The notes below the pieces were generated by a model. That model did not search any database, had not been told where the DNA came from, and saw only the letters and a program-made list of their open reading frames with translations. From Chryseobacterium daecheongense (lineage in GTDB: Bacteria; Bacteroidota; Bacteroidia; Flavobacteriales; Weeksellaceae): 64,000 nt of DNA. The stretch is from the NCBI GenBank assembly GCA_027920525.1, contig CP115858.1, forward strand, positions 2,294,001-2,358,000. Reading direction: 5' to 3'. The position numbers were made by a program, and so were the translations under genes. This document shows, in pieces, positions 1-64,000 of the stretch; position 1 is the first letter of the stretch; each line of letters begins with the position of its first letter.

Positions 1-2903
1 TACACTACAAATGGATTTCTGGCATAAACTCCAATACTCATACTGTTAATAAATGTATTAGAAAGAACTGATTTTGGAATAGCATAACTTAGAGCAATTT
101 CCCTAATTTTCAATGCTGTACCATCAATTACAAATTCTTCTGCGATATCATCTCCATAATTAGTAGTAAAATAATTCACAGCTCCAGCATATGTAGGATC
201 ATTACCAACAGTAGTTGTGTTAGGAACATAAACGGGATTTGAAGCACTTCCAGTATTCTGAACCGAATTAGGAATAACATATCCTTTAGAACGGTCAAAG
301 TCAGCCTGTTTTTCCAAAGTTCCTACATATGACATTAAATTTTTCGCTTCAGATACAAAGCTATTTCCAGTTCTATAATCTGCAACTGCACTAAGCGTAA
401 AACCTTTCACCTTTACAGATGTACTAAACGCTAAAATATAATCAGGATCAAGCTTTCCTAAAACTTTATACTGACTACTTACAACAGGTATTCCTAAATC
501 ATCTACTATAATTCTACCTTCAGGATCTCTCTGATATGCAGTTCCCATAATTGTATTTGCGCTTCCTCCTAAAACAGCATAAAGTCCAGCTGGAATCCCT
601 TGTCCTGAAGCTCCTCTAGGAACGGAAGTTGCCCCGTTTTCTAAACTCGTTACAACCGATCTGTACTGAGCATAAGAACCTTTTAAATTCCACTCAAAAT
701 CTCTAGATTTGAATGGTGTTACTCCTAACTCCAATTCAAAACCTCTGTTTCTCATCGCCCCAGCATTATCCAAAACATTACTAAATCCTGTAGCGTTAGA
801 CACCCCGCTATTAGTAATCAATCCGTCGGTTTTAGTTTGATACACCGAACCATCAAAAGTAATTCTATCTTTAAAGAATCCTAAACTTAAGTTTCCTTCA
901 ACCGTATTATTAAATTCTGGTTTTATATCCTGTGATACAGGTGTTGTGTTAATGATATAAGAAGAAAGCGTTCCAAAAGGAAAACCAGTCGGGAAAGCCC
1001 CCACTTCGTCAACTGCATAAGCATCCAATATAGAGTTACCTGTTCTTGTATACCCTCCACTTACTTTTGCATATGTAAGTACACCGCTACTTGTTAAATT
1101 TTTAAATAATTTTGTAGGAATAAATGATGCCCCAACTGAATAATAAGGATACCCTTCATTTCTCATAGGCTTTGGAGCCTGCCCTACTATTGGCGTTTCT
1201 CGAATACTTAAAACAGAAGATTGTTCATATCTAAATGTTGCATTAAGGAAAAGATAATCCTTATAGCCTAGATCTAAATTAGAAAACCATGCAACGCTTC
1301 TTTTTCTCATCATTCCATTTTCAAGATTATACCATGGAGTTGAGTTCAGAACGTTTTGAATATTATACCATCCCGGGATTTGTAAATTGGTACCACCCAC
1401 TTGAGCATAATCCTCTTTTGCATCCTGCATATTATTACCCAAATTAAGTTTGAAATTCAAATCATCCGTTAGGTCATAATTAAAGTTTAACATTAAATCA
1501 CCATAATATTTCCAGGCTTTAGTTACTGATTTATTATAAGCTGATGCAATAGCTGCAGAACCATAATCTAAAAAGTTAGTCCCATCATATGGAGTTCCAG
1601 TATTAGTATATGGTCTTACATTCCCTGCATTATAAGCATCAGTATGGGTCTCTGTAATACTTGACACAGTAGACATATTTCCAGTATACGTAAGACTAAT
1701 ATTCTTGTTAAATTCGTAACCTAATGAAACAATACCATTAAACGTTGTTGTGTTGTTATCATTACGTAGATGATCTCTTAACCAGTAGGGGCTATAAGAG
1801 AATCCGGTCCAGTGTCCGTCCATTCCTCCAGCTTCGTATCTTCTAACATCAATATTGGTAGGAGTCTGAATCAATTGTCCAAAAAGATTACCTCCTGTTT
1901 GCGATGTATTTTGATCGATAAGATTAAATGTAGCGTCAATCCTTAATTTACCTAACTGCTTTCCTCCTTTATAGAAGAATGTATTTCTTTTAAGCTTGTC
2001 TCCTTTAATCATGAAATCATTTTCCACTCTATTAAAAGATAAAAAAGAATAAGAATCCGCACCACCCGCATTTACAGAAATACCATTTTGTAATAATACA
2101 CCATTTCTGAAGAATTTATCAGCATTATTCTTTCTTGGTGCATACGGGCTATATATTATACTACCATCAGCTTGAGGTAGACCAGCAACTAACAGTTGAC
2201 CTCCAATTTGAGGATCATTATAAGCAGGCCCCCAGCTACCATTTTCATAAGGTACCCAGTTAGTTCCTCCATATTCCACATCGCTAAAGTCTGTAGGCTC
2301 TCCAGTCCAACCTTGGCCATACAATTGTTGGCGAATTGGTGTTTTATAAATTGTAGATACATCTACGGAAGATGTTAGACTAAACTGTATTTTTTCAGAT
2401 TTTGTCCCCTTCTTTGTAGTAACAACAATAACCCCATTACTACCTCTCTCACCATACAGAGCTGACCCCTGTTGACCCTTTATAACATTCACGCTTTCAA
2501 CAACCTCAGGAGGTAATTGTTGGAAAATACTTAGTGTAGATATAGCTCCATCAATAACAACCAATGCTTCATTATTTCCTGATATTGATCTCGGCCCCCT
2601 AATCGTAACAGTAGCCTGGCTATTAACAGAGTTACTAGTAGTATTAATCTGTAAACCAGCCACTTTACCTGTTAAAGCTTGTGCAGCATTGGGATTTACT
2701 GCTTGATTTAACTCTTTGTTATCAATCACTTTATTACTAGTAACAATAGCATCTTGTCTTTTTTTAAGACCAAGAGCTCCAGTCACAACGACTTCACGTA
2801 TGTCCTGCGTTCTCAGAGTATCACCTTGTGTATTTTGTGCGTTCACAACCACAAAAGATGAAGTCAGAACTATAGCTAAAACACTTGTAGTTAATTTCTT
2901 CAT
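1..2903 (-). CDS. SusC/RagA-family TonB-dependent receptor (partial, C-terminus outside window)
   Basis: This is an outer-membrane TonB-dependent channel of the SusC/RagA type, which imports oligomers with a SusD-like partner. The minus strand stays open from ATG at 2903 to the window edge, about 967 codons. It starts with a signal peptide (MKKLTTSVLAIVL, then VNAQ), a TonB-box-like stretch (DIREVVVTG) and the plug motif GSALYGERGSNGVIVVTTKKG-like segment around residue 150, followed by beta-barrel sequence. The usual N-terminal carboxypeptidase-regulatory domain is missing: the plug follows the signal peptide directly. A SusD gene would lie to the left, outside the window. The substrate cannot be told. 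Confidence 0.93.
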   Translation of the reverse strand, partial: MKKLTTSVLAIVLTSSFVVVNAQNTQGDTLRTQDIREVVVTGALGLKKRQDAIVTSNKVIDNKELNQAVNPNAAQALTGKVAGLQINTTSNSVNSQATVTIRGPRSISGNNEALVVIDGAISTLSIFQQLPPEVVESVNVIKGQQGSALYGERGSNGVIVVTTKKGTKSEKIQFSLTSSVDVSTIYKTPIRQQLYGQGWTGEPTDFSDVEYGGTNWVPYENGSWGPAYNDPQIGGQLLVAGLPQADGSIIYSPYAPRKNNADKFFRNGVLLQNGISVNAGGADSYSFLSFNRVENDFMIKGDKLKRNTFFYKGGKQLGKLRIDATFNLIDQNTSQTGGNLFGQLIQTPTNIDVRRYEAGGMDGHWTGFSYSPYWLRDHLRNDNNTTTFNGIVSLGYEFNKNISLTYTGNMSTVSSITETHTDAYNAGNVRPYTNTGTPYDGTNFLDYGSAAIASAYNKSVTKAWKYYGDLMLNFNYDLTDDLNFKLNLGNNMQDAKEDYAQVGGTNLQIPGWYNIQNVLNSTPWYNLENGMMRKRSVAWFSNLDLGYKDYLFLNATFRYEQSSVLSIRETPIVGQAPKPMRNEGYPYYSVGASFIPTKLFKNLTSSGVLTYAKVSGGYTRTGNSILDAYAVDEVGAFPTGFPFGTLSSYIINTTPVSQDIKPEFNNTVEGNLSLGFFKDRITFDGSVYQTKTDGLITNSGVSNATGFSNVLDNAGAMRNRGFELELGVTPFKSRDFEWNLKGSYAQYRSVVTSLENGATSVPRGASGQGIPAGLYAVLGGSANTIMGTAYQRDPEGRIIVDDLGIPVVSSQYKVLGKLDPDYILAFSTSVKVKGFTLSAVADYRTGNSFVSEAKNLMSYVGTLEKQADFDRSKGYVIPNSVQNTGSASNPVYVPNTTTVGNDPTYAGAVNYFTTNYGDDIAEEFVIDGTALKIREIALSYAIPKSVLSNTFINSMSIGVYARNPFVV

Positions 2904-3218
2904 ATTTAAACTGATTATTTTTTTTATTAATTGCAAATATGTAAAACTTTCTTAAATTAACCAAATTATTTGTTAAAAATATTTAAAATTTTAAACGATT
3001 AAATACACTTATCCATTATATTTAAAAATATGATAAAATTAATGCTAATTTAACATAAATCACTAATTCGTGTTATTTTTTAAATATGATAAAAATTTTA
3101 TAACTCAACTAGAAATATTAAATAAATAAGATAAATACACTGCCATTTACACATATTGCCGCAAAATATATTTTTCTTTATTTTTACAAAATATTATAGT
3201 GTTTTATATATTATTTTA
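2904..3218. other. AT-rich divergent intergenic region
   Basis: About 315 bp of very AT-rich DNA separates the divergent SusC-like gene and rnhB. Apart from the candidate SusC promoter no gene, RNA or strong palindrome was seen. Open frame upstream of the rnhB ATG exists but encodes no recognisable N-terminal extension. Confidence 0.6.
2934..2965 (-). promoter_or_regulatory. Candidate promoter of the SusC-like gene
   Basis: On the minus strand, TTTG (2965-2962), a 20-bp spacer and CATATTTG (2941-2934) resemble the Bacteroidota -33/-7 pattern TTTG/TAnnTTTG, with one mismatch in the -7 box. It lies about 30 bp upstream of the ATG. Confidence 0.4.
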
Positions 3219-3803
3219 ATGGATTTATTACAAAGTTGGTCAGAGAGTTACATAGAAGCAGGATGTGATGAAGTTGGAAGGGGGTGCTTGTCAGGGCCCG
3301 TGGTTGCTGCAGCTGTCATCTTAGACCACAACTTCAAACAAAGCTTAGTAAATGATTCTAAAAAATTGAATTTTAAAACCAGAATGGATCTGGATAATTA
3401 TATAAAAGATAACGTTAAAGACTATGCTATCGCAGAATTACCTCCTGCATTTATAGACTTACACAACATTCTTAATGCCAGCATCCATGCAATGCATCAG
3501 GCATTAGATAAATTAACAACAAGACCGGAACTGATTCTGGTGGACGGAAACAAGTTCCACCCTTATAATTACATTCCACATCAGTGCATCATTAAAGGAG
3601 ATTCTAAAATCCTTTCAATTGCTGCAGCTTCTATCTTAGCTAAAAATTACAGAGACCAGCTGATGATTAAATTACATGATGAGTTTCCCGAATACGGATG
3701 GGATACTAATTTTGGATATGCTACTAAAAAGCATCAGGACGCACTTATAAAGTTTGGCCCCACAGTACACCATAGGCAATCCTTCAGACTTAAATATGAT
3801 TAA
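3219..3803 (+). CDS. rnhB: Ribonuclease HII
   Basis: RNase HII cleaves the RNA strand of RNA-DNA hybrids and nicks 5' of single ribonucleotides in DNA. The 194-residue protein is of normal family length. It carries the active-site motif CDEVGRG (D17, E18), the DSKKL segment, LVDGNKF and KGDSK, with conserved C-terminal FGPTVHHRQSF. The ATG at 3219 was chosen because it places the DEVGRG motif at the normal distance from the N-terminus; an upstream in-frame start at 3156 would add 21 unlikely residues. It is monocistronic, ends in a bidirectional terminator, and converges with yidC. Confidence 0.96.
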   Translation: MDLLQSWSESYIEAGCDEVGRGCLSGPVVAAAVILDHNFKQSLVNDSKKLNFKTRMDLDNYIKDNVKDYAIAELPPAFIDLHNILNASIHAMHQALDKLTTRPELILVDGNKFHPYNYIPHQCIIKGDSKILSIAAASILAKNYRDQLMIKLHDEFPEYGWDTNFGYATKKHQDALIKFGPTVHHRQSFRLKYD

Positions 3804-3814
3804 AGAGGTACAAT

Positions 3815-3849
3815 AAAAAAGAGGTGCAAATAATTTGCACCTCTTTTTT
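3815..3849. terminator. Bidirectional terminator between rnhB and yidC
   Basis: A perfect 10-bp stem (GAGGTGCAAA at 3821-3830, TTTGCACCTC at 3834-3843) has a 3-nt loop. It is flanked by six A on the left and six T on the right, so it can serve both convergent genes. Confidence 0.9.
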
Positions 3850-3864
3850 ATTATCATGATAAGA

Positions 3865-5664
3865 TTATTTCTTCTTATTTCTCTGTTGTTCCTGAGCTCT
3901 TTGTTGTTCTTGAGCCTTCTCCATCATCTCCCGCATTCTTTTCTGGAATTTACCTTCAGTTTTTGGTTTTTCCTTATTCGCCTGGATCTGGGCATGAATT
4001 TTCTTTTCATCCAGGATCACATATTTAATAACAAGGATAATCAAGATGTTAATTGCATTGGATACAAAGTAATACCATGAAAGACCAGATGCAGAGGTAT
4101 TCAGGAAGAATAAAAATGTAATTGGGAAAATGTACATTAATACTTTCATATTTGGCATTCCTTCCTGTTGAGGTTGCTGGATATTTCCTGATGTCATGAT
4201 AGTATAGATTAAAATTACCACCGTACACGCTAAAGCAAAAACACTCAAATGATCTCCCAAGAAAGGAACTTTAAATGGCAATCTGATTAAATCATCATAA
4301 GCGGTCAGATCTTTTGCAAACCAGAAGCCTTTCCCTCTTAAATCAATAAAGTTAGGGAAGAAACGGAATAATGCGTAGAAGATAGGAATCTGTACCAACG
4401 CCGGCAAACAACCCGCCATCTGATTAACACCAGCCTTTCTGTAAATTTCCATTGTAGCTTGTTGCTTCTTCATCGGATCCGCATCCTTTAACTTCGCATT
4501 AGCCTCATCAATTTCAGGACGAATTACCCTCATCATAGCACTCAATTTATGTTGCTTGTACATAATTGGCGATAGGATAAGTTTAACAATGATCGTCATA
4601 AAGAAGATCACCCAGCCCGCTGTTAATCCCCAAGATGCAATAATATTATACATTGGCATGAAGAAATAACGGTTCATCCCACCGATAAATGACCAACCCA
4701 AAGGTAATATCTCATCAAAGTTTTTATCATATGATTTTAATAACGGTAAATCTAATGGCATAAAATACCATGTAAAATCCTGATTCAATTCACTCCCTGT
4801 CATTTGAACAAATCCTTCGTAGTTGAATTTTTTCAAATATTCACCCTCTTCTATTGATTCCTGATTTCCTTTACTTTGTGTAAATCCGTTTTTAGCTTCA
4901 ATTACAGAAGAGAAGAATTGCTGTTTTACACCAATCCAGTTAAGAGTTTCTTTCTCTTCTTCCATGGTCGTTCTTCCATCGTAATCATAGCTCTTATAGT
5001 TATTAAATGTATAAGAAAATTCTGAGTGGGATTGTTCCTGAGCTCTACCTTTTTCTAAATTTCTCACATTATAATTCCAAAGAAAATCAGCCTTGGTATC
5101 AGAAGTTACTGAAGCCAATCCCTGAGTTCTTACTTTAAAGTCTAATGTATATTTAGGAAGTAATGTATAAATAAACTGAATAACAGCACCATTGTAATTA
5201 GCTGTCATCGTTACAGCATTTCCATTCACTGTCGGAGAGAAAACCAGGTCTTTAGTATTAATAACCTTACCCGTTTTATCCTTAAACTGAAAACCGTAGT
5301 TTGAGTTATTCTTATTGATTAAATAAAGAGGGAGATCAGCCTGATCACTTTTGTGATCATACGCTTTGTATTTTAAAAGTTCTACTTTAGAAACTTGCCC
5401 TCCCAAGCTGGAAAATTCCAATTTCAATTCATTATTTCCTAAAGTAGAAACCTGAATAGCGTTAGGAGTTACATTTGGATTGATATTACTTGCCTGAGTT
5501 TGTTTTACGGCAGTTTTTACCTGTTCAGTTTTTTGTTGCTGAGCTTTCAACTGTTCCTCTTTCTGTTGTTTATTCTGAAAATAAAACATGAATCCGAAGA
5601 GAACCAAACATAAAACCGCAAAACTAATCATTTGACTTTTATCGAGTCCGTTGTTCTGTTGCAT
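3865..5664 (-). CDS. yidC: Membrane protein insertase YidC
   Basis: YidC inserts and folds inner-membrane proteins, alone or with SecYEG. The 599-residue protein has an N-terminal membrane anchor (about residues 12-30), a linker rich in Gln/Lys, a large periplasmic beta-sandwich domain, and the conserved C-terminal hydrophobic core starting near WGLTAGWVIFFMTIIVK with the basic cytoplasmic loop after it. The tail is strongly basic (Lys/Arg/Gln repeats ending RNKKK), typical of ribosome-contacting YidC tails. It lies downstream of pyrG on the same strand, 193 bp away, the order common in flavobacteria. Confidence 0.97.
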   Translation of the reverse strand: MQQNNGLDKSQMISFAVLCLVLFGFMFYFQNKQQKEEQLKAQQQKTEQVKTAVKQTQASNINPNVTPNAIQVSTLGNNELKLEFSSLGGQVSKVELLKYKAYDHKSDQADLPLYLINKNNSNYGFQFKDKTGKVINTKDLVFSPTVNGNAVTMTANYNGAVIQFIYTLLPKYTLDFKVRTQGLASVTSDTKADFLWNYNVRNLEKGRAQEQSHSEFSYTFNNYKSYDYDGRTTMEEEKETLNWIGVKQQFFSSVIEAKNGFTQSKGNQESIEEGEYLKKFNYEGFVQMTGSELNQDFTWYFMPLDLPLLKSYDKNFDEILPLGWSFIGGMNRYFFMPMYNIIASWGLTAGWVIFFMTIIVKLILSPIMYKQHKLSAMMRVIRPEIDEANAKLKDADPMKKQQATMEIYRKAGVNQMAGCLPALVQIPIFYALFRFFPNFIDLRGKGFWFAKDLTAYDDLIRLPFKVPFLGDHLSVFALACTVVILIYTIMTSGNIQQPQQEGMPNMKVLMYIFPITFLFFLNTSASGLSWYYFVSNAINILIILVIKYVILDEKKIHAQIQANKEKPKTEGKFQKRMREMMEKAQEQQRAQEQQRNKKK

Positions 5665-5795
5665 TTTGATTTTATTAAAATTATTTTTTCATAATCCACC
5701 GTAAAATTCAACATTAAATTTCACCCTGGATTTCGAGCTGACAAAAATACTGATTTTTTATCAAAACTCTATCTTTTACTCTATTACAATATGAT

Positions 5796-5827
5796 AAACT
5801 CAGGCTGATAATAATCAACCTGAGTTT
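5796..5827. terminator. Hairpin between pyrG and yidC
   Basis: A 9-bp perfect stem (AAACTCAGG at 5796-5804, CCTGAGTTT at 5819-5827) has a 14-nt loop. There is no clear T-run on the minus strand, so it may be an attenuating or RNA-stabilising hairpin and not a full terminator. Confidence 0.4.
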
Positions 5828-5857
5828 AAATATGACGTTTAATCGATATAAATTCCT

Positions 5858-7465
5858 TTATTTCTTCTCACATGCTTTAATAAAAGCTCTGAATAGCGGA
5901 TGCGGTGTTGCAACCGTACTCTTATATTCAGGATGATACTGCACTCCTACATAGAACGGATGATCATTAAGCTCAAGAGCTTCAACCAGTCCAGTTTCAG
6001 GATTAGTACCTGTTGCAAAGAATCCGTTTTTTTCAAATTCTTGTAAATAATCACTGTTGAATTCATAACGGTGACGGTGTCTTTCAGCTATATTCTTACT
6101 TCCATAGATATCGGAAAGTTTAGAGTTATTCTTCACAGAACACTTCCAAGAACCAAGACGCATCGTTCCTCCTTTATCAACAACATTCTTTTGCTCTTCC
6201 ATTAAAGAGATCACTGGATGCTCTGTAGCAGTATCAAATTCCATAGAATTTGCTTTAGAATACCCTAAAATATTTCGTGCAAATTCAATAGTCATAATCT
6301 GCATTCCTAAACAAATTCCCAACATAGGAATTTTATTTTCTCTTGCATATTGAGCTGTCAATACTTTACCTTCTATACCTCTGTCTCCAAAACCTGGAGC
6401 AATAAGAATTCCATTAACTCCTTTTAAAGTTTCTTTGATATTTTCTTGGGTGATATCCCCACTATAAACCCATCTCACTTTTACTTCCGTCTCAAGATCT
6501 GCTCCGGCATGCTTAAATGCTTCAGCGATAGAAATGTAAGAATCCTGAAGAGAAACATATTTACCTACTAAAGCAATTTCAACAGTCTTTTTTGGATTCT
6601 GGAATTTCTTAAGGAAACTCTTCCAATCTTTAAGATCCGCTTCTTTATCACTCTTAAGATCCAATTCTTTTAGAACTACATCATCAAAGTTCTGTTTCTG
6701 AAGGTACATAGGGACTTCATAAATAGTTTCCAGATCTTTGCACTCAATTACATTATCCAAAGGAACATTACAGAACTGAGCTAATTTAGCTCTCTGATCT
6801 TTTGGTATTTTATGCTCTGTTCTGCAAACCAAAACATCTGCCATAATTCCGCTTTCCATCAATTGACGTACGGAATGCTGAGAAGGTTTTGTCTTTAATT
6901 CTCCACTGGAAGCCAGATATGGCAACAGGGTTAAGTGAATTACCATAGAATTCTTTTCTCCCAATTCCCATTTTAGCTGACGTACAGTTTCAATGTATGG
7001 CAAAGATTCGATATCCCCTACAGTTCCTCCGATTTCAGTAATAATGATATCGTAGTTCTGCTTGGATAAAATTTTAATTCTACGTTTGATTTCGTTAGTG
7101 ATATGAGGAATTACCTGAACTGTTTTTCCTAAAAAGTCGCCTTTTCTTTCTTTTTCAATTACAGTCTGGTAGATTTTTCCTGTAGTAACGTTGTTGTTTT
7201 GAGAAGTGGGAGCATCTAAGTATCGCTCGTAATGACCTAAATCCAGATCCGTCTCCGCACCATCTTCGGTTACATAGCATTCTCCGTGTTCATAAGGATT
7301 CAAAGTTCCTGGGTCAATATTAATATAAGGATCTAGTTTTTGGATCGTTACATTAAAACCGCGTGATTTCAGCAATAGTCCCAGAGAAGCAGAAACAATT
7401 CCTTTTCCCAAAGATGAAGTTACACCTCCTGTCACAAAGATGTATTTAGTATTCTTTTTACTCAT
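5858..7465 (-). CDS. pyrG: CTP synthase
   Basis: CTP synthase makes CTP from UTP, ATP and glutamine-derived ammonia, the last step of de novo pyrimidine nucleotide synthesis. The 535-residue protein has the N-terminal amidoligase domain (IFVTGGVTSSLGKGI, LDPYINIDPGTLNPYEHGE) and the C-terminal class I glutamine amidotransferase domain with the nucleophile in GICLGMQ and the VQYHPEYKS His-Glu pair. The ATG at 7465 is preferred over an in-frame TTG at 7483, because a good -7 box covers 7481-7488 and the TTG would lie inside it. Confidence 0.97.
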   Translation of the reverse strand: MSKKNTKYIFVTGGVTSSLGKGIVSASLGLLLKSRGFNVTIQKLDPYINIDPGTLNPYEHGECYVTEDGAETDLDLGHYERYLDAPTSQNNNVTTGKIYQTVIEKERKGDFLGKTVQVIPHITNEIKRRIKILSKQNYDIIITEIGGTVGDIESLPYIETVRQLKWELGEKNSMVIHLTLLPYLASSGELKTKPSQHSVRQLMESGIMADVLVCRTEHKIPKDQRAKLAQFCNVPLDNVIECKDLETIYEVPMYLQKQNFDDVVLKELDLKSDKEADLKDWKSFLKKFQNPKKTVEIALVGKYVSLQDSYISIAEAFKHAGADLETEVKVRWVYSGDITQENIKETLKGVNGILIAPGFGDRGIEGKVLTAQYARENKIPMLGICLGMQIMTIEFARNILGYSKANSMEFDTATEHPVISLMEEQKNVVDKGGTMRLGSWKCSVKNNSKLSDIYGSKNIAERHRHRYEFNSDYLQEFEKNGFFATGTNPETGLVEALELNDHPFYVGVQYHPEYKSTVATPHPLFRAFIKACEKK

Positions 7466-7480
7466 TAGATTAGGTTTGTG

Positions 7481-7511
7481 CAAAGTTATGGGAAAAAGAA
7501 ATACGAGGCAA
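7481..7511 (-). promoter_or_regulatory. pyrG promoter
   Basis: On the minus strand, TTG (7511-7509), a 20-bp spacer and TAACTTTG (7488-7481) match the Bacteroidota consensus. Transcription would start only about 10 nt before the ATG at 7465, giving a nearly leaderless mRNA. Confidence 0.65.
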
Positions 7512-7525
7512 TTTATTTGCTAAGA

Positions 7526-7565
7526 AATAAAAAAAAGGTTCCTCAAAATTACTTCAGAAACCTTT
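7526..7565 (-). terminator. Terminator of the yceI-like gene
   Basis: On the minus strand a 10-bp stem with one G-T pair (AAAGGTTTCT / AGGAACCTTT) is followed by a long T-run (complement of the A-run at 7527-7536). It lies just downstream of the YceI gene and separates it from pyrG. Confidence 0.85.
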
Positions 7566-7592
7566 AACCAAACCAAATTATATTTAAAAAAA

Positions 7593-8162
7593 TTATTGCT
7601 TTATTAATTCAAAATATAAATTAACATCTACATCCTTTGCAACACCCGCTCCTGTTGGATCATATTTAATATTATAATCTAAACGGTTTACTGTAAATTT
7701 TGTTTGAAAGCCTAAAATTTCTTTCCCTTGCTGATTTTTTGTTACACCACCATACGTTACCGGAATGCTGATTTCTTTTGTCACATCTTTAATAGTAAGT
7801 TTTCCTTTAAGAATGTAGGTATTATTTTTATCTTTCGTAATAGATCCGCTTTCGAATGTCATGGTCGGAAATTTCTCTGCATCGAAGAAGTCTGCACTTT
7901 TCAAATGCTTATCCCTCATTTCAACACCTGTGTTTACCGATCCGGTTACCACGCTAAAATTGAAGGCTGCCTTATCCAGATCTTTCCCTGAAGAAACCAC
8001 TGTACCATCGAATTTATCAAATCTTCCTTGCACAAAACTAATCCCCATATGCTTGATATTGAAGTTAACTGAAGAATGCATAGGATCTACTTTCCAGGTT
8101 GATTGTGCAAAGCCTGCGATGCTTAAAAAAGCAAACATAAAAGCTAATAGTATCTTTTTCAT
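7593..8162 (-). CDS. YceI-family periplasmic lipid-binding protein
   Basis: YceI proteins are small lipocalin-like beta-barrels that bind polyisoprenoid or other amphiphiles. The 189-residue protein has a cleavable signal peptide (MKKILLAFMFAFLSIAGFAQ). The mature part begins with the family hallmark TWKVDPMHSSVNFNIKHMG and continues with KHLKSADFFDAEKFPTMTF and the LTIKDVTKEISIPVTY strand. Length and motifs are typical. It has its own terminator and so is probably transcribed apart from pyrG. The ligand is unknown. Confidence 0.93.
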   Translation of the reverse strand: MKKILLAFMFAFLSIAGFAQSTWKVDPMHSSVNFNIKHMGISFVQGRFDKFDGTVVSSGKDLDKAAFNFSVVTGSVNTGVEMRDKHLKSADFFDAEKFPTMTFESGSITKDKNNTYILKGKLTIKDVTKEISIPVTYGGVTKNQQGKEILGFQTKFTVNRLDYNIKYDPTGAGVAKDVDVNLYFELIKQ

Positions 8163-8223
8163 TGTAATATATTTTATTTTTTACCCACCAAAGATAAAGT
8201 GATAAACCCATTCACCTCTTGAC

Positions 8224-8634
8224 CTATGATAATTTTTTCTTTGATTTTATTTTCACATACATAAAATGAATAGCAATTACAATCAGAAAAACGACAACTG
8301 CATTCATATACAAAAGTACATTCAGAAGTTTCGCGTTTGTTTTCTCAGAAAAATAAGTAAAAGGATTAGTTCCTGATATCATCAGCATAAAAAGGTAGAG
8401 TACTTCAAATAAAATAGCAATCCTAACCACCGATTGATATGTGCTTTTAAATATGACAACCGTTACAAGTCCCACTCCGCTGCTTATTATACACCCAATA
8501 AGAACAGCCAACGAAAGCATTCCAAAATCACCGCCGGGTAAATGCAAATATCCTACGAGCCAATCTGCAAGCCATGTAGTAAGGATTGTCATTATAAAGA
8601 ATATAACCACGCTTTTTATTAAAATATTTTTCAT
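8224..8634 (-). CDS. Hypothetical four-helix membrane protein
   Basis: No family was recognised. The 136-residue protein has four predicted membrane segments: about residues 7-25, 38-62, 70-88 and 103-127. It ends in a basic cytoplasmic tail (KIKSKKKLS). It is transcribed in the same direction as the YceI gene, 61 bp upstream of it, and divergently from radA across 60 bp. A small integral inner-membrane protein is the only supported statement. Confidence 0.7.
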   Translation of the reverse strand: MKNILIKSVVIFFIMTILTTWLADWLVGYLHLPGGDFGMLSLAVLIGCIISSGVGLVTVVIFKSTYQSVVRIAILFEVLYLFMLMISGTNPFTYFSEKTNAKLLNVLLYMNAVVVFLIVIAIHFMYVKIKSKKKLS

Positions 8635-8694
8635 ACTAGAAAATTAACCAAAAATTCAGAAGTAAAATTCAAAAAAAATTTTGAACTTCGCAGT

Positions 8695-10044
8695 ATGGCA
8701 AAACTTAAAACAGCATATTTCTGTCAAAACTGCGGAACCCAATACTCACAATGGATGGGTCAATGCAAAAACTGCGGGCAATGGAATACATTAGTTGAAG
8801 AGGTCGTGGAAAAGGTATCCAGCAGAAGTCTTCCTTCCTCGAAAACAAAACAACACGTCATTAATATTATTGAAGTTGAAGCAATTGAAGAACCCAGGAT
8901 TAAAACACCCTCCGAGGAGCTCAACCGGGTAATGGGAGGTGGAATTGTTTTAGGTTCTGTTACTTTGATCGGAGGAGAGCCGGGAATCGGAAAATCGACA
9001 TTGCTTTTACAGCTGGCATTAAAAATGAAGAAGAAAATATTTTATGTTTCAGGAGAAGAAAGCGCCTCACAGATCAAAATGAGAGCAGACCGGTTATCTG
9101 AAGTTCAAAACCCAAATTGCTTCCTTTACACCGAAACTTCATTGGAAAAAATATTACATGAAGCCAAAAAATTAGAGCCTGATTTTATCATTATCGACTC
9201 CATTCAAACTTTACAGTCCCAATTGATAGAAAGCTCACCGGGAACCGTTTCCCAAATCAGAGAATGTTCGAATGAGATCATTAAATATGCTAAAGAGAAC
9301 AATACTCCAGTTTTTCTGGTAGGTCATATTACTAAAGACGGACAGATTGCCGGTCCAAAGGTTTTGGAACATATGGTAGATGTAGTTTTAAATTTCGATG
9401 GGGATAGAAATCATCTTTTCAGATTATTACGGGCTAATAAAAACCGTTTTGGCTCCACCTCGGAAATTGGAATCTATGAAATGATTTCCCAGGGCTTAAA
9501 AGAGATCAAAAATCCATCTGAAATTTTAATTACAAAAAAATTCGAGGAGCTTTCCGGAAACTCCGTAGCTGTAACGCTTGAGGGAAATCGCCCTATGTTA
9601 TTGGAGATTCAGGCACTGGTAAGCACGGCTGTTTATGGAACACCTCAGAGGAGTTCTACCGGATTTGATGCTAAAAGATTGAATATGTTGCTTGCCGTAT
9701 TGGAGAAGAGAGCCGGATTTCAGCTTGGTGCTAAAGATGTTTTTCTCAACATTACAGGGGGAATAAAGACAGATGACCCGGCCCTTGATCTCGCTGTAGT
9801 AGCCTCTATCCTTTCATCTAATGAAGACATTGCAATATCCGAACATTTTTGTTTTGCCGGGGAAATCGGACTTAGCGGCGAAATCAGACCTGTTGCTCAA
9901 ATTGAACAACGCATCTCGGAAGCTGAAAAATTGGGATATGAAAAGATCTTTGTCTCCAACCTCAACAAAATACCTAAAAGAAAATTCGGGATTAAAATTG
10001 AGGAAGTCAGTAAAATTGAAGATTTCCATGAACGAATCTTTTAA
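8695..10044 (+). CDS. radA: DNA repair protein RadA
   Basis: RadA (Sms) is a RecA-like ATPase that drives branch migration during recombinational repair. The 449-residue protein shows every family block. There is an N-terminal four-cysteine zinc finger (C10, C13, C24, C27), Walker A GGEPGIGKST at 93-102, a Walker B-like FIIIDSIQTL, and the RadA-specific KNRFG motif near residue 250. A C-terminal Lon-protease-like domain (FLNITGGIKTDDPALDLAV, SGEIRPV) follows. The ATG at 8695 puts the zinc finger at its usual position. Confidence 0.97.
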   Translation: MAKLKTAYFCQNCGTQYSQWMGQCKNCGQWNTLVEEVVEKVSSRSLPSSKTKQHVINIIEVEAIEEPRIKTPSEELNRVMGGGIVLGSVTLIGGEPGIGKSTLLLQLALKMKKKIFYVSGEESASQIKMRADRLSEVQNPNCFLYTETSLEKILHEAKKLEPDFIIIDSIQTLQSQLIESSPGTVSQIRECSNEIIKYAKENNTPVFLVGHITKDGQIAGPKVLEHMVDVVLNFDGDRNHLFRLLRANKNRFGSTSEIGIYEMISQGLKEIKNPSEILITKKFEELSGNSVAVTLEGNRPMLLEIQALVSTAVYGTPQRSSTGFDAKRLNMLLAVLEKRAGFQLGAKDVFLNITGGIKTDDPALDLAVVASILSSNEDIAISEHFCFAGEIGLSGEIRPVAQIEQRISEAEKLGYEKIFVSNLNKIPKRKFGIKIEEVSKIEDFHERIF

Positions 10045-10141
10045 TTAAAAGACAGTCCTAAAACATCATTAATTAATTTACCAAGAAAACGTACTAGTTT
10101 CCAATTTATCGCCAAAATCCAGACAAGGATTAAATAAAAAG

Positions 10142-10194
10142 CATCATCACTCTTTATGAATATGAATATGAATATTCGATAGAGAGTGATGATG
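10142..10194. repeat. Inverted repeat between radA and the M12B-like gene
   Basis: A perfect 12-bp inverted repeat (CATCATCACTCT at 10142-10153, AGAGTGATGATG at 10183-10194) encloses three tandem copies of GAATAT. Minus-strand readout ends in a T-rich run (complement of the A-run at 10136-10140). On the plus strand there is no clear T-run, so a terminator role for radA is uncertain. Confidence 0.6.
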
Positions 10195-10322
10195 TTATTA
10201 AAAACAATCTTCAACCGCAGTTTCTTAGATCAATTTAATAGCAACAAAGCTCTGAAATTAAATATTTCGCAGAAATTTCGATCATCTATTGAAAAAAAAT
10301 CACCACATGTTGATATTTTATA

Positions 10323-10330
10323 TATATTTG
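10323..10330 (+). promoter_or_regulatory. -7 box upstream of the M12B-like protease
   Basis: TATATTTG matches TAnnTTTG exactly and lies 26 bp before the ATG at 10357. No TTG stands at the expected 19-20 bp upstream, so the promoter may need an activator. It supports the downstream start over the one at 10186. Confidence 0.45.
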
Positions 10331-10356
10331 TATATCACCATACTAAATCACATAAA

Positions 10357-11898
10357 ATGAAAACAAAATTCACTATTTTCGTGTTGTTTTGCGCCGGCAT
10401 GCTATTTGGGCAAAACAAAATTTTTCAAACAGCTATTAATGAGAATAATTTAAAAAGTAACCAAAAAGTAAGCAGGGAGCTATCCTCTTCTTATTTAGTT
10501 ACAAAATACTATTCCCAAGCTCCCTTTAATTTAAAATCCGATTTACAAATCAACCTCCCGACCGGTAAAGAGATCACAGCCAAATTCAGCCGTTCTTTAA
10601 CGTACAGCAATAAGAGTGAATCTTATATTTACACTATTGAAAATGATCCCAGAGCCGAACTTGTACTTTCACAATATGATCGCGTGGTAACAGGAATGTA
10701 CGCTTCAGGCACAGGTGAAAAAGTAATATTCCACCAAACTGATGCAAACGTTTTTGCATTATCCGAAGTGAGCGATTCGACAATCCTCAATCAGGATTCG
10801 ATTGATGATTATGTAATGGACAAAAACGAAAACTTTAATAAAGCAAATTCTAACGTTTGCTTATCAACAACCCCTGTATGCCCTGCTACCAGAGTAGATG
10901 TGATGGTAGTTTTCACTACCGCAGCAAAAAACGCATGGGGCGGGCTTTCACAGAGTAATTCGTTTGTAGCAACTGCTATCACCAATTTCAATACTGCATT
11001 AACCAATTCAGGGGTTTCCAATGTCACCATTAATCTTGTATACTCCGGAGAGATCAGCTACACTGAATCCGGAAGTTTGAGTACGGATCTTCCAAGGCTT
11101 AGAAATAATAATGATGGGTATATGGATGATGTACATACACTAAGAACCACCTATGGAGCGGATCTATGCGCTTTAGTTACCTCAACACCAACTAACACTT
11201 GCGGCTTAGGCTATGTAAATACAAGTTCTACCAACTACAGCAGTAATTCAGGGTTTTGTGTAAGCCTATACAATTGTGCTGTATCCAACTACTCACTTGC
11301 CCACGAACTTGGACACAATATGGGATTAAGACATGACTGGTACGTAGACTCCAGCACCACACCATGTGATCATCATCATGGATACACCAATAAAAAAGCA
11401 ATAGATCTTGGAACTTCGAGCACTTCTTCTCAAAGATGGAGAACTATAATGGCTTATAATGATGAATGTTCCTCTAAAGGATTCAACTGTACCAGAATCA
11501 ACAGGTGGGCAAATCCGGACATTAACTACAATAGTGATCCTACGGGGGTAGCAATAGGAAACACCAAGCCGGCTAATGAAGCCTTTGGATTTGCACGTTT
11601 CGCTTGTGTCGTTTCTAATTTTATGCCTGAAACACAATCTTTCCTCGCCACAAAGGAAGCTATTCATGAAACACAAGAGTTCTTACTATATCCTAATCCT
11701 GCTCATGATATGATTCAGATTTCAGGAAACAGAACCGGCAAGTATTCTTTTAAAGTATACAATTCTGCAGGCCAAAACGTAATATCAACTACGGAAACTA
11801 CCATCCACCTCAAAGGATTAACTTCCGGAGAGTACTTCCTAAGTATTTATGATGACAAAAATTCTTTGATAGAAAGTAAAAAGTTTATTGTTAGATAA
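10357..11898 (+). CDS. Secreted M12B/reprolysin-like zinc metalloprotease with T9SS C-terminal domain
   Basis: This is a secreted zinc endopeptidase. The 513-residue protein has a signal peptide (MKTKFTIFVLFCAGMLFGQ), a pro-region of about 150 residues, and a catalytic domain. The zinc motif is HELGHNMGLRHD (about residues 316-327), with a Met-turn in TIMAYND. Many paired cysteines suggest disulfides. The last 70 residues (FLLYPNPAHDMIQISG, ending SKKFIVR) form a type A T9SS sorting domain, so it should leave by type IX secretion. An in-frame start at 10186 lies inside an inverted repeat and was rejected. Confidence 0.9.
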   Translation: MKTKFTIFVLFCAGMLFGQNKIFQTAINENNLKSNQKVSRELSSSYLVTKYYSQAPFNLKSDLQINLPTGKEITAKFSRSLTYSNKSESYIYTIENDPRAELVLSQYDRVVTGMYASGTGEKVIFHQTDANVFALSEVSDSTILNQDSIDDYVMDKNENFNKANSNVCLSTTPVCPATRVDVMVVFTTAAKNAWGGLSQSNSFVATAITNFNTALTNSGVSNVTINLVYSGEISYTESGSLSTDLPRLRNNNDGYMDDVHTLRTTYGADLCALVTSTPTNTCGLGYVNTSSTNYSSNSGFCVSLYNCAVSNYSLAHELGHNMGLRHDWYVDSSTTPCDHHHGYTNKKAIDLGTSSTSSQRWRTIMAYNDECSSKGFNCTRINRWANPDINYNSDPTGVAIGNTKPANEAFGFARFACVVSNFMPETQSFLATKEAIHETQEFLLYPNPAHDMIQISGNRTGKYSFKVYNSAGQNVISTTETTIHLKGLTSGEYFLSIYDDKNSLIESKKFIVR

Positions 11899-11921
11899 TT
11901 TCTTTTAAATAGTTAGTTTAT

Positions 11922-11962
11922 AAACCTTCAAATACCTTAACTTTATTTGAAGGTTTTATTTT
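11922..11962 (+). terminator. Terminator of the M12B-like gene
   Basis: A 13-bp stem (AAACCTTCAAATA at 11922-11934 with its complement at 11944-11956) has a 9-nt loop and a T-rich tail (TATTTTTATAA). It ends 16 bp before the next ATG. Confidence 0.88.
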
Positions 11963-11978
11963 TATAACCTGATATCCT

Positions 11979-12572
11979 ATGAATTATTTAGCACATTCTT
12001 TTCTCTCTTTTACAGATCAGCAAATTGTCGGACAGTTTCTCGAAGATTTCATCAGAAACAAAGAGCGGTTCTCATTTCCAAAAGAAATTCAGGATGGGAT
12101 TACCTTACACAGAGCTATTGATACTTTTACAGACTCCCATCCGGCTATTCATGAAGCTAAAAAAATATTCAGCCCTTTGGTAAGACTATATGCAGGAGCA
12201 TTTGTAGATGTATCTATGGATCATTTTCTGGCTAATGACTTCAGTCTTAATTCACTGCAAGGCTGGAAAAACCATTCCCTCCGGGTTTACAAGGCTCTTA
12301 ATGAAAATCAAGAATGGCTTCCTGAAAATTTTAAGAGAATGTTAGTAAAGATGGAAACAGAGGATTGGCTATATAATTACAGAGAAGATTGGGGAATAAA
12401 ATTCAGTATTCAAAATGTTCTTAACAAAGCACAATATCTGGAGAAAGATATTCCTGTATTCGAAGCATTTTTAAAAAATAAAGATCTTCTTCAGGAATGT
12501 TACAATAATTTTTTTCCGGATTTACTTGAGCATACAAGAGGAATCAATGCTCTTTTACAAATAGACAATTAA
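11979..12572 (+). CDS. acpH: Acyl carrier protein phosphodiesterase
   Basis: AcpH-type enzymes remove the 4'-phosphopantetheine group from acyl carrier protein, a metal-dependent hydrolysis. The 197-residue protein is of normal length. It begins MNYLAHSFLSF and carries the HD-like metal residues in GITLHRAIDTFTDSHP, plus LYAGAFVDVSMDHFLANDF, characteristic of the PF04336 family. It is separated from the upstream protease by a terminator, so it probably has its own promoter. The assignment rests on these motifs; the in vivo role in Bacteroidota is not settled. Confidence 0.88.
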   Translation: MNYLAHSFLSFTDQQIVGQFLEDFIRNKERFSFPKEIQDGITLHRAIDTFTDSHPAIHEAKKIFSPLVRLYAGAFVDVSMDHFLANDFSLNSLQGWKNHSLRVYKALNENQEWLPENFKRMLVKMETEDWLYNYREDWGIKFSIQNVLNKAQYLEKDIPVFEAFLKNKDLLQECYNNFFPDLLEHTRGINALLQIDN

Positions 12573-12582
12573 CCCTTAAAAT

Positions 12583-12610
12583 AAAAAAGCACTTACGTGA
12601 GTAAGCGCTT
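12583..12610 (-). terminator. Leftward terminator, copy 1
   Basis: On the minus strand, the stem AAGCGCTTAC / GTAAGTGCTT (one G-T pair, 4-nt loop) is followed by six T. It is nearly identical in sequence to the hairpin at 12769-12798. Confidence 0.8.
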
Positions 12611-12768
12611 AATAATCTTCTGTATTTCGCTAAAAATAATTTGATATGAAGATTATATTTTAATTAGTCAATTTTATTGCCAAAATGTTACAAACAAACA
12701 TTTGTTAGTTACAAAATAAAAACATTTATCCCATTTATGCAAAGAAAAACTAATATTGAAATCTATAC

Positions 12769-12798
12769 AAAAAAGCACTTACCATTAAGATAAGCGCT
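12769..12798 (-). terminator. Leftward terminator, copy 2
   Basis: On the minus strand, AGCGCTTA / TAAGTGCT with a 9-nt loop is followed by six T. The arm bases repeat those of copy 1, 186 bp away. It is positioned to end transcription of the small minus-strand frame at 12930-13124. Confidence 0.7.
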
Positions 12799-12929
12799 AT
12801 ATATATGTCGAATTTGTGTTGTTAGAATTTTTTGTGCCTGATCCTATCCGGAGTTTGTGGGAACTATTTCTCCAAATAGCAATAAAATAAAAATATAATG
12901 TTCTGTTTTACTATTTCCAATTTTTATAA

Positions 12930-13124
12930 TTACGTTGAATCCATCGATAGCCCAATTGTGTCATTTGGAGGATTACCTATTTTCAGAATCCGGGTTAAAT
13001 AATTTTTTGCTTCATCTGCATAAAAAACACCTGATGTCTTTATTGTATTAACCCCTACTTGTTCTTTAATTAAAGTACATGTGGGATAAAAATGCAAGAA
13101 AAAATTACTTTCTTTATTTTCCAT
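12930..13124 (-). CDS. Possible small hypothetical protein (64 aa)
   Basis: No family was recognised. From the ATG at 13124 the frame encodes MENKESNFFLHFYPTCTL... ending SMDST. It is in an otherwise gene-free stretch and is followed, in its own direction, by two terminator hairpins, which is the main support that something is transcribed leftward here. An in-frame TTG at 13148 could add eight residues. It may also be the remnant of a larger gene. Confidence 0.35.
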   Translation of the reverse strand: MENKESNFFLHFYPTCTLIKEQVGVNTIKTSGVFYADEAKNYLTRILKIGNPPNDTIGLSMDST

Positions 13125-13144
13125 ATGCAATATTGTTATTTCTA

Positions 13145-13550
13145 ACAACTAAGAATTAATACAATTTTTAAAACTTCTTTAAATCCAATACAAAATATAT
13201 AATATATATAATTTTATAAAAAATTAACATATCTAAACCCTATCAAATATAAAAAAAATTATTTAATAAACACACATAAAGATCAAATATTAAAAAATAT
13301 TAATAATATTAATTAGTCACTATTAATAGATTTAACAAAATATAGAAAATCCTTAATTTGCAAATATTTAAGACCTTTAAATATCTAAAATAAATGTTAA
13401 AAAAATAAAAATCCTTTATTTTAATATTTCTCAAATATATAAATTTAATATTTATCACGCAATGGTGTATTAATTTTCATCAAAAAAGAATATTATTAGA
13501 AAAAATACACATGTACAATTACATATACACTTGAAAGCGCATTAAATACA
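13145..13550. other. Extremely AT-rich gene-free stretch
   Basis: About 400 bp is almost wholly A and T, with runs of ATATAT and poly-A/T and no frame of useful length on either strand. It sits between the small minus-strand frame and the end of the DUF6702 gene. No repeat unit, RNA or origin-like box could be defined. Confidence 0.7.
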
Positions 13551-14054
13551 TTATTGGAACTGTTGATACAGATATCGATTGGGATAGGATAATTTTTCAC
13601 TTTTCCTTTTCCCATTCAAAATAATATGGACAATGTTGATCTGATCATCAAACAGATTATACAAAAAACTAACTGCAGCTTCAACTTTCTTAGGCATATT
13701 AACAGATTCCGTTTCCAAAAAAATATTCACAGATTCATTATCCTCTTCATATCCCAGATAATTTACCCTTAAGAACTTACCGTCGGACTTTAGTTTCAGA
13801 TATTCTGCACTATAATTTTTTAAAGCGTCATCCAACTGAACCTTATACTTCGGATCATTAAAGTGGAAAGACTTGTTGTATTTTTTACCTAGGGCATTTT
13901 CCAGATCATCCAGAAAAAAACGCCCGGTAACCTCGAATGTCTTTGATTTTGTATTATAATTGATTTCAACGGAACCTACATGATAGGGATGCTTTATAAT
14001 AGTAAAAGAATACAAAAAAACAAGAGGAATAAACAGTATCCACAAACCTTTCAT
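13551..14054 (-). CDS. DUF6702-family exported protein
   Basis: The 167-residue protein begins with a hydrophobic signal or anchor (MKGLWILFIPLVFLYSFTII). The mature part starts KHPYHVGSVEINYNTKSKTFEVTGRFFLDDLE, the pattern of the DUF6702 family, which commonly accompanies a HupE/UreJ-like membrane protein and an M1 peptidase in flavobacteria. Here it is divergent from that pair across 66 bp. No biochemical role is established; an envelope-located accessory to the neighbouring membrane protein is an inference from gene order. Confidence 0.75.
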   Translation of the reverse strand: MKGLWILFIPLVFLYSFTIIKHPYHVGSVEINYNTKSKTFEVTGRFFLDDLENALGKKYNKSFHFNDPKYKVQLDDALKNYSAEYLKLKSDGKFLRVNYLGYEEDNESVNIFLETESVNMPKKVEAAVSFLYNLFDDQINIVHIILNGKRKSEKLSYPNRYLYQQFQ

Positions 14055-14120
14055 AAAAACAGACTTAATTATTTTTCGAAATTAATCATTATTTTCGTAC
14101 GTTTTACAGTACATTATATC

Positions 14121-14699
14121 ATGCAGGACTTTTTATTCTATTTAAAACTTGGTTGGGAACATATCATTTCTTTAGATGCGCTTGATCACCAACTTTTTGT
14201 TTTAGCTTTAATTGCGGTTTATTCTTATAAGGATCTCAAGAAAATTCTAATCCTGGTGACAGCATTCACAATAGGTCATTCCATAACATTAGCATTAAGT
14301 ATCCTTGATATAGTAAGAGTGCCTTCAAATTGGGTAGAGTTTTTAATTCCGCTAACAATAGTCCTTACAGCATTAGGTAATATTATTATGAAGAATAAAA
14401 AGCAGGCCCTGGACAAAACAAATTATTACCTGGCTTTATTTTTCGGACTTATTCACGGAATGGGATTTGCCAATACTGCAAGAGTGATGATTGCAAAAAG
14501 CCAGAGTATTGCGATTCCTCTTTTAGGATTTAATATTGGTTTGGAAGTAGGACAGATTGTAATTGTTTGTGCTATTTTAATCTTGCTGTTTATTGCATTA
14601 ACATTATTCAAAATTAATAGAAAAGATTGGATACTCTTTATATCGTCCGGTGTTTTTGCCCTGGCATTAAAAATGACAATAGAAAGAATTCCATTTTAA
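14121..14699 (+). CDS. HupE/UreJ-family membrane protein
   Basis: HupE/UreJ proteins are small polytopic proteins, some of them nickel or cobalt transporters. The 192-residue protein has about six membrane segments. It carries the family's conserved His-containing motifs: LDALDHQLFVLAL near the N-terminus, TIGHSITLAL, and LFFGLIHGMGFA. The ATG at 14121 was chosen because it directly precedes QDFLFYLKLGWEHI, the usual beginning, while an earlier in-frame start at 13980 would lie inside the divergent DUF6702 gene. The transported ion is not determined by sequence. Confidence 0.87.
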   Translation: MQDFLFYLKLGWEHIISLDALDHQLFVLALIAVYSYKDLKKILILVTAFTIGHSITLALSILDIVRVPSNWVEFLIPLTIVLTALGNIIMKNKKQALDKTNYYLALFFGLIHGMGFANTARVMIAKSQSIAIPLLGFNIGLEVGQIVIVCAILILLFIALTLFKINRKDWILFISSGVFALALKMTIERIPF

Positions 14700-14766
14700 G
14701 ACTTATTGATTGATATTTTTTCAAGTAGTTATTGTTATATTTGAAAATTATTAAATCATTTCGGTC

Positions 14767-17142
14767 ATGAGACTAAAAGTAACCCTACTTTCTGTATTCA
14801 CATTTGCAGGTTTAGCAGCCCAAAATATTCAAAATAACCCGGGAAGTAATCACGGAAATAAGTTTGAACAATTAGGAACCATTTTACCTACTCCAAATAT
14901 TTATAGAACTGCTTCCGGATCTCCGGGACATGGTTACTGGCAAAACAGAGCAGATTATAATATTTCCGCCTATCTGGACGAGGATAAAAGAAACCTGAAG
15001 GGCTCCGAAACGATTACTTATTATAACAATTCTCCTGACGACTTAGATTATATATGGTTACAATTGGATGAGAACGAGGCATCAAGCATCAACAAAGCCA
15101 ATTATCCTACTTCTACAACCCTTCCTAAAACCATAAATGACCAGAAGTTAAAGATAACGGAACTTCCGGAAAAGGACAATGGCTACGGCATTCATCTGGA
15201 AAAAGTAACCGACGAAACCGGTAATGCATTACGGTATACTGTAAACAAAACCATGATGCGTATTGATTTGCCTAAAATCCTGAAAAAAGGAGAAAAATTC
15301 ACGTTAAAAATAGACTGGAATTACAACATCACCAACAGAATTAAAATGGGTGGCCGTGGTGGCTATGAAAACTTTCCTGAAGATGGAAATGATTTGTACA
15401 CAATGACACAATGGTATCCAAGGATGTGTGTTTACAGTGATTTTCATGGATGGCAGAATCACCAGTTTACAGGAAGAGGAGAATTCGCCCTTGCCTTTGG
15501 AAATTTTAAAGTTTCAATGAATGTTCCTGCAGATCATGTTGTAGGAGGTACCGGAGAGTGTAAGAATTATGAACAGGTATTATCTTCAGACCAACTATCC
15601 CGATATAGAAAAGCCCAAAGCTCATCAGAGCCTGTAGAAATTGTAACGCTCGATGAAGCGAAGAAAGCAGAAAAAAACAGATCAAAACAAAGAAAAACCT
15701 GGGTTTTTGAAGCCAATAATGTAAGGGATTTCGCATGGACGTCATCCCGAAAGTTCATCTGGGATGGAATGGGCGTGGTAATACCGGAAAACAATAATAA
15801 AGTAATGGCTATGAGCTTCTATGGTAAAGAGGCTTACGGACTTTACAGAAAATTCTCTACAAAAGCTGTTGCACACACAATAAAAACTTATTCAGAATTC
15901 ACGATTCCTTACCCTTATCCGGTTGCTCAGTCTGTAGAAGCGGCAAATGGTATGGAATATCCTATGATCTGTTTCAATTTTGGAAGAACTGAGAAAGATG
16001 GAACTTACTCAGAAGGAACCAAAAATGGTATGATCGGAGTAATCATCCATGAGGTAGGACACAATTTCTTTCCCATGATCATTAACTCCGATGAAAGACA
16101 GTGGACCTGGATGGACGAAGGATTGAACACCTTTACAGAATATCTTACGGAAGAAAGATGGGATAACAAGTTCCCTTCAAAACGAGGACCTGCATGGACT
16201 ATTGTGGATTACATGAAACTACCAAAAGATCAGCTGGAGCCTATTATGAGTAACTCTGAAAACATTGTTCAGTTTGGCCCTAATGCCTACTCAAAACCCG
16301 CAACTGGCCTGAATATCCTTCGTGAAACCATTATGGGCAGAGAACTTTTTGATAAGGCCTATAAAACTTATGCAAAAAGATGGGCTTTTAAACACCCGGA
16401 ACCTGCCGATTTCTTCAGAACAATGGAGGATGCAAGCGGAGAAGATCTGGATTGGTTCTGGAGAGGATGGTTTTACGGCACAGATCCTGTTGACATAGCT
16501 ATTGATAAGGTAACCATTGCCACTCCCGATTTAGATGCCGTACCTGCACCTAAAGAAGTAAAGTACAAAGTCGACAAAGCTCTTGTTAATGATTTTGAAG
16601 ACCTTTCCAAAATCAGAAACAGAGAAGATAAAAATATTACGTTCTATGTAGACAAGGATAAAGAAGCTCAGGATTTCTACTATCGTTACGATCGTGGCCA
16701 GGAAAAAGTGGACCAGAATAAAGAATACTCCCTTACACAGGACAATGATATGGCTCTTGATAAACAGCAAAAAGAAAAGTTCAAAAACATTCAAGCTTAT
16801 CAAATTGACTTCGTAAACAAAGGAGGACTGGTGATGCCAATCATTCTGGAATTTACTTTTGAAGATGGAACGAAATTATACGATAAATCTTCCGCTCAGA
16901 TCTGGAGGCTCAACGAACAAAAGGCTACAAAGACTTATTATTTTGAGAAAAAATTAAAGTCTATTCAGCTGGACCCAATGCGTGAAACAGCAGATATTGA
17001 CACTTCAAATAATTTCTGGAGCAATGATGGTAGTACGTCTGAGACTTCCAGATTCCAGGTATTCAAACAAAAACATGAAGGGGCAGTAAGAGGCGGTGCC
17101 AATGGAAAAGTAAATCCAATGCAGGCCGCAGGAAAAAAATAA
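14767..17142 (+). CDS. M1-family (gluzincin) metallopeptidase
   Basis: This is a secreted or periplasmic zinc aminopeptidase-like enzyme of family M1. The 791-residue protein has a signal peptide (MRLKVTLLSVFTFAGLAAQ), an N-terminal beta domain, and the catalytic motif HEVGHNFF at about residues 428-435. The third zinc ligand comes 18 residues later in WTWMDEGLNTFTEY. The usual N-terminal substrate-anchoring GxMEN motif appears as NGMEYP. The C-terminal 200 residues are charged and lack a clear T9SS domain. It is followed 14 bp later by an exported protein of unknown function and is probably cotranscribed with it. Confidence 0.92.
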   Translation: MRLKVTLLSVFTFAGLAAQNIQNNPGSNHGNKFEQLGTILPTPNIYRTASGSPGHGYWQNRADYNISAYLDEDKRNLKGSETITYYNNSPDDLDYIWLQLDENEASSINKANYPTSTTLPKTINDQKLKITELPEKDNGYGIHLEKVTDETGNALRYTVNKTMMRIDLPKILKKGEKFTLKIDWNYNITNRIKMGGRGGYENFPEDGNDLYTMTQWYPRMCVYSDFHGWQNHQFTGRGEFALAFGNFKVSMNVPADHVVGGTGECKNYEQVLSSDQLSRYRKAQSSSEPVEIVTLDEAKKAEKNRSKQRKTWVFEANNVRDFAWTSSRKFIWDGMGVVIPENNNKVMAMSFYGKEAYGLYRKFSTKAVAHTIKTYSEFTIPYPYPVAQSVEAANGMEYPMICFNFGRTEKDGTYSEGTKNGMIGVIIHEVGHNFFPMIINSDERQWTWMDEGLNTFTEYLTEERWDNKFPSKRGPAWTIVDYMKLPKDQLEPIMSNSENIVQFGPNAYSKPATGLNILRETIMGRELFDKAYKTYAKRWAFKHPEPADFFRTMEDASGEDLDWFWRGWFYGTDPVDIAIDKVTIATPDLDAVPAPKEVKYKVDKALVNDFEDLSKIRNREDKNITFYVDKDKEAQDFYYRYDRGQEKVDQNKEYSLTQDNDMALDKQQKEKFKNIQAYQIDFVNKGGLVMPIILEFTFEDGTKLYDKSSAQIWRLNEQKATKTYYFEKKLKSIQLDPMRETADIDTSNNFWSNDGSTSETSRFQVFKQKHEGAVRGGANGKVNPMQAAGKK

Positions 17143-17156
17143 CCCTAACCATAACT

Positions 17157-18050
17157 ATGAAAAAACTCATTCTTGTAATGCTGATGATTACAGCATCATT
17201 TTCTTATGCACAATCTCTACAGATTTATACGGGAAAAAGAGATTTCCTTCCCATAGAAATACTCATGGAGGATGGAAGCATAAAAAAAGGATTTGCACAA
17301 GATTTTACACTCCCAGATCCTGTCACTTTCTCGATTCAGTTTATTGGAAAAACTTCAGCAAAGGGTGCCCATTTGGACAGAAAAGAAATAAAATTCAAAT
17401 CTTCTAAAACAGACCCGGAAATACAGCTTATTCCGGTTACCGTTATTAAAAGCCTTATCTATACCAATGAAGACACACATGAAACTTTCCAATTGGATAA
17501 ACGTATTGTAAGGAAGATTAACAATAATTTAGAGCTGGAATCCGAAGGGAAAGTGCTCATGCTTCCCTTAATAAAAAAAGGAGACATCAATTTGTACGGT
17601 TTTAGGAATATCGTATGTAAAGCAAATTTCGGAGACAGCTTTGCTACTGTTTATAACGGAAACGAAAATAATTGTTCCCTGGTCGCTGTAATGACCTATA
17701 TCAGTAAACCGGATGACACGGTGGCAATATCACCAGCAGACTATGATTCTGTAACTCCTTTTTCTATTTTTAATTTAAAAAATATTTATAAAAAATATTA
17801 CAAAGCATACGAACTCATTGGAAAGGATTGTCCTGAATTTTTAAAAAAAGTTGATCAGGCAAGAAGTGAAGATTATTTTTCCAATAAAACTTTCAAAGAA
17901 AACAAGAAAGCTCTGGAAGAAGAAAAAAAAGAAGCATTAAGAGGAAAAAAAGGAGTAGAAATCACCAAACTAAACCTGCAATTCAGCACAGAATTATATA
18001 CTAAAATGTACGGAAAACTAATAGAAGATTATCAGGAATCCTGTCATTGA
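17157..18050 (+). CDS. Hypothetical exported protein
   Basis: No family was recognised. The 297-residue protein has a signal peptide (MKKLILVMLMITASFSYAQ), a beta-rich first half, and a Lys/Glu-rich helical segment near residues 240-265. It starts 14 bp after the M1 peptidase stop and ends at a strong terminator, so the two genes form an operon. A periplasmic or surface location linked to the peptidase is inferred from position only. Confidence 0.75.
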   Translation: MKKLILVMLMITASFSYAQSLQIYTGKRDFLPIEILMEDGSIKKGFAQDFTLPDPVTFSIQFIGKTSAKGAHLDRKEIKFKSSKTDPEIQLIPVTVIKSLIYTNEDTHETFQLDKRIVRKINNNLELESEGKVLMLPLIKKGDINLYGFRNIVCKANFGDSFATVYNGNENNCSLVAVMTYISKPDDTVAISPADYDSVTPFSIFNLKNIYKKYYKAYELIGKDCPEFLKKVDQARSEDYFSNKTFKENKKALEEEKKEALRGKKGVEITKLNLQFSTELYTKMYGKLIEDYQESCH

Positions 18051-18080
18051 TTATCTTTTGTCCAAAGGAATCTTTATTGT

Positions 18081-18107
18081 AAAAACCGCTTTAAAGCGGT
18101 TTTTTTA
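18081..18107. terminator. Bidirectional terminator
   Basis: The perfect self-complementary core AAACCGCTTT/AAAGCGGTTT (18083-18102) is flanked by A and T runs. It lies between the convergent exported-protein gene and the LytTR regulator gene and overlaps the latter's stop. Confidence 0.88.
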
Positions 18108-18806
18108 TTTTCCCAAATGCTCTTTCAGTATCTTTTTATAAGTTCTTCCCAGAGGAATTTTATCTCCACTTTTAAGGTAGACGCTTTTCACATCATAAGA
18201 TTCAATATGAGAAGCCAATATGATATAAGATTTATGCACTCTGATAAATCCAAAAGCCTGAAATTTTTCTTCAAAATTTGACATCCTGTCGAGGATCATA
18301 TATTTTTTCAAAGAGGTTACTAAAATAATATACTCCCCAAATCCCTGTACCCAAAGAATATCTTTTAGAAAAACCTTATTCATGATATAATTGGATTTAA
18401 ACATGATGAAATCTTCTTTTTCTGAGTGTTCTGCAGAATTTTTAAACTGTAAAAAATCTTTGGCTTTGTTGATGGCTTTCCTGAAGGTTTCAAAATCTAC
18501 AGGCTTTACAAGATAATGCACAACATCAAGCTCAAAAGCTTTTACCGCATGTTGGGTCTCCAGGGTCATAAAAATACAGAGAGGTTTATAAGGAAGCTGT
18601 TGCAATAGCTCTACTCCATTAATACCCGGCATATTAATATCAAAAATAACAAGATCCACCACATTCTCTTTTAAATATTCCAATGCCTTCTCCGGTTCCT
18701 GAAAAGAGCTTTGGAGATCCACACCTTCTATTTGATCACAATATTGCCGGACAAGTTGCAACGCAGGATATTCATCATCCACATTAATCACGGATAGATT
18801 AGCCAT
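18105..18806 (-). CDS. LytTR-family response regulator
   Basis: This is the DNA-binding response regulator of a LytS/LytTR two-component pair. The 233-residue protein has an N-terminal receiver domain with acidic pocket D10-D11, phospho-acceptor D56 in VIFDINMPG and K101 in LVKPVD. A C-terminal LytTR DNA-binding domain (about residues 130-233; VQGFGEYIILVTSLKKYMILD, RVHKSYII, LGRTYK) follows. Its ATG overlaps the kinase stop by 8 bp, indicating translational coupling. It is likely to control the divergent DUF2490/transporter genes, judged by position. Confidence 0.94.
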   Translation of the reverse strand: MANLSVINVDDEYPALQLVRQYCDQIEGVDLQSSFQEPEKALEYLKENVVDLVIFDINMPGINGVELLQQLPYKPLCIFMTLETQHAVKAFELDVVHYLVKPVDFETFRKAINKAKDFLQFKNSAEHSEKEDFIMFKSNYIMNKVFLKDILWVQGFGEYIILVTSLKKYMILDRMSNFEEKFQAFGFIRVHKSYIILASHIESYDVKSVYLKSGDKIPLGRTYKKILKEHLGK

Positions 18807-19908
18807 TCAGATCAATTTTTAAAGTTGTTTTGTATCTGTTATTTTCAATCATTTCTGAAGAAAGAATATATTTTCCCGGATAGTATTTTTCCAGTATCTG
18901 GGTGATTGCTTCATTTCCCAACCCGTAATATCCGGTTTCTCCCAAAGCTTTTTTTTCCGGAACAGAGTTGATAATTTCGAAGAACAAATCACGGTCGTTA
19001 ATAGCATATATAACTTTTATGAAGCTATTGGGATCCAGACCGATTCCTGAATGTTTCAAAGCATTTTCAAAGAAGGTCAAAAAAACGGAAGGTGGAATTT
19101 CAATTAATTCCAGTGTTTCCTCATTCCGGATATCAAAATCTATATTCAGTTGGTTATCATATTTCAACTGGTACAACATGGTAAGAGAATGAATTGACGA
19201 AAATTCCTGGGCCAGACTAATTCTTTCTTTTCCGCTGTCATAGATAATATATTGAAGAAGCTTACTGAGCTGCAGGATGGAATCTGAAGTTTTTCCCGAT
19301 GGGATAAAACTGTTCGCATATATATTATTTAAAGTATTCAATAAGAAATGAGGATTCATCTTTGATTTTAAAAGATCAAAGTAAAGCTGTTCTTTTTGTT
19401 CCCCAAGATCCACAACATTTTGCTCTATAAGGAATTTATCTTTTGTAATCCCTAAAAAGGAGGCAACAAGAATCACAATTCCCTGCGCCGTATATACATT
19501 AAAAAGGAAGTTGGTGTTGGAAAGAGTTTCACTAAAATTCATTTTAAAAATGGTAGGCTGTAACAAAATCCTGAAAAGACTTGACATCAAAAAACAGATC
19601 AAGGCATACAGGATAAACTCCGGATATTTATTCGATAGGTAAAAGTGAGGAACCAGATAATAATACACCAGATAATAAATCCCAATATTAAAAATCATTA
19701 CAGATAAAACACTCCAAATAAGCTCCGGGGTATCAAGAAAGTAATTTTCCGTAAAAAAAGTGATTAAAATAAAGACAAAAAAGAAGAAAACATGCTGAAA
19801 CCTCAAAAGAAAACCCCAACGGTAGTCCATCAGTTTTTTCAGAATCTTATCACTAAATAAAACCCTGAAAAACAACAGTATAAGTATAATATTTACAATT
19901 AAAAACAT
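18799..19908 (-). CDS. LytS/YehU-type sensor histidine kinase
   Basis: This is the membrane sensor kinase partner of the LytTR regulator. The 369-residue protein has five or six hydrophobic segments in its first half and a His_kinase domain with the phospho-acceptor motif KMNPHFLLNTLNN (H187), followed by a short ATPase domain. The ATG at 19908 is preferred to a TTG at 20043, because a -7 box lies at 19942-19935 and the earlier frame would run into the divergent promoter. No extracellular sensing domain is evident, so the signal may be perceived within the membrane. Confidence 0.9.
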   Translation of the reverse strand: MFLIVNIILILLFFRVLFSDKILKKLMDYRWGFLLRFQHVFFFFVFILITFFTENYFLDTPELIWSVLSVMIFNIGIYYLVYYYLVPHFYLSNKYPEFILYALICFLMSSLFRILLQPTIFKMNFSETLSNTNFLFNVYTAQGIVILVASFLGITKDKFLIEQNVVDLGEQKEQLYFDLLKSKMNPHFLLNTLNNIYANSFIPSGKTSDSILQLSKLLQYIIYDSGKERISLAQEFSSIHSLTMLYQLKYDNQLNIDFDIRNEETLELIEIPPSVFLTFFENALKHSGIGLDPNSFIKVIYAINDRDLFFEIINSVPEKKALGETGYYGLGNEAITQILEKYYPGKYILSSEMIENNRYKTTLKIDLNG

Positions 19909-19934
19909 TCTAAAAACGTGATTTCTTGGGTTCT

Positions 19935-19942
19935 CAAATATA
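19935..19942 (-). promoter_or_regulatory. -7 box of the kinase-regulator operon
   Basis: TATATTTG on the minus strand lies 26 bp before the kinase ATG at 19908. No TTG is correctly spaced upstream. Confidence 0.4.
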
Positions 19943-20024
19943 AGATGTTTTTTAACAGAAAATGCAGTTCGCTGATAAAATAGGTCATTGATTGAAAAAT
20001 TAAAAACCCGGTAAATCGAATAAA

Positions 20025-20032
20025 TATATTTG
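20025..20032 (+). promoter_or_regulatory. -7 box of the DUF2490/CitMHS operon
   Basis: TATATTTG is an exact TAnnTTTG match 28 bp before the ATG at 20061. The expected -33 TTG is missing, as would suit a promoter activated by the adjacent LytTR regulator. Confidence 0.45.
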
Positions 20033-20060
20033 AGAAGTAACAATATTAACCCAATATTAT

Positions 20061-20750
20061 ATGAAAATTAAGAGAAAATTAATTTTTATTTTTTTATTAG
20101 TGCTTCATCATTTTTATCAAGGTCAAAGCACTGATACATACAATATGTGGTTCCAATATATCATGACTGCCAAGGTGTCTGACAAAAGTACTTTAACAGC
20201 CCTTACACAATACCGTTCTTTTGACCTGGCTTACGACAAAAGACTCTTCCTCGTCAATGCATATATGGATTATGAAGTAACCAAAGGAGTAAGACCTGCC
20301 GTAGGAGGTATGTTTCTCATTTTGGATTCCTACCAGACAGAAGATCAGAAAAAGACCCGCTATGAGAAAAGAGCCTTTCAACAGGTAACCCTGGACCATG
20401 ATATCGGCAGATCTTCCGTTTCCAGCAGATTCCGTATAGAAGAGCGTTTCCTGAATAATCCTGACGAATTTGTATTAAGGGTCCGGTATCTCATCTCTAT
20501 GAGAATCCCTTTCAACAGAAAGGGTGAAAAAGAAAGACTGTATGGAATTCTAAAAAATGAGATAAGGATGAACATCAAAAAGGAAGACCCTTTCGACAGT
20601 AACCGTATCACCGCAGGGCTTGGAATAAAAACAGGGAAAAACTCGGCAATTGAACTGGCTTTCATTAATCAGTTATCTCCGGGCAGAACCAGTAATTACG
20701 GATACATAGGGTTCAGAAACAGTTTTGATTGGAGAAAAAAACAAAAATAA
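20061..20750 (+). CDS. DUF2490-domain outer-membrane protein
   Basis: The 229-residue protein has a signal peptide and the beta-barrel-like alternation of DUF2490 (NMWFQYIMTAKVSDKSTL, RYEKRAFQQVTL, RVRYLISMRIPF), ending in aromatic-rich strands (GFRNSFDW). Such proteins are thought to sit in the outer membrane. It is the first gene of a rightward group with CitMHS and a dicarboxylate symporter, and stands next to a divergent two-component system. An outer-membrane entry route for the same organic acids is an inference from gene order. Confidence 0.82.
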   Translation: MKIKRKLIFIFLLVLHHFYQGQSTDTYNMWFQYIMTAKVSDKSTLTALTQYRSFDLAYDKRLFLVNAYMDYEVTKGVRPAVGGMFLILDSYQTEDQKKTRYEKRAFQQVTLDHDIGRSSVSSRFRIEERFLNNPDEFVLRVRYLISMRIPFNRKGEKERLYGILKNEIRMNIKKEDPFDSNRITAGLGIKTGKNSAIELAFINQLSPGRTSNYGYIGFRNSFDWRKKQK

Positions 20751-20791
20751 CCGGACATCAATTTAAAAAATTTAATATTTAATATAATGCT

Positions 20792-22078
20792 ATGCTAACA
20801 TTTCTTGGGTTTCTGATGATCTTTATTTTCATGGTTCTTATCATGAATAAAAAAATGACACCACTTACTGCTTTGGTAATTGTTCCAGTAGTGATTGCTC
20901 TTATTGCAGGATTTGGCGATGAGCTGGGTGACATGATGAAAAATGGGGTTAAAGAAATCGCACTTACAGGCGTAATGCTGATTTTTGCAATTCTCTATTT
21001 TAGTTTAATGATCGATACAGGATTATTTCAACCTTTAGTTAACCTTATTTTAAAAGCAGTCGGAGACAACCCAATCAAAACAACCATCGGAACAGCGATC
21101 CTTACAACATTAGTTTCTCTGGATGGAGATGGCTCTTCTACTTATATTATCGTAGTGGCAGCCATGCTTCCCCTATATAAAAAACAGGGACTGAATCCCC
21201 TGATCCTTACCTGTATCATAATGCTTGCAGGAGGTATCATGAATATCCTTCCATGGGGTGGTCCCACAGCAAGGGTTATGAGTTCCCTCAAACTGGGTCA
21301 CACAGAGATTTTCGTTCCCATGATTCCGATTATGGTCCTTGGTATTTGCTGGGTAATCTTTGTGGCTTATATTTTAGGACTGAAAGAAAAAAAGCGTATT
21401 GCAAAATATGGAAAATACACAAAGTACAGCAATAGCGATATCGCAGGTGAAACGGATCCAGCCCTTCTTCGCCCTAAACTGATCTGGATTAATCTTGCCC
21501 TTACCATCGTATTGTTAACGGTAATGATTTTAGATATTGTTCCTTTGGGAATTGCCTTTATGATTGCTTTCTGCATAGCTTCTGTTATCAATTACCCTAA
21601 ATTAAAAGACCAGCAGAAACTCATGTCCAAACATGCAGGAAATGCATTATCTGTGGCAGGAATGATCTTTGGAGCAGGGATTTTCACTGGGATCCTCAAT
21701 GGATCGGGTATTATGCAGGCTATGGGAAATAGTATGATAGAAATCGTTCCGAAAAGCATGGCAGGCTCTTTAAATATTATTACTGCTGTCTTCAGTGTTC
21801 CCCTTACCTTTTTCCTGACTAATGATGCTTATTATTTCGGGATATTACCCATTATTGCAGCAACCGGACAACAACTGGGAATCCCACCTGATATTCTGGG
21901 AAGAGCAAGTCTTGTCGGACAGGCTTCTCATCTTCTGAGCCCATTGGTTCCGTCAACTTACCTATTGGTCTCTCTCGCCGGTGTGGAATTTTCTGATCAT
22001 TTGAAATACACATTGAAATGGGCTATCGGATCTTCCATTATCATGTTATTAGGAGCTTTGCTTCTTGGGATAATATAA
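20792..22078 (+). CDS. CitMHS-family citrate/metal transporter
   Basis: CitMHS proteins import citrate, usually as a complex with a divalent metal ion, in symport with protons. The 428-residue protein has about 11-12 membrane segments spread over its full length. The conserved LVSLDGDGSSTYIIV and LPWGGPTARVMSSL motifs sit in the re-entrant regions, with FFLTNDAYYFGILPI and ASLVGQASHLLSPLVPSTYLL in the second half. It lies 41 bp after the DUF2490 gene. The preferred metal and exact acid cannot be read from sequence. Confidence 0.92.
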   Translation: MLTFLGFLMIFIFMVLIMNKKMTPLTALVIVPVVIALIAGFGDELGDMMKNGVKEIALTGVMLIFAILYFSLMIDTGLFQPLVNLILKAVGDNPIKTTIGTAILTTLVSLDGDGSSTYIIVVAAMLPLYKKQGLNPLILTCIIMLAGGIMNILPWGGPTARVMSSLKLGHTEIFVPMIPIMVLGICWVIFVAYILGLKEKKRIAKYGKYTKYSNSDIAGETDPALLRPKLIWINLALTIVLLTVMILDIVPLGIAFMIAFCIASVINYPKLKDQQKLMSKHAGNALSVAGMIFGAGIFTGILNGSGIMQAMGNSMIEIVPKSMAGSLNIITAVFSVPLTFFLTNDAYYFGILPIIAATGQQLGIPPDILGRASLVGQASHLLSPLVPSTYLLVSLAGVEFSDHLKYTLKWAIGSSIIMLLGALLLGII

Positions 22079-22131
22079 AATTTATATATATTTATATTGA
22101 ATTGTCCGTTTATCCAGCGAAAAAAACTCAA

Positions 22132-23346
22132 ATGAATCTTTTCCATACAAAAAAAACATTCACCAGCCGATATTTAAAGAATCTTTCTTTGTATGTTTTC
22201 GTGGCTATTATCTGTGGTGTTTTTACAGGACAATACCTTCCCGAGATAAGCGGTAAATTAGGGATAATCAGCCAGTATTTTTTTTTGGTTCTGGAGTCGA
22301 TCATCCTGCCTATTATTTTTATGGCAGTTATTTACGGGATCTGTCACCTGGCAGATATAAAAAATGCGGGGAGCATTGTATGGCAAACAATTCTCTACTT
22401 TTTTATCATCAGCTCTGTGGCTATTACCATAGGATTTATTTTTGGACTTGCTATTCAGCCCGGTTCCCATACGGGAATTCAGATCGTTAAAACAAAAGTA
22501 ATTCTTCCCAGTAGGTTTGAAATTAATGACTCCTCCCTATCTTCTGTGATGTATCGCAACAGGTACGCTATTTTCCTTATAGCTTCAATCATTATCGGCA
22601 TATGCATGAACCTTTCAAAAAGACGAAAGAGTTTTCTGAATATCCTTGATAAAGGACTTGTTATTTTTTATCATATTATTAAATATTTATATATCATTCT
22701 TCCGGTTATCATTTTCTGTAACATTGCTTACGGCATTTCTGTATATGGAATTAATACCCTGCTGCCATTAAGCAAAGTTGTGGGAACCGTATACCTTGCC
22801 GATATTGCTTTTATCTTCGGAGTTTTAGGACTGGTTTCTTATATCTTTAAATTCAATTTGCTCAAATTTTTGGTAAGCATTAAAGAAGAGATCATTTTGG
22901 TTATAACCACTTCTTCTTCCAAAACAGCTTTTCCTATCATTTTTGACAAGATGGAATCTGAGGGATACAGCAAAAAAATTTTAAGATTCATTATTCCCCT
23001 GGGGTACAATTTCAACCTCGCAGGTGCCTGCATTTATATTTCTGTAGCCTGCTGTTTTCTGATTCAGTTTTATAATATTTCATTAAGCTTCAATGATTAC
23101 TTATGGCTTTTTGTTATCATTTCTGTTACATCTAAAACAGCTTCCGGGGTTCCGGGGTCAGGTTTTCTTGCTCTTATTTTTACTTTGAACAGGTTTGGAA
23201 AGATCCCTGCGAATGATATTGCATTGCTTTATAGCGTAGACCGTTTCATGAACGAGGCGAGGTCAGTAACCAATTTTATTGGTATTGCCGTTTCCGGAGC
23301 CATTATTTCAAAAATAAATCAGCCCATAGAAAAAAACGCCCCATAA
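22132..23346 (+). CDS. Dicarboxylate/amino-acid:cation symporter (DAACS family)
   Basis: This family (GltP/DctA) couples uptake of dicarboxylates or acidic amino acids to Na+ or H+. The 404-residue protein has eight membrane segments and the two hairpin signatures: the serine-rich loop TTSSSKTAFPIIF and PLGYNFNLAGACIY (usual GATINMDG), plus TASGVPGSGF. The ATG at 22132 precedes the first charged N-terminal helix; a frame-open start at 22018 would overlap CitMHS and adds no family sequence. The less canonical NFNLAG motif makes the substrate uncertain. It is followed by a terminator. Confidence 0.88.
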   Translation: MNLFHTKKTFTSRYLKNLSLYVFVAIICGVFTGQYLPEISGKLGIISQYFFLVLESIILPIIFMAVIYGICHLADIKNAGSIVWQTILYFFIISSVAITIGFIFGLAIQPGSHTGIQIVKTKVILPSRFEINDSSLSSVMYRNRYAIFLIASIIIGICMNLSKRRKSFLNILDKGLVIFYHIIKYLYIILPVIIFCNIAYGISVYGINTLLPLSKVVGTVYLADIAFIFGVLGLVSYIFKFNLLKFLVSIKEEIILVITTSSSKTAFPIIFDKMESEGYSKKILRFIIPLGYNFNLAGACIYISVACCFLIQFYNISLSFNDYLWLFVIISVTSKTASGVPGSGFLALIFTLNRFGKIPANDIALLYSVDRFMNEARSVTNFIGIAVSGAIISKINQPIEKNAP

Positions 23347-23362
23347 AAATGAAGCGTTTTTT
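23331..23362 (+). terminator. Terminator of the citrate/dicarboxylate operon
   Basis: The stem AAAAAACGC / GCGTTTTTT overlaps the symporter stop codon and ends in TTTTTTATATT. Confidence 0.8.
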
Positions 23363-23398
23363 ATATTACTTGTGTTTTGTTTCTTCAAGGTGATCCTT

Positions 23399-24580
23399 TC
23401 AATTTCCCCAATTATTTCTTGCCCAGATCACAAGTGCCGGCAGCATATCTCCCCCTGAAGCCACAGAATGAAGATCAGATCCGAAAAGTTCCCAGTCGGT
23501 TTCATTACCATGATGAACACCTATGGCATACATCTGTCCATTGGTGAACCAGCTATATAACGGTGATCCCGATGCACCACTTGCCTCGTCTGCATAGCTT
23601 TCTATCTGTGTACTATCCACACTATTTCCATCCGGAAGCTTTACATCATCTCCGTCATCATCATCCACAACACTGATGCTGCTCTGATAAGTAGGTCGGT
23701 TTTCTCCTTTATCATAAGGATATCCCGTCATGGTCCACACATTCATATCTTCCCAATCGTCGTTATAACTTTTTGCCCCGAAATAACCTGTTGTATCTCC
23801 GATATTATCATACAGTTTCACCACCATCATATCATTTCCCACGTCACTTTGGTAGGCCACATAGCTTTCTCCATAAGTATAAAATGAATTTCCATAAATG
23901 GATCGTCCATCATAATATGCAGGAATCACTTTGATCATCCATGATGCATAAGGTTTTTGAGGCCTCATATGTCCGGAGGTCATTAGAATTTTTCTGCCTA
24001 CCATAAATCCGGTTCCCCTTCCCTGATAATTCCATGATGAGACACTGGTTAATTTGGTATATACTTCTACCCTGCACACACAGCATTCCGGATAGGTATT
24101 AGGATAAATATTTACCCTGTCATCATTTCCGAAAATAGTTACATGATTGGCACTTTTCGTAACCAATCTGTTCAAACGGTTTCTCTTCACAGACTTCGTA
24201 TTCGGAAAAACCACTTTAGGATGAAGTCCCAGTATATGAGTTTCCGGCACAAAAGCTTCAGCTTCGGTCACTTTTATTTTCTTAGTTTTAATTGTAGCAC
24301 GAAGCTTTTCTACGGTAATGATCTCTTCGGATTTACCGGGAATACCCCAGTCAAAGGGTGAAATCTGGTCCAGCTGGTAAAATTCCCGGTTCAGCTTTGA
24401 GACAGAGATTTTTGCTGAGTCTTTTTTTCCGGTTAGTCTGAAGTTTTTGGCAGAATCTGTAATAAATAAGTTGCGATCCGGTTCTTTAGTCGGAAGCGGA
24501 TTCTCATACTCCAATAGCAATTCCCGGGGAACCGGTGAATCAGCCGGAGCATCCCGAAAGATTTTTTTTAATTTTTCCAT
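23399..24580 (-). CDS. V8-like (trypsin-fold) serine endopeptidase
   Basis: This is a chymotrypsin-fold serine protease like Glu-specific endopeptidases. The 393-residue protein has a pro-region of about 170 residues and a protease domain. The triad residues are His in ILMTSGHMRP, Asp in DVGNDMMVVKL and Ser in GASGSPLYSW. Cysteines pair in YPECCVCRVEV. No signal peptide follows the ATG at 24580; upstream in-frame starts (24628 ATG, 24634 TTG) also add no hydrophobic segment, so export is unexplained. It is divergent from a Gly-Gly leader peptide gene, across 261 bp. Confidence 0.87.
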   Translation of the reverse strand: MEKLKKIFRDAPADSPVPRELLLEYENPLPTKEPDRNLFITDSAKNFRLTGKKDSAKISVSKLNREFYQLDQISPFDWGIPGKSEEIITVEKLRATIKTKKIKVTEAEAFVPETHILGLHPKVVFPNTKSVKRNRLNRLVTKSANHVTIFGNDDRVNIYPNTYPECCVCRVEVYTKLTSVSSWNYQGRGTGFMVGRKILMTSGHMRPQKPYASWMIKVIPAYYDGRSIYGNSFYTYGESYVAYQSDVGNDMMVVKLYDNIGDTTGYFGAKSYNDDWEDMNVWTMTGYPYDKGENRPTYQSSISVVDDDDGDDVKLPDGNSVDSTQIESYADEASGASGSPLYSWFTNGQMYAIGVHHGNETDWELFGSDLHSVASGGDMLPALVIWARNNWGN

Positions 24581-24766
24581 TGTTTCAGTTTTTATGATAT
24601 TTGGTCTCACAAAGTTGAAGGAATGCATCACCAAATACCATAGTAATATCCCTGTTTTTGCACAGTATTAACCCTGCTGCCATTTACAGTATAATCCACT
24701 GGTTATCAAAATACAAAACACCAAAAACTATCTACAAACAACATCATTTTGATTGAATAAAAAGCT

Positions 24767-24774
24767 TATATTTG
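24767..24774 (+). promoter_or_regulatory. -7 box of the leader-peptide gene
   Basis: TATATTTG is an exact match to TAnnTTTG; a TTTG at 24748-24751 upstream has a shorter than usual 15-bp spacer. A leader of roughly 60 nt would precede the ATG at 24842. Confidence 0.5.
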
Positions 24775-24841
24775 ATCATGTCAAAAAACTCCTGATTGAC
24801 AATAAATGTTCAGGAACATCAGAAAAACAAAATATTAACTT

Positions 24842-24976
24842 ATGAAAAATGCTAAATTATTAAGCAGAGATGCTCAGAAAACCATCCACGGCGGAGCTGC
24901 AAGACTTGTTTGCTGCGAACGTGATGAAAACGGAAAATGTACATTATGGATCGGACCGGGACAATATTGTCCTTAG
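24842..24976 (+). CDS. Bacteriocin-like peptide with Gly-Gly leader
   Basis: A 44-residue peptide begins MKNAKLLSRDAQKTIHGG, the pattern of Bacteroidota bacteriocin-like or secreted signalling peptides (LSR..x..I.GG). Cleavage after Gly18 would release a 26-residue product starting AARLVCCERD and ending GQYCP, with four cysteines (a CC pair, then two single) that could form two disulfides. It has its own -7 box and a strong terminator, so it is an independent transcript. No PCAT-type ABC exporter, immunity gene or modifying enzyme lies nearby; the divergent V8-like protease is the only candidate partner. Confidence 0.8.
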   Translation: MKNAKLLSRDAQKTIHGGAARLVCCERDENGKCTLWIGPGQYCP

Positions 24977-25000
24977 TCTCATAAATTGATCAGTAAAGTA

Positions 25001-25029
25001 AGCCGGAATTTTTCCGGCTTTATTTTTTT
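25001..25029 (+). terminator. Terminator of the leader-peptide gene
   Basis: The stem AGCCGGAA / TTCCGGCT with a 3-nt loop is followed by TTATTTTTTTT. Confidence 0.9.
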
Positions 25030-25165
25030 TAATCTGCCAAAATTTCACACCAAAAATAAAATTCTGCCATTTTTAACCATGAAGTATCGCCTGACAAGTA
25101 CCAACCTCATTTGGCACACATTTAGAGAATTTGAAAGCAGAAATAATTAAAAAAACAGATATATT

Positions 25166-25444
25166 ATGTCAGTAAACTTTAAACCATTAGCAGACAGAGT
25201 TTTGATCGAACCCATCGCTGCAGAAACTAAAACAGCTTCAGGTATTATTATTCCGGACACAGCAAAAGAAAAACCACAAGAAGGTACAGTAGTAGCGGTT
25301 GGTCCTGGAAAAAAAGATGAGCCTACAACTGTGAAAGTAGGTGACAAAGTTCTTTATGGAAAATATTCAGGTTCCGAATTGAAATTGGAAGGAAAAGATT
25401 ACTTAATCGTAAAAGAAGGAGACTTACTGGGAATCATCGGATAA
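25166..25444 (+). CDS. groES: Co-chaperonin GroES
   Basis: GroES caps the GroEL folding chamber. The 92-residue protein carries the family start ([14 protein letters not shown]), the mobile loop ([23 protein letters not shown]) and the C-terminal [14 protein letters not shown]. It is followed by groEL 110 bp downstream; a repeat-rich spacer separates them. No CIRCE inverted repeat was seen upstream. TTGGCAC at 25110-25116, about 50 bp upstream, looks like a sigma-54 -24 box but the matching -12 element is poor. Confidence 0.97.
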
Positions 25445-27180
<1,736 letters not shown>

Positions 27181-27201
27181 TCTTAACTGCTATAAATAAA
27201 T

Positions 27202-27234
27202 AAAACCGTTCTGCTTTTGTGGAGCGGTTTTTTG
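27202..27234 (+). terminator. groEL terminator
   Basis: The stem AAAACCGTTC / GAGCGGTTTT (one G-T pair) encloses a 10-nt loop and ends in a T-run. Confidence 0.88.
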
Positions 27235-27290
27235 TTTGAATTACGGTTTTCCGTAAGGCAATAATATATTTATAAGTATATTTATATTTT

Positions 27291-27357
27291 AATGATGGCA
27301 ATAGATAGCTAAAGTCAAAATAGCATTGATGCAGTATCTATTATCATTATTGATGCA
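27291..27357. repeat. Imperfect inverted and direct repeat before the NACHT gene
   Basis: AATGATGGCAATAGATA (27291-27307) is complementary, apart from a 3-nt insertion, to TATCTATTATCATT (27335-27348). The 9-mer ATTGATGCA occurs twice (27325-27333, 27349-27357). It lies at the left edge of the accessory island and may be regulatory or a junction scar. Confidence 0.5.
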
Positions 27358-27413
27358 ATGCGTAAATTAGAAAATTAGGTGTAATTTTAAAAACCGACCA
27401 CTTTAAAATAAAT

Positions 27414-29261
27414 ATGGACTTGAATGATATTCTTACAGAAAAATCTGTTGAAATAATTATTGGAAATGGAATTAAAAATGTAAGTAAAGTTTTTGATACT
27501 TTATATAAATCCACAATTAAAGCAGCAAAGAAAAAACTAAAAAAAGATGAATTTGAAGAATTTAAAGAAATATATAACTTTCAAATAGAAGAAGAAAAAG
27601 TATTAAATCAAATTAAGCATAATGTTCAAGTTAGTTTAAACTGGGCAAGTGAAATTAATTTTGGAGCTGCTTTAAAATCAAAATCATTAAAAAAAGTTTT
27701 TGTTGATATAGATTTATATTTATCACCTTTAAAAAATCGATTTGATGTTGATGAAAAAACGAAGACAATAAGTTCCAAAAAAATTTTTGAAGATATTTAT
27801 AAGAACATTATAATTTATGGTGGTGCGGGTGCAGGTAAAACAACACTTTTAAAGAATTTCTATCTAGAATTTTTGAATTCTGAAAATAAAAACAACTTCT
27901 CTTGCCCATTAATGATTAGGTTCAGAGAGATTGATTATGATACACATTATAAAAATGAAAATTTCGGTCTTTACAAAATCTTACTTGATATTTTAGGGAT
28001 TGAAATTAATTTTCCTCATAAATATAATGAATCATTTCCCTATGAATATTATAATAGTATTAAACAAACAATTCTTAATTTTTTCAACAACACAAATATT
28101 CTATTAGTAGCAGATGGGTTTGACGAAATACCAGATTTAGATTTAAAAAAAAGAATTGAAAAAGAGTTTGAAGAATTATCATTATCTCTAATAGATTCGA
28201 AATTTATAATGACTTCAAGAAGTAATGATTTCAATTTGAAATTAAACAACACTGACACGTTTGAAATATGCTCATTAAATGACAAGCAAATTAAATCTCT
28301 AATTAAAAAATGGTTAAATAGTCCTACAAAAGCCGAAGATTTATTTCAAAAAATAAAAATTTCACCATTTTATGATACTTCAATTAGACCTTTGACTTTA
28401 TCACATTTATGTGCAATATATGAACGAAAAAAAAATATACCTGATAAACCTAAATATGTATATGATTTTGTTGTAAAACTATTACTTGAAGATTGGGATC
28501 AAGAAAGAAATATTACTAGACCTTCAAATTATGCTAATTTTTACATAGAAAAAAAGAAAGACTTTTTATCACATCTTTCATTTTGGTTAACGTATCATCT
28601 TAATAAAAATGTTTTTAATAGTGATGATATTAGAAAATGTTACAATGATATCTATATATCACATGATTTACCAAAATCACAAGCTAAGAAAGTTGTACTA
28701 GAACTAGAAAATCACACAGGTTTATTAGTACAAGTTGGTTATAATTATTTTCAGTTTTCACATAAATCATTACAAGAATATTTAACAGCAAAATATATAT
28801 CGCAAACTCCAAAAATTCCTGAATTTGATGTAATTCAGAATTTACCTAATGAACTAGCCATTTGTGTGAGTTTGTCTTCTCAACCCAATATATATTTTGA
28901 GTATTTTATCAATTCATATATGAAGTTTGACTCTAGGTTTTGGGATATTTTTTTCACTAGATTAGTAGATGAAAAACCAGATTTTGATAATAGTCACTAC
29001 GCTTTGTTATTTTTCTTTATTTATATTAACAAAAATAAAGATGAAAATTCATTAGTTACATTTACAAAGCTAATTGAGACTACAAATATTGCAAGGACAT
29101 ATAGACAATTTGAAAAGTTTTACAACAAAAGTTCTACTTACGAAAATGAAATTGAGTACTTATTTAAAGATCTAAATATTCCTTTGGATCGACGAAGTGG
29201 CCAACCAGGTAGAATATTTATAAGTAAAGATTTAATTGACAAAATAAAAGACTACGCCTAA
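27414..29261 (+). CDS. NACHT-domain STAND NTPase (probable antiphage protein)
   Basis: NACHT STAND ATPases are signal-sensing switches; bacterial members act in phage defence. The 615-residue protein has an N-terminal helical region (1-125) of unknown type and Walker A GGAGAGKTT (136-144). Walker B follows in ILLVADGFDEIPD (229-241, with the NACHT-type second acidic residue), then a sensor-1 stretch KFIMTSRSND (263-272) and a winged-helix-like part (YNYFQFSHKSLQEYLTAKYI near 460). The C-terminal 150 residues match no known repeat. No nuclease, TIR or protease effector was seen. The gene is visibly more AT-rich than its neighbours and ends inside an attC-like palindrome. Confidence 0.85.
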   Translation: MDLNDILTEKSVEIIIGNGIKNVSKVFDTLYKSTIKAAKKKLKKDEFEEFKEIYNFQIEEEKVLNQIKHNVQVSLNWASEINFGAALKSKSLKKVFVDIDLYLSPLKNRFDVDEKTKTISSKKIFEDIYKNIIIYGGAGAGKTTLLKNFYLEFLNSENKNNFSCPLMIRFREIDYDTHYKNENFGLYKILLDILGIEINFPHKYNESFPYEYYNSIKQTILNFFNNTNILLVADGFDEIPDLDLKKRIEKEFEELSLSLIDSKFIMTSRSNDFNLKLNNTDTFEICSLNDKQIKSLIKKWLNSPTKAEDLFQKIKISPFYDTSIRPLTLSHLCAIYERKKNIPDKPKYVYDFVVKLLLEDWDQERNITRPSNYANFYIEKKKDFLSHLSFWLTYHLNKNVFNSDDIRKCYNDIYISHDLPKSQAKKVVLELENHTGLLVQVGYNYFQFSHKSLQEYLTAKYISQTPKIPEFDVIQNLPNELAICVSLSSQPNIYFEYFINSYMKFDSRFWDIFFTRLVDEKPDFDNSHYALLFFFIYINKNKDENSLVTFTKLIETTNIARTYRQFEKFYNKSSTYENEIEYLFKDLNIPLDRRSGQPGRIFISKDLIDKIKDYA

Positions 29262-29265
29262 TATC

Positions 29266-29447
29266 GTTTTGGCGAAATGGCGGTTTAAGGGAAAAATAGA
29301 AAGTTCGTGGATTTTTATCCGCAACAGCTTTATATATTTCTTTTTTCATAATTTAGTAAATAATTAAAAGCTGTTGCTTAAATTAGTGCAAAATAGAAAA
29401 TTTAGGTTTTCTAATCCGCCACTATCGCCAAGGCGTGGGACGTTATC
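29266..29447 (+). repeat. attC-like two-armed palindrome, copy 1
   Basis: Outer arms TTGGCGAAATGGCGG (29269-29283) and CCGCCACTATCGCCAA (29416-29431) pair with few mismatches. Inner arms GCAACAGCTTT (29321-29331) and AAAGCTGTTGC (29367-29377) pair perfectly round an AT-rich loop containing AATTTAGT. GCCTAAT at the end of the NACHT gene and GTTATCTGC at 29442-29450 are in the positions of the outer simple sites of an attC, though not canonical. The same plan is repeated after the next gene. Confidence 0.65.
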
Positions 29448-29456
29448 TGCAAGCTT

Positions 29457-30551
29457 ATGACAAACAATATCGAAAAATTTGAATATAATAATTTCACGTA
29501 CTTAATCGATCATTCAAGTCAAGGAAATATACCAGAAATAATCCATAAACAGAGTATTCCTGATTCAATTTTTAAGTTTTATTCTATATCTAAATATAGT
29601 ATTGAAGCATTATCTCAAAATTATCTGTACGCATCACACCCAATAGAATTAAATGACATTTTAGATAGTAGCCCTTTCTTAATCTATTCTTCACGACCAA
29701 TTTCATTTGAAATATATGAGAGATTTTATAAAGACATTTTCAGGTCAAGAAAAGAATTGGAAGATTTTTATACTGATGATGTTGAATCTAGTCAGTGTAA
29801 GAAAATCATTAACCATATGTATAATATGTCTTTCAATTTGTTGGGTATAATTTCACTGTCAGAAAGAGAAAATAATACTTTGATGTGGCCTCATTATACT
29901 CAAGAAAAAGGATTCCAAATCAAATTCAATGTAAAAAGTTTACTTAAAAGTGTCAAAGATAAACTTAATGATGATGATGGTGAACTCTTTGGGTTTCATC
30001 CAATTAATTACACGAATGAACTTAAACCAATTGATGTTTCAAGTTTTCGCTCTTTTCATATTCCAACAGCCTATGCGTCAAATATAAAACTTAATGATTG
30101 GCAGTATGAAAAAGAATGGAGAATAATAGCGAGTAAAAAGAATATGGGAATTCCATACTCAAAATCTGGACTAAATTTAATTCCTGATCATAAGGGAATT
30201 GATGGACATAGACAAATAAAATATAATTCAGAAGATATTGAAGAGATTTCTGTGGGACAGAATTTCATTACAGCTAGAGATTTTGAAATAGAATGGATTA
30301 TAGATGACAAAGAATTTATTATTACTGTTAAAAGAAACAGCGATGAGCAATATATCGCTATATGTAAATTCTTAGACATTATTTCACGGAAATACAGTGA
30401 TAAATTCTATTTTTCTGGTGCAAAATATGAATTAAACACTACCAATGAACCTTATCTAATCAGAACTAAAGAAAAAATGAATATTGAAAAAATAGAAGAA
30501 GCAAAATATAAATTAATTAGAACTTTTGAAATTATCAAATTGTTGAATTAA
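29457..30551 (+). CDS. DUF2971-family protein
   Basis: The 364-residue protein fits DUF2971: an N-terminal FKFYS.x..S.EAL pattern (39-51), LYASHPIELNDILD (57-70), GIISLSERENNTLMWPHYTQ (130-149), KGFQIKF, and WQYEKEWRI. The family is soluble, of unknown chemistry, and often found in variable or defence regions. It stands alone between two attC-like palindromes in the same orientation as the NACHT gene, like a one-gene cassette. No promoter match was seen directly upstream. Confidence 0.82.
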   Translation: MTNNIEKFEYNNFTYLIDHSSQGNIPEIIHKQSIPDSIFKFYSISKYSIEALSQNYLYASHPIELNDILDSSPFLIYSSRPISFEIYERFYKDIFRSRKELEDFYTDDVESSQCKKIINHMYNMSFNLLGIISLSERENNTLMWPHYTQEKGFQIKFNVKSLLKSVKDKLNDDDGELFGFHPINYTNELKPIDVSSFRSFHIPTAYASNIKLNDWQYEKEWRIIASKKNMGIPYSKSGLNLIPDHKGIDGHRQIKYNSEDIEEISVGQNFITARDFEIEWIIDDKEFIITVKRNSDEQYIAICKFLDIISRKYSDKFYFSGAKYELNTTNEPYLIRTKEKMNIEKIEEAKYKLIRTFEIIKLLN

Positions 30552-30557
30552 ACCTGC

Positions 30558-30740
30558 AGCTAAAATTGTATTGGCAAAATATGGGTGAAGTACAAAAAGT
30601 AGAAAAATTTGTTCTTCTTGCCGCCGATTCATATTAATTTTATTAATTTAGTTCTAAGAAAAGGCATCGGCTACGTTTAGTCTTTTTTGAATATTTTGTT
30701 CTTCAAAAGCCCACACTTCGCCAATACTTTTTCTGTTAGC
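30558..30740 (+). repeat. attC-like two-armed palindrome, copy 2
   Basis: Outer arms AGCTAA (30559-30564) with GTATTGGC (30568-30575), and GCCAATAC (30720-30727) with TTAGCT (30736-30741), pair in nested fashion. TGGG/CCCA extends the pairing with a short mismatch. Inner arms GCCGAT (30623-30628) and ATCGGC (30666-30671) enclose an AT-rich loop with AATTTAGT, shared with copy 1. The sequence differs from copy 1 but the architecture is the same. Confidence 0.6.
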
Positions 30741-30829
30741 TTTCATTGCAAAACGAACAGAATGTTATTCTATTACCTGATAGATTAATAATCACAAATC
30801 TCAACTTTCGTCAGGATTTCTCATCTATT

Positions 30830-31057
30830 TTAAAATCTAAGCCTAGCTAGTTCATGTATTGTTGAAATTCTTAAATCAACTTCCCCTTTTTCAATTTTAC
30901 TGATATTGCTATGATCTACATCACATTTCTGAGCTAACTCCCGATAGCTTAATCCCATCTTCTTTCTAAATTTTTCAACTCTTTTACCAAAAACTATTCG
31001 AAATTCAATTCTATTCATTGCAATATCATTATCAAAGCAATTAGAAACTTCGCACAT
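30830..31057 (-). CDS. XRE-family HTH regulator, probably shortened by a frameshift
   Basis: This is a small Cro/CI-type DNA-binding protein of about 75 residues. The helix-turn-helix is clear: LSYRELAQKCDVDHSNISKIEKGEVD. The frame ends abruptly in ISTIHELARLRF. Shifting frame after HELA continues with GLDFKIDEKS and a stop at 30811, which is how such proteins normally end, so a 1-2 nt indel near 30838-30843 is likely. The ATG at 31057 overlaps the upstream XRE stop by one base (TGATG); a GTG at 31060 is also possible. It is cotranscribed with the upstream XRE gene. Confidence 0.75.
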   Translation of the reverse strand: MCEVSNCFDNDIAMNRIEFRIVFGKRVEKFRKKMGLSYRELAQKCDVDHSNISKIEKGEVDLRISTIHELARLRF

Positions 31058-31275
31058 CACGCCAAATCCACAAGCTCTGACAAAGAAACCTCCAAAGCGT
31101 TTGCAACTTCAAGCAACGTATAAAGCGTAGGATTCACTTTTCCATTTTCTAATTTTTCAATTGCCTGACGATCTTTATTGCAAGCCCGAGCAAGGTCTGC
31201 TTGGCTCCAGCCCTTTTGCTCACGAAGTTCGATTATTCGTTTACCAAGTTCTTTTTTTAGTGTATCTCTAGTCAC
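31057..31275 (-). CDS. XRE-family HTH regulator
   Basis: A 72-residue Cro/CI-like regulator whose helix-turn-helix (WSQADLARACNKDRQAIEKL, then GKVNPTLYTLLEVANAL) fills the whole protein. The start codon is GTG at 31275. It is the first gene of a two-gene XRE operon and faces the SymE-like gene across about 95 bp filled with TGTCA/TGACA half-sites. Repression of both promoters by this protein, alone or with the second XRE, is inferred from this layout. Confidence 0.85.
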   Translation of the reverse strand: MTRDTLKKELGKRIIELREQKGWSQADLARACNKDRQAIEKLENGKVNPTLYTLLEVANALEVSLSELVDLA

Positions 31276-31283
31276 AAATCAAA

Positions 31284-31369
31284 TGTCAGCTAATTTGTTG
31301 ACAAAAATGTCATATAAAAAGTTGACATTTTTAAATTTTAATCTATATTTGTCATATAATTATACGACA
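31284..31369. promoter_or_regulatory. Operator array between XRE operon and symE-like gene
   Basis: Five TGTCA/TGACA half-sites lie at 31284, 31299, 31308, 31323 and 31350, in alternating orientation. The last belongs to a near-perfect 20-bp palindrome, TGTCATATAATTATACGACA (31350-31369), centred just after the -7 box of the symE-like promoter. The spacing suits a dimeric HTH repressor. Confidence 0.7.
31322..31351 (+). promoter_or_regulatory. Promoter of the symE-like gene
   Basis: TTG (31322-31324), 19 bp and TATATTTG (31344-31351) match the Bacteroidota consensus exactly. Initiation near 31358 places the GTG at 31370 as the first start codon, excluding longer frames. Confidence 0.8.
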
Positions 31370-31555
31370 GTGGCAAATCTAAGAAAGCTTAAAATTTACA
31401 CTAAATATCAAATTAGGACATATGGTTTGATAACTATTCCAGAAATTAGACTTAAGGGAAAATGGCTTGAGAAGCTTGGGTTTAAAGAAGGAAAAATAAT
31501 CAACATAGAGCAAAAGAAAAATAAACTGATAATTACACTTGACAATAAAAAGTAA
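31370..31555 (+). CDS. SymE-like toxin
   Basis: The 61-residue product contains the SymE signature IPEIRLKGKWLEKLGF (residues 23-38), followed by a basic strand (IEQKKNKLIITL). SymE is an AbrB-fold-derived toxin that condenses nucleic acid in E. coli, where it is held down by LexA and an antisense RNA. Here the start is a GTG chosen because the promoter ends just before it. Instead of SymR-like control, a divergent XRE-XRE operon and a multi-site operator are present. Whether it is toxic is not known. Confidence 0.82.
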   Translation: MANLRKLKIYTKYQIRTYGLITIPEIRLKGKWLEKLGFKEGKIINIEQKKNKLIITLDNKK

Positions 31556-31626
31556 TCAGCCAATTAAAACCAAAAACCTATAAGTTTATTACAATACAAA
31601 TCACTTGACTCTTTACAAAGCATTTT

Positions 31627-31659
31627 TTGTACGTAATATCATTGTAAATTGTAAATTTG
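31627..31659 (+). promoter_or_regulatory. Promoter of the GLPGLI gene
   Basis: TTG (31627-31629), a 22-bp spacer and TAAATTTG (31652-31659), an exact -7 match. The leader to the ATG at 31711 would be about 45 nt. Confidence 0.55.
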
Positions 31660-31710
31660 AGTATCAGCCGTAATTTCAACAAAAAGTACACATAAAACAA
31701 TCGATCAAAA

Positions 31711-32568
31711 ATGAGAAAACTCACTATCCTTTCAATTTTTATTTTCACCACTTCTTTATTATTTTCTCAAAATCAAAGATTTACTTATGAATATTCTTTT
31801 AAAATGGATTCTTTACACAGAGAAAATGTGCAAAAAGAAATCATGAATCTTGACATTACAAAAGAGGGTTCAAACTTCTACAGTGCTTTGCTCATCACCA
31901 GAGATTCCCTTTTTAAAGCAGAAATTGAAAAAGGAAAAGCTTCGAAATCTATGGTTTTTGATTTGAGAAAAATTAAACAGGCAAAGGTTAATTTTCGTGT
32001 TTCTAAAGACTACCCCAATTTGGAAACAATTTATCATACGTCTATCAATGCCGACAACATCGCTTTAAAAGAAAATAATAAAATCAACTGGACTATTTTT
32101 CCTGAAACAAAAAATATAGAGGGTTTTAAAGTTCAAAAAGCAACCACGACATTTGGAGGAAGAAATTGGGAGGCCTGGTTCACTAATGACATTCAAATTC
32201 AAGATGGGCCTTATAAATTCTGTGGTCTTCCTGGCTTAATTTTAAGTATTGGAGACGATAAAGGAGATCATATTTTCAATCTGGTTGGAAGCAAAAAACT
32301 CAATTATGAACCTTTAATGATAAATTCAAGCAGGAAAGAAATTTTTCTGACCAATGAAAAATTCAATAAACTCTGGAACGAATTTAAAAAAGATCCTGCA
32401 AAGAATATAAAAACTATGCACAGTTCTTCAGAAATGTCAGAAACATTATTTTCCGATGCCAATGGAAGTCCGCTAACAAAACAAGATCTTATTAGAGGAA
32501 AAGAACAAAGGGCACAGGAGAGTTTCAAGAAAAATAATAATTTTATTGAAAGAGAATTATATAAATAA
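31711..32568 (+). CDS. GLPGLI-family exported protein
   Basis: The 285-residue protein has a signal peptide (MRKLTILSIFIFTTSLLFSQ) and the name-giving motif in FCGLPGLILSIGD (near residue 170), as well as the WEAWFTNDIQIQDGPYKF lead-in. This Bacteroidota-specific family is secreted or periplasmic and has no known activity. It precedes another exported protein by 56 bp, so the two may be cotranscribed. Confidence 0.9.
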   Translation: MRKLTILSIFIFTTSLLFSQNQRFTYEYSFKMDSLHRENVQKEIMNLDITKEGSNFYSALLITRDSLFKAEIEKGKASKSMVFDLRKIKQAKVNFRVSKDYPNLETIYHTSINADNIALKENNKINWTIFPETKNIEGFKVQKATTTFGGRNWEAWFTNDIQIQDGPYKFCGLPGLILSIGDDKGDHIFNLVGSKKLNYEPLMINSSRKEIFLTNEKFNKLWNEFKKDPAKNIKTMHSSSEMSETLFSDANGSPLTKQDLIRGKEQRAQESFKKNNNFIERELYK

Positions 32569-32624
32569 AAAGCATTTGTTAAACAACTCTGCTATTCTAA
32601 TACATTTACTTTTATCCCAGACTT

Positions 32625-33386
32625 ATGAAATTCAAATTTTTAGTTCTATCTATAATCATATCTATAAAAATTTTTGCAACTGGCCAGCAATCTAATTTCA
32701 TCAACATAGACGGGAAAAAGTATGAATTACTGAATGATCCTTTAGAAGGATATTTTGAGAAACATCCAGAAGATCATCCTGTTTATGGAGAAAAGTTTGT
32801 AAGAAAGAATGAAAACGGAGATGAAACATTTTTAATGACTACCTCAAACCATCGTGGGTATATTGCCTATTTTGAAATAATAGATAATGAGTTATTCCTG
32901 ATTGATCTTACAATAGCAGATCCTGACAGTGATTCAGAAACACAAATTTCTGTATTCAATAAAATCTTTCCTGATAAAAAAACTAAATTGAACTATTCAG
33001 GAATTCTTACCGTACCGAATGGAGATTTTATTGATTCTGATAATTTTGGTTTTTCAAGCTACTATTCAAGTTATCTGATTCTTACTTTAAGTAATGATAT
33101 TTTAACCAAAAGTAAAGAGTTACAAAACGAGGATTACATAAAGTTTAAAATAAATCAGTTCAAAGCATTTCAAAAAACCGAGGAATATAGAATTGAATAT
33201 AAAAATTATCTCAAGCGTCACAAAGAAGACAAAGAATGGGATCTATCCCATAAAAACACAAAAGAATTGTCTAAAGAAGAAATAAGAGAAATAAAGAAAC
33301 AATATGCAAAAGAACCTTCAAAAGATGAGATTGACGGTTATTTATTTATGATGTCTAATTTGGAAAAAATATATATTGATTATTAA
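32625..33386 (+). CDS. Hypothetical exported protein
   Basis: No family was recognised. The 253-residue protein has an N-terminal signal peptide (MKFKFLVLSIIISIKIFATG), a beta-rich middle and a highly charged Lys/Glu helical C-terminus (about residues 170-235). It lies between the GLPGLI and kelch-repeat genes with spacings of 56 and 13 bp, which suggests one operon. An extracytoplasmic location is the only supported inference. Confidence 0.7.
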   Translation: MKFKFLVLSIIISIKIFATGQQSNFINIDGKKYELLNDPLEGYFEKHPEDHPVYGEKFVRKNENGDETFLMTTSNHRGYIAYFEIIDNELFLIDLTIADPDSDSETQISVFNKIFPDKKTKLNYSGILTVPNGDFIDSDNFGFSSYYSSYLILTLSNDILTKSKELQNEDYIKFKINQFKAFQKTEEYRIEYKNYLKRHKEDKEWDLSHKNTKELSKEEIREIKKQYAKEPSKDEIDGYLFMMSNLEKIYIDY

Positions 33387-33399
33387 TTAACTTCAGGAC

Positions 33400-34575
33400 A
33401 TGAAAACAAAATTATTACTTCTCTCACTTTTCGGCTCATTGCTAGCACATGCCCAAACGCTTCAATTTAAAAATCTTGCGAATATGTCCGTCGGCCGAGG
33501 TGCTACAGCCAGCGTAATCGTGAATGATCATATATATGTGAGCAATGGGTATCAGGAAAAAGCAAGCGATGCCAAGTACATTGAGAAATACAATATTACC
33601 GATAACAAATGGAGTGTTTTCAATTCTACCCTACTTCCTAAAAGATTTGCTAATTCAGAAACTTACAATAATAAAATTTATATTTTTAACGGTTGGGGAA
33701 ATAGCCACCTTGAAATTGTAGATCTTGACACCAATACCATCACGAAGGGAGCAACCAATCGTTCCTATACAGGAAATTCAGGTTCTGCAATCTATAATGG
33801 CAAAATATATGTGTTTGGTGGCAGCGGATTAAACGGAGCCGCAACCACTGTATTTTCTAATAAATTCCAGTATTATGATATTGCTTCAAACACCTGGAAT
33901 TCATTACCCAATATGCCTACGGCCAGGGAAACAAAGGGGAAAATTGTTAATGATAAGCTGTATGTAATTGGCGGTTTTAATGGCACTCCATCCCGCCTGA
34001 TCAATGTTTACGATCTCGAGACTAACCGTTGGATCGATCAATATACTATGCCTGTTGGTATATCCGGACATTCACTAGCTGTATCTGGCAATAAAATTTT
34101 CATTGTAGGGGGCTATAATTATCAAAATTTTATTGCCTATTTTGATACTACAACCAATAAAATCCATCAGTTATCCTCCAATATGATTCCGAGAAGACAT
34201 GCTACAGCGGAAGTATATAATAATAAATTATATATCATCGGTGGAAGTACAACGTCTCTAACCAGTTCAGCTATTAAAAGCATACAAGTGGCAGATATTA
34301 GTGAAAATATACTTTCTGGAGATACACCTGCGGAAGATCAGGCATTGAAAACAAAAGCCTATGTCAATTCTTATAGAGACGGTTTTATAATCAGTAATAA
34401 AAATAATAGCAATCAATTTGAATACTCCATTTTCTCAATAGATGGAAAATTAATCTTCAAAGGTTTTACCAACTATAATCAAAATATAGATTTATCAAAG
34501 TTCCGAAAGGGAACTTATATTTTCCGTTTTAAAAATGAAAAAGGGGAGTTAGAAAGCATTAAAATTGTGAGATAG
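33400..34575 (+). CDS. Kelch-repeat protein with T9SS C-terminal domain
   Basis: The 391-residue secreted protein has a signal peptide (MKTKLLLLSLFGSLLAHAQ) followed by kelch units. These are recognisable by repeated Y.NKIYIF.G and W..LPNMPTARE-type blocks (roughly residues 30-300), which form a beta-propeller used for binding. The last 75 residues (FIISNKNNSNQFEYSIFSIDGK, ending ESIKIVR) look like a type A T9SS sorting domain, so the protein should be exported and anchored or released by type IX secretion. The ligand is unknown. Confidence 0.87.
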   Translation: MKTKLLLLSLFGSLLAHAQTLQFKNLANMSVGRGATASVIVNDHIYVSNGYQEKASDAKYIEKYNITDNKWSVFNSTLLPKRFANSETYNNKIYIFNGWGNSHLEIVDLDTNTITKGATNRSYTGNSGSAIYNGKIYVFGGSGLNGAATTVFSNKFQYYDIASNTWNSLPNMPTARETKGKIVNDKLYVIGGFNGTPSRLINVYDLETNRWIDQYTMPVGISGHSLAVSGNKIFIVGGYNYQNFIAYFDTTTNKIHQLSSNMIPRRHATAEVYNNKLYIIGGSTTSLTSSAIKSIQVADISENILSGDTPAEDQALKTKAYVNSYRDGFIISNKNNSNQFEYSIFSIDGKLIFKGFTNYNQNIDLSKFRKGTYIFRFKNEKGELESIKIVR

Positions 34576-34623
34576 TGATCTGTGTTTTGGAAGAATACTT
34601 ATATTTATTCATACTTTATCATT

Positions 34624-34938
34624 ATGAAATATTTTACAATTATTTTAATGCTCGTATTAGCAAGTTGCAATAAAACAACGACTCAGCCTATTGTTGATTA
34701 TAGCACCAATTATGCAGAAAATGAGCGCATGCTTTCGTTTTCGAAGGAACTTAAAAGGCAAAATAAACAAACCTTAGTGCTCATAAATCAAAAAGAATCT
34801 GATCTCAAAAGCCTGACAGATCTTATTCAGAGGGATAAGATAAACAACGTTAAGGTAATAAAGGACAGCTCAGAAATAAAACGATTGAATTACTCCTACA
34901 ACACAATAAAGACCATAATTTTCGCTACAAAAAAATAA
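34624..34938 (+). CDS. Small lipoprotein
   Basis: The 104-residue protein has a lipoprotein signal with lipobox LVLASC (MKYFTIILMLVLASCNK). A predicted helical, probably coiled-coil region rich in Lys, Glu and Asn follows. The ATG at 34624 is used because it begins the lipoprotein signal; an in-frame GTG at 34582 would put 14 extra residues before it. Family unknown. It follows the kelch gene by 48 bp. Confidence 0.7.
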   Translation: MKYFTIILMLVLASCNKTTTQPIVDYSTNYAENERMLSFSKELKRQNKQTLVLINQKESDLKSLTDLIQRDKINNVKVIKDSSEIKRLNYSYNTIKTIIFATKK

Positions 34939-35061
34939 GAAGGATTATATAAAAAAAGATACTGCTTAAAAAAACCGATCTCATTAATCATCCTGATTTT
35001 CAGAACAGTTTTTCTTGTCCTTTTAAATTTATGAATGTATTATTGCAAAAAAATTATTATC

Positions 35062-37146
35062 ATGTACATTCAGGTTTCTGAGGATTTCAAAAAGAAAAGT
35101 AAATCTGCTGTTTCAGCTATTGTTGTATTCATCCTCATATATCTTCTCATGTTCCTTTTTACCATAGCCTTGGCAGTAGGATGCATTATCGGAGGAATCG
35201 GATTAATTGCTGTAAAACCCATGTTTATTACCATCATGCTGGGAGCTGGGCTTGCAGGCACAGGAGTTTTCGTATTCTTTTTTATTATTAAATTTTTGTT
35301 TAAGAAACACATTAACGACAGAAGCTTTCTGACTGAAATCAGAAGATCAGATGAACCTGAGCTTTTTAAAATGATCGATGAAATTGTAAAGGAGGCTGAA
35401 ACTGATTTTCCTAAAAAAATATATTTAGCATACGATGTCAATGCAAGTGTTTTCTATGACTCCAGCTTTTGGAGTATGTTCTATCCTATAAAGAAAAATC
35501 TGACCATCGGACTTGGGCTGATTAATACTTCGACAAAACAGGAATTGAAAGCTGTCCTTTCCCATGAGTTTGGGCATTTTTCCCAACGCTCGATGAAAGT
35601 TGGAAGTTATGTATATAATGTGAATCAAATTATCTTTAATCTGGTTAATGATGATGAATCGTACCGTAACTCTATTGAGAAATGGGCAAATATGAGTGGT
35701 TACTTCTCAATTTTTGCAGCATTAGCACTTTTTATCACAAATAAAATCCAGTGGGTGCTCACCAAAATGTATTCTTTTGTGAACATCAGACATATGGCAC
35801 TTTCAAGGGAGATGGAGTTTCATGCAGATGAAGTAGCCGCGAATATTGCAGGATCACTGGCTTTGGAGGAGTCTTTATTAAGAATGGAACTGGCTCATAA
35901 TTCATACCAGAATGTTATCAATTTTTATGACGCAAAGGTTTCAAAGAACCAGGCAAGTCCAAATATTTACAAAGAACAATTTTTTGTAATGAATTTCCTC
36001 GCAAAACAAAGTGAGCTCGAAACCCAATATGGGCTTCCTTATGTAAAACTTTCTGAATCCGGACTTTTCAACAAGTCAAAACTGAATATTGAAAATCAGT
36101 GGGCTTCACATCCCTCCAACGAAGACAGAATCATAAGGCTTAGAAATCTTAATATCATAAAAGATAATGAAAGCACACCGGCTAAAAACCTTTTCAGGGA
36201 TTTTGAGAAAACAGAAGAAAAGTTGACCGCAAAACTTTTTTCCAGAGTAAAGTACCAGAAGGAAAGAACCGAACTTAATTTTGAAACATTTACTACAGAA
36301 TTTGAAGAACAATATAACAGAGATTCCTTTGATAAAATCTTCAATGGTTATTATGATAATAAAAATCCTGATTTCACTGTTACGGAAAATTCCAATAACA
36401 ATCTTTCTTTCGAAGAGCTTTTTTCAAAAGACAAAGTAGAACTTGTTTATACTTTGCTTGCTTTGGAAAATGATAAAAAAACAATAGAAGCCATCGCTAA
36501 AAAAGAAATCATTCTAAAGACCTTTGATTATGACGGGAAAAAATATAATTCCGGAGAAGCAGGAAAACTTGTTCCACAATTGAATGATACCATCTCTGAA
36601 ATCAAACAACAAATCCACCAGAATGACTCGGATATTTACACCTACTTCCTGAAATCTTCCACTGTTCTTAACAGAAAAAATGAATTTGAAAATAGCTACC
36701 GTAATTTTGAAGAATATGATGGTAAATATGAAGATAAATATATCTTATATTCTGAATTAATCAATGCAACATCATTTATTAATGAAAAAACTCAATTTGA
36801 ACAAATCAAAAAGAATTTTACCAACCTGAAACCTCTTGAAACAAAATTAAAAAATGAAATTCTCCCATATTTAGAGAATACACAAGTAGTTGATGATATT
36901 GAAGAACAAACCTTAAAAGATCTTAAGTATTACATCGAGAATGAACTCGTCTATTTCAGCAGCGATCAGTATATCACGGCTAATTTGCAACTATTGATAA
37001 CGGCAATAAACATACTTCCTTACTTTCTCCATAGACAATATTTTCTGATAAAAAAGGAATTCCTGAAGGTTATAAAGGATATTGAAACTATCAAATCAGT
37101 TTCAGAACCAATCACTATATCAACCACTTCCAATTTTGCCCCGTAA
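35062..37146 (+). CDS. M48-family membrane metallopeptidase with long C-terminal extension
   Basis: This is a membrane zinc protease of the HtpX/Ste24 kind. The 694-residue protein has two N-terminal membrane segments (about 16-42 and 48-80) and the catalytic motif LSHEFGHFSQRSM (HEFGH at 168-172). The third zinc ligand lies in SREMEFHADEVAANIAGS. Beyond residue 300 there is a long soluble, mostly helical, Lys/Glu-rich extension not present in HtpX. The ATG at 35062 gives the usual short N-terminus. The extension may recruit substrates; this is inference. Confidence 0.9.
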   Translation: MYIQVSEDFKKKSKSAVSAIVVFILIYLLMFLFTIALAVGCIIGGIGLIAVKPMFITIMLGAGLAGTGVFVFFFIIKFLFKKHINDRSFLTEIRRSDEPELFKMIDEIVKEAETDFPKKIYLAYDVNASVFYDSSFWSMFYPIKKNLTIGLGLINTSTKQELKAVLSHEFGHFSQRSMKVGSYVYNVNQIIFNLVNDDESYRNSIEKWANMSGYFSIFAALALFITNKIQWVLTKMYSFVNIRHMALSREMEFHADEVAANIAGSLALEESLLRMELAHNSYQNVINFYDAKVSKNQASPNIYKEQFFVMNFLAKQSELETQYGLPYVKLSESGLFNKSKLNIENQWASHPSNEDRIIRLRNLNIIKDNESTPAKNLFRDFEKTEEKLTAKLFSRVKYQKERTELNFETFTTEFEEQYNRDSFDKIFNGYYDNKNPDFTVTENSNNNLSFEELFSKDKVELVYTLLALENDKKTIEAIAKKEIILKTFDYDGKKYNSGEAGKLVPQLNDTISEIKQQIHQNDSDIYTYFLKSSTVLNRKNEFENSYRNFEEYDGKYEDKYILYSELINATSFINEKTQFEQIKKNFTNLKPLETKLKNEILPYLENTQVVDDIEEQTLKDLKYYIENELVYFSSDQYITANLQLLITAINILPYFLHRQYFLIKKEFLKVIKDIETIKSVSEPITISTTSNFAP

Positions 37147-37206
37147 ATTAATGTCTATACAATGCTCTTAAGTCTTCAGACTTCAAAGAGGATTATTTAT
37201 TCAATC

Positions 37207-37241
37207 TAAAACCGCCTTGTTTTTTTCAAAGTGGTTTTTTT
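37207..37241 (+). terminator. Terminator of the M48 gene
   Basis: An 11-bp stem with one mismatch (AAACCGCCTTG / CAAAGTGGTTT) is followed by a T-run. Confidence 0.82.
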
Positions 37242-37257
37242 ATTTACAAAATTAATT

Positions 37258-37288
37258 TATCTTTGTAACTAAGATATTTAGCAAATAA
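37258..37288 (+). promoter_or_regulatory. marR-arr promoter with MarR-operator-like repeat
   Basis: TATCTTTG (37258-37265) is an exact -7 box; no TTG is spaced correctly. Across the start region the inverted repeat TTTG-TAA-CTAA gatat TTAG-CAAA (about 37262-37284) looks like a MarR-type operator, suggesting autoregulation. Confidence 0.45.
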
Positions 37289-37293
37289 GAATA

Positions 37294-37749
37294 ATGGAAA
37301 TTAGTGAAGAAGCAATTCAACTGAGAAAACTTAGTCAACAATTTACCTATACTTCGATTCAAATGCACGAAAGTATCGGTAGAAAAATAGGCCTTAGCGG
37401 AACCGATCATAAGTATCTGGGATTTCTTGTGCAAAAGGGATCAATGACTGCCGGAGAACTGGCTGTCATCACAGGATTGACAACAGGTGCCGTCACGGGC
37501 CTGATCGACAGGTTTGAAAAGAAAAAACTCGTCCGCCGCCAACCGGATAAGGATGACAGGCGAAAAATAATCATTGTCCCGGACAACGCCAGAATAGCCC
37601 AACTTATTATTCCTCAATATCAGGATTTCCAGGATAATACAGATCAGCTTTTTGCCTCTTTTTCACCGGAAGAATTAAAAACCCTGGAAAAATATTTCCG
37701 GAGTGCCCTGGAAATAATGAATACCAAAATTGAAAAAATAAAATCTTAA
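37294..37749 (+). CDS. MarR-family transcriptional regulator
   Basis: The 151-residue protein has the MarR winged-helix fold: GTDHKYLGFLVQKGSMTAGELAVITGLTTGAVTGLIDRFEKKKLVRR with the wing PDKDDRRKIIIV. MarR proteins repress neighbouring detoxification or resistance genes until a ligand binds. It lies 7 bp before the rifampin ADP-ribosyltransferase gene in an evident operon and probably controls it through the palindrome near its start. Confidence 0.93.
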   Translation: MEISEEAIQLRKLSQQFTYTSIQMHESIGRKIGLSGTDHKYLGFLVQKGSMTAGELAVITGLTTGAVTGLIDRFEKKKLVRRQPDKDDRRKIIIVPDNARIAQLIIPQYQDFQDNTDQLFASFSPEELKTLEKYFRSALEIMNTKIEKIKS

Positions 37750-37756
37750 GTAAAAT

Positions 37757-38200
37757 ATGAGTATCATGGAAATGAATAATAAAGAACCTGAAAATAAAGT
37801 TTTAGACAAAGGGCCGTTTTATCATGGAACAAAGGCGGATCTGAAAACTGGAGACCTGCTGACCGCCGGATTCGCATCTAATTACTATCCGGAAATTATT
37901 ATGAATCACATTTATTTTACCGCTTTAAAAAACGGAGCAGGACTTGCCGCAGCATTGGCAAATGGAGATGGTAGTGAAAGGATTTACATTGTGGAGCCAA
38001 CTGGTGAATTTGAAAACGACCCTAATGTAACAGACAAAAAATTTCCAGGTAATCCTACCCGTTCTTACCGCAGTAAGGAACCTTTAAAGATTATCGGCGA
38101 AGTGAAAGAATGGATCAAACTAACAGATGATGAACTTCAGAGATGGCGTGAAAACATTGCAAAAATCCGTGAGAACCCTGATGCAGAAATTATAAACTGA
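37757..38200 (+). CDS. arr: Rifampin ADP-ribosyltransferase
   Basis: Arr inactivates rifampin by transferring ADP-ribose from NAD+ to the 23-hydroxyl group. The 147-residue protein is of typical Arr length and carries the family blocks FYHGTKADLKTGDLL, the MNHIYFTALKNGAGLAAALA helix, IYIVEPTGEFENDPN and FPGNPTRSYRSKEPLKI. The start ATG at 37757 is followed by several more in-frame Met codons, any of which would serve. Its partner marR is directly upstream. No mobile element adjoins it, so it looks chromosomal. Confidence 0.93.
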   Translation: MSIMEMNNKEPENKVLDKGPFYHGTKADLKTGDLLTAGFASNYYPEIIMNHIYFTALKNGAGLAAALANGDGSERIYIVEPTGEFENDPNVTDKKFPGNPTRSYRSKEPLKIIGEVKEWIKLTDDELQRWRENIAKIRENPDAEIIN

Positions 38201-38209
38201 CAAGCGGCA

Positions 38210-38617
38210 CTACTTGATCTTTGACTTCAGGTCATCACTTAACTCCCGGATGACACCTATTTTGTCCTTCTGGATTTTTTTCCCCAGCTCTTTTCGCGGG
38301 CAGTTGGCATTGTATTTTGCTCCCCAATCCATCAGTTCAATGACGATTGGTAACAAATCTGCCCCTTTTTTTGTGAGGCTGTAGATAAATTTTGACTTGT
38401 TGAGCGGTGATACTTCCTTAACAAGGATTTTCTCTGCTTCCAGAACACTCAATCTGTTAACCAGTATATTTGATGCTATCCGCTCTTCAGAATGTAAAAA
38501 TTCGCTGTACGACATTTTACCTCTCAGCATAACATCCCTGATGATTAAAAGTGACCACTTATCCCCGAAAATATCAAGGGAACAACTAATTGGGCAATCT
38601 GATCTCTGTTTATCCAT
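38210..38617 (-). CDS. HxlR-family transcriptional regulator
   Basis: The 135-residue winged-helix protein begins MDKQRSDCPISCSLDIFGDK, with the N-terminal Cys typical of redox- or quinone-sensing HxlR regulators, then WSLLIIRDVMLRGKMSYSEF and the SRL-type recognition helix (RIASNILVNRLSVLEAEKIL). The ATG at 38617 is preferred to an in-frame upstream start at 38644, because the -33 box of the divergent gene and the first operator begin at 38628. It is divergent from an NTF2-like gene across twin palindromes. Confidence 0.9.
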   Translation of the reverse strand: MDKQRSDCPISCSLDIFGDKWSLLIIRDVMLRGKMSYSEFLHSEERIASNILVNRLSVLEAEKILVKEVSPLNKSKFIYSLTKKGADLLPIVIELMDWGAKYNANCPRKELGKKIQKDKIGVIRELSDDLKSKIK

Positions 38618-38627
38618 AAAAAAACAA

Positions 38628-38681
38628 GTTATTGCAAAATGCAATAACTTTTATATCTTTGTTATTGCATTTTGCAACAAC
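38628..38681. promoter_or_regulatory. Two HxlR operators
   Basis: GTTATTGCA-AAA-TGCAATAAC (38628-38648) is a perfect palindrome, and GTTATTGCA-TTT-TGCAACAAC (38661-38681) has one mismatch. Their starts are 33 bp apart, three helical turns, so two dimers would bind on one face of DNA. Confidence 0.85.
38632..38661 (+). promoter_or_regulatory. Promoter of the NTF2-like gene
   Basis: TTG (38632-38634), 19 bp and TATCTTTG (38654-38661) match the consensus. Operator 1 covers the -33 box and operator 2 the start site, the classical repressed layout. Confidence 0.8.
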
Positions 38682-38706
38682 AAAGATAATCACAAATTTT
38701 AATACA

Positions 38707-39087
38707 ATGGAAAATCAAACAAACACAAGGCAACTTCTTGAAACTTATTACAAGGGATTTGCAGCAAAAGCCAATTGGGAAAGTACATTAGCCGACGATT
38801 TCGAATATACCGGCGGTGATATGACCAACACAACTCCAGTTATTGGAAAGCAGGCTTATATTGAAATTATAAAGCGGTTTTCACAACGTTTTGAAGCCAT
38901 GAGAGTGAAACAAATGGTAATTGAAGATGATAAAGCCAGTGTCATCGGAAATTATGATTTCCAATTCCCGAACGGCGCTAAAATTAATGGTAATGTTTCT
39001 GAAAACTGGACCGTGAAAAATGGGAAATTACAATCTCTAACCCTGTATTTTGATACCTTAACTTTTATGGAGAATATGAAGCCATAA
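38707..39087 (+). CDS. NTF2-like (SnoaL/DUF4440-type) protein
   Basis: The 126-residue protein has the cone-shaped NTF2 fold pattern: an N-terminal helix (LLETYYKGFAAKANWESTLADDFEYTG), VIGKQAYIEIIKRFSQRF and the beta-strand series ending WTVKNGKLQSLTLYFD. Family members are small-molecule enzymes or binders; the ligand is unknown. The ATG at 38707 follows the promoter and operators directly; a longer frame from 38632 would overlap them. It is the probable target gene of the divergent HxlR regulator. Confidence 0.85.
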   Translation: MENQTNTRQLLETYYKGFAAKANWESTLADDFEYTGGDMTNTTPVIGKQAYIEIIKRFSQRFEAMRVKQMVIEDDKASVIGNYDFQFPNGAKINGNVSENWTVKNGKLQSLTLYFDTLTFMENMKP

Positions 39088-39126
39088 ACCATCCGGCTTT
39101 CATGGATATTTTATATCAAAATAAAG

Positions 39127-39156
39127 AACCATTCTATTTTCAGGAGTGGTTTTTTG
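39127..39156 (+). terminator. Terminator of the NTF2-like gene
   Basis: The stem AACCATTC / GAGTGGTT (one G-T pair) ends in TTTTT. Confidence 0.8.
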
Positions 39157-39187
39157 TTATATTTATCGTTGTTAAAAAAAGAGACCA

Positions 39188-39562
39188 ATGAATGTAAAAT
39201 TTGATACCTTGATCCTGTATGTTCAGAACATTCCATTGATAAAAAAATTTTATACTGAAAATTTTAATCTCCCTGTGATTGAGGAAGACGCCAGCTGGCT
39301 GCTCTTTAATGCAGGATCGGTCCAAATCGGATTTCATAAAATCGGAGACCGTTATCTGGAAAAAATTAATGCAGGTCATCAATTCGATAATAATACAAAG
39401 ATCGTTTTTGAAATTGACACAGACATCGAACAGGCAAGAGATGAGTTCGTATCGAAAAATATCCTGATGAGAGAAATTAAAACCTTTGAAAACTATGATT
39501 ATTGGTTATGTGACGGAACTGATCCTGAAGGAAATGTATTCCAGCTAAAGTCTAAAAAGTAA
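39188..39562 (+). CDS. VOC-superfamily (glyoxalase/bleomycin-resistance fold) protein
   Basis: The 124-residue protein is one VOC unit of two beta-alpha-beta-beta-beta modules: FDTLILYVQNIPLIKKFYTENFNLPVIEED, VQIGFHKI, then IVFEIDTDIEQARDEFVSKNI and the end motif WLCDGTDPEGNVFQLKS. VOC proteins include glyoxalases, dioxygenases and antibiotic-binding proteins. The metal ligands are not all evident, so no activity can be assigned. Confidence 0.87.
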   Translation: MNVKFDTLILYVQNIPLIKKFYTENFNLPVIEEDASWLLFNAGSVQIGFHKIGDRYLEKINAGHQFDNNTKIVFEIDTDIEQARDEFVSKNILMREIKTFENYDYWLCDGTDPEGNVFQLKSKK

Positions 39563-39592
39563 TTACACAACCTCTTTAAATTCCCCGCTTTC

Positions 39593-40102
39593 ATGAAAAT
39601 AATAATCATCATGTGCTGTCTTGTTGTACTGTGGGTTTATATGTATTATCCGGTTTTTGACAGTGAAGGGATATCTTATTTTATCATTTTTTCCTGTTTT
39701 ACAGTTCTTTGTTTTTCCATTGCTAAAATATATTCTTCTGACACTAAGACAGATTATGAATCAATTGAAAAGGAAACCGACAGATTAGAGAAATTAGATG
39801 GGAATTTTAAATACACTGCAGATGGTTTTTACCATAAGCACAAAAATCAGCCAGAATTTATCCGATGGGATGAAATTGTTTCTGTCTATTCATTCAGCAT
39901 CCCTTTATTTGACGACAGACAGGCAGGCCTTGAAATCATAACCGACAAAAATCAGTATGAATTCGATCAGGAAATATCCGGAATTATAAAACTGACGCAC
40001 ATGCTTGAGCAAAACCTTCCGAATTGGGATTTAAATGCACCGACTCTTAGGATCAATAATTACGGGCTTGAAAAAGCAAAGCTATATGAACGGAAGATAT
40101 AG
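39593..40102 (+). CDS. Hypothetical membrane protein with PH-like C-terminal domain
   Basis: The 169-residue protein has two closely spaced membrane segments (about 2-20 and 27-47) and a soluble C-terminal domain. The pattern there (YTADGFYHKHKNQPEFIRWDEI, then a Gly-Leu-Glu-Ile strand) resembles bacterial PH-like domains. The assignment is tentative; no family name is claimed. It lies 30 bp after the VOC gene. Confidence 0.7.
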   Translation: MKIIIIMCCLVVLWVYMYYPVFDSEGISYFIIFSCFTVLCFSIAKIYSSDTKTDYESIEKETDRLEKLDGNFKYTADGFYHKHKNQPEFIRWDEIVSVYSFSIPLFDDRQAGLEIITDKNQYEFDQEISGIIKLTHMLEQNLPNWDLNAPTLRINNYGLEKAKLYERKI

Positions 40103-40210
40103 TTGTAAAATAAGAAATAATAACATCACATGGATAAATATATCCCGGCATCTTTGATCACCTGATTTTCACGTATATTTATCAAAGCATCATCCATCAC
40201 AAAATGTACT

Positions 40211-40789
40211 ATGAAAAATATTGTAGCAGTATCAGTTATTTTATTAATGCTATCCTGTGAAAGCAAGGAAGCAAAAAAAGAAAGGATTTTTAAAGAGTTC
40301 CAGGAAGAGGCAAAGGCCATGAAGAAGAATCAGATTGATCTGTTTGTGGGTGCAAAGCCCATACCTTTTTCAGCTAAAACGATCAGTGGGACTTCCTTTA
40401 ATTCACGGAATTACCAGGGGAAAAACCTTGTTATTTTTATTTACGATAAATCTTATCTGAAAAAGAGCGAATCCTATGATATGGCGGAAGAATTTAATGC
40501 TTTATACAATAAATACAATGAGGAAGCTCATTTTATTGGTATTGTAGAAGGGTTTGTGGAAAATGAAAAAGAGTTTAAAGATTACCTTGCCCGCTCGAAT
40601 GTTCTTTTTGAACAAATCGACAATACAAAGTCGTACAATAAATCTGAGAAATTAAATTATAATGTATTTTGCAATCCGGCAAAAGTACTTATTGGCATAG
40701 ATGGCAAAGTCCTCCATTCTTCATGCGGAGGAGGAAATATTTCGGCTATTGCCCAGAAACTTGACAGCATAAAAGCCAATAAGAAATAA
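40211..40789 (+). CDS. Lipoprotein with degenerate thioredoxin fold
   Basis: The 192-residue protein has a lipobox (VSVILLMLSC) and a TlpA/AhpC-like core: KPIPFSAKTISGTSFNSRNYQGKNLVIFIYD, a later FCNPAKVLIGIDGKVL with the cis-proline site, and a C-terminal helix. The position where CXXC is expected reads YDKSYLKKS, so the redox pair is missing; other cysteines (near 151 and 167) are not in the right place. It is probably a binding or structural relative, not a reductase. Confidence 0.78.
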   Translation: MKNIVAVSVILLMLSCESKEAKKERIFKEFQEEAKAMKKNQIDLFVGAKPIPFSAKTISGTSFNSRNYQGKNLVIFIYDKSYLKKSESYDMAEEFNALYNKYNEEAHFIGIVEGFVENEKEFKDYLARSNVLFEQIDNTKSYNKSEKLNYNVFCNPAKVLIGIDGKVLHSSCGGGNISAIAQKLDSIKANKK

Positions 40790-40818
40790 GCTCATTGATG
40801 AACCACTAAAACAAAAAG

Positions 40819-41178
40819 ATGGAAAACACAAATTACGAAAGGGTTTACAACATGTCGTTCGCCGGGGTTTATCCTCACTATATTACCAAAGCAGAAAAGA
40901 AAGGGCGCACAAAAGAAGAAGTACATGAAATTATTTTTTGGCTGACGGGCTATACTGAAAAAGAACTTCAGGAAATAATTAAGAATAAAACCAATTTCAG
41001 GGATTTCTTCGAACAAGCCCCACAAATTAATCCCAATGTTTCTTTGATAAAAGGAGTAATTTGCGGATACCGTGTGGAAGATATTGAAGATGACCTCATG
41101 AGAAAAATCCGTTATCTAGACAAGCTGATTGATGAGCTCGCCAAGGGAAAATCAATGGACAAAATTCTCAGGAAATAA
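40819..41178 (+). CDS. DUF2200-family protein
   Basis: The 119-residue soluble protein matches DUF2200 ([36 protein letters not shown], then [42 protein letters not shown]). Structures are known for the family but no function is established. It is followed 17 bp later by the class C serine hydrolase gene and is likely cotranscribed with it. Confidence 0.88.
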
Positions 41179-41195
41179 TTTTATTAAAAGCATTT

Positions 41196-42266
41196 ATGAA
41201 AGGTATAAGCAAAATTCTAATTATAGCAATTACATTTTTTTTTATTCAAAATATATATTCTCAAAACATCCATTCTAAATCAATAGATAAATACATTGAT
41301 TATATTCAAACAAATAACCTTGATATTGGCTCTATTTCCATTTTTAAAAATGGAAAAGAAATATATTTTAGGTCTTTCGGAGAAATACCGGATAAAAAGT
41401 TTGGACCAAACACTGAATATCAGGTAGGCTCAGTAACAAAACTTTTTACAGCAACATTAATTTTCAAACTTATTGAACAACATAAAATTTCGCTGACCTC
41501 TACGCTTGACAAATATTTTCCTTTAGTCAAAAATGCTGATAAAATTACTATTCAGAATCTGCTTGAACATTCCAGTGGCTTAAATAATTATGTAAAAAAA
41601 GACGAAAAAATAATCTGGCTCAAAGAACCTAGAACTAATGAAGAGATTTTTGAAGAAATTATAAACCAAAGAGTTTTATTTTCACCCAATGAAAATGTGG
41701 CTTATTCCAATTCAGGATATTATCTTTTAGGAAAGATTATTGAAAAAGAATTTTATAAAAATTACAGCGATGTTTTAAAAGAAGAAATTACAACCCCATT
41801 CAAACTTAATAAAACAAAATCTGCACTTGAAAGTCCTAACGATGTTTCAGGATCATATATTTTTGAAAATAATGCATGGAACACAACCAAAGATTTTTAT
41901 TTTAAAAATATTGTTGGGGTTGGAGATATTTCTTCTAATACCTTGGATTTGAATACATTTATCAATCTGCTATTTGATCATAAAATCCTATCAAAGGAGA
42001 CCGTCTCAAAAATGCAGCCCATTATTGGAAAAGAAAAATATGGCAGAGGTTTGATGACATTTAAATTTCATAATCTTGATTTTTATGGAAATACAGGTGG
42101 CACTTATGGTACCAATACAATCCTGATATTCAACAAAGAAACAAAAACATCAATATCGTTAATAATAAATGGTGAAAGATATCCAAGAGACAAATTCATT
42201 GATGATATTGTCGATATCGTTTACAATAATGAGTTAAGTTATCCTGAAATGAACAAAACGATGTAG
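41196..42266 (+). CDS. Class C beta-lactamase-fold serine hydrolase
   Basis: The 356-residue exported protein has a signal peptide and the penicillin-binding fold of PF00144. The SxxK nucleophile motif is SVTK (79-82), YSN is at 170-172 (ENVAYSNSGYYLLG), and FYGNTGGTYG stands at the third (HTG/KTG-like) position. Such enzymes include esterases, peptidases and lactamases; nothing here points to true beta-lactamase activity. It ends shortly before a TetR promoter. Confidence 0.88.
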   Translation: MKGISKILIIAITFFFIQNIYSQNIHSKSIDKYIDYIQTNNLDIGSISIFKNGKEIYFRSFGEIPDKKFGPNTEYQVGSVTKLFTATLIFKLIEQHKISLTSTLDKYFPLVKNADKITIQNLLEHSSGLNNYVKKDEKIIWLKEPRTNEEIFEEIINQRVLFSPNENVAYSNSGYYLLGKIIEKEFYKNYSDVLKEEITTPFKLNKTKSALESPNDVSGSYIFENNAWNTTKDFYFKNIVGVGDISSNTLDLNTFINLLFDHKILSKETVSKMQPIIGKEKYGRGLMTFKFHNLDFYGNTGGTYGTNTILIFNKETKTSISLIINGERYPRDKFIDDIVDIVYNNELSYPEMNKTM

Positions 42267-42326
42267 TTTTATAATTCTGCTATTCCTCTATACATGATCT
42301 CTCACAAAAAATGTTGTAAGTAACTT

Positions 42327-42356
42327 TTGTACTTACTTCAAAAAAATATACATTTG
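42327..42356 (+). promoter_or_regulatory. Promoter of the tetR gene
   Basis: TTG (42327-42329), 19 bp and TACATTTG (42349-42356) match the consensus exactly. The start site would fall in the adjoining palindrome. Confidence 0.8.
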
Positions 42357-42357
42357 C

Positions 42358-42393
42358 ATTTATAATTAAATGAATATTCATTTAATTATAAAT
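42358..42393. promoter_or_regulatory. 36-bp perfect palindrome, TetR operator
   Basis: The half-site ATTTATAATTAAATGAAT is followed at once by its exact reverse complement (centre between 42375 and 42376). It lies directly after the -7 box, as expected for autorepression by the TetR protein encoded 20 bp downstream. Confidence 0.88.
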
Positions 42394-42412
42394 AACTCAC
42401 AATGAACTAAAT

Positions 42413-43024
42413 ATGCGTAATCGAGATCTCAACAAAGAAAATATAATAAAGCAAAAAGCTATTGAAATCATTGTAAAAGATGGATTAGATGGTTTTACCA
42501 TCAGCAAATTAGCGAAGGCCTGCAATGTTTCTGTAGGTACACCTTACGTATATTATAAGGATAAAGATGACCTCATTATCAAACTTGTTATCGAAGAAGG
42601 AAACAAAATGGAAACCCTCATCAATGAAGGATTCGATCCTAAATCCAGTCTGGAAGAAGGGTTGCGCGTACAATGGGCAAACAGATACAACTATGCTATT
42701 AAAAACCCTTTGCTCCTACCCTTCTTTGAGCAAATCAATAATTCTCATTACAGTCAGCAATTTGCTCAAATGTTTAATGAGAAACCGGGAATGTTTATGA
42801 GTGAATTTAAAAATAACCTTTTGAACTTTATTTCAAATACGATACAGCGGGGAGAGATTGATGATACCCCATTTGAAATTTATTGGTCAATTGCATTTGC
42901 TCCTCTGTATAATTTACTACGTTTTCATCAACAGGGAAAAAGCATCAGCGGATTACCTTTTGCTCTCACAGATGAAATGGTATGGACAACCTTTCATAAA
43001 GTGTGTAAAGCTTTAAAAAAATAA
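42413..43024 (+). CDS. TetR/AcrR-family transcriptional regulator
   Basis: The 203-residue protein has an N-terminal TetR helix-turn-helix (IIVKDGLDGFTISKLAKACNVSVGTPYVYYKDKDDL) and a helical ligand-binding domain. It is the first gene of a two-gene group with the SASA-domain hydrolase (21 bp gap). The 36-bp palindrome at its promoter is the likely binding site, so it should repress itself and the hydrolase gene. Confidence 0.93.
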   Translation: MRNRDLNKENIIKQKAIEIIVKDGLDGFTISKLAKACNVSVGTPYVYYKDKDDLIIKLVIEEGNKMETLINEGFDPKSSLEEGLRVQWANRYNYAIKNPLLLPFFEQINNSHYSQQFAQMFNEKPGMFMSEFKNNLLNFISNTIQRGEIDDTPFEIYWSIAFAPLYNLLRFHQQGKSISGLPFALTDEMVWTTFHKVCKALKK

Positions 43025-43045
43025 TTAAATCAAATAATAATTAAA

Positions 43046-43891
43046 ATGACACATTCATTTTTAATGATAGGTCAGTCTAATATGGCCGGACGTGGATTTC
43101 TAAAAGATGTTCCTCCAATCCTTGATGAAAAAATTAAAATGCTAAGAAATGGGAGGTGGCAAATGATGGCAGAACCTATCAATTTTGACAGACCAACTTC
43201 AGGAATCAGCCTGGCTACAACATTTGCTTCATCATGGCGGTTATTCCATAATCAGGAAGATGATATCGGATTGATTCCTTGTGCTGATGGCGGAACAAGC
43301 CTGGATGACTGGTCAGTGGAGGGAGCATTATTTCAAAATGCTATTTTTCAAGCTAAAGCGGCACAAAAAATCAGCACATTAAGTGGCATTCTTTGGCATC
43401 AGGGGGAAAGTGACAGTCATGGACAAAAATACAGGTCATATACCGAAAAATTAAGCCATATCATAAATACTTTGAGAGACGAGCTTAATACTCCGGAAAT
43501 TCCATTGATCGTTGGAGGATTAGGGAGCTTTTTAACGGAAGGTATGTATGGACAATACTTTAGTGAATACAGTAAAATTAATGAGGCTTTAGTTCAGTAT
43601 GCGAAAGATAACGAGCATGCCTATTTTGTATCTGCAGAAGGTTTAACAGGTAATCCGGACAATATCCACTTTGATGCTGTTTCTCAAAGAAAATTGGGCA
43701 TCAGATATTTTAAAGCCTTTCAGCAAAAAAACAATATTATAGGAATATTGTCTGATGAAGAGCAGATAATGAACAAGATTCACAATCGTCCATTAACAAA
43801 AAATGAAAAATACGAATTGCTTCAATATGATTTTGCGATGGGATTGGTGAGTGCGGATGAATTTCAGGTACAATTTGCCCAGCTTAAGTAA
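43046..43891 (+). CDS. SGNH/SASA-type carbohydrate esterase-like hydrolase
   Basis: The 281-residue protein has the SGNH blocks of the sialate O-acetylesterase-like family: MIGQSNMAGRG (nucleophile S11), CADGGTSLDDW, GILWHQGESDS and NIHFDAVSQRKLG (catalytic Asp/His region). There is no signal peptide, so it acts in the cytoplasm, probably removing acyl groups from sugars or small compounds. The last 50 residues form a separate helical tail. It is cotranscribed with the tetR gene. Confidence 0.85.
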   Translation: MTHSFLMIGQSNMAGRGFLKDVPPILDEKIKMLRNGRWQMMAEPINFDRPTSGISLATTFASSWRLFHNQEDDIGLIPCADGGTSLDDWSVEGALFQNAIFQAKAAQKISTLSGILWHQGESDSHGQKYRSYTEKLSHIINTLRDELNTPEIPLIVGGLGSFLTEGMYGQYFSEYSKINEALVQYAKDNEHAYFVSAEGLTGNPDNIHFDAVSQRKLGIRYFKAFQQKNNIIGILSDEEQIMNKIHNRPLTKNEKYELLQYDFAMGLVSADEFQVQFAQLK

Positions 43892-43917
43892 CATTACTTT
43901 TTAGCTATCATAAAAAT

Positions 43918-43942
43918 GGAACCGGTTTTTTAACCGGTTTTT
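43918..43942 (+). terminator. Terminator of the tetR operon
   Basis: The stem AACCGGTT / AACCGGTT with a 4-nt loop is followed by TTTTTC. Confidence 0.82.
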
Positions 43943-44029
43943 CAATTTGAAAAAATTCAATCAGTATTTTACTTATTTTTAGTGCTTAATTATACAGTAA
44001 AAAAACACCATAACAATAAAACAATAATT

Positions 44030-44533
44030 ATGAGCTTAAAAACATTAGTCACGAAAAGTGTTCAGTACAACAACTGGGTGGTGAACAAATATATTGACTG
44101 GCTTTCTACCAAATCGGATGAACAGCTTAATCAGGAAACGATTTCCAGTTTCCCTACCATCCTGAAGACCCTGCATCATATCTGGCAAACTCAGGAATAT
44201 TGGTGGAGCCATATCAATGAAAATAATGACTTTGATTTCGCTAAAATTTCCAACACCAATACTAAAGATGAAGTTTTCAGCGCAATCAAAAATAACTCTC
44301 AGAAACTTGTAGATTATGTAGAAAGCCTATCCGAAGAGGATTTAGCAAAAAATGTAAAAATAGAGTCTCAATGGTTTCAATGTGATTTCTCTAAATATGA
44401 GTATATCCAGCATGCAGTTATCCACGGAACTTACCATAGAGGACAGATTGTAACCATGGGAAGGAACATAGGGATCACAGACGCCCCCATGACAGATTAT
44501 AATTACTGGAATATTTATAAAGATCAGCAATAA
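44030..44533 (+). CDS. DinB-family protein
   Basis: DinB proteins are four-helix bundles holding a metal through three histidines; some transfer thiols such as bacillithiol. The 167-residue protein keeps the pattern: LKTLHHIWQTQEYWW in helix 2 and IHGTYHRGQI in helix 4. The ATG at 44030 is used, since an in-frame GTG at 43982 adds a non-family stretch. A second, divergent DinB-superfamily gene follows 28 bp later in the same orientation. Confidence 0.88.
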   Translation: MSLKTLVTKSVQYNNWVVNKYIDWLSTKSDEQLNQETISSFPTILKTLHHIWQTQEYWWSHINENNDFDFAKISNTNTKDEVFSAIKNNSQKLVDYVESLSEEDLAKNVKIESQWFQCDFSKYEYIQHAVIHGTYHRGQIVTMGRNIGITDAPMTDYNYWNIYKDQQ

Positions 44534-44561
44534 TTTCAACCTTAGCATATTTAAAATTATT

Positions 44562-45086
44562 ATGTCATTCAATTTAGATAAAGCAACAGAAATTCTTGAA
44601 CGTACCCCCGATGTTTTAACATCATTACTGGAGGGATTAAGTGATGAATGGATCTATACCAACGAAGGAGAAGAAACATGGAGCCCTTTTGATATAATCG
44701 GCCACTTGATCCACGGAGAAAAAACAGATTGGATGATCCGGGCAGAAATAACCCTATCTGACGGACCGGAGAAAACTTTTACTCCGTTTGACAGATTTGC
44801 ACAGTTTGAAGAGAGCAAAGGCAAAACACTATCCCAATTACTGACAGAGTTCCGTGATCTGAGAAAGAAAAACCTCATCATTTTACAATCTAAGAATATA
44901 ACTGATGAAGATCTTGACAAAACCGGAATTCACCCGGCATTTGGTGATACAACTTTAAGACAGCTGTTATCAACATGGGTTGCTCATGATCTTGGCCATA
45001 TTGCACAAATATCAAGGGTAATGGCAAAACAATACAAGTATGACGTTGGCCCATGGAGAAACTATCTGCCTATATTGGACCGGTAA
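44562..45086 (+). CDS. DinB_2-type metal-binding protein
   Basis: The 174-residue protein belongs to the DinB_2 branch: WSPFDIIGHLIHGEKTDW and TWVAHDLGHIAQISRVMAKQY supply the metal-binding histidines. It is only distantly related to the preceding DinB protein despite adjacency. The reaction is unknown; thiol-dependent detoxification is a family-based guess. Confidence 0.88.
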   Translation: MSFNLDKATEILERTPDVLTSLLEGLSDEWIYTNEGEETWSPFDIIGHLIHGEKTDWMIRAEITLSDGPEKTFTPFDRFAQFEESKGKTLSQLLTEFRDLRKKNLIILQSKNITDEDLDKTGIHPAFGDTTLRQLLSTWVAHDLGHIAQISRVMAKQYKYDVGPWRNYLPILDR

Positions 45087-45201
45087 TATCGGATAGTATT
45101 TGGAAATATATTACCATTAATAAACTGTCAATACATTACAATGGAAATCATCAGAAAGTTGTTGACTTCAAATAAAATTTATAAAATCACAAACCCATAA
45201 T

Positions 45202-45981
45202 ATGGAAAAATATGCATCATCATCGGATGGACAAAAAATTCATTACAAAGAAACAGGCACCGGAGATACAGCCTTAATCCTTGTTCACGGATGGCTGGGA
45301 AATGCGGAATGGTGGGAAAACCAGAAGGAATATTTTAAAAATAAATACCGTATTGTTCAGATGGACCTTGCAGGCCATGGAAAATCTGACAAATCCAGAA
45401 AAAACTGGTCGAGTGAGCAATATGCTGAAGATATTAAAGCCGTTGCCAGCCAGATCGATTCAAAAGACATTATACTAGTTGGCCACTCCATGTCGGGAGC
45501 CTATGTTCTGGAAGCTGCCCTGAAAATTCCCAATTTAAAGTCAGTGATTTTGGTAGATACCTTAAAAAATCTGGATGAAACTTTCCCAATGGAACAGGTG
45601 GAAGAGGTTTTATTTGTTCATTACCGGAATGATTTTAAAAATGCGGTCGAAAATATTCTTCCCCAATTCCTTTTTGTGGAAAAAACTCCGGAAACAGTAA
45701 AGGAAAGAGTACAAAAAGAATTCCTTCAGAATACGGGAGAGATGGCAATAGAACTGCTCATTCCCTTATACAAAACCGATTTCCGGAAAGCCGCATCGCA
45801 GATTAAAGTGCCCGTAAGAGCAATCAACTCAGATGCTTCACCTACAAATGCTGATGCCAACCGCCAATACTTACAGGATTTCGATTATGTAAATATAAGT
45901 GATGTAGGCCACTACCCTATGCTTGAAAAGCCTCAGGAATTTAATATACTCTTGGAAAATATATTGGAACAAACAAACTGA
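45202..45981 (+). CDS. Alpha/beta hydrolase
   Basis: The 259-residue cytoplasmic protein has the fold's oxyanion motif LVHGWLGNAEWW, the nucleophile elbow GHSMSG (S96), and a late His in DVGHYPMLEKP. The acid is likely the Asp in NSDASP. It resembles peroxidase- or esterase-type alpha/beta hydrolases. No signal peptide is present. Downstream lies a 13-bp perfect hairpin. Confidence 0.88.
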   Translation: MEKYASSSDGQKIHYKETGTGDTALILVHGWLGNAEWWENQKEYFKNKYRIVQMDLAGHGKSDKSRKNWSSEQYAEDIKAVASQIDSKDIILVGHSMSGAYVLEAALKIPNLKSVILVDTLKNLDETFPMEQVEEVLFVHYRNDFKNAVENILPQFLFVEKTPETVKERVQKEFLQNTGEMAIELLIPLYKTDFRKAASQIKVPVRAINSDASPTNADANRQYLQDFDYVNISDVGHYPMLEKPQEFNILLENILEQTN

Positions 45982-46010
45982 GCATCAAGATTAATACTAA
46001 AAGATCACTA

Positions 46011-46050
46011 ACAATCCATTCAAATAAAGTCTTGAATGGATTGTAATTTT
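46011..46050 (+). terminator. Terminator of the alpha/beta hydrolase gene
   Basis: The 13-bp perfect stem ACAATCCATTCAA / TTGAATGGATTGT has an 8-nt loop and a modest tail AATTTTA. Confidence 0.7.
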
Positions 46051-46219
46051 AGAGCACAGACGAGCTACAGAAAACAAGTTCTACCCTATGAAATACCATT
46101 TTTATAGCATTCTTTAATTAACAATCGAAAAGTAGTAGCATTCCCTTATAGGATGATCTGGCTTAAAAAAATACCTTTTCCATTCAAAAAGACCGATTTA
46201 TACAATTTTCAATGTCCTC

Positions 46220-46241
46220 TATGAAATAATTTTGTTTCATA
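46220..46241 (+). promoter_or_regulatory. -7 box inside a palindrome
   Basis: TATGAAA (46220-46226) and TTTCATA (46235-46241) flank TAATTTTG (46227-46234), an exact TAnnTTTG match, 23 bp before the next ATG. The palindrome would hide the promoter if bound. Confidence 0.45.
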
Positions 46242-46256
46242 ATACCATACTTTATT

Positions 46257-46721
46257 ATGAAACTTTTTATTTTATATCTCTACATCATAATCGGAAGCGG
46301 AATATTATTTGTCAACCTTTACAATTCCATTGTCGATGCCCCGAACTGGGGTAGAAACATTCCCGATTCCCTTGAAACGGCAAAAAATTATTTTCAGCAG
46401 AAAACACCGGCAGACTTCTTTAAAATAACAGGACCTCTCCACCACCTCATCGGATTAGCGGTGATCATTTTTTTGTGGAATCCATATCCTCAGACCCGGG
46501 GGTATATAATTTCGGCATTCATCCTTTTTGTTCTTGCTGATGTATTTACAGTACTGTATTTCTTTCCTAGAAATGATATTCTTTTCGGACAAAAACCCGT
46601 CGATCCCAAAATTGCTTTGCAAACGTGGAAAGAATGGAGCCACATGAATTGGATCCGTTCATTGATACTTCTTTCCGGAGTTGTAATTTCGTGCATTTCT
46701 CTATATAAAATATACCGGTAA
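46257..46721 (+). CDS. Hypothetical four-helix membrane protein
   Basis: The 154-residue protein has four membrane segments (about 2-22, 57-75, 83-102 and 130-150) and the conserved-looking NSIVDAPNWGRNIPDSL and TWKEWSHMNWIRSL stretches. It is similar in plan to DUF1772-type proteins, without certainty. The start is placed after a palindrome-embedded -7 box. Function unknown. Confidence 0.75.
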   Translation: MKLFILYLYIIIGSGILFVNLYNSIVDAPNWGRNIPDSLETAKNYFQQKTPADFFKITGPLHHLIGLAVIIFLWNPYPQTRGYIISAFILFVLADVFTVLYFFPRNDILFGQKPVDPKIALQTWKEWSHMNWIRSLILLSGVVISCISLYKIYR

Positions 46722-46865
46722 AACATCCTGATATCCTTAATTAATTTCAAAAATCATTTCTCATTTCAAAAAACTTCCCGAAATTAGCAGCCTGTGCGTT
46801 AAATACTAATTAATGAATTAAAAAAACAAGTAAACAAGACATACAGTAAAACTTAGCATAAGTTT

Positions 46866-46985
46866 TCTTCGGGGCAGGGTGAAATTCCCTACCGGCGGTT
46901 ATAGTCCGCGACTCCTTTTTCATTAAAGGACTGATTTGGTGAAATTCCAAAACCGACAGTTAAAGTCTGGATGGGAGAAGAAAAT
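46866..46985 (+). ncRNA. FMN riboswitch (RFN element)
   Basis: The conserved blocks are present in order: CGGGGCAGGGTGAAATTCCC, ACCGGCGG, AGTCCGCGA, then GGTGAAATTCC, ACCGACAG, AGTCTGGATGGGAGA. FMN binding should lower expression of ribB, whose ATG lies about 90 nt downstream. The 140 bp before it, back to the preceding gene, hold no gene. Confidence 0.97.
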
Positions 46986-47033
46986 GAAACGATCAATAAG
47001 CTTGCCTTATGGACTTATTGGTGCGTATTTCAT
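46984..47033 (+). promoter_or_regulatory. Expression platform of the FMN riboswitch
   Basis: ATGAAA (46984-46989)/TTTCAT (47028-47033) and AATAAG/CTTATT (46995-47000, 47014-47019) form a two-part hairpin directly after the aptamer. No T-run follows, so control may be by translation or an atypical terminator. Confidence 0.5.
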
Positions 47034-47076
47034 TTCCATGTACCGAAGTGTATTTTAACTTTTAAAGTAAAATAAC

Positions 47077-47724
47077 ATGGAAAAATTATTAGAAAAATTC
47101 GGAGTTTCCTCCAGAGAACGTGTAGAAAATGCACTTTTAAAATTACAACAGGGCAAAGGCATCCTTCTTGTGGATGACGAGAATCGCGAAAACGAAGGCG
47201 ATATCATCTTCCCTGCCTCTACCATTACAGAACAGGATATGGCACTTTTGATCCGCGAATGCAGCGGCATTGTTTGTTTATGCATTTCGGAAGAAAAAAG
47301 CAAGCATCTTAATCTGCGCCCGATGGTAGAGACCAACAACAGTAAAAATCAAACCGCATTTACCATTTCCATTGAAGCAAAAGAAGGAGTGGAATCCGGT
47401 GTTTCTGCAAAGGATCGGGTAACCACGATCAGAACTGCCATAGCAGAAAATGCTTTGGCGGACCATATTGCAAGCCCGGGACACGTCTTTCCTCTTGTTG
47501 CCAAAAAAGGAGGCGTCTTTGAAAGAAGGGGTCATACGGAAGGAAGTGTTGATCTGGTAAAGATGGCAAATCTTGGGGATGATGCGGTTCTTTGTGAACT
47601 CACCAATGAAGACGGCTCTATGGCAAGACTACCCGAAATTGTAGATTTCGCGGAAAAAAAAGGAATGAGTGTAGTCACTATTGAAGACATTCATGCTTAT
47701 CGCAGAATGATCGCGCAAAATTAA
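47077..47724 (+). CDS. ribB: 3,4-dihydroxy-2-butanone 4-phosphate synthase
   Basis: RibB converts ribulose 5-phosphate to the four-carbon unit of riboflavin and formate. The 215-residue protein has the signature [18 protein letters not shown] near the N-terminus, [15 protein letters not shown], and [26 protein letters not shown]. It is a stand-alone RibB without a GTP cyclohydrolase II domain. It is controlled by the upstream FMN riboswitch and ends at a strong terminator. Confidence 0.96.
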
Positions 47725-47749
47725 AACAGAAAATATTTAACGTACAGAA

Positions 47750-47778
47750 AACAGCTCCGGATTCTCCGGAGCTGTTCT
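47750..47778 (+). terminator. ribB terminator
   Basis: The 10-12 bp stem AACAGCTCCGGA / TCCGGAGCTGTT with a 3-nt loop is followed by TTCTTATG; strong stem, short T-tract. Confidence 0.78.
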
Positions 47779-47798
47779 TATGATAAAAATATGCATGA

Positions 47799-49886
47799 TT
47801 AAAAAGTAGCCGCAGGAGCTGTAGAATTATTAAGTTTTTTCTGCATATCCGTTTTCTTTCCTTTTGAGAAATCATAGCTGAAGCCCAGAACAAACATCGA
47901 CTTATTATTCATAATCTGGCTGTTCCGTGAATAGTTGACCACGCTTTCAGGAAGGCTTTTTGTCTTGTATTCCGAAGGCATTCCTATCCAGTACAATCCT
48001 GTAGAGAATGTCCAGTCTCTGTGTTTATAATTGACGAAAACATGATTCGCATTCTCATTGGTATTGAGAAATGCACCACTAAGTAAATACACAGGAATAT
48101 TGACCTGATATTGTAGTGAGAATGATTTGTACTCCGAAGATAATTCCAGATTATTGGCGATATAATTATTTTTGATCAATGCGCCCTTGCTCGTTCTTAC
48201 GGTTTCAGATGAAGGAGCAACCATAGCTTTGATCACAAGAAGATTATTCCCAAAAGGCTTATAGGACCCCGTAAGCTGTAGTCCATACTGTTTCGAGCTT
48301 TTTGCATTTTCGTAGGTAAGGGCATACCCTCCAAAAGTATCGTCCATCACATAAAACTGGTTGATCGTACGACGGGTATCTGAATAAAATAAATTAGCAT
48401 TAAAATCAAAATACTTATTGTTCAGTGAATAGATCAGGTTATTTCCCCATGTCAGCTGTGACTTAAGAAATGGATTTCCTTTTTGCACAATATTCGGTGC
48501 CATCTGAACCACATTACTACTCAATGCAGCACTCCATGGACTCTTTGGTTTATAGCTGCTTGTAAAACGAAGACTCTGATTTCCTTTCAGCTGATATCCT
48601 AAAATAACTTTTGGAGTAATAGACCATTCATCAAAAGTAGTTTCAGCACTTTTATTATGAATGTTGGTAAGACCTGCACCAACACGGTACGTAAACTTTT
48701 CAATTTTACCGGAAAATTCTGTGTAGAAATATTGCTCTAAATAATTCACTTTGTACTGTGAAAATCCTGCAAGGTTTTGGAGATCATTGGAGATAGAAGT
48801 GTTCGAGATACGATACCCTGAAGAAAGTTTTCCACCTTCAAAATCATGAGTATGAGCAATCTCTCCAACAAAACCCGTCTGTTTAGCTGTAAGATTCATA
48901 TCATTATCAAAAACTGAATTCCCTGAAGAGGTGATCCATTCTTTTGTAAATTCTGAAGTATCTGTGGTAAAATGGGAACCCACGACATTCAAACTTAATT
49001 CATCTTTTTTACTCAGTTTTTTTGAAAAGTAAAGATCAAGTGTCGGTGTTACGTAATCCGTCCCTCCCCTTTTCATCATGGTATGCCCTTCCGTAACATC
49101 ATCTTTTGTGAAAGTACTTTCTCCCTTACCATTTACAAAAGTATGAAGGATATCCATATTCAGTTTTGCCTGAAATGAATAATTATCAGGCACCATACGG
49201 GTATACCTTAAAGCAATATTTTGAGAGGTATATCCAAAATGATCTTTCTTCTTTTCATCGGAAAGATAATGTGAATTATCAAGCTGATAGTCATAGATAC
49301 TGCGTACTCTCCGGTTGTCATAATCTCTTAAATTCATGGAATATTCCAAACCGAAATTATTTTTACCTTTTGTAAAATTGGCATATGCTGATCCATTTAC
49401 GAATCCTGTATTCAATGCGGTCATTACATCGGTTCCAAAAACATATCCTGTCTCTGTAGACCGGGTAATCACATTAATAACCGTATCCGCTCTTGTTGCC
49501 CACCTTGCGGGTGGAATATCATAGTATTCAACTTTTACTACTTCACTGGGTGCTATACTCCGGATCTGCATATCCGTAGCTTCAATTCCATTAATAAGAA
49601 ATAAAGAAGTTCCTCCTTTCGTACTTTTCAAAGTATTCGAAACAGGATCCAACTGTAATTCCGGTAATGTCTTTAATAGGTCCTTTGCGTAACGGGCCTT
49701 TTCTAACGCTGCTTTATCAAAAGTATATACTGCTTTGTCTGCAAACTGTTTTTTACGTTGGGACTTTATAATCACCTCCTGGATTTCTGCCGTCTTTGTT
49801 TGATCAATAGTATCGCTTTTGATGTTTTCCTGCGAAAACACAAAAACTCCACAAAGAAAAAGGGCGGCACATACTGTTTTTTTCAT
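47799..49886 (-). CDS. TonB-dependent-receptor-like outer-membrane beta-barrel protein
   Basis: The 695-residue protein has a signal peptide (MKKTVCAALFLCGVFVFS) and a TonB-box-like EIQEVIIKSQ. A plug domain (LLKTLPELQLDPVSNTLKSTKGGTSLFLING, VINVITRSTETGY) is followed by a long barrel of aromatic strands, of the OMP_b-brl_3 type. The usual N-terminal carboxypeptidase-like domain is absent. It converges with ribB and is divergent from the DUF3575 gene. No linked periplasmic partner reveals the substrate. Confidence 0.88.
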   Translation of the reverse strand: MKKTVCAALFLCGVFVFSQENIKSDTIDQTKTAEIQEVIIKSQRKKQFADKAVYTFDKAALEKARYAKDLLKTLPELQLDPVSNTLKSTKGGTSLFLINGIEATDMQIRSIAPSEVVKVEYYDIPPARWATRADTVINVITRSTETGYVFGTDVMTALNTGFVNGSAYANFTKGKNNFGLEYSMNLRDYDNRRVRSIYDYQLDNSHYLSDEKKKDHFGYTSQNIALRYTRMVPDNYSFQAKLNMDILHTFVNGKGESTFTKDDVTEGHTMMKRGGTDYVTPTLDLYFSKKLSKKDELSLNVVGSHFTTDTSEFTKEWITSSGNSVFDNDMNLTAKQTGFVGEIAHTHDFEGGKLSSGYRISNTSISNDLQNLAGFSQYKVNYLEQYFYTEFSGKIEKFTYRVGAGLTNIHNKSAETTFDEWSITPKVILGYQLKGNQSLRFTSSYKPKSPWSAALSSNVVQMAPNIVQKGNPFLKSQLTWGNNLIYSLNNKYFDFNANLFYSDTRRTINQFYVMDDTFGGYALTYENAKSSKQYGLQLTGSYKPFGNNLLVIKAMVAPSSETVRTSKGALIKNNYIANNLELSSEYKSFSLQYQVNIPVYLLSGAFLNTNENANHVFVNYKHRDWTFSTGLYWIGMPSEYKTKSLPESVVNYSRNSQIMNNKSMFVLGFSYDFSKGKKTDMQKKLNNSTAPAATF

Positions 49887-50080
49887 GTCAGAAATTGAAT
49901 AATATAAAATAGGACAAGCAGAATCTGATATGTATTACATGGTATACGGATTCAAGTCATCAATAAATTCCTAACTAACTTTATATAAATAGTTTATTTT
50001 TCATTTAATTATTCATTTCTATACACTATTGCCCATTTTTTGCTGCTATTATTATAAACTCCATTATTAAATTTAGAATC

Positions 50081-50833
50081 ATGAAAAAATATCTCCTGTT
50101 TATCCTCCCTTTTCTTTTTTCGAAAGTCTGTTCACAGGAGGTCACTCCTGTTTCTGCAGAAAAAATGAATATCATTAAAACCAATGTCACAGCATATGCA
50201 TTCAGGAACATTAATTTGTCATATGAAAGAGCCTTCAATCAGTGGTTCTCTGTGAATGTAGGATTTGGAACAATGCCTGAAGGAAAGGTTCCGTTCATTA
50301 ATGCATTTTTAAAAGATAAAGATGAAGAGCGGTTTCAGAATTTAAGGATTAAAGCAACTAATTTTACTGTCGAACCTCGTTTCTATTTAGGAGCAGGATA
50401 CGGAAAAGGCTTTTACGTAGCCCCGTATTACAGATATTCAAAAGTAAGTTCTAATACTTTTGATTTCTATTATGATTTTAAACCCACCAATGGAGTTACT
50501 TATCAGATTCCATTGAAAGGATCAGGAGATACCAATGGTAATAGTGGTGGATTAATGGTCGGGGTACAATTCTTTCTTACCAAAAGCCAAAATCTTGTTT
50601 TAGATCTCTGGATTGCCGGTGCACATTATGGTAGTGGAAAAGGTGACTTTACGCTGACAAGTGATTATCCGCTGACCCCTGAAATGCAACAACAGCTAAA
50701 AAAAGAGATCGAAAATCTGGACATCCCGTTTGTAAAATATACCGTAGAAACCAATCCCAATGGAGCCCGGATAAAAGTAGATGGTCCCTGGGCAGGCTTC
50801 AGAAGCGGATTATCATTAGGATATCGTTTTTAA
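50081..50833 (+). CDS. DUF3575-type outer-membrane protein
   Basis: The 250-residue protein has a signal peptide (MKKYLLFILPFLFSKVCSQ) and a beta-barrel pattern beginning NIIKTNVTAYAFRNINLSYERAFNQWFSVNVGFG, with EPRFYLGAGYG and a terminal GFRSGLSLGYRF strand that ends in Phe as outer-membrane barrels do. The assignment to DUF3575 rests on the first 40 mature residues. Function unknown. Confidence 0.77.
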   Translation: MKKYLLFILPFLFSKVCSQEVTPVSAEKMNIIKTNVTAYAFRNINLSYERAFNQWFSVNVGFGTMPEGKVPFINAFLKDKDEERFQNLRIKATNFTVEPRFYLGAGYGKGFYVAPYYRYSKVSSNTFDFYYDFKPTNGVTYQIPLKGSGDTNGNSGGLMVGVQFFLTKSQNLVLDLWIAGAHYGSGKGDFTLTSDYPLTPEMQQQLKKEIENLDIPFVKYTVETNPNGARIKVDGPWAGFRSGLSLGYRF

Positions 50834-50865
50834 AACCTGGATACATAAAAAATTATTGATCAGGT

Positions 50866-50894
50866 AGTGTTCTGGAAATTAGAACACTTTTTTT
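50866..50894 (+). terminator. Terminator of the DUF3575 gene
   Basis: The stem AGTGTTCT / AGAACACT with a 7-nt loop is followed by seven T. Confidence 0.9.
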
Positions 50895-50935
50895 ATATCT
50901 TTAAGCCCTAATAATGTATTTCGGATTATAATTTT

Positions 50936-51613
50936 ATGAAAATCCTTATCATCGAAGACCATAAAGATCTTGCTTCCAACATCACAGATTATCTTAAAAA
51001 AGAAGACTATGTTTGTGAAGTGGCGACTAATGCAAAAGAAGCTTTAGAAAAAATTGAGCTTTTCGAATATGATTGCATCCTACTTGATCTGATGCTTCCG
51101 GATGGAAATGGATTGGAAATACTGAAACATATTAAAAATGATGCTCCGGAATCCAGCATCATCATTGTATCCGCCAAAGACTCCCTGGATACCAAACTGA
51201 CAGGTTTGGACGAAGGAGCCGATGATTATATGACCAAACCTTTCTCATTACCGGAACTGCATTCCAGAATAAAAGCCGTGCTCAGGAGAAAAACACCGGA
51301 AACCAACCGCATCTTAAGTTTCAATGAATTTACTATCGATCTGGAATCAAAAGAGTGTAAAGTGAATGAGCGACTACTGAATCTCACCAAAAAAGAACTC
51401 AACCTACTGATCTATTTTATTAATAATCAAAACAGAATGCTTTCCAAACAGGCTATAGCAAGTCACCTGTGGGGAGATTATACTTATAGTGTGGATAATA
51501 TAGATTTTGTATACCAGCATTTGAAAAATCTGCGAAAAAAGATTATTGACGGAGGAGGCAAAGATTATCTGCAGACTGTTTATGGGTTGGGTTATAAATG
51601 GATTGATAAATGA
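50936..51613 (+). CDS. OmpR-family response regulator
   Basis: The 225-residue protein has a receiver domain (acidic E7/D8, phospho-acceptor D51 in CILLDLMLPDG, K101 in MTKPF) and a winged-helix DNA-binding domain with LTKKELNLLIYFINNQNRMLSKQAI and VYGLGYKW. It overlaps the kinase gene by 4 bp (ATGA). Tandem 11-bp repeats before the downstream porin gene are probable binding sites. Confidence 0.95.
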   Translation: MKILIIEDHKDLASNITDYLKKEDYVCEVATNAKEALEKIELFEYDCILLDLMLPDGNGLEILKHIKNDAPESSIIIVSAKDSLDTKLTGLDEGADDYMTKPFSLPELHSRIKAVLRRKTPETNRILSFNEFTIDLESKECKVNERLLNLTKKELNLLIYFINNQNRMLSKQAIASHLWGDYTYSVDNIDFVYQHLKNLRKKIIDGGGKDYLQTVYGLGYKWIDK

Positions 51614-52878
51614 ATTTAAGCTTTCGTTTTGCCAGAGCATTTACTATCCTGGTTTTCTTTGTCCTTACCACAGGTTTTACGATTTTGTATTTTGCCTTTG
51701 AAAGGGCAACGATGCGTTCAGCGATCCTCAAACTTGAAGATCTTAATGCTTATGTGGCCAATAAGTTGGCACAAGATTCCACATACGATTATCTTACCAT
51801 ACACCACAGACAAACCCAGGTTAAGCTTCTACCGTCCGATTACAAGAATACCAAAGAAAAAATTATTGAAGAAAAGTACATCTGGAATAAAAGTGTACAG
51901 TCTTACATCAATAAAATTACCGTTATAACCTACCCTGTCATTCATAAAAAAAGATATGCCATAACCAGCGTAAGATACATCACCATCATTGAAAACCATT
52001 TTCTGATAAGCATTATTATGGTGGTTGCCTGGATCATGGTGTTTCTTATTATTCTTACGATCATTGTTGGGGTCCTGGTTTCAAAGAAGATTCTTGAACC
52101 TTTCTATCATGCCATAGAAGAGATCAAAAAATTCAGTCTTAAGAATAACAGGCCTATGAGCCTTATGAAAACAGAGACCGAAGAATTTAAATCCTTAAAC
52201 AGGTTTTTGCTAAAAATGTCCGAGAGTTCAAAAAAGGACTATCATTTATTAGAAGAACTTTCGGAAAACACTTCCCACGAGCTCCAAACTCCACTGGCTT
52301 CCATTAAAGGAAAGATCGAGTTACTGATGGATAGCGATCTCTCAGAAAAGCAACTGCTTACTCTTTCATCAATGAACGATGAACTGGACAGGCTCTCTTC
52401 TATTAATCAATCCCTTATTCTATTAGCTAAGCTGGAGCATTTTGAAAAAAGCGAATCGAATCATATCAACTTTTCAGAACTGCTTAGTGAACGACTTCAG
52501 TATTTCGAGGATATCTTTGAAATTCAGAACCTATCATTAACCAGGAATATCCGGGAAGAGGTTTACCTTAATTTTGATGAGAACCTGGCTATTATTGTGA
52601 TCAATAACCTCATCAATAACGCAAAAAGGCATAATATCGAAAATGGAAAGATCACGGTAACCCTTACAGAAGATTATTTTGAGATCTCCAATACAGGAAA
52701 TCCTCCAACTATTCCTACAGAAGAATTGTTCAAAAGATTCAAGCGCGGAAACCCTGATCAAAACTCAATTGGGATCGGTTTGGCACTCGTGAAGAAGATT
52801 TTGGAGATTTATGATACTGAAATTACTTATCATTTTGAAAACAATTTTCATACTTTAAAGATCAATTTCATAAAATAA
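51610..52878 (+). CDS. Sensor histidine kinase
   Basis: The 422-residue membrane kinase has two transmembrane segments (about 9-29 and 134-157) around a small periplasmic domain of about 100 residues. A HAMP-like linker leads to the H-box ENTSHELQTPLASIKGKIELL (H223), and the ATPase domain has IVINNLINNAKRHN and GIGLALVKKIL. It is translationally coupled to the response regulator and followed by a porin and a carboxylate permease, whose expression it probably governs. Confidence 0.94.
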   Translation: MNLSFRFARAFTILVFFVLTTGFTILYFAFERATMRSAILKLEDLNAYVANKLAQDSTYDYLTIHHRQTQVKLLPSDYKNTKEKIIEEKYIWNKSVQSYINKITVITYPVIHKKRYAITSVRYITIIENHFLISIIMVVAWIMVFLIILTIIVGVLVSKKILEPFYHAIEEIKKFSLKNNRPMSLMKTETEEFKSLNRFLLKMSESSKKDYHLLEELSENTSHELQTPLASIKGKIELLMDSDLSEKQLLTLSSMNDELDRLSSINQSLILLAKLEHFEKSESNHINFSELLSERLQYFEDIFEIQNLSLTRNIREEVYLNFDENLAIIVINNLINNAKRHNIENGKITVTLTEDYFEISNTGNPPTIPTEELFKRFKRGNPDQNSIGIGLALVKKILEIYDTEITYHFENNFHTLKINFIK

Positions 52879-52923
52879 AAGATTGGAATTCAAAAACATA
52901 ACAACAAATATTCAATTCTGATC

Positions 52924-52945
52924 AAAACTTCAGAAAAACTTCAGA
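52924..52945 (+). promoter_or_regulatory. Tandem 11-bp direct repeat, probable response-regulator site
   Basis: AAAACTTCAGA occurs twice without a gap, about 35 bp before the porin ATG. Head-to-tail 11-bp repeats are the classical binding pattern of OmpR/PhoB-type regulators. A poor -7-like TATGTATTG lies just downstream, consistent with an activated promoter. Confidence 0.65.
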
Positions 52946-52980
52946 ATTTATGTATTGTTTAGGTGCAAATAATAGCATCA

Positions 52981-54393
52981 ATGAAAAAACTTTTCATCAT
53001 TTTCGGCCTGGCTGCCATACAATTACTATACAGCCAGGATACTGCAAAGGTCAGTACAAATCCTGAAGAAGTTATATCAGAAAAAAATCCTTTAGATATC
53101 GGAGAGCTTAAAATCAACCTGAATCCCAAAGGAGACAAATGGCTGAAATTTGGTATTTCCAGTCAGATCTGGTTGCGAAGTATTGATAATAATCCGGGAA
53201 CTCTCGTGAATGGCGTTCCCCAGCAGCAAACATATGATGCAGGAATCCGAAGAATGAGGCTAACTATTCAGAGTCAGCTTACACCATTTTATTCAGTTTT
53301 TCTACAAATGGGAATTAATAACCAGTCTTTTATTTCCGGAGGAGGATCGGGAACAGGAAATAATGGAGCCGGAAAGAAAGCCCCTTTTTTCTTTCATGAT
53401 GCTTATAATGAGCTGGCTATTATACCACGAAATGATTTTCAGACCGGAAAACCCAATAAAAACAATTTGTATCTGGGTGCCGGGCTTCACTCCTGGAATG
53501 GCGTAAGCAGATTGACTAATGCAAGTACGACAAAAATGCTTGCCGGTGACATCCCTGTTTTCAATTTTCCGGCCATCGAAATTGCAGATCAGTTTTCAAG
53601 ACAGTTCGGTATTTTTGTACATGGAGAATTTGATCGGTTAAATTACAGATTCAGTATCAACAAGCCTTTTGCTACTAATCTGAAGCCCATTGTAGGAGGA
53701 CCTGCTGTGGATAATAACCAAAGCGGAAAGCTATCTTACTCAGGTTATGCATTCTATCAGTTTTTCAATAAAGAAACAACGGTAACTTCTTTTCTACCGG
53801 GTAATAATCTGGCTGCCAGAAAAGTTTTGAATATCGGAACGGGTTTTTACAGTACTAAAGATGCAACACAATCTCAACCCTCAGAAAATGTTTTCGAGTC
53901 TCATGCTGCCAATGTCTTCGGAGCAGATATCTACTCAGAGCTGCCTTTGGGAAATAAAAGTAAGGAAATGGGACTGACCTTGTATTCTGTATTCTATAAT
54001 TATAATTACGGACCCAACTATTTAAGAGTAAGCGGACTCCTGAACCCAGGAACTCCTGATCCACAATTCACAGGGCAAAAGGCACTGGAAGGTGCCGGAA
54101 ATAAAAGGGTTTTGATGGGTACGGGAAATATCTGGTTTTCACAGGTAGGATTCGTTCTTCCTAAATTCAGTAAAATACTGAAAGTTCAGCCCTTCTTCAA
54201 TTATGCTTTAAAGGACATGAAAGCATTAAATCAGAACGGCAGTTATTATGATGTGGGAGCAAATTTTTACTTATACGGCCAAAATGCCAGAATTGTTGCA
54301 CAATACAGCAGCAGACCACTCTATGATCTCGTTTCCAAAACAATTTTTGACAGAAAAGGAGAATTTTTACTATCACTTCAAATTATACTTTAA
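52981..54393 (+). CDS. Outer-membrane porin
   Basis: The 470-residue protein has a signal peptide (MKKLFIIFGLAAIQLLYSQ) and long amphipathic beta-strands. It has the look of porin O/P-type trimeric channels: KWLKFGISSQIWLRS, AGIRRMRLTIQSQLTPF, GIFVHGEFDRLNYRFSINKPF and an ending GEFLLSLQIIL. The ATG at 52981 starts the signal peptide; a start six codons earlier would overlap the promoter. It is followed by a carboxylate permease gene 20 bp later, so both probably serve one substrate. Confidence 0.85.
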   Translation: MKKLFIIFGLAAIQLLYSQDTAKVSTNPEEVISEKNPLDIGELKINLNPKGDKWLKFGISSQIWLRSIDNNPGTLVNGVPQQQTYDAGIRRMRLTIQSQLTPFYSVFLQMGINNQSFISGGGSGTGNNGAGKKAPFFFHDAYNELAIIPRNDFQTGKPNKNNLYLGAGLHSWNGVSRLTNASTTKMLAGDIPVFNFPAIEIADQFSRQFGIFVHGEFDRLNYRFSINKPFATNLKPIVGGPAVDNNQSGKLSYSGYAFYQFFNKETTVTSFLPGNNLAARKVLNIGTGFYSTKDATQSQPSENVFESHAANVFGADIYSELPLGNKSKEMGLTLYSVFYNYNYGPNYLRVSGLLNPGTPDPQFTGQKALEGAGNKRVLMGTGNIWFSQVGFVLPKFSKILKVQPFFNYALKDMKALNQNGSYYDVGANFYLYGQNARIVAQYSSRPLYDLVSKTIFDRKGEFLLSLQIIL

Positions 54394-54413
54394 AAATTTA
54401 ATATATTACCCCT

Positions 54414-55706
54414 ATGAATACTACTCAAATTACAACAGCCCAAAGGATTAAAGCCATTGTGGGTGGTTCTATCGGAAATCTAGTGGAATGGTACGATTGG
54501 TATGCCTATGCTGCCTTTGCCATCTATTTTTCCAATTCATTTTTTCCTGATTCGGATCTTAATGCACAACTGATGAATACTGCCGGAATATTTGCAGTTG
54601 GTTTCCTGATGAGACCTATCGGCGGATGGTTATTCGGAAGTATTGCAGATAAAATAGGGAGAAAAAGAGCGATGACCCTTTCAGTTTTACTAATGTCATT
54701 CGGATCTTTACTTATTGCCCTTACGCCTACTTATGAAACTATAGGAATTCTGGCTCCGATTCTTCTTTTAATTGCAAGGCTACTACAGGGATTGAGTGTA
54801 GGTGGAGAATATGGTGTTTCAGCCACCTATCTCAGTGAAATGGCGACAGAAGACAGAAGAGGGTTTTATTCAAGCTTTCAATATGTAACCCTCATCGGAG
54901 GGCAGTTAATTGCATTGGGGATCCAGTTGGTTCTACAAAAGGTACTTCTTACAGAGGCACAGCTGGAAGACTGGGGCTGGAGGATTCCTTTTATTATCGG
55001 CGCAGCCCTTTCCGTTATTGCATTATATCTGAGGGCTAACCTTCATGAAACGGAAGCTTTTGAAAACAAAAAGGAAATGAGCGAGAAGAAAAAAGGAACC
55101 ATAAAAGAATTGCTTAAACATCCTAAAGCCCTTCTCACCGTAGTGGGTTTAACATTAGGCGGAACGTTGGCTTTTTACACGTATACCACTTATATGCAGA
55201 AATTTTTAGTAAATACGGTTCATCTGACAAAAGAACAGTCTACCCTTATCTCTTTCGTATCATTATTTATTTTTGCCTGTCTTCAACCTGTTTTTGGTGG
55301 ATTATCAGACAGAATAGGAAGAAGACCTTTGCTTCTGGGATTTGGAATTTTAGGAACTCTTTTCACAGTACCTTTGCTTACAGCATTAAGCACGACGACC
55401 TCAATGTGGGGAGCCTTCTTTTTAATTATGGCAGCATTGATTATTGTAAGTGGATATACTTCCATTAATGCAGTTGTTAAGGCAGAACTTTTCCCGTCGG
55501 AAGTAAGGGCACTTGGTGTTGGCTTACCTTATGCTTTAACAGTAGCTATTTTTGGAGGTACGGCGGAATATATTGCCCTTTGGCTTAAGCAGGCCGATAT
55601 GGAACCTTATTTCTATTGGTATATTACAGCATGTATCTTCTTTTCACTGATTGTTTACGCCAGAATGAAAGATACCAAAGAAACATCAGCATTAAATAAG
55701 GATTAA
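54414..55706 (+). CDS. MHS-family (KgtP-like) carboxylate:H+ symporter
   Basis: This major-facilitator protein of the metabolite:H+ symporter branch takes up 2-oxoglutarate or related acids. The 430-residue protein has 12 membrane segments, the branch motifs GGSIGNLVEWYDWYAY and FLMRPIGGWLFGSIADKIGRK, the RLLQGLSVGGEYGVSATYLSE signature and GGLSDRIGRR between halves. The exact substrate is uncertain. It follows the porin by 20 bp in the same operon. Confidence 0.92.
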   Translation: MNTTQITTAQRIKAIVGGSIGNLVEWYDWYAYAAFAIYFSNSFFPDSDLNAQLMNTAGIFAVGFLMRPIGGWLFGSIADKIGRKRAMTLSVLLMSFGSLLIALTPTYETIGILAPILLLIARLLQGLSVGGEYGVSATYLSEMATEDRRGFYSSFQYVTLIGGQLIALGIQLVLQKVLLTEAQLEDWGWRIPFIIGAALSVIALYLRANLHETEAFENKKEMSEKKKGTIKELLKHPKALLTVVGLTLGGTLAFYTYTTYMQKFLVNTVHLTKEQSTLISFVSLFIFACLQPVFGGLSDRIGRRPLLLGFGILGTLFTVPLLTALSTTTSMWGAFFLIMAALIIVSGYTSINAVVKAELFPSEVRALGVGLPYALTVAIFGGTAEYIALWLKQADMEPYFYWYITACIFFSLIVYARMKDTKETSALNKD

Positions 55707-55730
55707 AAAATATACTGACCCTGAATGAAA

Positions 55731-55762
55731 CACGCCGCAGATTTCTGCGGCGCGTCTTTTAT
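55731..55762 (+). terminator. Terminator of the porin-permease operon
   Basis: The GC-rich stem CGCCGCAGA / TCTGCGGCG with a 2-nt loop is followed by CGTCTTTTATTTT. Confidence 0.85.
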
Positions 55763-55763
55763 T

Positions 55764-55976
55764 TTAGCTATAAGCTTGTCTGAATTTCACAATAAGATCA
55801 TCCAGATTATGACGCTGTACATAAATTGTTTTCACCTCTTCATATCTTGGCGATTTGTAGAAAACCTCATGAAAGTCCATGCTTCCGTTTCCTACTTTTA
55901 CTACTTTCTTTACTTCAATATTCAATTTTCTTAGCTCGTCCTTCAGAACTTGAAATTCATCTTGTATATTATTCAT
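55764..55976 (-). CDS. Small hypothetical protein (70 aa)
   Basis: No family was recognised. The protein has a charged helical N-terminus (MNNIQDEFQVLKDELRKLN) and a middle VKKVVKVGNGSMDFHEVFY. It starts at a proper ATG (55976), ends just before a terminator on the opposite strand, and shows coding-like composition, so it is probably real. Confidence 0.6.
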   Translation of the reverse strand: MNNIQDEFQVLKDELRKLNIEVKKVVKVGNGSMDFHEVFYKSPRYEEVKTIYVQRHNLDDLIVKFRQAYS

Positions 55977-56369
55977 TGGTATTTTGGATTTAATTAAAAA
56001 ACTACGATTTTATCTCCAACACCCCTATCATTATAAGGGGCAATTGTAAATATTTATTAAATTTAGTGAATTTTCGAATACAAATAACAGGCTTCACAAA
56101 ATTTTTATTAATTTCTATAGTCTGCAAAAACCGTACCTATTATAATAAGTAATGCATAATATTTTAAAAAAAATAACCGATAACCTCCACAAAATGAGGA
56201 CTAACCGGAAATTCAAGGGTTTAATCTGATTTCTTTCAATTTAAAATACCCTTTATTAAAGGGGTATTGCGGGAATTATTCATAAGATTTAAAATTATTT
56301 TAAAAATTTTGTAACATTTTTTTCAGGCCTGTATCTAAAAGGTAAATTAACCATTAAATCTTAAATGAA
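55977..56369. other. Gene-free region between the 70-aa gene and the sigma operon
   Basis: About 390 bp without a supported frame. It contains a CCCCTAT/ATAAGGGG hairpin (56022-56040), a second hairpin AATACCCTTT/AAAGGGGTATT (56249-56271), and the ECF-type promoter near its right end. The rest is AT-rich and featureless. Confidence 0.6.
56310..56339 (+). promoter_or_regulatory. Candidate ECF-sigma promoter
   Basis: TGTAACATTTT (56310-56320) and TATCTAAA (56332-56339) resemble the -35 AAC and -10 TCTA elements of ECF promoters, with about 18 bp between the AAC and TCTA cores. It precedes the operon that encodes the ECF sigma factor at 57221, suggesting autoregulation. Confidence 0.55.
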
Positions 56370-57221
56370 ATGAAAAAATTGACATTCCTTGCCGTGATAT
56401 TTTTATTTTTAGCTCTATGTGCTAATGTGTTCGGACAAACAAAATCCTATCCTTTTGAGGTTAAAAAATCAGGAAGTGGGAAACAAGCCCTGATTTTGAT
56501 CCCCGGTTTTGCCTCTTCCGGAGATGTATGGAATGAAACTACCCTAAAGTTTGATAAGAATTTTACTTGCTATACTTTAACAATGGCAGGATTCGCAGGT
56601 GCAAAGCCTCAGCCCGGCGCCAGCTTTAAAAACTGGGAAAACAAAATTGCAGAATTCATCAGTGACCAGAGAATTGACAAGCCTGTTATCATCGGGCACA
56701 GTATGGGTGGAGGCCTTGCCCTCGCTCTGGCTGCAGATCATCCACAATTAGTGGGTAAGATTATTGTTGTAGATGCTTTGCCGTGCTTATCGGCATTAAT
56801 GAATCCTTCTTTTACATCTAAGGAAAACAATGATTGCTCTGCTACCATCAATAAAATGACAACCATGACAGATGATCAATTTCGTCAGATGCAGCTGAAA
56901 TCTATCCCCCAGCTTTTGGCGGATACTTCCATGCAGGAAACTGTGATCGGATGGAGTCAGCAATCAGACCGGAAGACTTTTGCAGAAATGTATTGTGACT
57001 TCTCGAATACTGACCTCCGGGAAAAAATAAAAAATATACACTGCCCTTCACTTATATTATTAGAGTCTTATTTTACTAATTTTAAACCAGCCATGGAAGA
57101 TCAATATAAGAATATGAAAAATGCAAATTTACAATATGCTACTAAAGGTTTACACTTCATCATGTATGATGATAAGGAATGGTATTTCAACCAGTTGAAT
57201 AACTTCTTATCTGCAAAATAA
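56370..57221 (+). CDS. Exported alpha/beta hydrolase
   Basis: The 283-residue protein has a signal peptide (MKKLTFLAVIFLFLALCANVFGQ) and the hydrolase motifs ILIPGFASSGDVWNE, GHSMGGGLALALA (nucleophile elbow near residue 113) and a late His in KGLHFIMYDD. It acts outside the cytoplasm, in the periplasm or outer envelope. Its stop overlaps the sigma-factor start (TAATG), so the two are translationally coupled. Confidence 0.9.
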   Translation: MKKLTFLAVIFLFLALCANVFGQTKSYPFEVKKSGSGKQALILIPGFASSGDVWNETTLKFDKNFTCYTLTMAGFAGAKPQPGASFKNWENKIAEFISDQRIDKPVIIGHSMGGGLALALAADHPQLVGKIIVVDALPCLSALMNPSFTSKENNDCSATINKMTTMTDDQFRQMQLKSIPQLLADTSMQETVIGWSQQSDRKTFAEMYCDFSNTDLREKIKNIHCPSLILLESYFTNFKPAMEDQYKNMKNANLQYATKGLHFIMYDDKEWYFNQLNNFLSAK

Positions 57222-57694
57222 TGGTATTTGAGGAAATCTACGAAGTATACTGGCAAAAAATATTTCGCCTGTGTATGGGATATGTAAACAATTCCGAATG
57301 GGCACAGGACATTGCACAAGAAACATTTATCATTGTATGGCAACAACTTCCTAAATTCAGAAATGAATCTTCTGTGGGAACCTGGATTTTCAGGATCGCC
57401 TCCAATAATTGCCTGAGACAGATTGAAAGGGAGAAAAGATTCACAAAAGCTGATTTACCAGGTAATTTAGAGGAAAAGAAACAGGAATCCATGGAATCTG
57501 AGATACAACTTCTTTATAAATTCATCTCCGAATTGCCGGAAACAGACCGTATTATTATTTCTTTAGAACTGGAAGAATTAAAACAGGCCGAAATAGCCAG
57601 TATCGTGGGATTATCAGAATCCAATGTCAGGGTAAAAATCCACAGAATAAAAGAAAAATTAACTCAAAAATTCAGGGAACATGGAACCTACTAA
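57221..57694 (+). CDS. ECF-type RNA polymerase sigma factor
   Basis: The 157-residue protein has region 2 (EEIYEVYWQKIFRLCMGYV, AQDIAQETFIIVWQQLPKF, TWIFRIASNNCLRQ) and region 4 (ELPETDRIIISLELEELKQAEIASIVGLSESNVRVKIHRIKEKL). ECF sigmas redirect transcription to envelope-stress or uptake genes. It lies inside an operon with an exported hydrolase before it and a membrane protein after it. Confidence 0.95.
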   Translation: MVFEEIYEVYWQKIFRLCMGYVNNSEWAQDIAQETFIIVWQQLPKFRNESSVGTWIFRIASNNCLRQIEREKRFTKADLPGNLEEKKQESMESEIQLLYKFISELPETDRIIISLELEELKQAEIASIVGLSESNVRVKIHRIKEKLTQKFREHGTY

Positions 57695-58274
57695 TATAGA
57701 TTTTAAAAATATCTGGCAACAACAAAAAGTAAATAAGCCCGACCTTAAAGATTTGCTTGCTAAACTGGAGTCCTATAAAAGCAAAAATCTGAAAAAACTT
57801 ATATTGACCAATGTAATGTTACTTTTAACCAGTATATTTATAGGTCTGATATGGTATCATTATCAACCTCAGCTACTCAGCACAAAAATCGGAATCGTAC
57901 TGATTATTCTGGCAATGGTAATTTTCCTGTTTGCTTACAACAGGCTGTTTACATTCTTTTATAAAACCAACACCGACCAATCCAACAGTGACTATTTGCA
58001 TAGCCTGTATGTTTTGAAAAGCAAACAGGGTTTTGTACAAACGTTCATGACCAATCTTTACTTCACTATGTTATTGGCAGGAATCAGTCTCTACATGTAT
58101 GAATACACTTCAAGGATGACAACATTTATGGCTGTTTTTGCGTATTCATTAACTTTTATTTGGATTGCCTTTAACTGGTTTTACATAAGACCTAAAACCA
58201 TAAGGAAAGAACAGTCAAAACTCCATGAGCTTATTAAAAAATTCGAAGAAATCAACAAACAGCTGGTTGAATAA
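57681..58274 (+). CDS. Membrane protein, probable anti-sigma factor
   Basis: The 197-residue protein overlaps the sigma gene by 14 bp. The N-terminal cytoplasmic part (MEPTNIDFKNIWQQQKVNKP) is similar to that of many Bacteroidota proteins placed directly after ECF sigma genes. It is followed by four membrane segments (about 39-58, 70-88, 119-136 and 145-168) and a short charged C-terminus. No zinc-anti-sigma motif is present. Anti-sigma action is inferred from position, overlap and topology. Confidence 0.72.
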   Translation: MEPTNIDFKNIWQQQKVNKPDLKDLLAKLESYKSKNLKKLILTNVMLLLTSIFIGLIWYHYQPQLLSTKIGIVLIILAMVIFLFAYNRLFTFFYKTNTDQSNSDYLHSLYVLKSKQGFVQTFMTNLYFTMLLAGISLYMYEYTSRMTTFMAVFAYSLTFIWIAFNWFYIRPKTIRKEQSKLHELIKKFEEINKQLVE

Positions 58275-58346
58275 AAATAAATCAATTAAAATATTTTCTT
58301 TCATCAGGTCTTTTGTAATTTAGCCCTGCTAAAAACAACACTCCTT

Positions 58347-58979
58347 ATGGATTTGTCAAAGAATAAAAATCACTGGGATATAGTATACGAGACAAAAAGC
58401 CCTGATCAGGTAAGCTGGACACAGGAAAAACCTGAAATATCACTGGATTTAATTGCATCATTTGGCTTGAAAAAAGACGCTAAAATAATAGATATTGGCG
58501 GAGGTGAAAGTCATCTTGTAGATATTTTGATTGACAAAGGATATCAGGATATCACAGTGCTGGACATTTCTGCGAATGCATTGGAAAAGACAAAAAAGCG
58601 TTTAGGAAAGAAATCCGAAAAAGTGAAATTTATTGTTACGGACATTACTAAGTTCGAACCTGAATTCCAATATGATCTTTGGCACGACAGGGCCACATTT
58701 CATTTTTTAACCGAAGAAGAACAAATCTCCAGCTATCTGGATATTGCAGGGAAAAGCATAAAAGGATTTATGGTGTTAGGAACTTTTTCAAAAAACGGAC
58801 CTACAAAATGCAGTGGTCTGGAGATTAAGCAATACGATGAGGAGTCCATGGAAAAGCAGTTTGCCAATCATTTCGAAAAGATACAGTGTATTTCATCAGA
58901 TCATACAACTCCTTTTGACACGATTCAAAATTTCACATTCTGTAGTTTTAAAAAAAAGATCCCCTATTTAAATCCTTAA
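58347..58979 (+). CDS. Class I SAM-dependent methyltransferase
   Basis: The 210-residue protein has the Rossmann motif I IIDIGGGESHLVDILI, motif II around VTVLDIS and a motif IV-like DLWHDRATFHF. It resembles small-molecule methyltransferases (for example thiopurine- or tellurite-type), but the substrate cannot be stated. Monocistronic by spacing. Confidence 0.9.
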   Translation: MDLSKNKNHWDIVYETKSPDQVSWTQEKPEISLDLIASFGLKKDAKIIDIGGGESHLVDILIDKGYQDITVLDISANALEKTKKRLGKKSEKVKFIVTDITKFEPEFQYDLWHDRATFHFLTEEEQISSYLDIAGKSIKGFMVLGTFSKNGPTKCSGLEIKQYDEESMEKQFANHFEKIQCISSDHTTPFDTIQNFTFCSFKKKIPYLNP

Positions 58980-59024
58980 TAGACCCGATCGTCTTTTTTG
59001 CTAATTTGAAGTAAGCCTATTAAA

Positions 59025-61388
59025 ATGAAAAATTTCCTCACTGTCTTTCTTATATGCATATTTTGTTTATTTTCTGCACAAGACACCATAAAGAAAATGC
59101 CTCCCATGACAAAAGACACAAAGTTTGGGTTAGCGCTTAGCGGAGGTGGTGCCAAGGGCTTTGCGCATCTGGGAATTTTAAAAACAATAGATTCACTAGG
59201 GATTAAAATAGATTATATTACCGGAACCAGTATGGGTGGAATCCTCGGTGGATTATATGCTATGGGATATAATGGTGAAGAATTGAAAAAAATGGTGTAC
59301 GGCATGAACTGGAAAAGGATCCTGAGTAATAAAATCCCCTACAACAAGGTCAATATCAGCGAAAAAGATGAGTACAATAAATATATTCTTGAATTTCCGG
59401 TAAACGATGGCCGGCCTTCCCTACCGGGATCCTTTATAGAAGGGCAATATATGGGGGAAGTTCTCAATACATTAACGTTTCCGGCAAAACATATTAACGA
59501 TTTCAGTAAGCTTCCTATTCCTGTTCAACTTACATCATCCGATATTGTGAATGGTGGATTGGTTATGCAGAAAAAAGGTTCTCTTGCACTGGCGATTCGT
59601 TCTACCTTAGCCATACCTGCCGCATTCGCACCGGTTTATATTGATGGAAAACTTCTTGTAGATGGTGGCCTCGACCGTAATTTTCCGGTAAAGGAAGTAA
59701 AAGATATGGGAGCTGATTATATTATCGGAGGCTATACAGGATTCAGGCTTTTCACAAAAGATGAGATCAAAAATCCGATGAAAATGATCTATCAGACACA
59801 TGCATTCCATTCCGTACAGGATTTTAATGAACAAAAGAAGATGTCGGATATCATGGTGGATTTTGTAACTCCGCTTAATGATTACACCACTAAAGACTTC
59901 AGAAAATACAAGGAAATCATAAAAATAGGAGAAGCAGAGGCTAAAAGACACCTTCCGGAATTTATAGCCTTAGCCAACGAGCAACGCAGATTGGGAATTA
60001 CTTATGAGCACAAACTTGTTGAAGAGATTAAAAAACCGACCATACAGTTTACTTATAGTGAAGATAATGGTACACCGATCACTAATCCGTCCGAGATTGA
60101 AACTATTAAAAACCTGATGGGATTAAAGGAGGGTGTATATTACGATGCCAAAACTGTAAATGCTGCTATCGACAAGGTTTTTGGAATTCGACAGTATGAC
60201 AGGGTGTATTATACTTACACAGATTCGGAAAACGGTTTAATTATGAACATTTTCGTAAAGAGATCCACACCAAGCATGCTTAAATTAGCCCTACACTATG
60301 ATAATGAACAATCCGTAGGGATCATCCTGAATTATACCTACCGGGATTATGCAGAAGCAAAATTCCGGGCCATAGCAACTGTAGATATTTCGGAACGTTT
60401 CAAGGCCCGTTTGCAGTTCCAGAAATTCCTGGATACGGATTACCGCTGGTGGTTAAGTACAGAAGGAAATATTTCTTTTCTTAAAAGTAATGACCTCCTG
60501 TTGAGATTCTCAGAAAACAATGATGTTGAAAATAATTTATTTTTCCCCAACTATATTTACAGAAGCATTAAAGCGAATACAGCGGTCAATTATTCGATTC
60601 ATCCGAATACGATGGTTTCATTCGGCTTAGAGTTCAACGCTGAAAAATTAAACCGGTCTGTAGACAGGATTAGCCAGACCTTTACAGACTTGTACAGCAA
60701 AAAGGTATATTATCATACCAATCTTGACCTGTATTTTAAATTCAATCAAAACAGCTTCAATACCAGATATTATCCTACTTCAGGAAACAATTTTCAATTT
60801 ATAACGAAGTATTATTTTGGAGATCAATACAACCTTTATGATCTGAAAGAAATACAACCTACACTCTATGAATACTTAAATCCCGGGGCTGAAGGATATT
60901 ATAAACCCAAGAACCTGATCACATTAACGCTCAATGAAAATTATATTATTCCAATCAATAAAAAGGTATCTGTTAAGGTAAATGCTTTTTTAGGAACCAA
61001 TTTCTCTCCTCAAACTCTGGGATCTTCAGAGGGTATCCCTTATCTTTTTCTCAATCAGAAATTCAATCTGGGAGGAAGTGAATATAATTTTGACGGAATG
61101 AATCCTGAATTTAACGGGTTCAGGCAAAAAGAAGTTCCTATAAATTCAGTTGCCAAGCTAGGACTTGAGGTTCAGTACCGGATTTATCACAGGATTTTCC
61201 TCACACCCTCTTTTCACTATGCTGCAATAAGTGACGAGCTATCCCCTTTCAAGAGCAATTCCAAACTTATTGGTTATGGACTTAATCTGGGATATGAATC
61301 AATTTTAGGTCCCATTAACGTAAATATATCCAGAAATGATGCACTTAATTTCTGGCGGGCTTATTTTAGTATCGGATTTAAATTCTGA
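59025..61388 (+). CDS. Patatin-like phospholipase with C-terminal outer-membrane barrel
   Basis: The 787-residue exported protein has a signal peptide (MKNFLTVFLICIFCLFSA) and a patatin domain. The oxyanion loop is SGGGAKGFAHLG, the nucleophile is in GTSMGG (S69), and the acid is in VDGGLDRNFPV (D213). A middle domain of about 100 residues is POTRA-like, and residues 430-787 form a barrel of the Omp85/bacterial surface antigen type, ending in Phe. The order patatin-POTRA-barrel resembles type Vd autotransporters such as PlpD. It probably hydrolyses lipids at the cell surface or envelope. Confidence 0.9.
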   Translation: MKNFLTVFLICIFCLFSAQDTIKKMPPMTKDTKFGLALSGGGAKGFAHLGILKTIDSLGIKIDYITGTSMGGILGGLYAMGYNGEELKKMVYGMNWKRILSNKIPYNKVNISEKDEYNKYILEFPVNDGRPSLPGSFIEGQYMGEVLNTLTFPAKHINDFSKLPIPVQLTSSDIVNGGLVMQKKGSLALAIRSTLAIPAAFAPVYIDGKLLVDGGLDRNFPVKEVKDMGADYIIGGYTGFRLFTKDEIKNPMKMIYQTHAFHSVQDFNEQKKMSDIMVDFVTPLNDYTTKDFRKYKEIIKIGEAEAKRHLPEFIALANEQRRLGITYEHKLVEEIKKPTIQFTYSEDNGTPITNPSEIETIKNLMGLKEGVYYDAKTVNAAIDKVFGIRQYDRVYYTYTDSENGLIMNIFVKRSTPSMLKLALHYDNEQSVGIILNYTYRDYAEAKFRAIATVDISERFKARLQFQKFLDTDYRWWLSTEGNISFLKSNDLLLRFSENNDVENNLFFPNYIYRSIKANTAVNYSIHPNTMVSFGLEFNAEKLNRSVDRISQTFTDLYSKKVYYHTNLDLYFKFNQNSFNTRYYPTSGNNFQFITKYYFGDQYNLYDLKEIQPTLYEYLNPGAEGYYKPKNLITLTLNENYIIPINKKVSVKVNAFLGTNFSPQTLGSSEGIPYLFLNQKFNLGGSEYNFDGMNPEFNGFRQKEVPINSVAKLGLEVQYRIYHRIFLTPSFHYAAISDELSPFKSNSKLIGYGLNLGYESILGPINVNISRNDALNFWRAYFSIGFKF

Positions 61389-61516
61389 TTTGTATCCACA
61401 AAATAATAATGGACGATGAAATTAAAGAAATAGGCTATTGTGAAATATTCAATATCATCTTTTTCGAATCCTTCAAGGTCTTTATAAAAGCATTAAATTA
61501 TTTCCCACACTATTGA

Positions 61517-61524
61517 TATTTTTG
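61517..61524 (+). promoter_or_regulatory. -7 box of the M43 protease gene
   Basis: TATTTTTG matches TAnnTTTG, 45 bp before the ATG. No TTG is spaced correctly upstream. Confidence 0.35.
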
Positions 61525-61568
61525 TTTATTTTTAATATGATTATATTAAAACCACTAACAATTATATT

Positions 61569-63347
61569 ATGAAAAAACTACTACTAGCTATTATTTTAGG
61601 CTCTTCATGCAGCCAGTTTTACGCTCAAAAAACTGAATTAATAGAATGCGGTACCGACGAATTAATGCGAAAACATTATGAACGGCATCCCGAAGAAAAG
61701 GCTCGGGATGATGCTTTTAACTTAGAGTTATCCAAACTGATTAAAAGTGGAAAACTAGCATCTACCCTTAATAAGAATCAGGTATATGAAATTCCCGTTG
61801 TTGTCCATGTTGTAGGGGACGGAAGCGCGGTCGGAACAGTAAACAACAAGTCGGATGCCGACATTATTGCATGGGTTAATTATACTAACGGAGTATTTTC
61901 CGGAAGTTCTTCAAGCGGCATGTCATCATCCAGTGCCATACTCCCTGTAAAATTTGTTTTTGCGAAAATCAGTCCCACCTGTACAGCGACCAACGGGATC
62001 AACAGGATCAATGCTTCCCATCTTCCAAAATATGTAAGCGGTGGTGTAAACAATGATAATACGACCAATGCTGTAACGGCATCCGAAATTACAGCCCTGG
62101 GAATGTGGGATACCAGCAAGTATTATAATATTTATGTGGTAAAAAAGTTAGCCTCTAATTCAGGGACCCTTAATGGCTTTGCCTATTACCCGGGTGGCAG
62201 CAATGATTATGCATTTATGTCTACAAGTGCATCATCTGTAAATGCGCAAACACTGGCACATGAATTCGGACATGCGTTAGGACTCCGTCACACCCATGAA
62301 GGATTCAACGACTCTACCGGGGCCTGTCCTGCTAATACCGATTGTACATTACAAGGAGATCTGGTATGCGATACAGAACCCATGAAAAGCCTTTACCACT
62401 CCTCCGTTCCCTATACATGTCAGACCGGTCAGATCAACCCATGTACAAGCGTTACCTATGCAGGAGGTGAAAGAAATGTAATGTCTTATACTTTCTGTTT
62501 CAGAGATCTCTTTACCCCGGGACAATCCGACAGAGCTACAGCCCAGCTTTTACAGTACAGACAATCTTTAATCAATTCTCCGGTCGCAAGTAGCACTACA
62601 CCTAACAACAATACATCTTTAACCACAGCTTGCACCCCAACAACAATAACGAATCCAGGAAATTACAACATAGGAATCACTTCTGTCAAATTTGGAAGCA
62701 TTAATAATTATTCAACCAATTATAAGGCTGCCACTAATAATTTCTACGAAAATTTTACGGGAAATTATTGTCTGGGAATTTCCAAAACCACAATACCTTC
62801 GGGCACCTCAACGACCCTTACCATTACTCCCGGAACAAACAATCCTCATATTATAAAAGCATACATCGATTACAACAACGATGGACAATTTAATGAAACA
62901 ACGGAGCTGGTTCTGAACCAAAGCAATATAGCAGCAGGTTCCACTGCAACAGCATCAGTAACTCCACCTTCAAATGCTGTAGCCAATACTCCTTTAAGAA
63001 TGAGGGTAATTGGTGAATATAACGGAACAACCGTTACCGCTTGTTATATTCCTAAATACGGGCAGATAGAAGATTATTCAGTGATCATTGAACCAAGAAC
63101 CCTGTCCGCTAAAAATGCAATTGAAAACAAAACCTTTATTACACAGGCAGAAAATTCAGTGTACATAAAAAGTGACCTGCAAATTACCTCGCTAGTGATC
63201 TATGATGCCTCAGGAAGAATTCTGGTGAACCAAACCAATATGAAATCTACAGAAATTACCGCTCCATTAAATGCCAAAAATGTAGTAGTAACAGTCCGGG
63301 CAACATTGGAAAACGGAAAAGTGATCACCCAAAAACTAAAATTCTAA
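61569..63347 (+). CDS. Secreted M43 (cytophagalysin-like) metalloprotease with GEVED and T9SS domains
   Basis: The 592-residue protein has a signal peptide (MKKLLLAIILGSSCSQFYAQ), a pro-region, and a catalytic domain with zinc motif HEFGHALGLRHTHE (about 231-244) and Met-turn NVMSYTF. A GEVED domain follows (HIIKAYIDYNNDGQFNET to YGQIEDYSVII, about 430-515), then a C-terminal T9SS sorting domain (LQITSLVIYDASGRILVN, ending ITQKLKF). Cysteines are abundant in the catalytic part. It should be released by type IX secretion. Confidence 0.93.
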   Translation: MKKLLLAIILGSSCSQFYAQKTELIECGTDELMRKHYERHPEEKARDDAFNLELSKLIKSGKLASTLNKNQVYEIPVVVHVVGDGSAVGTVNNKSDADIIAWVNYTNGVFSGSSSSGMSSSSAILPVKFVFAKISPTCTATNGINRINASHLPKYVSGGVNNDNTTNAVTASEITALGMWDTSKYYNIYVVKKLASNSGTLNGFAYYPGGSNDYAFMSTSASSVNAQTLAHEFGHALGLRHTHEGFNDSTGACPANTDCTLQGDLVCDTEPMKSLYHSSVPYTCQTGQINPCTSVTYAGGERNVMSYTFCFRDLFTPGQSDRATAQLLQYRQSLINSPVASSTTPNNNTSLTTACTPTTITNPGNYNIGITSVKFGSINNYSTNYKAATNNFYENFTGNYCLGISKTTIPSGTSTTLTITPGTNNPHIIKAYIDYNNDGQFNETTELVLNQSNIAAGSTATASVTPPSNAVANTPLRMRVIGEYNGTTVTACYIPKYGQIEDYSVIIEPRTLSAKNAIENKTFITQAENSVYIKSDLQITSLVIYDASGRILVNQTNMKSTEITAPLNAKNVVVTVRATLENGKVITQKLKF

Positions 63348-63351
63348 AAAC

Positions 63352-63383
63352 AAAAAAGAGAGCAACTTCAGCTCTCTTTTTTA
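63352..63383. terminator. Bidirectional terminator
   Basis: The stem AAAAAAGAGAGC / GCTCTCTTTTTT with a 7-nt loop serves the M43 gene and the convergent ABC transporter gene. Confidence 0.88.
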
Positions 63384-63405
63384 TTTCTGTTATCTATGAC
63401 GATTA

Positions 63406-64000
63406 TTATTTTGACGCCCGGTTTTCTTCTTCCATTTCTACTTCATGTCTCAGCTGTGCTTTATACAATGTGGAATAATACCCATTTTGATCAAGCAACT
63501 CCAAATGCTTTCCTTCTTCTACAATTTTACCATGTTCCATTACGATAATCTTATCCGCTTTTTCAATGGTTGAAAGCCTGTGTGCAATAATAATCGAAGT
63601 CCTGTTTTTCGTGATTTTCTCCGTAGCCCTCTGAATCAGTTTTTCACTTTCATGATCAATTGAAGAGGTAGCTTCATCCAGGATCAAAATTTTCGGATCG
63701 GACAGATAAGCTCTTAAGAAAGACAATAACTGCCTTTGCCCTAATGAGATCGACGAGCCTCTTTCACTGACTACATAATCATAACCACCCGGAAGCTGCT
63801 GAATGAATTCATCCACTTCAATTTCTCTGGCCCCTGCTTTTATTTTATCCAGGGTAATACCTTCATCTCCAAAAGAGAGATTTTCAAAGATACTTCCATG
63901 GAAAAGGAAAACATCTTGTAATACCACCCCAATATGACTTCTGAGATTATATAATTCATAATCTTTCAGCTCTACATCATCAATAAAAATCTCTCCGGAA
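63406..64000 (-). CDS. ABC exporter ATP-binding/permease protein (partial, 5' part outside window)
   Basis: The minus-strand frame is open to the window edge, so about 197 C-terminal residues are seen. They form a nucleotide-binding domain: Q-loop in VVLQDVFLFHGS, signature SISLGQRQ, Walker B ILILDEATSSID, and H-loop IIIAHRLSTI. This is the MsbA/MdlB class of exporter half-proteins with a fused membrane domain, which would lie to the right. The substrate cannot be told. An apparent start at 63927 is internal and not a real start. Confidence 0.92.
   Translation of the reverse strand, partial: SGEIFIDDVELKDYELYNLRSHIGVVLQDVFLFHGSIFENLSFGDEGITLDKIKAGAREIEVDEFIQQLPGGYDYVVSERGSSISLGQRQLLSFLRAYLSDPKILILDEATSSIDHESEKLIQRATEKITKNRTSIIIAHRLSTIEKADKIIVMEHGKIVEEGKHLELLDQNGYYSTLYKAQLRHEVEMEEENRASK

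Follow-up and report, generated by a model that had tools for sequence, protein, structure and literature searches.

A groEL-linked pair of putative gene cassettes

The window analyzed here is a stretch of 64,000 nucleotides from Chryseobacterium daecheongense (GenBank assembly GCA_027920525.1, contig CP115858.1, positions 2,294,001 to 2,358,000 of the forward strand), in which groEL, an attI-like region, a cassette with a NACHT gene, an attC-like element (attC1), a cassette with a DUF2971 gene and a second element (attC2) succeed one another, with integrase absent. The first open reading frame of this series (25555..27180, plus strand), which we take from its sequence to be groEL, is a landmark adjoining the cassettes and not itself a cassette; its 3′ end was matched in 146 of 148 congeneric genomes. 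Behind it lies the attI-like region (27204..27374, plus strand), missed by the preliminary description, with the motif GCAATGCGTAAATTAGAA at 27355-27372 and a predicted crossover at 27374^27375. Allowing at most one mismatch, this motif occurs once in the window's genome, directly before the NACHT cassette. As an attI-like site is thus present at 27355-27374, the NACHT gene can be read as a complete cassette. The same two cassettes are found at 95% in the congeneric genome G048, where the core at attI is GTT instead of the ATT of the window.

Cassette 1 (27375..29442, plus strand) begins behind attI, ends at the attC1 core and carries a NACHT NTPase gene (27414..29261, plus strand; 615 aa; PF05729, E 6.6e-10), the stop codon of which sits within the R″ box of attC1. 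Cassette 2 (29443..30735, plus strand) carries a DUF2971 gene (29457..30551, plus strand; 364 aa; PF11185, E 3.7e-8) that matches the PADLOC candidate family PDC-S31 (E 2.1e-26); for the NACHT gene PADLOC returned just a weak mad8 match. On these family matches (NACHT; PDC-S31), we consider both to be candidate defense genes.

As the preliminary description had it, an attC-like palindrome lies behind each of the two genes, NACHT and DUF2971, on the same strand, and the two palindromes have in common the loop motif that it pointed to (15 nt, 87%). Its range, which begins at 29266, leaves out the left part of element 1, and each element is about 200 bp long, compared with the 160-180 bp that it gave. 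attC1, which has relatives in other genomes, spans about 29250..29454 (plus strand), with R″ at 29250-29262 and R′ at 29442-29454, and attC2, the last site of the array, about 30553..30747 (plus strand), with blastn matches of 68-81% to the array of genome G079 (below). A covariance model of the family (R1) scores them at 169 and 137 bits, both elements being in its training set; a second model built without the window elements (R2) has two matches in the window's genome (best E 3.1e-7). By blastn, element 1 is a single occurrence in its own 4.86-Mb one-contig genome. A search of that genome with a 16-bp pattern at up to three mismatches was uninformative, with 44 matches and 44 for the reversed control. 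Folded as single-stranded DNA, element 1 stands well apart from its shuffles (z -3.70; 0/200 as good) and element 2 weakly so (z -1.74; 10/200 as good), so that folding by itself is no proof of element 2. The core triplets of the window have drifted to ATT, AAT and AAA, the last replacing AAC in the R″ core of attC2, and the sites may therefore be inactive. Against Rfam, no family reached its gathering score over the palindromes; the same collection places an FMN riboswitch at 46861-46986 of the window (125 bits).

The loop motif TAATTTAG (29343-29357 and 30638-30652) recurs in elements with different arms. It resembles what we take to be the Bacteroidota -7 promoter box; if that reading were true, there would be one promoter per cassette. 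Beyond the array, a stretch of about 200 bp (30836-31042) has counterparts of about 80-95% identity in dozens of congeneric genomes and is covered by a small helix-turn-helix-like ORF on the minus strand (30830-31057); it lies near integron elements in G107, G136 and G026. A SymE-toxin-like gene (31178-31555) comes right after the array and again near the integrons of G078, G118 and G136.

A family of elements behind different genes

We searched the 148 congeneric genomes with element 1 by blastn and found relatives behind other genes; this single query returned about ten close relatives and hid the breadth of the family. In an alignment of 20 elements (the two of the window and 18 relatives), from which the common structure was itself predicted, 16 of 27 pairs show at least one two-sided compensatory change, and the consensus structure keeps the palindrome plan of attC, with R and L boxes and an unpaired spacer. 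With R1, trained on elements of G000, G003, G079, G081, G099, G110 and G111, 65 of the 148 genomes are positive at E 1e-4 or better, counted among the matches listed from at most 17 candidates scored per genome. Hence, to the question raised by the preliminary description, whether the elements occur only here and with fixed flanking genes, the answer is no on both counts: they stand behind different genes and in arrays. The array of G079 (L072-L081) comprises 36 elements at 1731741-1764079, all on one strand, with a slightly altered further element after it. Its first gene is presumably reverse-transcriptase-like and its last pair HigB-HigA-like, and one cassette within it is repeated at 96.6%.

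An attI-like motif and a tyrosine recombinase in relatives

No protein in the 148 genomes scores above the cut-off of the integron integrase model TIGR02249. Partial matches at E 1e-30 or better number 18, in 18 of the 148 genomes, and these weak matches led to the integrases described here, for which 17 loci were fetched with 12-20 kb of context; the 18th match, on contig 2 of G079, is of a longer type. On that contig (L110; 57 kb), which is perhaps a mobile carrier, a Flavobacterium-type integrase of 347 aa is accompanied by two attC-like elements. In 13 of the 17 loci the elements lie upstream of the integrase and point away from it, in a divergent layout (12 by R1 on the fetched stretch, that of G061 by genome scan), and in L105 they lie on its other side; in L099, L100 and L101, the second of which is at a contig start, R1 finds no element in the fetched stretch. 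Thus, the linked tyrosine recombinase that the preliminary description had asked after exists in relatives.

Between integrase and first cassette, these relatives conserve the motif GCAWTGCGTAAATTWGRA-n-GTT, and in 11 of the 12 element-bearing loci conservation ends at the GTT, the exception being L103, where the best match lies further on. At up to one mismatch, 14 of the 17 loci have the motif 107-156 bp ahead of the integrase start, and at up to two mismatches all 17 have it; for L106, whose integrase is broken, the distance is measured from a false start. It is found in 89 of the 148 congeneric genomes, as against five hits in total for the reversed control.

The gene groEL is a recurrent neighbor of the system in relatives. 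The motif lies at most 250 bp downstream of a full-length groEL in nine of the 148 genomes (G000, G020, G098, G104, G108, G113, G114, G122 and G127), and six of the 17 integrase loci are within about 16 kb of groEL (G026, G078, G102, G107, G118 and G136), the other 11 being elsewhere; in G107, groEL is followed by the integrase, tail to tail with it, and then by attI and the cassettes. In the window, as the preliminary description had stated, there is no trace of integrase (tblastn of 15 integrases, best E 0.15). With attI and cassettes beside groEL and the integrase absent, the most suitable reading of the window is an integron that occupies a recurrent location and lacks its integrase. The integrase was probably lost here, rather than never present, because relatives have groEL, integrase and attI in that order. 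Genome G112, of the same species, was considered as an empty site and rejected, as it has another gene at that place; a clean empty site was not found.

Extra copies of the groEL 3′ end (window 26980-27237) occur in L060, L103, L104, L133, L134, L136-L139, L142, L143, L149 and L150, in tandem in L143, L149 and L150, and some are then followed by the attI motif and another gene. These groEL tail-attI-gene units resemble a second mode of gene stacking.

The recombinase and its affinities

Fifteen of the 17 integrases are intact (274-280 aa), those of L097 and L106 being broken. The arginine-histidine-tyrosine signature expected of such enzymes is invariant in the alignment of the 15. The 15 group together (100/97) in a tree of 57 recombinases whose deep branches are unsettled and whose bootstrap did not converge; the tree contains two wrongly extracted ORFs that are not recombinases (G079C2_308a and b), and L164 and L222 were dropped for their many stops. 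The best match in the PDB is XerA (5hxy), the nearest by sequence and by fold (TM about 0.5).

Could the cassettes be moved by host XerC/XerD or another recombinase, the linked enzyme being a passenger? No such integrase is encoded in the genome of the window; of the three PF00589 matches there, two proteins pair in the tree with XerC/XerD-like recombinases of G079 and one is distant. Nor does any integrase adjoin the large G079 array, and in L063 and L070 another ORF, apparently recombinase-like, lies 2-3 kb from an element. Against these points, the enzyme sits beside attI in 17 of 17 loci and near the elements in the named genera treated below, and G079 has two enzymes of this type elsewhere (43.8% and 46.7% identity to their best congeneric match), so that action in trans is possible. 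We consequently regard a passenger role as unlikely.

A second alternative, to which we give still less credence, is that this is a classical integron of the IntI family whose array has lost its integrase (CALIN). The layout and the crossover triplet are the same, and among the NCBIfam models the best match of the four enzymes scanned was NF040815, named site-specific tyrosine recombinase/integron integrase, two of them being over its cut-off. What speaks against IntI, beyond the lack of any TIGR02249 match above cut-off in the genus, is that in these four enzymes this model matches in two stretches, at 204-215 bits versus the 265 needed, and that the IntI-specific insert is missing: 62 residues of Vibrio IntI (2a3v) face 19 here, and the predicted model has no helix at that place (pLDDT 78.8, pTM 0.59). 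The sites differ as well, bearing out the non-canonical simple sites of the preliminary description. Across 159 elements, R′ is canonical in seven, R″ in six and both (GTTRRRY together with RYYYAAC) in none, with the triplets GTT and AAC being kept in 148 and 149 of them, respectively.

Distribution across Bacteroidota

A scan of named genomes with the integrase alignment gave at least 80 loci. In the 80 listed, R1, which is trained on the genus of the window, finds 23 places at E < 0.001 in 11 loci, all of them on the strand of the integrase and downstream of it. R2, built from 45 short elements, has 63 matches at E < 0.1 in the same loci, 62 on the integrase strand and downstream and one (L212) on the other strand; at E < 0.001 it is positive in 20 of the 80, of which 11 are independent, as nine of the listed loci contribute to R2. 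The element-bearing loci include those of Flavobacterium psychrophilum, F. palustre, F. aciduliphilum, Algoriphagus, Arundinibacter, Algibacter, Zunongwangia and one Fusibacter (Bacillota). Four integrase ORFs listed for the named genera are 345-347 aa long, and in the genera checked the integrase is oriented with the cassettes, as against away from them in the genus of the window.

At the level of the phylum, 182 of 395 Bacteroidota genomes, from 98 of 170 genera, carry R2 matches at E 1e-4 or better, counted among the matches listed from at most eight candidates scored per genome. Among 24 control genomes from outside Bacteroidota that were reached via integrase loci, two match R2, both of them metagenome bins. 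The Fusibacter genome has no R2 match at E 1e-4, and the archaeal integrase loci among those listed have none at E < 0.1. Downstream of the Fusibacter integrase there are three weak 175-bp element-like matches (L185, 11067-13784).

Cassette ends and exchange

In the G079 array, each cassette opens with 13 bases (mostly GTTRnnnGnAAnn) that agree with the R″ box of its own element when that box is read as reverse complement. Without position 11, the mean match is 8.86 of nine positions (n=35; 9/9 in 31 of 35), as against 4.86 for other pairings. In all 35 cassettes, position 11 itself sets an A at one end against a G (as complement) at the other; when it is counted, which sets a ceiling of 8, the own-cassette mean is 7.89 (reached in 0/10000 permutations), compared with 4.53 in other pairings and 4.46 between both ends of a single element. 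Of 84 cassettes from other loci, including those of Flavobacterium, Arundinibacter and Algibacter and the window's own, 49 match at 8/9 or better, as against 2.3% of other pairings (mean 7.02 versus 4.20; 0/10000 permutations), and 24 fall below 7. This set draws on 123 elements, namely 24 of 28 R1 matches from the named integrase loci and 99 of 167 from the fetched loci; set aside were second matches, on the opposite strand, to palindromes already counted, along with one from L064, the weakest named-locus match and L068, which is within the G079 array, and long intervals where an element was probably missed were kept. In the window, both cassettes match at 7/9 positions and have the usual A/G at position 11, cassette 1 as judged by eye. 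In classical integrons such a match of cassette ends follows from excision as a circle, and the ends found here are as circular intermediates would give.

We then compared 120 cassettes with all fetched loci and set the junctions of four shared cassettes side by side. A cassette that stands behind attI in G011 and behind attC in G116 is 98.7% identical between the two and diverges by eye at the core (G^TT) on both sides, blastn extending 39 bases past the right core through weak likeness. Another, behind attI in G101 and G041 and within the array of G110, starts at the core within two bases, its match ending before attC. The remaining two are common to the arrays of G110 and G011 (90%) and to G011 and G167, a genome of another family (89%, with divergence at the core by eye). 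Left divergence thus falls at the core or within one or two bases of it in three of the four, between attI and attC contexts or between families, and right ends are shown for three of the four; other shared-cassette matches run into the neighbors or stop short, so that both boundaries are not seen in every one. Judged by these junctions, cassettes appear to have been exchanged as units with the boundary at G^TT. The weakest of the alternatives, that the elements are MITE- or REP-like palindromic repeats or long terminators that insert or arise behind genes while the genes themselves stay unexchanged, would account for long palindromes at gene 3′ ends and for the genomes with just one or two of them, and is scarcely credible, refuted in the main by the end-match tests (in G079 the ends match across the gene, at a mean of 7.89, and not across the element, at 4.46) and by the junctions, as whole cassettes are shared with differing neighbors and the same cassette in different places diverges at the core, while attI and recombinase are linked and elements were not found to move independently of the neighboring gene.

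A probable integron remnant and the system behind it

With a probability of a little under nine in ten, we read the window as a two-cassette integron remnant, with attI beside groEL, NACHT and DUF2971 cassettes each with an attC-like end, and the integrase gone, belonging to a system found across Bacteroidota in which recombination would be carried out by a XerA-like tyrosine recombinase that has no IntI-specific insert. The proposal of a non-classical or remnant Bacteroidota cassette system with defense-like genes in the preliminary description thereby gains support, its defense part from family matches alone. The sites, the arrays, the linkage of the recombinase to attI and to the elements, the matching cassette ends and the boundaries at G^TT are the parts of this system that can be read directly off the sequences. 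As to mechanism, the recombinase would excise cassettes as circles, the attC of which would fold into a hairpin with a long R box containing a fixed A.C mismatch, an asymmetric unpaired spacer (of about three and seven bases) and an L box (GTATTGGC/GCCAATAC); acting on this folded strand, it would then join the cassette circle to the double-stranded attI. Strand choice may be governed by the constant A.C mismatch and the unequal spacer.

Beyond this, we are inclined, if only slightly, toward the idea of a Bacteroidota integron lineage whose integrase captures folded single-stranded cassettes without the additional (I2) domain held necessary for IntI. In such a lineage the strand would be chosen otherwise, by the A.C mismatch in the 13-bp R box and the asymmetric spacer, and it might either have been invented separately, from a XerA-like enzyme, or represent a living stage that precedes the extra domain of IntI, overlooked as survey tools require the I2 domain. 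In their available excerpts, published surveys indeed picked integrases by the IntI-specific domain (PMC2426708, PMC9668308), a filter that would miss the enzymes described here. The phylum, or the Bacteroidetes/Chlorobi group, is counted among integron carriers in the excerpts of PMC8618304 and PMC2426708; the excerpt of PMC9024848 describes, for Bacteroidetes, earlier integrases without cassettes and then one complete integron in Salinibacter ruber, complete integrons being very rare, and that of PMC8352920 does not mention Bacteroidetes among its taxon models. We recognized no published account of this system among the listed titles and starts of abstracts, preprints and most subscription journals being outside this scope, so that one is possibly in print. 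Signs of the system in 182 of 395 Bacteroidota genomes would change the view of integron rarity there and bring to light a large reservoir of mobile single genes, part of it defense-like. An integrase without the extra domain would also make directly testable how Xer-type enzymes became integron integrases, a question raised in the available part of PMC4792948.

Set beside the integron (IntI, attI and attC, including sedentary chromosomal forms as in Vibrio cholerae), the system is alike in having an integrase, an adjoining attI, arrays in which mostly single-gene cassettes run in one direction, attC-like sites built of R and L boxes, a G^TT crossover and cassette ends that match in the circle. 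It differs in that the integrase is without the IntI-specific insert, attI has another sequence, the R box, about 13 bp long, departs from GTTRRRY/RYYYAAC and contains a fixed A.C mismatch, and the integrase shares the orientation of the cassettes in the named genera checked. Like the attC clusters without integrase (CALINs) of IntegronFinder, the window has two attC-like sites and no integrase; unlike them, it keeps an attI, and its sites, which were modeled here with R1 and R2, are of non-canonical sequence. Archaeal XerA-type recombinases provide the nearest solved structure (5hxy) by both sequence and fold, and to our knowledge no cassette arrays accompany them. Finally, as in the integration of CTXphi by XerCD, according to the available part of PMC4792948, a Xer-type enzyme without the I2 domain would act on a folded single strand; CTXphi, however, lacks cassettes, arrays and a dedicated integrase, whereas in the present system enzyme and sites are linked.
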